This document shows positions 1 to 32,897 of a DNA stretch of 32,897 nt, piece by piece; the stretch's first letter is position 1; each line of letters opens with the position of its first letter. The notes beneath the pieces are model-generated. The model was given only the letters and a program-made list of their open reading frames with translations. It had not been told where the DNA came from and searched no databases. The position numbers and the translations under genes were made by a program. Where the stretch lies: the NCBI GenBank assembly GCA_030037755.1, contig JASHQD010000424.1, positions 1-32,897 on the forward strand, given 5' to 3'. The stretch is from Terriglobia bacterium. GTDB lineage: Bacteria; Acidobacteriota; Terriglobia; UBA7540.

Positions 1-124
1 GATCCGTGATTCCCAATTGCGCCGCTGCCGCTCGCTGCGTCAAGTGTCCCTTCTTTACCTCATGCAACACCTTCAATCGGTCCCGCTCTCTCGTGCTTAA
101 CACCAGCATCTCCTGTTCGCTCAT
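1..124 (-). CDS. ISNCY-like family transposase, N-terminal fragment (continues beyond the left edge)
   Basis: Reverse complement from ATG at 124-122 reads MSEQEMLVLSTRERDRLKVLHEVKKGHLTQRAAAAQLGITD, open to the window edge; matches the helix-turn-helix N-terminus I associate with ISNCY transposases. Not in the supplied ORF track because it has no stop inside the window. Confidence 0.7.
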   Translation of the reverse strand, partial: MSEQEMLVLSTRERDRLKVLHEVKKGHLTQRAAAAQLGITD

Positions 125-149
125 CCGGCCAGTCTGCCGGTTTCAAACA

Positions 150-193
150 GGAACTTTCTACTTTGCTGAAAGAGGAACTTCTCACTTTGCTGC
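150..193. repeat. Two ~20-bp direct repeats at a presumed IS end
   Basis: GGAACTTTCTACTTTGCTGA (150-169) and GGAACTTCTCACTTTGCTGC (174-193), immediately upstream of the transposase start. Confidence 0.6.
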
Positions 194-313
194 GACACTG
201 TCGCGCGTAACCTCGCCGATTGATGCTCAGTCGTGGTAATCTTCGCTCGGGTGGCAAATCGCGCCGTCCCAGGCAGGTTGCACATTGCGTGCGGTTCCGG
301 ATTCGGAGTGTCT

Positions 314-790
314 GTGAGCTGCGAAAAACAAAGTCCGCCGGAATTGCCGGGCTGCCAGGAAGCGAACGGCCCGCTCGACTTCCAGCTGAGAATACTGAGC
401 GACCCGCGGCTGCTGGCGGTCGTGAGGTGCACGGTCGCGGAGTTTGCAGCCGTGTCCGGTTTCAAGGAAGATCAGTGCCGCTCGATCACACTGGCCGTCG
501 ACGAGGCGCTGAGCAACATCATCCGCCACGCTTACAACAATCGGCGCGACCAGGAAATTGAGATGAGATTGCACGCGGACATCGGCTGCCTGGAGTTCAC
601 TTTCGTCGACCGCGGCGAACCTTTAGATCGTTCCAAGTATTGCGCCCAGCCCCTGGACGCGGTGGCCCTGGGCGGACGGGGCACTCACCTGATCCGGCAG
701 ATCATGGACGAGGTGGTTTATGAGCGCGTGTCCGAAGGAAACAGGCTGCGCTTGAAAAAGTACTTGCCCCCAGCGAGGCTCACGCCTTGA
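314..790 (+). CDS. RsbW-type anti-sigma factor / serine-protein kinase (HATPase_c_2)
   Basis: N-box DEALSNIIRHAYNN, FVDRGEPLD and GGRGTHLIRQIMDEV motifs; ORF open from 233, GTG start at 314 is a plausible alternative. Confidence 0.85.
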   Translation: MSCEKQSPPELPGCQEANGPLDFQLRILSDPRLLAVVRCTVAEFAAVSGFKEDQCRSITLAVDEALSNIIRHAYNNRRDQEIEMRLHADIGCLEFTFVDRGEPLDRSKYCAQPLDAVALGGRGTHLIRQIMDEVVYERVSEGNRLRLKKYLPPARLTP

Positions 791-825
791 CTCACTTGTT
801 AGACGATAAGCGAGACGCAACCCCC

Positions 826-1152
826 ATGAAAATCTCCACGCGCGAGTTGAACGGCACCACCATTGTGGATGTAACCGGCGAGATCGATATGAGTACCTCG
901 CCCGGTTTTCGCACGGCGTTGCTGGAGTCGCTGAAGAAGACGCCCCGTTTGGCGGTAAACCTGACAAACGTGCGATACGTCGACAGCTCCGGAATTGCTT
1001 CCCTGGTCGAGGTGCTGAAAGCGGCGCGCATCAGCGACAAACGCCTGGTTCTGTTTGGGTTGAATGAGCCGGTCCAGGAGGTTCTGCAACTGACCCGGCT
1101 GACAAAGATCTTTGAGATTCGGAAGACCGAAAAAGAGGCGCTGGAAGTGTGA
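826..1152 (+). CDS. STAS-domain protein (anti-sigma factor antagonist / MlaB-like)
   Basis: MKISTRELNGTTIVDVTGEIDMSTSPGFR...VRYVDSSGIASLVEVLK, typical STAS fold with DSSG motif; the track ORF begins at 787 with a less likely start. Confidence 0.88.
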   Translation: MKISTRELNGTTIVDVTGEIDMSTSPGFRTALLESLKKTPRLAVNLTNVRYVDSSGIASLVEVLKAARISDKRLVLFGLNEPVQEVLQLTRLTKIFEIRKTEKEALEV

Positions 1153-1219
1153 AGTGCCAGGGATGGGCGCTCCAAAAGAGGCGACGGTCGAAGGATGAAC
1201 GGACGCTGCAGGAAGGTTC

Positions 1220-2038
1220 ATGTTGAAGACGCAGGATAAGGTCACCGCGCTACCGGCTCGAGTCGGGCTTGAGACGCTAAAGGGTCTAGCCTACCTCGGG
1301 GGATTGGCGCGGCTCACCGGCGAGTCCGCGTACTTGACCCTTGCGAGCCCTCTCAAGGGGCAACGACTGCGGGCGCAACGCGCCTTTCACCAGGCGATGG
1401 ACGTCGGCGTGGGGGCAGTGCCGATCGTTTCCCTCATCAGTTTCTTCGTGGGCCTCATCATCGCGCTGCAGAGCGCGTATGAACTGCGGCGTCTTGGGGC
1501 CATTGAATTCGTGGCCAATGCGGTAGCGATCTCGATCATACGCGAGTTGGGCCCGCTGATCACCGCTATCATCGTAATCGGCCGGTCGGGTTCGGCCTTC
1601 GCGGCTGAAATCGGAACCATGAAGGTCACCGAAGAAGTCGATGCGCTCAAGACAATGGCCATCAGCCCGGTGGCATTCCTGGTGGCGCCCAAGTTCCTGG
1701 CGATGCTGGTGATGGTGCCGTGCCTGACCATCTGGGCTGACGCCATGGGGGTTCTGGGCGGCTGCCTCTTCGGTGTGACAGGAGCCGATTTCACGGTGTT
1801 GTCGTATCTCCAGGCCACACGCGACGCCCTGGTTCTGCACGATATCTCCACGGGCCTGGTGAAGAGCGCCCTGTTTGCGGTCGTCATCACCGCGGTCGGT
1901 TGCCATGAAGGATTCTCAACCGGTGCCGGCGCCGAGGAAGTTGGTCACTCCACTACGGAGGCAGTCGTGAAGTCGATTTTCATGGTGATCGCGGTCGATC
2001 TGGTGTTTACGGCTCTTTTTTACCTCACCAACGGCTAA
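1220..2038 (+). CDS. mlaE: MlaE family lipid ABC transporter permease
   Basis: MlaE/YrbE-like permease signature: RELGPLITAIIVIGRSGSAFAAEIGTMKVTEEVDALKTMAISPVAFLVAPKFLA. Confidence 0.93.
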   Translation: MLKTQDKVTALPARVGLETLKGLAYLGGLARLTGESAYLTLASPLKGQRLRAQRAFHQAMDVGVGAVPIVSLISFFVGLIIALQSAYELRRLGAIEFVANAVAISIIRELGPLITAIIVIGRSGSAFAAEIGTMKVTEEVDALKTMAISPVAFLVAPKFLAMLVMVPCLTIWADAMGVLGGCLFGVTGADFTVLSYLQATRDALVLHDISTGLVKSALFAVVITAVGCHEGFSTGAGAEEVGHSTTEAVVKSIFMVIAVDLVFTALFYLTNG

Positions 2039-2920
2039 GGCCGAAATGCCGGGTGGGATCCCCTTTGCCGAGTCGGAACACAACCTCTCCTGGGTATTTG
2101 TTACTCGTTTTCTTCTAAGCGGCTGAAAATACGGAGCAAATAAATTTTCTCACTTTTGTCACTTTTCCCCACTGTCTCAAATTTCGAGTGCACACTATCG
2201 GGTGGCTGTGGAGTCGATGGTCAAAAGCTGGCGGGAGCCGCTCGCCAGGAAGCAAGGAGCCGGAGGTTTGAACCCGCGACGGCTCGCGCGCGACAGCCTG
2301 CACCAGCGTCCGACGAGACCCGCCGGCAGCAGGCAGAGCCTATATTGAGAGCCCAGGTCATGATTCAAGCGCGAATCTCCGGGATTGTTCGAGGCGAGCC
2401 GTCAAGAGGACGAAAGCACCATCACTTGCTCTCCGTTTATCTCCATGGAGCCTCCCTGCCCCAAGTCGCGCGCCAAGCGCGCCTGAAAGCCACTCATCGC
2501 CATCGCTCTATGTCTTTGGAAGGACAGCGTTTACGCCAGGAGATCGATCTTGAGCGGAGAGCGATCGCCTCCCCGCTGCGGACGTTGCAGATACGGCTTC
2601 ATACGGAGCCTCTTGCGCGAGGCTATAACAATCGGGGAAAGGACGTCAACAAGGCAAAAAAGATCTTAGAAAAAGGGCCGCCAAAGCCACTAAGCCATTT
2701 AGAATCAGCACGGGTCTGCAAAAAATCGTCAAAAAAGGCCTCGCCAAAGCCACTCGCGGCGCGGAGGCCGCGGGGACGACGAGCCACACTAACTGCCTTT
2801 AATACAATTCGATGCTGTGATGTATACGATCCAGTCGCAGCAACGATGAAATCTGCCAAAGCCATTATTTCGGCCTTGCGAGTCCTCCTACTCGGGATAA
2901 GATGATGGGGGAGCAGTTCG

Positions 2921-3745
2921 ATGAGCGAGCCTCTTACCGCGCCCGGACAACCGGCCATCTCCGTCGTGAACCTGCGGGTAAGCTACGGCGAGCGGGAGGT
3001 TCTGCACGGCATAACCTTCGAGGTGCAGCGCGGAGAGACTCTGGTGATACTGGGCGGCTCCGGTTCGGGCAAGAGCACATTGCTGCGGACGCTGGTGGGG
3101 CTCGAGAAACCGAGCAGCGGCGAGGTGTGGATCGAGGGTGTGAACATCGCCCAGGCTCCCGAACGCCAATTGGACGAGATCCGAAAGAAGATGGGCGTCT
3201 CTTTCCAGGGCGGCGCTCTTTTCGGTTCCATGACCGTGGGCGACAACGTGGCGCTGCCCTTGCGCGAACACACCCAGCTCGAAGAATCGACGATCGAAAT
3301 CATGGTGCGGATCAAGCTGGAGCAGGTCGGCTTGGCCAGCTTCGAGGATTTCATGCCCTCGCAGCTGAGTGGTGGGATGAAGAAGCGGGCCGCAGTCGCT
3401 CGCGCGCTGGCGATGGACCCCGAGATCCTGTTCTTTGACGAGCCTTCCGCCGGCCTCGACCCGATCATCGCGGCGGGAATTGACGACCTGATTCTCGAGC
3501 TGAAGAAGGCCTACACCATTTCCATCATCGTCGTCACACACGAACTGGCCAGCGCCTTCCTGATCGCGGACCGCATGCTCCTGATCGACCGCGGGAACAT
3601 CATCGCCGCCGGCACGAAGGCGGAACTGGCGACGAGCACCAACCCGCACGTGAGACAATTTCTCGACCGCGTTCCCGAGCCTCAGGTGGAGGACGAGCTC
3701 AATTATTTGCAGATGTTGACGGGGGACCGGAAGGCGGCAGAATAG
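2921..3745 (+). CDS. mlaF: MlaF-type ABC transporter ATP-binding protein
   Basis: Walker A GGSGSGKST, signature LSGGMKKRAAVARALA, Walker B EILFFDEPSAGLDP; adjacent to MlaE and MlaD. Confidence 0.95.
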   Translation: MSEPLTAPGQPAISVVNLRVSYGEREVLHGITFEVQRGETLVILGGSGSGKSTLLRTLVGLEKPSSGEVWIEGVNIAQAPERQLDEIRKKMGVSFQGGALFGSMTVGDNVALPLREHTQLEESTIEIMVRIKLEQVGLASFEDFMPSQLSGGMKKRAAVARALAMDPEILFFDEPSAGLDPIIAAGIDDLILELKKAYTISIIVVTHELASAFLIADRMLLIDRGNIIAAGTKAELATSTNPHVRQFLDRVPEPQVEDELNYLQMLTGDRKAAE

Positions 3746-3856
3746 TGGTCTTCCGAGAATTTGAGGCTTTCGGCTGGGTTTCGAGCAGATGATGAACAAA
3801 TTGATCCATGTCGAAGGGCTTTTCTTATCGCCTTGTAAGGACGCGGGACCGGGAGA

Positions 3857-4825
3857 ATGCGTATGAATTCGCGTGGCGAGCAGGTGTGGGTGGGGTTGTT
3901 TGTACTGGTCGCCACCGCTCTGCTGGTTGCGAGCGTGCTCTTTGTCACCGGGGCTTTCAGCCGCGGGAATATACCACATCGGACGTACGTCAACTTCGCG
4001 GGCGGCCTCGAGCCGGGCGCCGCGGTCCGGTTCGGGGGCATGAAGGCCGGCGCGGTCCGTGCGGTCCATGTGGACCCGCAAGACTCCACGCGGATCGAAG
4101 TCGATTTCGACGTGGCCCGCGACATTCCATTGAAGAGCGACAGCGTAGCCAAGATCACGAGCCTCGGGCCGCTCGGCGACAACTATCTGGAACTCAGCAC
4201 CGGCACGCGCGGGGCGCGCCCGGCGGAGCCGGGCAGCGTGTTGAATTCGGCGCAGTCGTTGAGCTTCGGCGACCTTGGCGATATGGTCGGCAGCCTCCAG
4301 CCGATGGTCCAGCAAACGCTCGAGAAGCTGAACGATCGGCTCGACGAGCTGCAAGTAACGGTGGCCCGCGCCAATGACCTGCTGAACGACCGCAACCGGG
4401 CCAACATCGGCGGGTCGCTGGCCAATGTCAACGGCATGCTCGCTGAGGACCGGCCCAAAGTCTCCGCCACTCTGAACAACGTGCAGTCCGCGAGCGAGCG
4501 CCTCACGCCGCTCCTCGACGATTTGAAGAAGACGATGGCGCAAGCCAACGACGTTCTGGGACACATCGACGCGGTTGTGGTTGAGGACCGTCCGGACTTG
4601 AAGGCTTCGCTCGTGGAACTGCGCCAGACGCTGGCTACGGCATCGTCGGTCATGGATCAGCTCAACCGGACCCTTGACTACAACGCCGACAACATCGACG
4701 AGACCCTGGCCAACATCCGGGTGACGACCCAGCACCTCAAAGATCTGACGGCGACTTTAAAGCGGCGGCCTTACACGCTGATCCGCGCCGACAAATCCCC
4801 CGAGCGTAAGCCGGGAGAGCAATAG
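3857..4825 (+). CDS. mlaD: MlaD/MCE family protein
   Basis: N-terminal TM segment, single MCE domain (YVNFAGGLEPGAAVRFGGMKAGAVRAV...ITSLGPLGDNYLELS), long helical C-terminal region. Confidence 0.92.
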   Translation: MRMNSRGEQVWVGLFVLVATALLVASVLFVTGAFSRGNIPHRTYVNFAGGLEPGAAVRFGGMKAGAVRAVHVDPQDSTRIEVDFDVARDIPLKSDSVAKITSLGPLGDNYLELSTGTRGARPAEPGSVLNSAQSLSFGDLGDMVGSLQPMVQQTLEKLNDRLDELQVTVARANDLLNDRNRANIGGSLANVNGMLAEDRPKVSATLNNVQSASERLTPLLDDLKKTMAQANDVLGHIDAVVVEDRPDLKASLVELRQTLATASSVMDQLNRTLDYNADNIDETLANIRVTTQHLKDLTATLKRRPYTLIRADKSPERKPGEQ

Positions 4826-4842
4826 GAAGGGCAACTGCGTTC

Positions 4843-5454
4843 ATGCGCCGAACGATACTCCTCATCCCGATCCTGTTCGCGACGGTGACGCTGGCCTCCT
4901 GCGGCAGCGGGCGCCCCATCCACTACTACACCGTCGATCTTCCGGCGGGGCCGGAGCCTACAGCAAGAGTCTATCCGGTTACCCTGCTGATCGGTCACAT
5001 CGGCGGACCCGAAATCCTGATGGACCAACCCATCGCCTATCGCGTCGGTCCGAATGAGATCGGCACGTATCAGTATCACCTTTGGGATGCGGCGCCGGTG
5101 CAAATGCTGAAAACCAGCCTGCTTCGCCGGCTTCGTGCTTCGGGCAAATATCAATCGGTGGCTGAGCTCGGCAGTTCGGCCCAGGGCGAATACGTGCTGC
5201 ACGGCAGGCTGTACGATTTCGAGGAGGTTGATGCCGGCGGCATGTCCGGGCTGGTGTCCATGGAGTTCGAACTGGATGACCGCAAGGATCGCAAGATGGT
5301 CTGGAACCACTTTTACTCCCACAGCGAGCCCGTTCAAGGCAAGACCATCGCCGATGTGGTCGCGGCGCTCGACCGCAATCTCCGGCAAGGCCTCGATGAG
5401 GTTGTCTCCGGTCTCGACGGGTACTTCGCCGCCAACTTGCACGCCGAGCCCTGA
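4843..5454 (+). CDS. PqiC/ABC-type transport auxiliary lipoprotein
   Basis: Lipobox LASC after a signal peptide; IHYYTVDLP... and YRVGPNEIGTYQYHLWDAAPVQML resemble the ABC_trans_aux family; position downstream of MlaD. Confidence 0.78.
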   Translation: MRRTILLIPILFATVTLASCGSGRPIHYYTVDLPAGPEPTARVYPVTLLIGHIGGPEILMDQPIAYRVGPNEIGTYQYHLWDAAPVQMLKTSLLRRLRASGKYQSVAELGSSAQGEYVLHGRLYDFEEVDAGGMSGLVSMEFELDDRKDRKMVWNHFYSHSEPVQGKTIADVVAALDRNLRQGLDEVVSGLDGYFAANLHAEP

Positions 5455-5502
5455 ATCAGCGCGCATTCGGCGGTCATCACAATAAGGGAGGGTTCGGTTT
5501 CG

Positions 5503-6270
5503 ATGAGTGCCGGGAGCGAGCGGCTGGCGTGCTTCGAGTTGTGGGGCGGAAACCGCGACGCAGATCATCTGGTGGAGTTGCCGGGCCTGGCCGGATGGGT
5601 TTACTCGGCGCCGTTCGATCCTGGTTCGGGCGGAGGAGACGTTCACTACATTTCCGTGTGCAGCCGGGGCCTGATTTCACGCATCGTCGTGGCCGATGTA
5701 GCAGGCCACGGCAGCGACGCCAGCCGGATCGCACAAAACCTGCGCTCCGTTCTGCAGCGCCACACGAACAACCGGGATCAGTCCGCGCTGATGCGGGAAT
5801 TGAATCAGGCTTTTGTTCCCAGAGCTGTCAGGAGCCAGTATGCCACCGCCGCGGTGTTCAGCTTCTACGTAGAAACGGCGGAATTGGTCTTCAGTAACGC
5901 GGGTCATCCCCCGGCGCTCTGGTACCGGGTGAAAGAGGATTCCTGGGAATTGCTGGAGGACGATACGGCGTTCGCGGTAGAGATCGAAGGATTGCCCCTG
6001 GGCCTGATCCCGGGGACCAGTTACTCACAGACCGGCGTCCGGCTGGGCGTGGGAGATGCGCTGGTTCTTTACACGGACGGGATCACGGAAGCGATGGATT
6101 CCTCGGGCGCCGAGTTGGGCCACACGGGACTGCTAAAACTGGCACGGGGCCTGGAGGTTGGGGCCCCGGCTGACATGGCTCGGGAGCTGATTGCTGGAGT
6201 GAGGCGCTTCACCGGGAACACACGACCCCGGGACGACGAGACTTTGGTTGTCCTCCAGCACGTTGTTTAG
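5503..6270 (+). CDS. SpoIIE/RsbU-type PP2C serine phosphatase
   Basis: GGGDVHYISV, VADVAGHGSDAS, FSNAGHPPALWY, LVLYTDGITEAMD, RDDETLVVL: conserved PP2C_SIG motifs with acidic metal ligands intact. Confidence 0.9.
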   Translation: MSAGSERLACFELWGGNRDADHLVELPGLAGWVYSAPFDPGSGGGDVHYISVCSRGLISRIVVADVAGHGSDASRIAQNLRSVLQRHTNNRDQSALMRELNQAFVPRAVRSQYATAAVFSFYVETAELVFSNAGHPPALWYRVKEDSWELLEDDTAFAVEIEGLPLGLIPGTSYSQTGVRLGVGDALVLYTDGITEAMDSSGAELGHTGLLKLARGLEVGAPADMARELIAGVRRFTGNTRPRDDETLVVLQHVV

Positions 6271-6305
6271 AGGTGGACGGCTTTTGCGTCGCCGTGTTAT
6301 GGGAC

Positions 6306-7565
6306 CTACTTCACCTTGACATCGGGTTCCACGGACATGCCGGGCCGCAGAAGATGCTCGGGGTCCTGGCCCTTGTCGAATGTGATCTTCACCGGGATGC
6401 GCTCCACCACCTTGACGTAGTTTCCGGTGGCGTTCTCGGGCGGCAGCAGGCTGTAAAGGGCGCCTGTAGCGCCGCCGATGTTGAGAACGTGACCGTCGTA
6501 GTCGCGTCGATAGGTGTCAACGTGGATCTTCACCGGCTGGCCGGGCCTCATATAGGTCAACTGCGTTTCCTTAAAGTCGGCCGTCACCCAGATGTTCTGG
6601 CTGTCGAGGGGGACGATGGTCATCATTTGCTGGCCCGGCGAGACGTTCTGGCCCGGCTGGACGCTTCGCTGTCCGACGATTCCGCTCACGGGCGCCAGCA
6701 CGGTGGTGTATTGCAGGTTGAGCTGAGCCTGCTCGAGCGCCGCCTGCGCCTGTTCCGCTTGCGCCTGTGCGGCCTCCGCCCGCGACCTTTGCACGGAGAT
6801 TTGTTGCGGACGCGTCTCGGCGTAGGTCAGGTTGGCTTGCGCCTGGGACACGCGGGTCCGCGCCCCGGTCACGGTCTGCTCCGCCGCGGCCGCCGACGAT
6901 CGGGCGGCTTCGACACCGGCGGCTGTGGCCTTCTGAGAGTCCACTGCCTGAGTGTAGATCTGCTGGGCGATTTCGTCCTTGGCTGCCAGCGGCTTGTAGC
7001 GGCTGACGTCGTCCTGCGCCTTCAGGTCGTTCGCTTCGGCCTGCCGCAGCGTGGCCTGCGCCGACTCAAACTGCGCCTGGGCCGCCGCCAGGGCGGCCTG
7101 CGCGTTGTCAACATCCGCCTGGGCTGACGAGAGCTGGCTCGAAGTGTTGACCGAAGTCAACGGCACGCCGACCCGCGCCGCCTCCGAGGTGGACTTCAGA
7201 TTGGCGAGAGTGGCCTTGGCGTTGGCGACGGCCACGTTATAGTCCTTGGGATCGAGCTGCGCCAGCACGGTGCCCGCCTGCACGAACTGGTTGTTGTCCA
7301 CCGTCACGCGAACCACGTAGCCCGGCACGCGGGAGCTGACGGGGTAGATGTAGCCGTCGATCTCCGCATCGTCGGTGGACTCGTAGGACTCGATGTAACG
7401 ATACAGCGGGATCGCGGCCGCCACCAGGATCAGCCCGATGACGAGGAAAATGATCAGGCGGCGCGTCTTCCTGCGCTGCGGAGTGGATCGCGGGCCGCCT
7501 GGTCCTGTGCTGCCGATGCCCGGCCGTGCGCCCTGCTCGGGAGTTTCCGTCGCTGTAGTGGCCAT
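6306..7565 (-). CDS. emrA: HlyD/EmrA family membrane fusion protein
   Basis: Single TM, barrel-sandwich halves, alpha-helical hairpin rich in A/Q, TTVLAPVSGIVGQRSVQPGQNVSPGQ. Start set at MATTATETPEQ (7565), not the longer track ORF which overlaps TolC. Confidence 0.9.
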   Translation of the reverse strand: MATTATETPEQGARPGIGSTGPGGPRSTPQRRKTRRLIIFLVIGLILVAAAIPLYRYIESYESTDDAEIDGYIYPVSSRVPGYVVRVTVDNNQFVQAGTVLAQLDPKDYNVAVANAKATLANLKSTSEAARVGVPLTSVNTSSQLSSAQADVDNAQAALAAAQAQFESAQATLRQAEANDLKAQDDVSRYKPLAAKDEIAQQIYTQAVDSQKATAAGVEAARSSAAAAEQTVTGARTRVSQAQANLTYAETRPQQISVQRSRAEAAQAQAEQAQAALEQAQLNLQYTTVLAPVSGIVGQRSVQPGQNVSPGQQMMTIVPLDSQNIWVTADFKETQLTYMRPGQPVKIHVDTYRRDYDGHVLNIGGATGALYSLLPPENATGNYVKVVERIPVKITFDKGQDPEHLLRPGMSVEPDVKVK

Positions 7566-7566
7566 T

Positions 7567-9003
7567 TTATTTTTCTCCGAGAAAGTGCAAGGCAGACTGC
7601 TCGGCGACGCCCATGGCTTGCGCCAGAGAGACCTTCGCCAGGTTGTAGGAGTAAAGGCTTGCGATGTAGGACTGCTGGGCCGAGGCGACCGACTCCTGAG
7701 CCTGGACAACCTCAAGATTGTCCGCGACGCCGGAGAGGAACCGGTCCTGCGCCTGCTTCAGTGTCTCGTTGGCAAGGTCGACGTTGCTCCTGGCCACCGC
7801 TACCAGGTCCGACGAAGACTTCAGATTCAGGAAGGCCGTGCGGACCTCGGCGTCAATCTTGCCGCGCAAGTCTTCAAGTTCCGCCTGGCGCTGCCGCAGG
7901 GCGCTATCGGCCTGGAGTTTGTCCGCGCGAACGCGCGTGCCTTGAAAAATAGGAATGTTCAACAAGGCCTCGAAGGTGAACGTCTCATGCGAGTAGGCAA
8001 AGTTCGGACTTCCGATGTCGCCGAAATCCGTTGAGACGGAAAGCGAGGGGTAATTCTCGGCGCTCGCGGCCTGGATCGAGAGCTCGGCCGATCGGACCTG
8101 TTCCTTGGCGCCGAGATAGTCGGAACGGGCGGCATACGCCTGCTGCAAGGCCCCGTTGATAGTCATCTCGTCGAGCGGCGCGTAAGGTACGGCGTCGGTC
8201 AACTGGAACTCCTGGCCGTTCGGCAAACCGATGATGCGCGCCAGCGTCAGCTTGTCGATGTCCAGTTGATTCTGTGCGGCGATCAGGCGCTGCTCCTGGG
8301 TCTGGAATTCCACCTGCGACCGAAGCTCATCAATGTTGGCGACCACGCCGGCCTTGTGCTGGTCTGACGTCTTCTGGTAAAGAGCTTTGGCCGTCTCCAC
8401 CTGGGCGCGCGTCGAGTCCACGGTGGCGGCATCCGAAACCACCACGAGATAGGCGTCGGCGGTGGTCAACACCACAAGCTCCCGGTCGTTCTTATAGGTG
8501 TCCTGGGATGCCTTCTCTGCTGCGCTGGACGCTTTCAGGTTCTTCTGAGCCGCCCAGTCGAACAAGTCCTGGGAGAAAGTCGCTCGCGCGTCCTGAACGG
8601 CGAAAGGCGGCGTAATGGTAGGAATGTTGACCCCCGGAATGTGAATGTTGAAGCCGAAGGTCTTGAGATTGATCTGCTCCACGCTGTTGCTGATGTGGGC
8701 GTTAAGATTCGGCAGCAAGGCGTTCAGGCTGCGCAGACGCTCGGCGCGGGCGGCGCGCATCCCCTGATCGGACTCGATTACGCCCAGGTTGTACTTCAGG
8801 CCGCGGTCGAGGGCGTCTCTCAGCGACAGCGAAAGCGGGCCGGATGTGGCCTGACCCGTGGGCACGCTGCCGAGGAGCGGGTTCTGTGGCGTGGTGCCCG
8901 CCGCGCCGGACTGTCCGGCACCCGGCTGTGCGGCACACAACAAGAGAGCGGCAGCGAGAGCTAGAGTTACTGCAGAATCGAAAACGCGCCGGTCACCAAT
9001 CAT
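7567..9003 (-). CDS. TolC family outer-membrane efflux protein
   Basis: Signal peptide MIGDRRVFDSAVTLALAAALLLCAAQPGAG, two OEP repeats (LSLRDALDRGLKYNLGV..., ...DLVAVARSNVDLANETLKQAQDRFLSGVADNLEVVQAQES). Confidence 0.92.
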   Translation of the reverse strand: MIGDRRVFDSAVTLALAAALLLCAAQPGAGQSGAAGTTPQNPLLGSVPTGQATSGPLSLSLRDALDRGLKYNLGVIESDQGMRAARAERLRSLNALLPNLNAHISNSVEQINLKTFGFNIHIPGVNIPTITPPFAVQDARATFSQDLFDWAAQKNLKASSAAEKASQDTYKNDRELVVLTTADAYLVVVSDAATVDSTRAQVETAKALYQKTSDQHKAGVVANIDELRSQVEFQTQEQRLIAAQNQLDIDKLTLARIIGLPNGQEFQLTDAVPYAPLDEMTINGALQQAYAARSDYLGAKEQVRSAELSIQAASAENYPSLSVSTDFGDIGSPNFAYSHETFTFEALLNIPIFQGTRVRADKLQADSALRQRQAELEDLRGKIDAEVRTAFLNLKSSSDLVAVARSNVDLANETLKQAQDRFLSGVADNLEVVQAQESVASAQQSYIASLYSYNLAKVSLAQAMGVAEQSALHFLGEK

Positions 9004-9032
9004 TGCGCCTCCGGTGTCGTGGAACGAACGCC

Positions 9033-9659
9033 TCAGATTCCGAGGTTCTGGAACAGCCCAACAACGTTGAGGATGGTCTGGGCAGCCGCGCCATCCCCCA
9101 GGGTCGAGTTGATCATGAGATGAAAGCGGTGCCGGTCCGGCCACTCGACGCCGAAATACTGCTTGATGTAGTCCGCGCGGTCGCGGTCTACGGTTTCCGC
9201 AAGCTCGGTAGCTTCTTTCGCGTCCTTGCCACCGGCTTGCAACCTGCGAACCTTCTGGTCAAACGGAGCGTAGACAAAGACATGAAAAGCATCGTCACGG
9301 TTTTGCAGATAGTAGGCGGAGCCGCGCCCCACAATCACGCAGTTGCCCTCTTCGCCGGCGCGCTTCACCACTTTTTCCGCGACCTCACGGATGCAATCCG
9401 CATCGACCATCCTCATCCGCGCTGCGTTTTGAGTGCCTTCGTGGCTGCCTCGCATGAAAGATTTAAAGAGCCGGTAGGACAAGGGGTCCCGTCTCTCTTC
9501 ATGCTTTTCCACGGCCCGGCAATCGCAGTCCATCAGCCGGGCGATCTCATTGGTCAACAACTGGTCCCAGAGCTTCCAGCCCAGACGTTCGGCCACTCTC
9601 CTGGCGATATCACCGCCGCCGCTTCCGTATTCGCGCTCAATCGTAATCACTCGAATCAT
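9033..9659 (-). CDS. Cytidylate kinase-like family protein
   Basis: MIRVITIEREYGSGGGDIARRVAERLGWKLWD P-loop region and overall length match the cytidylate kinase-like family (PF13189 by memory). Confidence 0.82.
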   Translation of the reverse strand: MIRVITIEREYGSGGGDIARRVAERLGWKLWDQLLTNEIARLMDCDCRAVEKHEERRDPLSYRLFKSFMRGSHEGTQNAARMRMVDADCIREVAEKVVKRAGEEGNCVIVGRGSAYYLQNRDDAFHVFVYAPFDQKVRRLQAGGKDAKEATELAETVDRDRADYIKQYFGVEWPDRHRFHLMINSTLGDGAAAQTILNVVGLFQNLGI

Positions 9660-9683
9660 GGTCGCCCCCGTCAGACAAAACGC

Positions 9684-11315
9684 TCACTCCATCATCACAC
9701 TTCCACCGCCCGGCTGATTCTTCCTTAGCGCGAAGGAAAGCAAAAACAGAACAGCCGCTCCCGTCCCCAGAATCGTGAACATGTCGATGTAAGCCAGGGT
9801 GCTAGCCTGCCCGATCAGGGCTTGATAAAGCATCCCCGAGGCTTTCTGCGCGGCGAGATTCGCTTGCACCCCCGATGCGGCCAGGCGCGCGGCCAAAGCC
9901 GAACTCGCCTGCGCGAATGCCGGCTGTCCCGAGGTGATGTGCTTCACCATGTACGCCTGACGTACCTGGGCCCGGCGCGCGAGCACGGTCGTGACCATCG
10001 ATGTTCCCACGCTGCTCCCGATGTTGCGCATAAAGTTGAGGAGGCCGGACGCGCTGTTGCTCTTTTCCAGCGGCGTTGAAGAGAACCCGACGAGGTTGAT
10101 GGGAACGAACAGGAACCCGAGGCCGAACACCTGAAACATACGGAGCACGCTGGCGCTGCCGAAACTGATTTGAAGGTCGAGTCGCCGCGTGGAATAGAAC
10201 ATGCCGATCGAGAGCGTCAGCCAGCCGAAGGCGATCAGGTAGCGCGCCTGGACCCGGCCGGCGAGAGCTCCTGCCACGGGCATGAGGAAGAGCAGCAACA
10301 AACCGCCGCCCGACAGCACCAGCCCCGCCGATTCGGATGTGTAGCCCAGCAGCGTCTGCAGGAACAGGGGCATCATGACGAGGCTCGAGAACAGCATGAT
10401 GCCGACCGTGAATATCATAAAGTTCGCGCCTAGGAAGTTCAGGTTCTTGAACAGGCGCACTTCGATGATGGGGTTCTTGTAAAACAATTCCCAGATAACC
10501 AGCGACAGCAGGCCTACACCGGCGATGATGGCAAGTGTCACGATGAAGTGCGATCCGAACCAGTCGTCCTCCTGGCCTTTGTCGAGCATGATCTGCAGCG
10601 CCCCGACGCCAAGCGTGAGCAGCGCCACGCCGATGTAGTCGATCTTCACTCCGGCACCCGCGCGCTCCTTCACCCAGGGAGGGTCTTCAACCACGCGATA
10701 GACCAGGAACAACGTCAGAATGCCAACCGGGACGTTAATGAAGAAAATCCAGCGCCAGGTATAGTTGTCCGTGATCCAGCCTCCCAGCGTCGGGCCGATA
10801 GTGGGAGCCACGATGGCTGTGATGCCGTACAAAGCGAACGCCAGGCCGCGCTTCTCCGGAGGAAAGGTGTCTGCCATGATCGCCTGGGCCATCGGCTGTA
10901 ACCCGCCGCCACCCGCTCCCTGCAGCACCCGGAAAGCGAGGATCGCGGTGAGACTGGGAGCACTGCCGCACAGCACAGAGCTGATGGTGAATATCACCAG
11001 GCAGATCATGAAAAAGCGTTTGCGCCCGAACGCGTTCGCAAACCAGCCGCTGATGGGTAGCACGATGGCGTTGGAGACGAGGTAGGAAGTCAGCACCCAG
11101 GTGGCTTGGTCATTGCTTGCCCCGAGGCTGCCCGCCATGTAAGGCAGCGCGACATTAGCGATGCTCGTGTCGAGCACCTCCATGAAGGCCGCCAGGGCGA
11201 CGACCACGCCGATCAGCCACGGATTGAACTTCGGTTTCCAGGGTTCATGTGCCGGAGGCGGTGCGGCGCTTCCGGCGCTGTTCTCCTTGGGAGGCGAATT
11301 GGAATCATCTGCCAT
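9684..11315 (-). CDS. emrB: DHA2 family MFS multidrug transporter, EmrB-like
   Basis: 14-TM MFS; LDTSIANVALPYMAGSLGAS, GWFANAFGRKRFFM, LAFRVLQGAGGGGLQPMAQAIMADTFPPEKRG motifs. Confidence 0.94.
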   Translation of the reverse strand: MADDSNSPPKENSAGSAAPPPAHEPWKPKFNPWLIGVVVALAAFMEVLDTSIANVALPYMAGSLGASNDQATWVLTSYLVSNAIVLPISGWFANAFGRKRFFMICLVIFTISSVLCGSAPSLTAILAFRVLQGAGGGGLQPMAQAIMADTFPPEKRGLAFALYGITAIVAPTIGPTLGGWITDNYTWRWIFFINVPVGILTLFLVYRVVEDPPWVKERAGAGVKIDYIGVALLTLGVGALQIMLDKGQEDDWFGSHFIVTLAIIAGVGLLSLVIWELFYKNPIIEVRLFKNLNFLGANFMIFTVGIMLFSSLVMMPLFLQTLLGYTSESAGLVLSGGGLLLLFLMPVAGALAGRVQARYLIAFGWLTLSIGMFYSTRRLDLQISFGSASVLRMFQVFGLGFLFVPINLVGFSSTPLEKSNSASGLLNFMRNIGSSVGTSMVTTVLARRAQVRQAYMVKHITSGQPAFAQASSALAARLAASGVQANLAAQKASGMLYQALIGQASTLAYIDMFTILGTGAAVLFLLSFALRKNQPGGGSVMME

Positions 11316-11403
11316 ATTCGGCTTCTATCGACACTACACCAACTGAATGAATTCGGATCGTGCGATACGGCAGATTACGGTGGTGGGCGCCCACCCCCGT
11401 TTC

Positions 11404-12255
11404 TTAGACGCTGGCCACAGGGCAGGGTGCGTCACGCACCACGGCATAGGTGAGGTCGCGCAGACGAACGCCAACCTCCGAACCTCTTCCAATGATGAGC
11501 ACATCCGCAGCCAGGCGACGGGCGGTCGCGATCAGGGCGTCTTTGATCGGACCGGTAACCACCTTGACCGTGGCATGGGAACCTGCGCGACGCTGCAGCT
11601 CCGCGATGCGCTCTCGCGCCAGGTTTTGTTCCCTGGATTGCAGCCCCTCGTCGAGGTCGAGCTGACGTTTCGAGTCGGGTTCGCCGCTGGCAATCGCATG
11701 GACGATCGAAAGATTGGCGTGGATGTCCTCCGCCATCTGCCCCGCGACCCTAAGGATCCTTTCGGAGTCGTCCCGCAGGCTTACCGCGCAGACCAATTCC
11801 CGGTGATCGAGGGGCCGGGGAGCAATCGTCTCAGCGTGCTGTGTGGTCATGACCGGGCAATCGGCGTCGTTCAGAATCTTGGCGGTCGTGGAGCCGATCA
11901 ACATCCGCCGGAACCTGCCGGCGTGAGTCGGCATAACGATGAGATCGAAATGCCGCTCCCGGACGACCTCAGCGATTCGAGTGGCGGCATCTCCAATCCG
12001 CAAGAGCCTTGTGCAGCCTTCGAGCGGAAAGTCCTCGACCAGGAAAGAATTGAGCCGCTCACGCGCCGCGTGTTCGCGGTCCTCCTCCATCTCCCGCAAG
12101 GAGCGTTCGAGGAGCTCAAAGCCGGATGAAGCGAGGTCGAATACGTAAAGAAGGGTCAGGTGGGCCGACAACATCTGTGCGGCCCTCTTCACGAACGGCG
12201 CCATGGCCTCGCAGGAAGGCGAAAAATCGACGGGAAACAGAATCTTCTGGATCAT
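11404..12255 (-). CDS. Universal stress protein, tandem UspA domains
   Basis: MIQKILFPVDFSPSCEAMAPF...LIVMPTHAGRFRRMLIGSTTAKILNDADCPVM plus a second, more divergent half ending VLIIGRGSEVGVRLRDLTYAVVRDAPCPVASV. Confidence 0.88.
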   Translation of the reverse strand: MIQKILFPVDFSPSCEAMAPFVKRAAQMLSAHLTLLYVFDLASSGFELLERSLREMEEDREHAARERLNSFLVEDFPLEGCTRLLRIGDAATRIAEVVRERHFDLIVMPTHAGRFRRMLIGSTTAKILNDADCPVMTTQHAETIAPRPLDHRELVCAVSLRDDSERILRVAGQMAEDIHANLSIVHAIASGEPDSKRQLDLDEGLQSREQNLARERIAELQRRAGSHATVKVVTGPIKDALIATARRLAADVLIIGRGSEVGVRLRDLTYAVVRDAPCPVASV

Positions 12256-12309
12256 TGGCATGGGATCGCGTCCAACGCCCACCTCAAAGGCTCGAAGCTT
12301 GGCGCCGAC

Positions 12310-13743
12310 TTACGCGGCCGGTGGGCTCGTCTTGGGCTGCATGAGGGGTAAGTAAACCTGGAACCGGGTGTCGCCCGGGTGAGAGGTCACACGAATTTCG
12401 CCGTGATGGTTTCTCACGATCCGGCAGACCGTATCCAGACCAAGGCCTGTGCCCTCGCCAACCCCCTTCGTGGTGAAGAAGGGCTCGAAGATGTGGGGCT
12501 GAACATCGGCCGGAATGCCCGGGCCGTTGTCGCGGATCTCCACCAGCACCCGATCAAGCTCAAGGGCGGTCCGCAGATGAATCTCGCCCTTACCCTGCAT
12601 GGCCTCGATGGCGTTGTCGAGGAGGTTTGTCCAAACCTGGTTCAACTCGCCACCATAAGCGCAGATCTGCGGAATGTCCCGCCCGTACTCACGAACGACC
12701 TTGATGCCGGATTTAAGCCGGTGACCGAGAATCGCCAGAGTGCTCTCGAGTCCCTGCTGGAGATCCACCTCCTGCATGGCGGCACGATCCATGTAGGAGT
12801 ATTCCTTGATCGCACGGACCAGATCGGAGATCCGCCTCGTACTGTTCTCAATTTCCCCAAGCAGCCGGTAGATCGTGAGTATCGACGCGATGCGAACCAT
12901 AGCGTCGCTCACCACCGCGGCCCCGACCTCGCCAGCCAGCCCCTCCAGCCTGGTTGTTTCCACGCCCATGTCAGCGAGAACCGGAGCGATTTTCCAGGAG
13001 TTGGCGACCTGATGTTTCTCCAGCCAGCCGCCGATCTGGTCCTCACGATCGCTCTGCGCCAGCGGGTCCGCGGGAACTGCGGGTACAAAGTGGGTGGCCT
13101 CACTCTCGAATTGGAAAATGCTCTCGCGTTGCTCGCCGGAGAGGGCGTGCCGCGCCAGGCGGATGCTGGCCTCCCGCACCGTCTCGAGCGCCTCGCGCAG
13201 GCTGGCTGCAGCGCGTCCGGCAGCGGCCGCTGGATTGTTCAATTCGTGGGCGAGACCAGCGGAGAGCTTGCCAAGCGCCGCCAGTTTATCCCGCTGAGTC
13301 TCGATTCGGGCCGTTTCGCGAATCCGGTCTGCCAAGAGCGCCACGAGGCGCTGGCCAATCTCCGGAATCCGATGGAGCATCTCGGGGATATTGTCCTTGT
13401 GCAGGCGCAACATTCTTGTGGCCGCGAGAGCGCGTCCGGTCCCGCGGATCTGCGTCAGTCTCGAGTACGGAAGATAGCCCGTGATCTGGCCGGCGGAGAC
13501 AGTGAATACCGGAGCGTCGGGATCATCCTCGCGCTGAAAGCGGATTTCTCCCTCCAGGATGACCACAAGCCATACTGCCGGGTCACCTGGCCGGGCGAAG
13601 ATTTCCCCGGGCTCACAGCGAATCTCTTCGGATTTATCAACGAACCAGGCCAGGTGCTCGTGAGAGAGATCGGAGAATGTATGGACTTTGCGCAGATCAT
13701 TGATCAGCGCTTCCGTCCGCTCATTGACTTCAGTCTGGGCCAT
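12310..13743 (-). CDS. Cyclic nucleotide-binding-domain sensor histidine kinase
   Basis: N-terminal cNMP-like beta-roll (GEIFARPGDPAVWLVVILEGEIRF...), H-box LSAGLAHELNNPAAAA, N-box NQVWTNLLDNAIEAM, G-boxes DNGPGIP and GTGLGLD. Confidence 0.92.
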   Translation of the reverse strand: MAQTEVNERTEALINDLRKVHTFSDLSHEHLAWFVDKSEEIRCEPGEIFARPGDPAVWLVVILEGEIRFQREDDPDAPVFTVSAGQITGYLPYSRLTQIRGTGRALAATRMLRLHKDNIPEMLHRIPEIGQRLVALLADRIRETARIETQRDKLAALGKLSAGLAHELNNPAAAAGRAAASLREALETVREASIRLARHALSGEQRESIFQFESEATHFVPAVPADPLAQSDREDQIGGWLEKHQVANSWKIAPVLADMGVETTRLEGLAGEVGAAVVSDAMVRIASILTIYRLLGEIENSTRRISDLVRAIKEYSYMDRAAMQEVDLQQGLESTLAILGHRLKSGIKVVREYGRDIPQICAYGGELNQVWTNLLDNAIEAMQGKGEIHLRTALELDRVLVEIRDNGPGIPADVQPHIFEPFFTTKGVGEGTGLGLDTVCRIVRNHHGEIRVTSHPGDTRFQVYLPLMQPKTSPPAA

Positions 13744-13744
13744 G

Positions 13745-15415
13745 TCACACCGCGCTGAGATATTGATGAATGAACTGTACCGCTATGGAGCCCTCGCCCA
13801 CACCGGATGCGACACGCTTGACCGACCCGTGACGGATGTCGCCCGCCGCGAAGATTCCGGGAACGCTGGCCTCAAGGAGGAACGGAGGCCGGTCGAGCGA
13901 CCAGCTTTGCGGGAACTTCCCGTCGACTAACAGATCGCGCCCGGTGAGAATGAACCCCCGCTCGTCGCGCTGCACAACACCGTCGAGCCAGTCGGTGTTG
14001 GGCGCGGCGCCAATGAACACGAAAAGCGAATTCGTGGCCACCTTTTCGATTTTGTCGCTCTCCCCGCAGTGAATTGAGATCGCTTCGAGATGGTCGTCTC
14101 CGTGAACTTCCGCCACGGTCGCGCGCGTCTCCACCTGGACGTTCGGCGTCTGCTTGATCTGGTCGATCAGATAATGCGACATCGTGGCCGAAAGGGATGC
14201 GCCGCGAACCAGCATGACCACTTTCCGGGCATATTTGGAGAAATGCATGGCCGCTTGCCCGGCGGAGTTCGCCCCGCCCACGATGTAAACGTCTTCGTCC
14301 TTGCACGACAACGCTTCGGTCATGGCCGAGCCGTAGTAGACGCCCCGGCCCTGCAGGCCGTCGGCGCCAGGAACCTCCAGCCGCCGGTACCAAACGCCGG
14401 TGGCAAGCAGGAGCGCTTTGCAGCCGAGCTCACTCCCATCCGCGAGCTTAACCGTCCGCGACGCACCTTCAACCTTAACAGCGACCGCTCGCTGCGGGGC
14501 CAGAATTTCAACGCCGAACCGCCGCGCCTGCGCGACGGCGCGCCGGGCGAGGTCGGCACCGCTCAATCCGGAAGGAAACCCAAGATAATTCTCAATGCGC
14601 GAGCTCAGTCCGGCCTGGCCGCCCGGGGCTTCCATGTCAAGCATCACGGTGCAGAGCCCTTCGGAAGCGCCGTACACGCCCGCAGCCAGCCCGGCCGGAC
14701 CGCCGCCGATGATCGCGAGATCGTAAAAGGCCAACCCCGGACGCACCCGCAATCCCAACTTCTCAGCCACCTCTCCCGTCGTGGGCTGACACAGCGAACT
14801 TCCGTCCTCAAAGAGAACCACGGGCAGCCGGGACGCATCCGCCCCGATCGATTCGAGCAACCGGCGCACTTCAGCATCGCGATCTGCCGTTTCGACGTCG
14901 AGCCACTGGTACGGCGCCTGGCTACGCGCGAGGAACTCACGGACCGAGTAAGACTGGGGTGACCATCGCGTACCGAGAACCCGCACACCCTCAAACGGAG
15001 GCCGGAACGACGCGCGCCAGTCAGAGAGCAGATCGCTGAGTGCCGGGTAAAGACGTTCTTCGGGAGGGTCCCAGGGCTTCATGAGATAGTGATCGATCTT
15101 GGCGCTATTGATCGCATCAATCGCGGCGTCGGTATCCGCGTACGCCGTCAGCAGAACGCGTTTCGCGTCCGGAAAAAGCGTCATGGCCTGGGCGAGAAAC
15201 TCCACCCCGGTCATTTGCGGCATGCGCTGATCGGCCATGAGTAGCGCGACCGGCGCGTTTCGTCTCTTGAGCCCGCGCAGGGCTTCCAGAGCCGCACCGC
15301 CAGAGTCCGCGCGCAGAACTCTGTAATCCTCAGCGTATTGACGCCGAAGGTCGCCTTCGACGGCGCGCAACACCTCAGCATCGTCGTCGACCGTCATGAT
15401 CGCCGGTCTCGCCAT
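13745..15415 (-). CDS. Response regulator receiver fused to glutaredoxin-like and thioredoxin reductase-like FAD oxidoreductase domains
   Basis: REC (MTVDDDAEVL, LLMADQRMP, LLTAY, LMKPW); middle VRVLGTRWSPQSYSVREFLARSQAPYQWLDVE...LPVVLFEDGSSL glutaredoxin-like; C-terminal IIGGGPAGLAAGVYGASEG...VYIVGGANSAGQAAMHF...GIFAAGDIRHGSVKRVASGVGEG. Confidence 0.92.
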   Translation of the reverse strand: MARPAIMTVDDDAEVLRAVEGDLRRQYAEDYRVLRADSGGAALEALRGLKRRNAPVALLMADQRMPQMTGVEFLAQAMTLFPDAKRVLLTAYADTDAAIDAINSAKIDHYLMKPWDPPEERLYPALSDLLSDWRASFRPPFEGVRVLGTRWSPQSYSVREFLARSQAPYQWLDVETADRDAEVRRLLESIGADASRLPVVLFEDGSSLCQPTTGEVAEKLGLRVRPGLAFYDLAIIGGGPAGLAAGVYGASEGLCTVMLDMEAPGGQAGLSSRIENYLGFPSGLSGADLARRAVAQARRFGVEILAPQRAVAVKVEGASRTVKLADGSELGCKALLLATGVWYRRLEVPGADGLQGRGVYYGSAMTEALSCKDEDVYIVGGANSAGQAAMHFSKYARKVVMLVRGASLSATMSHYLIDQIKQTPNVQVETRATVAEVHGDDHLEAISIHCGESDKIEKVATNSLFVFIGAAPNTDWLDGVVQRDERGFILTGRDLLVDGKFPQSWSLDRPPFLLEASVPGIFAAGDIRHGSVKRVASGVGEGSIAVQFIHQYLSAV

Positions 15416-15549
15416 AAGAACCCTGCCCTGTCATGAAGCCATGCGGCGCTCGCTCCCCCGGCGCGCCCGGCGGCTTTCCCTTGAGATAGTAGGATGAATC
15501 TGTCGCCGCTTTGGATACATGCGGTCGCACACCGAACGGCTATCCGCTG

Positions 15550-15945
15550 TTATTCGCCGATCGACGTCGCAAGCGTCTCCACGACCGCTATGTTGCGCAG
15601 CAGATCCTCCGGCAAGCCGTGGCGCTCCTGCAGATAGGCGGCGCTATTGTAGCTCACCCACACTTTGCCGGCGCCGTCCTCCCAGATGAGGATCTTGAGC
15701 GGAAGGTCGATGGCGATGCTCGGAGACGCCAGCATGAGCGGTGTTCCCGCCTTCGGATTGCCAAAAATCACCAGCTTCGTAGGACGCATCTCGAGACCGA
15801 CCTTGGCCGCTTCACCCGAGTGGTCCACGGTCGCGAAGATCGTTACACCCTTCGTATGCAGAGTGCTGACTAGCCTCTGCAATGTCTCGTCCACCGAGTG
15901 AAGACTGCGCTGGTCGATTATTCCCTTGCCGGTATTGGATGTCAC
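15550..15945 (-). CDS. DUF302 domain-containing protein
   Basis: SVDETLQRLVSTLHTKGVTIFATVDHSGEAAKVGLEMRPTKLVIFGNPKAGTPLM is a typical DUF302 sequence. Confidence 0.9.
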   Translation of the reverse strand: MTSNTGKGIIDQRSLHSVDETLQRLVSTLHTKGVTIFATVDHSGEAAKVGLEMRPTKLVIFGNPKAGTPLMLASPSIAIDLPLKILIWEDGAGKVWVSYNSAAYLQERHGLPEDLLRNIAVVETLATSIGE

Positions 15946-16147
15946 TGTGGGTCTCTCTTATCGCCTGTCGCGCCGTCCATCGGATCGGCTGACTGACGCC
16001 CCCAAAAGTCTGATTTCGCCTCAAGATTGGCCTATCTGCATTTGTTTTAACATCGTGGGACTTATCTTCATTTTTGATTTCTCTGAAATTTGCCCCTTGA
16101 CGACCGCGCCTCAATTTAACTCGTCAGGTCACGGATAATTATGTGAA

Positions 16148-16199
16148 AAGCGCGGCCGCCGCCAAGGACACTCAGGCACTTTCCGCGGCCGCCGCGCTT
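16148..16199. repeat. Inverted repeat downstream of an alpha/beta hydrolase gene (terminator-like, no T tract)
   Basis: AAGCGCGGC (16148-16156) and GCCGCGCTT (16191-16199), 34-nt loop. Confidence 0.4.
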
Positions 16200-16211
16200 C
16201 GGGATTGAACC

Positions 16212-17054
16212 TTACGCCGTCGCTGCTGCCGTTGCACCTTTCAAAAACGCCAGCAATTCGTCGTTGATCCGGTCCTTATGGGTCGAGCACATGCCGTGCG
16301 GGGCGCCCGGAATGACTCTCAGCGTGGCACCCTTGACGAGCTTGGCCGACAGCAGGGCCGAGTCAGCGATAGGCACGATCTGATCGTCGTCGCCGTGCAG
16401 GATCAGCGTCGGCACGTCGAATTTCTTGAGGTCCTCGGTCTGATCCGTCTCGGAGAATGCCTTGACGCAGTCGTAGGCCGCCTTCAGACCGCACATCATG
16501 CCCTGCAGCCAGAATGAGTCGCGCAACCCTTGCGACACTTTGGAGCCAGGCCGGTTGGCTCCATAGAACGGCGCGCTGAGATCCTTGAAGAACTGCGACC
16601 GGTCGGCGAGTACCGCAGCGCGGATCTGGTCGAACGCCTCGATGGGCGTGCCGCCGGGATTTGCCGCAGTCTTCAGCATCAGCGGCGGCACCGCCCCGAT
16701 CAGCACCGCCTTGGCGACCCGCTTCGTGCCGTAGCGGCCGATGTAACGCGCGACTTCCCCGCCCCCGGTCGAGTGGCCGATGTGAATCGCGTCCTTCAGG
16801 TCGAGCGCCTCGACCAACCCGGCGAGATCGTCGGCGTACGTGTCCATGTCGTTGCCGTTCCACGGTTGCGATGAGCGGCCGTGGCCGCGGCGGTCGTGCG
16901 CGATGCAGCGGAATCCGTGCTCGCCCAGAAACAGCATCTGGTCCTCGAACGCGTCCCCGCTCAGGGGCCAGCCGTGGCTGAAAACCACGGGTTGCCCATT
17001 GCCCCAATCTTTGTAGTAAATGGTCGTCCCGTCTTTGGTCGTAATCGTTGACAT
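16212..17054 (-). CDS. Alpha/beta hydrolase, non-heme chloroperoxidase/esterase type
   Basis: [67 protein letters not shown]. Confidence 0.92.
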
Positions 17055-17123
17055 CGAGCGTTCTCCCTTTCTACTGATTTTGAAACTTCGATCTTCCTGA
17101 CCTTACTGCCAGGGCCCGGATGG

Positions 17124-18509
17124 TCAGGGGAGCCATGCAGGAGCCAGGTCCAGCAGGAAGTTCGTGCGTTTTGCCATTGCGTCGTCCGGGATGTGTTCTT
17201 CCGCCAGGGCACTCCCGGAAAAACGCAGATAGCGACCCGCTTTGGCGGCGGCTTCGACCTGCACAAACTCGACAGATTGCAGAGCCGCAGGAATTCGCGC
17301 TCCGAACCAGTGAGGATCATCACGTTGCACCCATGTCACGAGGGCCAGTACCGAACCCGGCGAATACCTCGTTGGGCCGGAGGCGCTGCCGCGTGCATCG
17401 ACACTGTGCATGGCCGCGTCATTCCCATAAAGTGCCGACATCGATTGTGTCTGCGGATCGACAAACATGGTAACGGCATTCCAATCGAGTGGCTGAAAAG
17501 GCAGGCCGCCTGGCAGAGCCGCTTGAGTGTCAACCACCTCTTCTCCAGGCACCTGGGCCGACGTCATGGGCAACGTGTACACGTAATCGTTGCCTCGCAC
17601 CGGCATGTGACAACTCGTACACTCATCTACGAATCGGGCATCCCTGCCATAGGGTTTCAGATCTTCGCCGCGCCAGCGGCCCCAATCCCAGCCATCGGTA
17701 TTCTTGTACTGTCGGGCACCCTTCACCATCAATTCCACCTGCAGAAACCTGGCGGGATATATAAGTCCGTCGGGACCACGCTCCTGCTGCCATGCAATCT
17801 TGGCGAGGCGCGCCCCATCAGGCCACGGCGAAATGTGCCCCGACCGCGCGGCCCTTACCGCGATCTCATTGCCCACCACAAACCGGAATGTGTTGTTGTC
17901 TCCACGATCCGTGAAGCTCATCGGCTTCCAGTTCTTAAAGCTCGGATCGAACGGAAAGCCATTGAACTCCGGCTGGACCGCCGCCAAAGATACAGCAGGT
18001 TGGTTGTTACCAACGCTGCCCGCGGTCGGTAGATGTTTCGCGGATTGGGCATCTGTAGACACGCCGACGGCCTGATTTGGCACGGAAGCCCAGGGCGCAA
18101 GGTATGACTTCAGTGTGGCCAACTCCTCCGGCGTCACCTTTGCCTCGGGGTGCAGCGCCAGAAACCTCGGCAACGGCATTGCTCCGAGCTGGACCATATT
18201 GACGCCCTCATAAAGGGTCGCCTTCTGCGTAGCCAGCGGCTTTGAGCCCAATGTCGAGAAATTCAGATGCTCGCGCGCGGTCAAAATGTCGCGCCGTACC
18301 AGCCAATAGCCGGGAACGATCTGGTCGAACCAGGCCAGCCGGCGCTCGTCTGAGTGGCAGCTATAGCAGTCCTTCTCAAGAATATCCCTGACCTGCGCTG
18401 GCGCACCTATCTCAGCAGCCGCAGATTTGGCGGGTATGCCGGGACGCACAAGTTGCAAAAGAGCGGCCGCAACCGCCGCCCCAATCGCCAACTTGCCGTA
18501 AATCTTCAC
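17124..18509 (-). CDS. Heme-binding domain plus cytochrome P460 domain protein (two CxxCH motifs)
   Basis: KDCYSCHSDERRLAWFDQIVPGYWLVRRDI heme-binding domain; second half with KNWKPMSFTDRGDNNTFRFVVGNEIAVRAAR and DECTSCHMPVRGNDYVYT; GTG start at 18509 after AGGAAAGGA. Confidence 0.82.
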   Translation of the reverse strand: MKIYGKLAIGAAVAAALLQLVRPGIPAKSAAAEIGAPAQVRDILEKDCYSCHSDERRLAWFDQIVPGYWLVRRDILTAREHLNFSTLGSKPLATQKATLYEGVNMVQLGAMPLPRFLALHPEAKVTPEELATLKSYLAPWASVPNQAVGVSTDAQSAKHLPTAGSVGNNQPAVSLAAVQPEFNGFPFDPSFKNWKPMSFTDRGDNNTFRFVVGNEIAVRAARSGHISPWPDGARLAKIAWQQERGPDGLIYPARFLQVELMVKGARQYKNTDGWDWGRWRGEDLKPYGRDARFVDECTSCHMPVRGNDYVYTLPMTSAQVPGEEVVDTQAALPGGLPFQPLDWNAVTMFVDPQTQSMSALYGNDAAMHSVDARGSASGPTRYSPGSVLALVTWVQRDDPHWFGARIPAALQSVEFVQVEAAAKAGRYLRFSGSALAEEHIPDDAMAKRTNFLLDLAPAWLP

Positions 18510-18594
18510 GTTTGTCCTTTCCTGGGCCGGCGGGACGCTTTTCCTCGTCCCATAAGCCCTGACCTTTGACGGCGACGGCACGAAGCCGCAAAGA

Positions 18595-19476
18595 TCAGGC
18601 GTGAGCCCCCACGGTTTGCTTTCCGCTAAACAGCTCCAGTCTCGCGCTCACAACCTGCTTCATGTCCTTGACTGCGCCTGGTAGCAGCTTGTAGGGAACA
18701 ACCTGATCCGGATCGCTCGCAAAGGCGGCTTCCAAGCCGCGGCGCCAGGCAATACGCAATTCGGTGTTGATATGTACTTCAGTCATGCCCGCCTGGATGG
18801 CCCGTCGAAAGTCCTCATCGTTAGTTCCTGAACCACCGTGCAGCGTCATAAAGAGCCCGGTGGCCTTGGCGATTTCCGCAATCCGGCCGATGTCGAGGTG
18901 TTTCTGTGTCTGACCCTCAACCATGCTGCGCGACTCGCCATGCGTGTTTCCCACCGCCGGCGCCAGGACATCGATACCGGTTGCGGAGACAAACTCCTTC
19001 GCCTCTTCGGGGGTGGTCAGCTTCAAGCCCTGTGGCAGGTCATGAATCTCAGAACCGGTTCCAATGTCACCGATCTCTCCCTCGACCAGTATCGAAGGGC
19101 TAATGGCCTTTACAGCTTGAACGGCTGCTTTCGTTTCCGCCACGTTCTGAGCGAAGGGTAGTGCCGAGCGGTCAAACACAATTGAGTCAAAGCCCGCTCT
19201 GGCCGCCTCCTCAGCGCTGGCAAGCGAGTGTGTGTGGTCTGCATTGAGAAAAATCGGGTAGTCATATTCGTCGCGAAGAGATCTCACTGCAGCAGAGGCC
19301 AACCGAACCCCCATAAAGGCGCGCTCACCCTCGGAAAGCCCCACAACTACCGGGAGTTGCAACTCACGGGCTGATTCGAACACTGCCTTCAACCCGGTCA
19401 GGTCTGAAATGTTGAAGTGACCGATGGCAACTTTATTCTGTTTCGCCTCGCCAAGTACTTCGCGGAGGGATTTCAT
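18595..19476 (-). CDS. Class II ketose-bisphosphate (fructose-bisphosphate/tagatose-type) aldolase
   Basis: KVAIGHFNISDLTGLKAVFESA, FLNADHTHSLASAEEAARAGFDSIVFDRS, VEGEIGDIG, VGNTHG, LHGGSGTNDEDF motifs. Confidence 0.9.
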   Translation of the reverse strand: MKSLREVLGEAKQNKVAIGHFNISDLTGLKAVFESARELQLPVVVGLSEGERAFMGVRLASAAVRSLRDEYDYPIFLNADHTHSLASAEEAARAGFDSIVFDRSALPFAQNVAETKAAVQAVKAISPSILVEGEIGDIGTGSEIHDLPQGLKLTTPEEAKEFVSATGIDVLAPAVGNTHGESRSMVEGQTQKHLDIGRIAEIAKATGLFMTLHGGSGTNDEDFRRAIQAGMTEVHINTELRIAWRRGLEAAFASDPDQVVPYKLLPGAVKDMKQVVSARLELFSGKQTVGAHA

Positions 19477-19724
19477 GAGATCTCCTTTATGGCTTGTTTG
19501 TCCCTACGTTGATGCCGCCGCGATCCTAAACGGACTCGCAGCTGACGAGTTGTTCCGCCGCCCGTGCATGTCCGGGTCGCGCCATGGGGGTTGCATTGGT
19601 CATCTTGTGTAGGAACAGGCGCCCGGCCAACCCCAAACGACCTTGTCGACCGCCGAGTTTTCCGGGCACCTGACCGTTCTAGCCATTCCTGCGGCAAATC
19701 AATACCGGAGTGGGTTGCGGCAGA

Positions 19725-20468
19725 TCATGCGTGAGCCCCACGAGACTGCCTTCCCTTCGGTAAATCGCCGTTTGCGGCCCGCTCGATGAGATCGGCAACG
19801 GCCTCCGGCTGAGAAACGTACACAGCGTGACTCCCCTTCACCTCGACCACCTCGGAGCCGGCACGCTTAGCCATCGATCGTTGTGCGTCGGGGGGGATCA
19901 TCCTGTCTTCCGTAGAAACCAGGTACCAACTGGGTTTCGACCTCCAGGCTGGCTCTGTCACTGCTCCCGCCAGCGCCCGGACACCCCATGGAACCTGGGA
20001 GTCCGCCATGAAGGTGGCGGTTTCGGGCCTGACATCGGCGGCAAAGGAGGCCGCGAACTTCGAGCGGTCCAGGAAAAGAAACCCGTCCTGCGGCGGCAGG
20101 ATCGGCGGTACCGGCGCGCCTGCCGGCGAATTCTGAATCAGTGATTGCACTGATTCGTCCTTGTCAGGCGCGAACGCCGCAATATACACGAGGGCTGCCA
20201 CCTTTGGGTTGTTGCCGGCTTCGGTGATCACGGCTCCTCCGTAGGAATGGCCGACCAGAATAACCGGGCCATCCTGCGCCGCGATGGTTCGTTCGGTTAC
20301 CGCCACGTCGTCCTCAAGTGAGATCGTGGGATTCTGAACGATCGCAACGTTGTAGCCCCTGTTCCTGAGCCTGTCGTAAACGCCCTGCCATCCCGAGCCG
20401 TCCACGAAACCACCGTGGACCAGCACGATGTTCCTCGTACCCTCACCATTGTTTCTTTCGTCAGTCAA
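19725..20468 (-). CDS. Alpha/beta fold hydrolase (EstC-like)
   Basis: NIVLVHGGFVDGSGWQGVYDRLRNRGYNVAIVQNPTISLEDDVAVTERTI...VILVGHSYGGAVITEAGNNPKVAALVYIAAFAPD. Confidence 0.92.
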   Translation of the reverse strand: MTDERNNGEGTRNIVLVHGGFVDGSGWQGVYDRLRNRGYNVAIVQNPTISLEDDVAVTERTIAAQDGPVILVGHSYGGAVITEAGNNPKVAALVYIAAFAPDKDESVQSLIQNSPAGAPVPPILPPQDGFLFLDRSKFAASFAADVRPETATFMADSQVPWGVRALAGAVTEPAWRSKPSWYLVSTEDRMIPPDAQRSMAKRAGSEVVEVKGSHAVYVSQPEAVADLIERAANGDLPKGRQSRGAHA

Positions 20469-20591
20469 CTCTTCGCTCCTTTTTGTTGAGAGATATCCAG
20501 CTACTTTCGCAACTGCGATGAAGCCGCATTGATTTTCGAATTTAAGAAAGCTTGGCCGCTTCGTTCCTGCTTCCTTCTTGTTCGTTGCTAC

Positions 20592-21107
20592 TTAACGATC
20601 GCGCGCCGTTTCCGACAGGAACCACGTGCGTCGTTCGGTCTGATCGATCCAGACCTCGATGAGGCTTGCGGTCGCCACGTCGTCGTACTTGTCGCAGAGT
20701 TCGTGCGTGGCCCGCAGATACTGCGTGAGCGCCCGATTGTCGTCACAAACTTCCGCCAGCATCTGCCGGGGTGCGATCGCGTCGGCGTTGTTGTCCCCCA
20801 GGCGCTGGTGCTTTGAGATGTCGCTGATCGAGTGGAGCGTGGTTCCGCCGAGCTTGCGGGCACGCTCCGCGATGTCGTCGGTCATGGCGAAGATCTGTTC
20901 GGCGTGTTCGTCGAGCAGCAAGTGGTAGTCACGGAAGTGCGGTCCGCTCATGTGCCAGTGGAAGTTTTTCGTCTTCAGATACAGCGCAAAGACGTCCGCA
21001 AGCAGCGGGCGCAGAGCATCGCATATCTCCGTCACGCCCTCGGGGCTGAGACCTTCCGCCTTGGGGGTGCTTTTCGCCATCCGCGCCGCAGTGCTGTCTT
21101 TTGCCAT
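20592..21107 (-). CDS. dps: Dps family DNA-binding/ferritin-like protein
   Basis: LADVFALYLKTKNFHWHMSGPHFRDYHLLLDEHAEQIFAMTDDIAERARKLGGT; start at MAKDSTAARMAK, 21107. Confidence 0.94.
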   Translation of the reverse strand: MAKDSTAARMAKSTPKAEGLSPEGVTEICDALRPLLADVFALYLKTKNFHWHMSGPHFRDYHLLLDEHAEQIFAMTDDIAERARKLGGTTLHSISDISKHQRLGDNNADAIAPRQMLAEVCDDNRALTQYLRATHELCDKYDDVATASLIEVWIDQTERRTWFLSETARDR

Positions 21108-21162
21108 TGGTCTCACTCCTTGTATTGTCGATTCCTTCTGATCTTCAGTGGATCGGGTTTGA

Positions 21163-21813
21163 TCAGGCTCCGGGGCCGGCCAGAACGGCCTTGCGAAGGC
21201 CAAGGCGCCCCCGATAGAGCTGCGATTTGAGGGTTCCCGCCGGCACGCTCAACGCCTCAGCCGCTTCCCGGGTGGTCATCCCTTGAATGTCACGGAGCCA
21301 CACCGCTCGCTGGTGAGCTGCCGGCAGCGCCTGGAGTCGTTGACTGAAGATGCGAAAGCGCTGTTTGCGGGCGTAGGTTTCTTCCGGGTTGGGCCGCGGA
21401 TCGGGAATCCGGTAGGCCAGAGGCTGCTCGTTCTGATCGGATTCCTGGTCAATCGAAACGGCCACCCGCACGCGGGCGGCGCGAAGCCGCATCAGGGCCG
21501 CGTTGACAACGATCCTGGTCAGCCACGTGGACAATTGAGATCGGCCTTTGAAACCGCTGAGATTACGAAAGGCGGCCAGCATGGCGTCCTGCAGCGCGTC
21601 CTCGGCGTCGGCATGATTCCCGAGCAGGCGCAAGGCCGTGGTGTGAAGCACGGTCCTGTAACGACAGAAAACATCGCTCAATGCCTCGCGACCGTCTTCG
21701 ACGGCCAGGCGCGGCCGGACGCACGACTGCCGTGTCGATTGGTGTTTTGCTCTGGGTTGCAAGACCACCTCCCTTTCTCGTGCGGTAGCTACCACCAAAC
21801 ACCCGCGATGCAC
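21163..21813 (-). CDS. ECF-type RNA polymerase sigma-70 factor
   Basis: LGNHADAEDALQDAMLAAFRNLSGFKGRSQLSTWLTRIVVNAALMRLR (sigma2) and LPAAHQRAVWLRDIQGMTTREAAEALSVPAGTLKSQLYRGRLGLRKAV (sigma4). Exact start uncertain. Confidence 0.92.
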   Translation of the reverse strand: MHRGCLVVATAREREVVLQPRAKHQSTRQSCVRPRLAVEDGREALSDVFCRYRTVLHTTALRLLGNHADAEDALQDAMLAAFRNLSGFKGRSQLSTWLTRIVVNAALMRLRAARVRVAVSIDQESDQNEQPLAYRIPDPRPNPEETYARKQRFRIFSQRLQALPAAHQRAVWLRDIQGMTTREAAEALSVPAGTLKSQLYRGRLGLRKAVLAGPGA

Positions 21814-22072
21814 TCATCGCGCCAATCGACCGACAAACCTCCGGCCCTGCCTAAGTTGCTGACGCGTAAATGCCGGATGACACCGGATTCTGGTATGCGC
21901 TGGCTCCGACGGCCTCGGCGCATGCCGGTGAGTTGGCGGAATGCCAATAGGTTGGCACCCCGGCGGTGCCATCACGAGAGCGGCTAGACTGGTCCCATGA
22001 GTGAATGCTGAAGCGCGATCAGACGGCCCGACTGGGGCGGGAACGGCTTCGGGCATGCGAACTGCTTGCCTG

Positions 22073-23500
22073 TTAGAAATCGATGTGCAGCCGCACCGAT
22101 GGCACCGTCACCGGTCCGCGATCCCGGTTGTAGCCGGGATCCGTGATCTGCTGCAGATCGACAGCTCCGAATAGCCCGCGCCAGAGATGCGCGGTGTAGT
22201 AGGTCTCGAAGATCCTCTCCGTTCCGTAATTGAGCGCGCCGTCGCCCAGAATGAAGCCGAGCCCGCCAAGGGCGAGGTATTCGCGGTGATCGCCGGAAAT
22301 TCCGTTGACCACGTAAGCTGCGCCGATCTTGTCCGAGCGGCGATGCCAGGCGTAACCCTCAAGGTCAAGCCCGGCCGAGGCAGTTCGCTCCACTTCGGTA
22401 TACGCGAACGACTCGTTCCGGCCGTCGTTCCAGCCCAGGCGCATGAACGCTTCGAAGTGGCGCGGCAGCGCCTGGTCCAGGTTGAACCCAAAACCGTATT
22501 TCACGCGACCCTGCCTGCGGACGGCAATAATATCTGGAACCGTTACCAGGCCCTCGCGGTACTCATCGATGGCATCGCGATACTTCCCCATATCCGCGTG
22601 ATTCATGTAGGAAAGCAGGCGCAGGACCGTGGGATTGCGCCGGAACAACGCGGGATGGTACTCGAATTCGAGATTATCGCCGCGCGCCCGGAAAAAATCC
22701 GCATCCAGGAAGCTTCCGTTCGCCGTTTTGGGCATCAGGGCGCTGCCCCACCGGACAGCCCAGGCCGGCGTGATGTACTGCACGATGACGCCGTCGGTAT
22801 AGCCGCGGGTGTTGGCCGCATAGTCCCACGCGCCGTTCTGATCGTCGGTCCAGTTCATGAATTGCAGGTGGCTGTCGGAGCCGACGTCGTTCAAGTCAAA
22901 GAAGTCGGCCATGCTGAACTTGCCGGCGATGATTTCGATCCGCCGGGCGGGCTGCGAGGTGTCGAGATCGAGCCAGCCGCGCTCTGTCTCGACGGTATCG
23001 CTCCCGAGAGGGATGGTATAGCGAACCAGGCCACGTGCCAGGTAGGGTCCTTTGCCGAGGGTCGGGATGCGCACCACGTCGAGGTCTGTAAATCCAGCGA
23101 TGCCGACAGATCCGCTCATGCCATGCCCTCCGGCTTGCTCGACGTCAACCAGGACCTGGAGTCGCGAACTGACCTCATAACCGGTGTAGACGCTGACAAC
23201 ATCGGAGACGTCGAACTCGGGCATGTTCTGGAGGCTGTTCGATCCGCTGTATTCGGCCGGAAAAGCCCCATGTCCCTGGCCAATGACGTTTACCTGCCCT
23301 GAAACCCACCACCGTGTTGTGGACGGATGATCGAACATGGTCAGCTCGGGCGCATCGTCGGATTGATCGGTGGCAGGCGCGGCGTCCTGCGCTGCAGCAG
23401 CTGGAATCAGGCATACTGCGAGAAGGAGAGCCGGCCAGCGCTTCGCGAGCGAGCGAAGCGCCGCACGCGCGAACACCGATACGAGGAGCCGGAACACCAT
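22073..23500 (-). CDS. Carbohydrate porin, OprB-like outer-membrane protein
   Basis: Signal peptide, WWVSGQVNVIGQGHGAFPAEYSGSNSL, alternating beta-strand pattern to a C-terminal aromatic (RLHIDF). Confidence 0.78.
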   Translation of the reverse strand: MVFRLLVSVFARAALRSLAKRWPALLLAVCLIPAAAAQDAAPATDQSDDAPELTMFDHPSTTRWWVSGQVNVIGQGHGAFPAEYSGSNSLQNMPEFDVSDVVSVYTGYEVSSRLQVLVDVEQAGGHGMSGSVGIAGFTDLDVVRIPTLGKGPYLARGLVRYTIPLGSDTVETERGWLDLDTSQPARRIEIIAGKFSMADFFDLNDVGSDSHLQFMNWTDDQNGAWDYAANTRGYTDGVIVQYITPAWAVRWGSALMPKTANGSFLDADFFRARGDNLEFEYHPALFRRNPTVLRLLSYMNHADMGKYRDAIDEYREGLVTVPDIIAVRRQGRVKYGFGFNLDQALPRHFEAFMRLGWNDGRNESFAYTEVERTASAGLDLEGYAWHRRSDKIGAAYVVNGISGDHREYLALGGLGFILGDGALNYGTERIFETYYTAHLWRGLFGAVDLQQITDPGYNRDRGPVTVPSVRLHIDF

Positions 23501-23671
23501 AAGTCCAATCTAGCACTCCAATTGGGCAGGTCTTCGTTACAAGATGGTGAGGAGCTCTGGGAGATCTATGCCTGGCGGATGTCCCAGGCGGCTCGGTTAA
23601 CCCGGGGGTGAAGTATCCGACTTACGCAAGTACCATACCATACTATACAGTGGTAATCCACGCGTCGTTAC

Positions 23672-23700
23672 TTGACACGCTATCGGTAAGGACTGACAAT
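23672..23700 (+). promoter_or_regulatory. Candidate sigma70-type promoter upstream of the FG-GAP protein gene
   Basis: TTGACA (23672-23677), 17-nt spacer, GACAAT (23695-23700). The -10 is weak. Confidence 0.3.
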
Positions 23701-23875
23701 TCAAGGACGCGTCCGTCGACCGGGGAGTTTATCTTCCTGGACTATTTGGCTTTAGATGGCTCGTTGGTAAGCATTCTGAAGGGGGAGACAGCGACTTGTT
23801 CAGGCCTGACGCGCGCCAAACTTGACCTTAATTCCCTTGACGGAAATAGACAATGCCTGGCAGGAGGCGGTGAAC

Positions 23876-26800
23876 GTGAGAAGCGAACACGGCAGAGCTT
23901 GCGGTGCGGTTAGAACTGCGATTTCTTGCGGGTTACTGTGCCTGGCGGCCGCGGCCATGCTGGCCACGCCGGCGGCGGCGCAGGAGTATATCTTCAATCG
24001 CGTCGATTTCCCGGTGGATTCCAGTCCCCGCGGCGCAGTTTCCGCGGATTTCAACAATGACGGCCGTCCTGACCTCGCGATCGTCAACGAGGCGTCGAAC
24101 AATGTCTCGATCCTGCTCGGGCAGACTTCGGGCTCTTTCGGGACTGCGTCGAATTATGCGACCGGAACGGGACCGTACGGCATCGTGGCCGGGGATTTCA
24201 ACAACGACGGCAACCAGGACCTGGCCATCACCAACGTATTCGACAATACCGTCTCGATCCTGCTTGGCAACGGCAACGGAACCTTCACGGTGAAGTCGGT
24301 GCCTACAGTCGGCGAGCTTCCGGTTGCGATCGTGGCCGGCGATTTCAATAACAATGGCAATCTCGACCTGGCGGTGACCAACATGGCCGGGAATTCGGTT
24401 TCCGTGCTGTTCGGCAACGGCGACGGAACCTTCCAGAACCAGGAAGTGTACAGCCTGACCGGGTGTAGTAACTCGGGTGGTCCTTCGGACTGCGAACCGC
24501 GCGCCATTGTGGCGGGATTCTTCAATGGCGATAACAATTTGGATTTGGTAGTTGCGGACAACGGCGGAAACGCGCTTTCTGTCCTGCTGGGAAGCTCCAC
24601 CGGGACGTTTACCGTCCAAAGCACGCAATACGCCACCGGCAATCAACCCTTCTGGATCGCCACCGCGGACTTTAACGGCGACCACATTTTGGATCTCGCC
24701 GTGGCCAACAACTTCGACGATACCGTGTCAGTGCTGCTCGGCAACGGCAATGGAACGTTCCAAACCCAGGTCGTCCAAAACCTCGCCCAGGGGGCCGCGC
24801 CGGACTACGTATGGGCGGGCCCGCTCACGGCCATCGGGCCTGCGAGCATCGTCACCGCCAACCAGGGCACGAACACTATCTCGGTGCTGGTCGGCCAAGG
24901 CAACGGAACTTTCGTGAACCACCAGGACTACGCCACCGGCAATTTCCCCTACAGTCTCGCCAGCAATGATTTCAACGGCGACGGTGTTCCGGACTTCGCG
25001 ATCTCGAATACGACTTCGAACACCGTAACGGTACTGCTCGGCGATGGAGACAACACCTTTACGGAGCGTAAGGTCACAAACGTCGGGTCGGGACCCGAGG
25101 GAGTGGCCGTCGGCAATCTGAACGGCGATAGCAATCTTGATGCGGCGGTGGCAGACTTCACTGCCAATTCGGTGCAGGTGCTCTTTGGCAACGGCGACGG
25201 CACCTTTACCACCGGCCCCACTTTGGCTACCGGCACCGGACCCACGAGCGTGGCGATCGGCGACTTCAATAACGACGGTATCTTGGACATAGCGACCGCC
25301 AACAGTGCGAATACCGTCTCGGTCATGCTGGGTACCGGAGACGGCAACTTCGGGACCCACGTCGACTATGCCATCGGCAACACGGGCACGTGCTCTGGTG
25401 GCATTGGCCTGGCTGCGGCTAACCTCACCAACAACGGTGACCTGGACTTGGTCGCGACCAACTGTAACGCCAACACTGTTTCCGTCCTTTTGGGCAATGG
25501 CAACGGAACCTTCCAGACTCACCAGGACTACCCCGTGGGCACCACGCCGGTTGCGGTGGCGATCGCGGATTTCAACAACAATGGCATTCTGGACCTGGCG
25601 GTCGCAAACTCGGTTGGAAACACAATCTCCGTCCTGCTCGGCACCGGCACCGGCACTTTTTCCCCGCCGACGTCCTACATCTGCGGCTATGATCCGCTCG
25701 GCATCGCCGTCGGCGATTTCAACAACGACGGCAATCCGGACATCGCCACCGCGAACAGCGGCGGCGGCTCGGTGGCGATTCTCCTCGGCAATGGCAACGG
25801 CACTTTCCAGAATCACATGAACTTCACCGTTCCCGGCGCGAACAACCTCGCTGTGGGCAATTTCAACAGCGACAACAATCTTGACGTTGTGGTGACCAGT
25901 TCTCAATCCTTTGAGGTGAACGACGTTGAGTACTCGGTGGGGGCCGCTTCCATCCTCTTCGGCAATGGGAATGGGACCCTGCTGCCGCCCATCGAGTATG
26001 GTCTCGGGACCAAGCCTTTCGCCGTCGCTACGGGAACTTTCGACACGGCCGGTGGCACCGACTTCATTGCCACCAGCTTTGGTTCCAACGCCGTCGGTGT
26101 CTTTGTAAATCTGCCTTCGATCGGGCTTTATCCCGCGTCGTTTGATTTTCCAAACACCGGTGTCGGCCAGCAGAGTTCGCAGACCCTGACAATCACCAAT
26201 TCCGGCGTGACGCCTCTCAGCATTTCGAGCTTGCTGACGAGCGGCAATTACAATGAACAGGGTGGAAATTGCGTCACCACCCTGCAACCCGCCACGAATT
26301 GCACCGCCACCGTTACCTTCGTTCCCACGACGACCGGAACGCAAACCGGCACGCTGACGGTGAATGACAACGCCCCGGCCAGCCCCCAGGCGCTGCCCCT
26401 CACGGGAGTGGGGACGTCATCCGGCGTAACGCTGAGTACCTCCAGCCTGATCTTCCCTAACACGCCTGTGGGCACGAGCAGCGCTTCGATGCCGGTCACC
26501 GTGACGAATAACGGCAGCACAACCGTAACCATCACCAGCATCACGACGCCATCTGAGTACCCCGAGACCAACACCTGCGGTACCAGCCTGGGCGCGAACC
26601 AGAGTTGCCAGATCAATGTCACCTTCTCGCCGACGCAAGAGGGTACGGTGAGCGGAACGCTCACCGTGACCGATAGCGCCAGCAACAGCCCGCAGACAGC
26701 CAGCCTGACCGGTGTGGGCACGGAGGCTATCGCTCAGCTGTTGCCCACGACCATCAACTTCGGCGACGAGTTGGTCAATACCACGACTCCCACGCAGACT

Positions 26801-27346
26801 GTAACTCTGACCAACACTGGAAACGTGACATTGAACATCACCAACGTGTCGATCTCGGGGGCATTCAAGCTTCAGAACAACTGCGGATCGACTTTGACGG
26901 CGGGCAACAATTGCACGATGCTTATCGCCTTCAAGCCGACCGGGGTCGGGAGCTTTTCAGGCAGCCTCTCGGTGACCGACAACGCTCCGGGCAGCCCGCA
27001 AACCGTTTCGCTCTCAGGCGCGGGCACCCTCGTGGTGCTTTCGCCGGCAAGCTTGAGCTTCGGGAGCGTGGCGGTAGGCCAGAGCAGTACTCCACAAAAC
27101 ATTTCGGTTGAGAACAGATCGACGACGCTCACGCTAACGATCAGCAGCATCACTATCGCCGGCAATGATCCCAACGACTTCTCGCAGACGAACAACTGCC
27201 CATCGAGCCTGCCGTCGCAGTCGACCTGCACCGTGACCGTCACCTTCACGCCCCAGGTGACCGGATCGCTCACGGCGCAGTTGCAGGTGGCGGACAACGG
27301 AGGCGGCAGCCCGCAGATCGCGTCGCTCTCGGGTATGGGGAACTGA
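23876..27346 (+). CDS. Secreted FG-GAP/VCBS repeat protein with C-terminal choice-of-anchor D domains
   Basis: AGGAGG 8 nt before GTG 23876; signal peptide ...LLCLAAAAMLATPAAAQ; 13 LLGNGNGTF/DFNNDGxxDLA units; four [ST]L.F...VG....Q..T.TN.G type repeats. Confidence 0.92.
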   Translation: MRSEHGRACGAVRTAISCGLLCLAAAAMLATPAAAQEYIFNRVDFPVDSSPRGAVSADFNNDGRPDLAIVNEASNNVSILLGQTSGSFGTASNYATGTGPYGIVAGDFNNDGNQDLAITNVFDNTVSILLGNGNGTFTVKSVPTVGELPVAIVAGDFNNNGNLDLAVTNMAGNSVSVLFGNGDGTFQNQEVYSLTGCSNSGGPSDCEPRAIVAGFFNGDNNLDLVVADNGGNALSVLLGSSTGTFTVQSTQYATGNQPFWIATADFNGDHILDLAVANNFDDTVSVLLGNGNGTFQTQVVQNLAQGAAPDYVWAGPLTAIGPASIVTANQGTNTISVLVGQGNGTFVNHQDYATGNFPYSLASNDFNGDGVPDFAISNTTSNTVTVLLGDGDNTFTERKVTNVGSGPEGVAVGNLNGDSNLDAAVADFTANSVQVLFGNGDGTFTTGPTLATGTGPTSVAIGDFNNDGILDIATANSANTVSVMLGTGDGNFGTHVDYAIGNTGTCSGGIGLAAANLTNNGDLDLVATNCNANTVSVLLGNGNGTFQTHQDYPVGTTPVAVAIADFNNNGILDLAVANSVGNTISVLLGTGTGTFSPPTSYICGYDPLGIAVGDFNNDGNPDIATANSGGGSVAILLGNGNGTFQNHMNFTVPGANNLAVGNFNSDNNLDVVVTSSQSFEVNDVEYSVGAASILFGNGNGTLLPPIEYGLGTKPFAVATGTFDTAGGTDFIATSFGSNAVGVFVNLPSIGLYPASFDFPNTGVGQQSSQTLTITNSGVTPLSISSLLTSGNYNEQGGNCVTTLQPATNCTATVTFVPTTTGTQTGTLTVNDNAPASPQALPLTGVGTSSGVTLSTSSLIFPNTPVGTSSASMPVTVTNNGSTTVTITSITTPSEYPETNTCGTSLGANQSCQINVTFSPTQEGTVSGTLTVTDSASNSPQTASLTGVGTEAIAQLLPTTINFGDELVNTTTPTQTVTLTNTGNVTLNITNVSISGAFKLQNNCGSTLTAGNNCTMLIAFKPTGVGSFSGSLSVTDNAPGSPQTVSLSGAGTLVVLSPASLSFGSVAVGQSSTPQNISVENRSTTLTLTISSITIAGNDPNDFSQTNNCPSSLPSQSTCTVTVTFTPQVTGSLTAQLQVADNGGGSPQIASLSGMGN

Positions 27347-27350
27347 CGCG

Positions 27351-27504
27351 CTGTAGCGGCGCTCTATGAGCGCCGGATTTGCAGTCGGTACGCTTGGCGC
27401 GGGCGTCCTCGCCCGCGCTTGCGCGCCTGGCACAGGCGCGCTACAGCCGGTCGGCGGTCATCGACCGCTACGCCTCCTCGGCGGTGGGGACACCGCCGCT
27501 ACAG
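27351..27504. repeat. Array of five distinct hairpins bounded by a 10-bp inverted repeat
   Basis: Ends CTGTAGCGGC (27351-27360) and GCCGCTACAG (27495-27504) are exact reverse complements; inside are five perfect stems of 6-9 bp with different sequences (see findings). Confidence 0.85.
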
Positions 27505-28347
27505 AGATCGCGCGGCAATCTTCAGCATCGATCGCAGCAGTTCTCGATAGAGCGGCAGCAGGTCCGGAGCATCCCTGCGCAGCGCCGCCCGATGCTTGCG
27601 GATGGTCGACCAGTCGCCGCGCGACGCCGGTCCGGTGAGTGACCGCCGCGCGCCGAGCCGTCCGAAGTTCGCCGCGGTCTCAGCCACGAATCCTGCCAGC
27701 ATCCTGCGCGCTTGACGCGGCAGCACACCGCTCGATCTCATCAGCCGTTCCGCGCTCTCCATCAGCGTCACGACTCCTGCACAAGCGATCACGGCGGCGG
27801 CGTGATAGGCGGGTTTGTGCTGCGATTCGATGTTCAGGACCGTCCCTCGCAGCGAGCGCACCCAGCGGCGCGCGAGCCGCACGGCTTCAGGGTCGCCTTC
27901 AATGGCCCAGAAGCAACCGGTGAGATTCTGAACGCCGGCTTCGCGGCTGGGAACGGTCTGCAGGGGATGCATCGAGGCCGCGGACGCGCCGCGCCGCCGA
28001 AAAGGCTGGAGCACCGAAGCCTCGCCGCCCGCCGGCCATGCGCCGCTGGTGTGCAGCACCATGCAGCCCTTCCAACTCGGGCGCAGTTTGGCCATTGACC
28101 GCGCGACTTCGGGCAAGGCTGAGTCGGATGTGGTGAGCAGCAGGACGCGCGCACCGTCGAGTTCCCGCGAATCGAGCGTAACCGCACCGCCCAGACCGAT
28201 GAATCGCGCGGCACTCCGCGCGGCGGAAAGACGTCGAGCCGCAATCCACTCAATGCGCACAGCCGCGTCCACCAACAGGCAGCCCAGGGCCTGGCCAATC
28301 CGTCCCGGCCCGACGAGCGCAACTGAAGGTGCGTTAGTGTCCTTCAT
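27499..28347 (-). CDS. Rossmann-like and DUF2520 domain-containing protein
   Basis: SVALVGPGRIGQALGCLLVDA Rossmann motif; FRRRGASAASMHPLQTVPSREAGVQNLTGCFWAIEGDPEAVRLARRWVRSLRG and HKPAYHAAAVIACAGVVTLMESAERL. Confidence 0.9.
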   Translation of the reverse strand: MKDTNAPSVALVGPGRIGQALGCLLVDAAVRIEWIAARRLSAARSAARFIGLGGAVTLDSRELDGARVLLLTTSDSALPEVARSMAKLRPSWKGCMVLHTSGAWPAGGEASVLQPFRRRGASAASMHPLQTVPSREAGVQNLTGCFWAIEGDPEAVRLARRWVRSLRGTVLNIESQHKPAYHAAAVIACAGVVTLMESAERLMRSSGVLPRQARRMLAGFVAETAANFGRLGARRSLTGPASRGDWSTIRKHRAALRRDAPDLLPLYRELLRSMLKIAARSL

Positions 28348-28394
28348 AGAGTCCGAAGGTTACTGTGTTTTGAAAAGGATTCCAACACAGAGCA

Positions 28395-28418
28395 CACGGA
28401 GGCCACAGGAACTCCGTG
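28395..28418. repeat. Short inverted repeat in a CACAGAG/CACGGAG-rich intergenic segment
   Basis: CACGGAG (28395-28401), 10-nt loop, CTCCGTG (28412-28418), preceded by AACACAGAGCA. Confidence 0.5.
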
Positions 28419-28476
28419 AACCCTGGGTTTAAAAGCCTTGACGAATGGCGGGCGCTCAACTTCACGGGATTATCTT

Positions 28477-31026
28477 TCAGTGTGGCCTGTCGCCGGAGGA
28501 TCCTTCTTGGGACTTCACCGATTCGCCCGCATTGTTCGCAGCCTGCTCGTGATTCTCGACGCGCAGCTCCAGCGGGGCGGAGGGATGGAACGTGGACGCA
28601 TTCGACTCCACCTGGCCGACCACGTAGATGGGCTGCTCGATGGGCTTCGCCCAGTTCTCGGCGCGCAGCGTGAACGTCCGCGTGGTCTGCGTCTCGGTCA
28701 CGAGCACGCCGTTCAGCCCGACGTTCACCACGCGCACGCCCGGCGGCAGGTTGAGGACGTCGCAGGGCACGCGGCCCTTGAAGCCGTTCTGGCGCTCGAC
28801 GTGCAATGTGACCCTGACTTCCTGGCCGGGTGAAATGGCTATGAGGCTAGGCTCCGCCGTTACCTTCACGTCCGGGGGCGGGATCGCGGCAGCAAGCTCG
28901 AGCGGAGGAGAATCGGCGTTCGCCCGGCGGACGATTTCGCGGCCCTCCACCTCCCCCTTGCCAACGATCTCGATGCGCGCCGCCGGAGCGCCCTCGGGAA
29001 TGTCGGCGGCGGCCGAGAGGATCACGTTGGTCGAATCCTGGCCGGCCGGAATGGCCGCGGCCGAAGCCGCGATGCCGAGCGGCAGTCCCTTCACCTCGAC
29101 GGTGATCGGTCCCTCGTAGCCCCCAAGGCGGTCCGCCCTGACCTCAACCGGCACCGACCCGCCGCGCGGAATGTTCGGATTCGACGGCTCAGCCGCCAGT
29201 TGAAAATCGGGAGAGGCGTCGCGCATGGTGAGCCGGTAAGCAAAATCCGGTCCTTGCAGGTTGCGAACGTCCGCGAGATGCAGGAGGTAGTCTCCATCCT
29301 GCGGCGCAACGAACTCGAGCCGCGAATCGGCGCCGTATCCGGGGCCGCCGTCGTCGTTTCTCCACGTCAACCGGAATACCGGCAGGCCGTTGGGCGGAAA
29401 ATCGGCGCCGGCGGGCAGAATCTGCGCCTTGTAGACCGGCGTGTTGACCGCGTGAACGTCAGGCGAGGTGCCGAGGAAGGCCTCGCGCAGGCCCTCAATG
29501 GACTTCAAATCGACGTCGGCGTCGGGCTGATCGGGCACGTAGGCTATCTCGTCGAGTTCATCGCCAACCATGATGTAGTCGCCCTCGCGAAAGCCGGTGG
29601 TCGAGACCAGCCGGATGCCCGGGGTGCGCGAGTCGCGATCCGACAGGGTAGTCGTGGTCTCGTTCAGGCAGCGCACGGTGGCGCGCGGGATGGGATTGCC
29701 CTGCGCGTCCAGCACCTCGATCACGGAATCGAGCGGAGAGCCGAGCCTGGAAGCCGCAACCGAAATCGTCACGCGCTCGCCCGGGCGCGCGTGGAAGCGG
29801 AAATAGTCCTGGTCGGGCGCCGCCTCCGGCCCATTGTCAATATGGCCATTGACGGTCACCGGCAGCGACACGCGTTGCGCCTGCCCCGGCGCATTGTTGG
29901 GCTCCTGTTCGAGGATTTCGGGCTCATTTCCGACCGCCAGCTTCACTTCATTAAGTGGCCTCAATGTGGTGACCGGCATCACCAGGGGCGTTGTCGTCCA
30001 GCCGCCTGCCGTCTCGGGAGCCTTCACCTTCACAGCACGAATGCCACTCAGGTTCACGCCCTGGACCGCGACATCCTCCGTTCTTCCCGCAGTCACTCCG
30101 AGCGGGAAGACGCCGGTGACGTAGGGCAGGACTCCCGCATTGAGGCGATAAAAGTGGTCTTCGCCGCCGCCCTTCTCGCGATCGCTTATCGCAAGCGTAT
30201 ACGGTCCGTCACGCGGCAGCTTCGCAATCAGCACCGCGTCCGGCTTGTTGCTGCGTTCGCCCCCGCGCGCCAGGATCGCGCCGGAGGCATCCTTCAGAAC
30301 GAGCTCGGATACCAGCTGCGAGCCGAGTTCCGAGGCCACAACCGCGGCGACGAAATCCTCACCCGTGTGGCCATCGAACCGGTAACTGTCGGTATCGCCC
30401 GGCGTTTGGATGGTGCCGACGATCGTCGCGGGCAGGGTGACACCTTGCGCAGCCGCGCCGGCCATCGTTTCGCCAGGATTGCTCCCGGACTTGGGATTTT
30501 CCGCGATTTCAGGCAACGATCCCACATCGAGCACCGCCATGCCGGACGTCCCGAGGGGCGTCTGGACGCGGAACCAGTGGATGCCGGGAACCACGTCCCT
30601 GGCAACGGTCACGTCGAGCTTCGCGGTCTGCTTTTTGCCGAGCGGCACCTGCGCGCCGAGATCCACGCCGGCGCGGGGTCCCTTGATCTTCTCTGGCACG
30701 TCGGTCACTTCGGTGACGCGCGCCGTGATGCCGGGCGCGTCGAAGATGACGGCTTTGGTTCCCGCCAGATTCCTGCCGTCGAGGGTGAAGGTGGCGGTGG
30801 TGCCGCGCTCCATACCGACGGGCCAGACCTTGGAGATTGTGGGTGGGATGATGGGCTCATCGGTGGGCGAAGCTTTGGCGAACGGGACGGCCAGACAGAG
30901 GGCGCCGAGGGCGCAAAAAGCCATGATTCTGAGCCAAAAAGTGCGCAAATCTGCGCGGAAGGGGCGAATTTTGGACCCTGTTTTTGAGGCTAAGTCCCTG
31001 TGCATCAGCAACCTCTTGGCTTTCAC
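28477..31026 (-). CDS. PPC (pre-peptidase C-terminal) domain-containing secreted protein
   Basis: ILEQEPNNAPGQAQRVSLPVTVNGHIDNGPEAAPDQDYFRFHARPGERVTISVAASRLGSPLDSVIEVLDAQG; signal sequence MAFCALGALCLAVPFAKA suggests the true start may be near 30924. Confidence 0.85.
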   Translation of the reverse strand: MKAKRLLMHRDLASKTGSKIRPFRADLRTFWLRIMAFCALGALCLAVPFAKASPTDEPIIPPTISKVWPVGMERGTTATFTLDGRNLAGTKAVIFDAPGITARVTEVTDVPEKIKGPRAGVDLGAQVPLGKKQTAKLDVTVARDVVPGIHWFRVQTPLGTSGMAVLDVGSLPEIAENPKSGSNPGETMAGAAAQGVTLPATIVGTIQTPGDTDSYRFDGHTGEDFVAAVVASELGSQLVSELVLKDASGAILARGGERSNKPDAVLIAKLPRDGPYTLAISDREKGGGEDHFYRLNAGVLPYVTGVFPLGVTAGRTEDVAVQGVNLSGIRAVKVKAPETAGGWTTTPLVMPVTTLRPLNEVKLAVGNEPEILEQEPNNAPGQAQRVSLPVTVNGHIDNGPEAAPDQDYFRFHARPGERVTISVAASRLGSPLDSVIEVLDAQGNPIPRATVRCLNETTTTLSDRDSRTPGIRLVSTTGFREGDYIMVGDELDEIAYVPDQPDADVDLKSIEGLREAFLGTSPDVHAVNTPVYKAQILPAGADFPPNGLPVFRLTWRNDDGGPGYGADSRLEFVAPQDGDYLLHLADVRNLQGPDFAYRLTMRDASPDFQLAAEPSNPNIPRGGSVPVEVRADRLGGYEGPITVEVKGLPLGIAASAAAIPAGQDSTNVILSAAADIPEGAPAARIEIVGKGEVEGREIVRRANADSPPLELAAAIPPPDVKVTAEPSLIAISPGQEVRVTLHVERQNGFKGRVPCDVLNLPPGVRVVNVGLNGVLVTETQTTRTFTLRAENWAKPIEQPIYVVGQVESNASTFHPSAPLELRVENHEQAANNAGESVKSQEGSSGDRPH

Positions 31027-31120
31027 AACTTAAGTCCTTTTCTTTTCAATAACCTAATGGCTTTCGACGCCTATGAAAAACAGAAGTGCGTTTAAAATCA
31101 ACAACCTGATGGCTTCGTTC
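30989..31120. repeat. Degenerate tandem repeat, three copies, ~41-51 nt period
   Basis: CAACCTCTTGGCTTTCAC (31009-31026), ATAACCTAATGGCTTTCGA (31049-31067), ACAACCTGATGGCTTCGTTC (31101-31120), with TAAGTCC-type words upstream of the first two. Confidence 0.6.
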
Positions 31121-31375
31121 GTGCAAAAATGAGCTTTTGCGCGATTCTCAGGCGAACAAAAGGCGAGTAGACCCGCCAGTGGGCTAGACATTTGCGTACT
31201 GCCAAACTCCTGCGGTATATGCGGTCTATACGCCGAGAGATCTTGGACACGGAGACCCTGGTGTTCGGGAACAAAAGTACAAGATTCATATCCCCCATTG
31301 AGGAGTGCCGTCGCGGGCTGCGGTTGATCCTCATCGTGCGATTACCGCCTGTATAAGACCGATAATGCTTAGTAT

Positions 31376-32818
31376 CTACTTAAATTCGGTTGCGCCCCTT
31401 AACCGTTGTATGCCCGCCGTACGCAACTCGCCGGAGCTGGTTGCGCCGTAAACGGTCAGGCTGCCGTCATATCGACCCGCGGCCAACAGACTTCCCGTGC
31501 TGTTGATTCCGAGCGCCTCCACCCAGTCGCGTTGATGATCGATCACCCGGACGGGATTCAGTGTAGCAGCCTCGCGGAAACGGATCGAGCCGTCGGCGGA
31601 ACTGGTGACGATCGTCTTGCCGTCCGGGGACCAGACCAGTGCCAGGATGCTGTCCTCGTCGGCGATCAGCGATTGCACCAGGTGCCCGTCGTTCTCGCCC
31701 AAGCGCCACACGTAGATCGTCTTGTCGTAACCCGCCGCAGCAATCTCGTCGCCCGAAGGAGAATATGCCAGGCTGGTCAAGCCGTCCGACGCGTCGCTCA
31801 ACGTGTAAAGGCGCTGTCCGCTCGCCACGTCCCAGATCTTCACGGTGCGATCCTGCGACGCGGAAGCCAGGCGCTTGCCGTCGGGACTGAAGGCGACGGC
31901 GAACACCGCGTCAATGTGATCCTGCAGCGTCTTCAACTCGGCGCCGGTCGCAGCGTCCCACAGCTTGATGGTTTTATCATAGCTGCCCGAGGCGAGCAGC
32001 TTACCGTCGGGACTCCAGGCCACCGAGTAGATGCAGTCCTTGTGGCCTTGCATCGTGCGCACCAGCGCGTGCGATGTCACGTCCCAAATCTTGATCTCAC
32101 CGCCGCGCTGGCAGGCGCCGCCGGCCGCCGCGAGCAGCTTGCCGTCCGGACTGAAAGCGAGCGAGCGGACGTAGTCGGCGTGGCCGGAGAGTGTGGCGAT
32201 GGCGTGCTCGCCAGCTTGTGCAGTGTCCGTCTTTCCGGCCCAATCGCCTTCGCGGACGGGCTCGATCAGGCGGATCTGTTGATAGCTACCGATTGCCAGC
32301 AGCTTGGCGTCCGGAGAGAATCGTACAGAACTTACGGGCGAGACGACGGGCACTTGAGGCTTGATGTCAGGAACCGGTGTGGGTTGTAGGGAGGCATTGC
32401 CGCGCTCTCCTGCGGCACCGGCCCCGGGCGCGCCGGAGTCGATCCAGGCGGCGATGGTGGCGATGTCGGAGGCGGGGAGTGGATCGCTGTTGAAGGGCAT
32501 TCGCGGCTGGATCTTGCCCTGGAGCATCTGGATCAGGCGGCTTTCGTCAGCCTTGCCGGGCACGATTACGGGGCCGTGCGCACCGCCTTTCATGAGGGAG
32601 TCGTAGGAATCCATGACCAGCCCGCCCATTTTGGCGGTGGCGGAGTGGCAGGCGAGACAGTTCTTCTGGAGAATGGGGGCGACTTGCGTGAACGCGGGCG
32701 TCGAGCCACCGCTTGTCACGGCTCGCAGGCTGGGGCCGGCGCACACTGTTGACAGGAGCGCGGCAAGCAGTGCGACGGGCCGGGCGGGTTGTAACGGGAC
32801 AGGAGCCGCCTTTAGCAC
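31376..32818 (-). CDS. Cytochrome c (PSCyt1-like) and WD40 repeat protein
   Basis: APILQKNCLACHSATAKMGGLVMDSYDSLMKGGAHGPVIVPGKADESRLIQML followed by about seven WD40 blades (FSPDGKLLAS..IKLWDAATG). GTG start at 32818. Confidence 0.92.
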   Translation of the reverse strand: MLKAAPVPLQPARPVALLAALLSTVCAGPSLRAVTSGGSTPAFTQVAPILQKNCLACHSATAKMGGLVMDSYDSLMKGGAHGPVIVPGKADESRLIQMLQGKIQPRMPFNSDPLPASDIATIAAWIDSGAPGAGAAGERGNASLQPTPVPDIKPQVPVVSPVSSVRFSPDAKLLAIGSYQQIRLIEPVREGDWAGKTDTAQAGEHAIATLSGHADYVRSLAFSPDGKLLAAAGGACQRGGEIKIWDVTSHALVRTMQGHKDCIYSVAWSPDGKLLASGSYDKTIKLWDAATGAELKTLQDHIDAVFAVAFSPDGKRLASASQDRTVKIWDVASGQRLYTLSDASDGLTSLAYSPSGDEIAAAGYDKTIYVWRLGENDGHLVQSLIADEDSILALVWSPDGKTIVTSSADGSIRFREAATLNPVRVIDHQRDWVEALGINSTGSLLAAGRYDGSLTVYGATSSGELRTAGIQRLRGATEFK

Positions 32819-32897
32819 CCGAACAACGTTCTCCTTTCCGGCGACAACGAGCTGAGGAACTCATTGATTTCGCGCTCCATCAGCTGTCCCTTTTCTA
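32812..32897 (-). CDS. C-terminal end of an unidentified CDS (continues beyond the right edge)
   Basis: Open frame from the edge: EKGQLMEREINEFLSSLSPERRTLFGC-stop; its stop overlaps the GTG start of the cytochrome c-WD40 gene. Confidence 0.35.
   Translation of the reverse strand, partial: EKGQLMEREINEFLSSLSPERRTLFGC

Follow-up and report, generated by a model that had tools for sequence, protein, structure and literature searches.

Gene content of the locus

The window, the whole stretch of 32,897 nucleotides analysed here, comes from a Terriglobia bacterium and contains the seven same-strand genes that the earlier note had claimed at 233-6270 (+). All seven are present and every one passes its Pfam cut-off. 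The features of the locus are as follows.

233-790 (+): RsbW/SpoIIAB-type serine kinase, ORF of 185 aa with a conserved core from about residue 49 (Pfam HATPase_c_2, 3.2e-25)
503-517 (+): kinase N-box E91-A-L-S-N95, with the putative catalytic Glu and Mg/ATP-binding Asn (role by homology to SpoIIAB/RsbW)
826-1152 (+): STAS protein, probable MlaB-equivalent, 108 aa (Pfam STAS, 1e-19; TM1442 anti-anti-sigma, 4.8e-14)
985-987 (+): codon of Ser54, the predicted phospho-acceptor in D53-S54-S55-G56 (Ser in 52/52 kinase-bearing operons)
1220-2038 (+): MlaE-type permease (PF02405, 2e-77)
2039-2920 (+): repeat-derived insertion between mlaE and mlaF, non-coding by Pfam (34 dispersed matches in its own genome)
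2921-3745 (+): MlaF-type ABC ATPase (Pfam ABC_tran, 6e-33)
3695-3721 (+): MlaF C-terminal helix ELNYLQMLT (Y262...L266), a putative STAS-gripping extension (motif comparison)
3857-4825 (+): MlaD-type MCE protein, 322 aa, with a long helical C-terminal part (Pfam MlaD, 9.4e-16)
4843-5454 (+): PqiC/MpcA-like lipoprotein (Pfam ABC_trans_aux, 3.1e-15)
5503-6270 (+): SpoIIE/RsbU-type PP2C phosphatase, a catalytic domain without sensor (Pfam SpoIIE, 3.3e-37)

MlaE, MlaF and the MCE protein MlaD stand together in one operon, all three over their Pfam cut-offs, and the best solved matches of MlaF include the MlaF chains of Acinetobacter, Pseudomonas and E. coli. Residues 131-302 of MlaD gave coiled-coil-type matches, and inspection of the lipoprotein revealed a Cys following a hydrophobic signal (LASCGSG). 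A PqiC-like lipoprotein and a long MlaD in the operon, rather than MlaC/MlaA, is an Mpc-like trait. On sequence grounds the locus is predicted to encode an Mla/Mpc-type MCE lipid transporter, which would move phospholipids between membranes. The 882 bp that separate mlaE and mlaF in the window are built of dispersed repeats, and no Pfam family was found in them, including in the ORF at 2156-2902. Most relatives have a short gap at this place; the insertion is lineage-specific and lies outside the switch. Scanning for promoters and terminators returned signals at chance level only.

The signalling genes resemble the components of a classical partner switch. The kinase is of the GHKL serine kinase type; among solved structures it comes closest to RsbW (6m36) and SpoIIAB (1til), and its N-box (VDEALSN) and G1 and G2 boxes appear intact by inspection, as do the DVAGHG, YTDGITE and RDDETL motifs of the PP2C. 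The STAS ORF opens at a TTG (787), the likelier start being the ATG at 826, which yields the 108-aa protein with a putatively phosphorylatable serine, S54, in a D-S-x-G motif (DSSG). We take this position to be equivalent to S58 of SpoIIAA; in E. coli MlaB it is occupied by T52. The claimed absence of a sigma factor gene from the cluster was borne out, the sole sigma gene seen in the window being an ECF gene 15 kb away (21163-21813, -). Nor did a search of the genome, which is 86% complete, return a match to the SigB/F/G-type family (TIGR02980) over the family cut-off. The genome does carry a group-3-like sigma gene (C770) and other sigma-70 family genes.

Distribution of the kinase and phosphatase genes

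Conservation of the gene order had been set beforehand as a test of the proposal. In a survey of 399 genomes of the class the order was scored on the best 30 kinase matches, all of which lay upstream of STAS-MlaE. The 52 distinct kinase-STAS-MlaE operons span several Acidobacteriota families, and the order persists at kinase identities down to about 40%. A culturable organism, the isolate Acidobacterium sp. S8 (L083), also has kinase-STAS-mlaEFD-lipoprotein. This part of the expectation therefore held, whereas the position of the PP2C gene was not conserved. Because that position varies, the description of the transporter genes as bracketed by switch genes holds in the window and in a handful of close relatives and fails elsewhere.

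A PP2C gene was found near 22 of the 52 kinase-bearing operons compared with 0 of 84 kinase-less operons; for 30 of the 52, no PP2C was found in the DNA examined. Nearby PP2Cs occupy several positions and differ in their sensor domains, which in other lineages are FHA-GAF, PAS, HAMP or receiver domains. Two relatives (L181 and L182) have same-strand downstream orthologues of the window PP2C, and PP2C presence changes 9 times on the MlaE tree. In two genomes with PP2C-less kinase operons a close PP2C homologue is encoded at another locus. As a means of recognising the module in whole genomes the PP2C subfamily was rejected; homologues also occur in genomes without a kinase match, so the subfamily is not diagnostic.

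On the kinase tree the Mla-linked kinases fall on one side, the deep split being weakly supported, and their local groupings closely resemble those of the MlaE tree. The N-box is retained across the aligned Mla-linked kinases. Several lineages have no kinase at the Mla operon. The idea that a kinase had been overlooked there was rejected, as those loci gave no weak kinase match. Two of these operons (L084 and L090) have a different long ORF upstream, which by inspection resembles citrate synthase.

The acceptor position is Ser in all 52 distinct kinase-bearing operons, while S, T, C, A, G or D is found there in kinase-less Mla operons. Independent pairs of lineages with and without the kinase (kinase against Ser, kinase against PP2C) number only 6 on the tree, none of them opposing, and cannot reach significance. 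At the level of sequence, these comparisons demonstrate that the parts of the transporter and of a partner switch are all present, with intact motifs, that they are inherited together and that no SigB/F/G-type sigma factor comes with them.

Association of the STAS protein with the transporter

The STAS gene lies upstream of MlaE as a separate gene in the window. Related operons encode STAS and MlaE as a single fused protein, and STAS is retained beside MlaE where the kinase is absent; comparison of the operons thus indicates that STAS is linked to the transporter in its own right, independently of the kinase. The MlaF C terminus points in the same direction. Residues Y261/L265/L266 of E. coli MlaF grip MlaB, and the window MlaF has Y262/L266 at the matching places. 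An aromatic C-terminal helix of this kind was found in 65 of 68 operons with a separate STAS, compared with 1 of 39 with a fused STAS. Among operons with a separate STAS the motif occurs irrespective of the kinase (47/49 kinase-bearing, 18/19 kinase-less). The proposal that the STAS protein is the MlaB-equivalent thus gains support from the fusions, from retention without the kinase and from an MlaF helix that tracks the separate STAS. Of the 43 STAS-MlaE fusion proteins, 14 carry Asp at the acceptor position (DDFG, DDCG, DDYG or NDFG), so a lineage can apparently keep its transporter with a negative charge at this site, at any rate if STAS is tethered.

Natural-frame read-through proteins of two relatives served as AlphaFold inputs. 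The kinase-STAS protein of L181 was modelled with a pTM of 0.77 and its parts match the SpoIIAB/RsbW and SpoIIAA/RsbV folds; the score is compatible with a defined arrangement and a stable pair. For L184 STAS-MlaE-MlaF, in which stops were read as Gly, the parts fold (pLDDT 89) with a short MlaE-MlaF linker, and at a pTM of 0.57 the model gives no confident domain placement. The C-terminal segment of MlaF is predicted to be helical in this model.

A predicted partner switch on the lipid transporter

We propose, with a probability of roughly 0.7, that a dedicated partner switch acts on the Mla/Mpc-type transporter with the MlaB-like STAS subunit as its substrate. Unphosphorylated STAS would bind the helical subdomain of MlaF, assisted by the MlaF C-terminal helix, and keep MlaF stable and coupled to MlaE, the on state. 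The RsbW-type kinase would phosphorylate Ser54, which by homology to MlaB T52 is expected at the centre of the interface, and the phosphate would break the STAS-MlaF contact and turn the transporter off. The SpoIIE-type phosphatase, equipped with sensor domains in other lineages, would reverse the modification. In this scheme MlaF would play the part that falls to the sigma factor in RsbW/RsbV switches. On balance we also favour a broader reading: a STAS subunit that can be phosphorylated probably has MlaF for its partner in place of sigma, and what was a switch of transcription now gates lipid traffic in the envelope post-translationally in much of the Acidobacteriota. Sensor phosphatases would be its interchangeable inputs, and the lineages with a fused STAS and an acidic site would be locked in one state.

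The same parts could form an ordinary partner switch that controls transcription through a sigma factor or another regulator encoded elsewhere, the Mla genes being co-transcribed members or targets. Sequence comparison does place the kinase nearest RsbW/SpoIIAB and the STAS nearest anti-anti-sigma proteins, same-family Acidobacteriota kinases outside Mla loci are mostly found in STAS or STAS-PP2C clusters, and other sigma-70 family genes are at hand in the genome. We nevertheless regard this as unlikely. The objection that the kinase serves only a sigma factor encoded elsewhere found no footing: besides the lack of a SigB/F/G match over cut-off in the genome, no sigma family recurred among 117 neighbour proteins of 20 kinase operons. 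The persistence of STAS with MlaE without a kinase, its fusion to MlaE and the MlaB-type helix of MlaF also argue against it. A merely chance or hitch-hiking neighbourhood of functionally unlinked genes is very improbable. The parts do belong to common families, the PP2C gene is not in every case a neighbour and the kinase is missing from several lineages, but the kinase-STAS-MlaE order is maintained across several families at the kinase identities given above, and PP2C adjoins kinase-bearing operons only, in several arrangements.

It is also unlikely, though less so, that the switch acts on the transporter by another logic, with phospho-STAS as the active form or with the kinase sequestering STAS through partner competition instead of phosphate. 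Both the natural Asp of the fused STAS proteins and the behaviour of E. coli MlaB T52A, which cannot be phosphorylated and binds yet abolishes ATPase activity (PMC5016091), complicate a simple equation of phosphorylation with the off state, and the modelled kinase-STAS pair would suit sequestration. Conversely, the phosphomimetic MlaB T52E has weakened MlaF binding (PMC7367683), no operon with the kinase has anything but Ser at the acceptor position, and the catalytic boxes of the kinase are retained.

The proposed switch on the transporter combines traits of several known systems. E. coli MlaFEDB (PMC5016091, PMC7367683) likewise consists of MlaE, MlaF, MlaD and a separate STAS, in which T52, an acceptor-type residue, stands in the motif where the window protein has S54. 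The E. coli system has no known kinase or phosphatase, whereas the window locus has genes for both; its short MlaD functions together with MlaC and MlaA, which a PqiC-like lipoprotein replaces in the window operon, and MlaB is shorter than the anti-anti-sigma-like window STAS. Closer in composition is Brucella Mpc (PMC12436622), with STAS, MlaE, MlaF, a long MlaD and a PqiC-like lipoprotein in an operon without MlaC; there, however, STAS is fused to MlaE, and the available part of that report describes no kinase or phosphatase. The RsbW-RsbV-RsbU and SpoIIAB-SpoIIAA-SpoIIE systems share the GHKL serine kinase, the D-S-S-G STAS and the SpoIIE-type PP2C, with matching folds, and differ in that no sigma partner was found here and STAS is inherited with an ABC transporter even without the kinase. 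Vibrio SypA/SypE (PMC4517449, PMC10120452) also pairs STAS with a serine kinase and/or PP2C outside a sigma-B/F setting, and the outputs described for such switches are biofilm or transcription control. In the literature on partner switches with outputs other than sigma-B/F we found no ABC transporter subunit as an output, and no report of this kinase-STAS-Mla module.

By all comparative signs, many Acidobacteria keep kinase and often phosphatase genes adjoining the genes of a lipid pump and switch the pump through its own subunit. If so, partner switches would reach beyond transcription to gate a membrane machine, and Acidobacteria could quickly tune the outer-membrane lipid supply via sensor phosphatases. 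Phosphorylation of MlaB at T52 was hypothesized by two groups, in 2016 (Thong, PMC5016091) and 2020 (Kolich, PMC7367683), the kinase being not known. The operons described here supply a genetically linked kinase, often a phosphatase, and an invariant acceptor serine, which makes that hypothesis directly testable with a few purified proteins.

Gene order and its linkage to an RsbW-type kinase

All seven same-strand genes that the earlier note had described were recovered at their claimed positions, with 7/7 passing curated Pfam cut-offs. The contig that forms the window belongs to a genome of 6.68 Mb (86% complete), and the named relatives of this genome comprise Acidobacteria MAGs and isolates.

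1-124 (-): divergent HTH ORF (weak HTH_23/HTH_28) within which the contig begins, resembling a transposase N-terminus
233-6270 (+): RsbW-type kinase, STAS, MlaE, MlaF, MlaD, PqiC-like lipoprotein and SpoIIE-type PP2C
2039-2920: 882-bp mlaE-mlaF gap, built of genome-dispersed repeats (~115-bp and ~490-bp units; 34 matches in the genome, itself included)
6306-11315 (-): convergent, directly 3' of the PP2C; lookalikes of an EmrA/HlyD-type adaptor, a TolC-type outer-membrane protein and an MFS exporter

Because the contig begins inside the HTH ORF, the region 5' of the kinase gene is truncated. The 882-bp stretch is missing in most relatives and, given also the dispersal of its repeats, we regard it as an insertion outside the system. 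Several relatives carry 4-5 kb of extra DNA in the mlaF-mlaD gap (loci L075, 8687-13980; L076, 4119-9411; L189, flipped, 10683-14618).

When 399 genomes of the class were searched with the kinase, the order kinase-STAS-MlaE was found at 30/30 best matches, with MlaF next wherever the sequence reached far enough. Among 60 larger regions, 20 of them around the best matches, this linkage spans several families and stops at weaker kinase matches, which belong to Mla-free clusters of the order PP2C-PP2C-STAS-kinase or kinase-STAS. Conservation of gene order across Acidobacteriota, proposed earlier as a check, is thereby borne out. Beyond the class, most of 30 kinase loci are STAS/PP2C clusters that lack MlaE. 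The exceptions are the window itself, L263 (genome G062) and L284 (genome G735), the latter two ordered PP2C-kinase-STAS-MlaE-MlaF. In the kinase tree the Mla-linked kinases fall on one side of a weakly supported deep split, and their local groupings resemble those of the MlaE tree. Since Mla-linked loci span families while other kinase loci lack Mla genes, the linkage is, judged by gene neighbourhood, specific and long-lived, and no general trait of RsbW-type kinases. Five loci of another family of the class, f3 (L208, L211, L212, L214 and L219) carry PP2C-PP2C-STAS-kinase modules without Mla genes; L216 and L218 resemble them, with one PP2C in the DNA covered.

In a kinase-STAS read-through model from the same genus (L181; pLDDT 86, pTM 0.77), the parts have structural matches among SpoIIAB/RsbW and SpoIIAA/RsbV chains (TM on target as high as 0.94). 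A STAS-MlaE-MlaF read-through model (L184) has good individual parts and an overall pTM of 0.57, which speaks neither way on STAS docking.

The STAS protein and its predicted acceptor serine

Comparisons were made over 136 distinct Mla-type operons, duplicates removed, drawn from 84,980 species genomes scanned with MlaE and from phylum and class genome searches. In 43 of these (Desulfobacterota-type and others of the same family) the STAS domain forms the MlaE N-terminus, as in Brucella MpcE (PMC12436622), and in 19 operons lacking the kinase a STAS gene lies directly upstream of mlaE. The C-terminal extension of the window's MlaF contains an aromatic-aliphatic helix, ELNYLQMLT (residues 259-267); in E. 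coli MlaF, Y261, L265 and L266 of this extension lie in the MlaB-MlaF groove (PMC7367683). Where STAS is a separate protein, the helix motif occurs in 47/49 operons bearing the kinase and in 18/19 lacking it; where STAS is fused, it occurs in 1/39, and composition shuffles of separate-STAS tails give it in ~10%. These counts are descriptive because the regular expression was composed after the tails had been seen. The correlation reflects few evolutionary events, yet it does not depend on the kinase data and suggests that STAS and MlaF make an MlaB-like contact. MlaE fusions, retention without a kinase and the MlaF helix thus support the earlier proposal that the STAS protein is the MlaB equivalent.

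The window's STAS protein most likely starts at ATG 826 (108 aa) and has the motif D53-S54-S55-G56. In an alignment with TM1442, S54 matches the SpoIIAA/TM1442 serine that becomes phosphorylated. The first motif serine is present in 52/52 distinct kinase-bearing operons (DSSG 50, DSSA 2), although operon counts are non-independent. Kinase-less operons with separate STAS have DSAG (6), DSSG (5), DTSG (4), DASG, ETSG, DCSG or DTAG; fusions have DSAG (14), DDFG (10), DSAA (5) and others. A second Mla operon of the same genome (contig C180, L054) has DCSG and no kinase. Such a pattern is what would be given by a phospho-acceptor required only where the kinase exists. On the MlaE tree, six independent kinase-presence/absence pairs included none opposed, an underpowered comparison.

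In 14/43 fusions the acceptor position is Asp (DDFG/DDCG/DDYG/NDFG), like a built-in phosphomimic (L111, L113, L121, L123, L125, L129, L131, L133, L136, L138, L139, L141, L142 and L150). A clade of kinase-less operons that are close relatives of the window's (L081, L084, L085, L086, L087 and L090) has DSAG; a long upstream ORF resembling citrate synthase is present in L084 and L090, if not in more of them.

Phosphatase and direction of the proposed switch

A SpoIIE-type PP2C lies near mlaE (-4.5 to +7.5 kb) in 22/52 kinase-bearing versus 0/84 kinase-less operons, and in 10/25 versus 0/45 of those with full flanks; its presence changes nine times on the tree. The bracketing by kinase and PP2C noted earlier holds for the window but is one of several arrangements, because the PP2C may share the operon's strand, either downstream (window, L181, L182) or upstream (L088, L192, L210, L231), or may be convergent from downstream (L072, L078 and L240, among others) or divergent (L186). 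Some operon-linked PP2Cs bear FHA-GAF, PAS, HAMP or receiver domains. Two genomes whose operons have no adjoining PP2C (G234, G246) encode 66%-identical homologues elsewhere.

We put the probability that a partner switch acts on an Mla-type transporter at about 0.7. Phosphate on the STAS acceptor would break the STAS-MlaF contact and turn the transporter off, and the PP2C would switch it back on. While components, motifs, conservation and correlations are observed, the effect of phosphate is drawn by analogy from MlaB, in which T52E weakens MlaF binding (PMC7367683). This direction is somewhat less probable than the switch itself: MlaB T52A still binds yet loses ATPase activity (PMC5016091), and the acceptor Asp of the fused domains likewise places a simple 'phospho = off' rule in doubt. 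Both MlaB papers treat MlaB phosphorylation as an open hypothesis (PMC5016091, PMC7367683). Full-text searches of open-access journal papers on Mla/MlaE/MlaB turned up no account of a kinase-Mla module; its parts are of known kinds and their combination is new.

Sigma factors

Alternatively, kinase, STAS and PP2C could act on a sigma factor encoded elsewhere, the Mla genes being merely co-transcribed. This explanation is weakened by the lack of any TIGR02980 (SigBFG) match above cut-off in the 86% complete genome, where the best matches, below cut-off, are two ORFs, one of 572 aa, perhaps the housekeeping sigma, and one of 302 aa that carries sigma regions 2-4. It is further weakened by the neighbours of the operons, as no recurrent sigma family was found among 117 proteins flanking 20 kinase-bearing operons. 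An ECF-type sigma gene lies ~15 kb downstream in the window (21163-21813, -), with no sign of an operon link. A second STAS-kinase pair of the same genome, with another kinase type, is located on contig C744 (L057, 5452-6265), just 3' of ftsA- and ftsZ-like genes.
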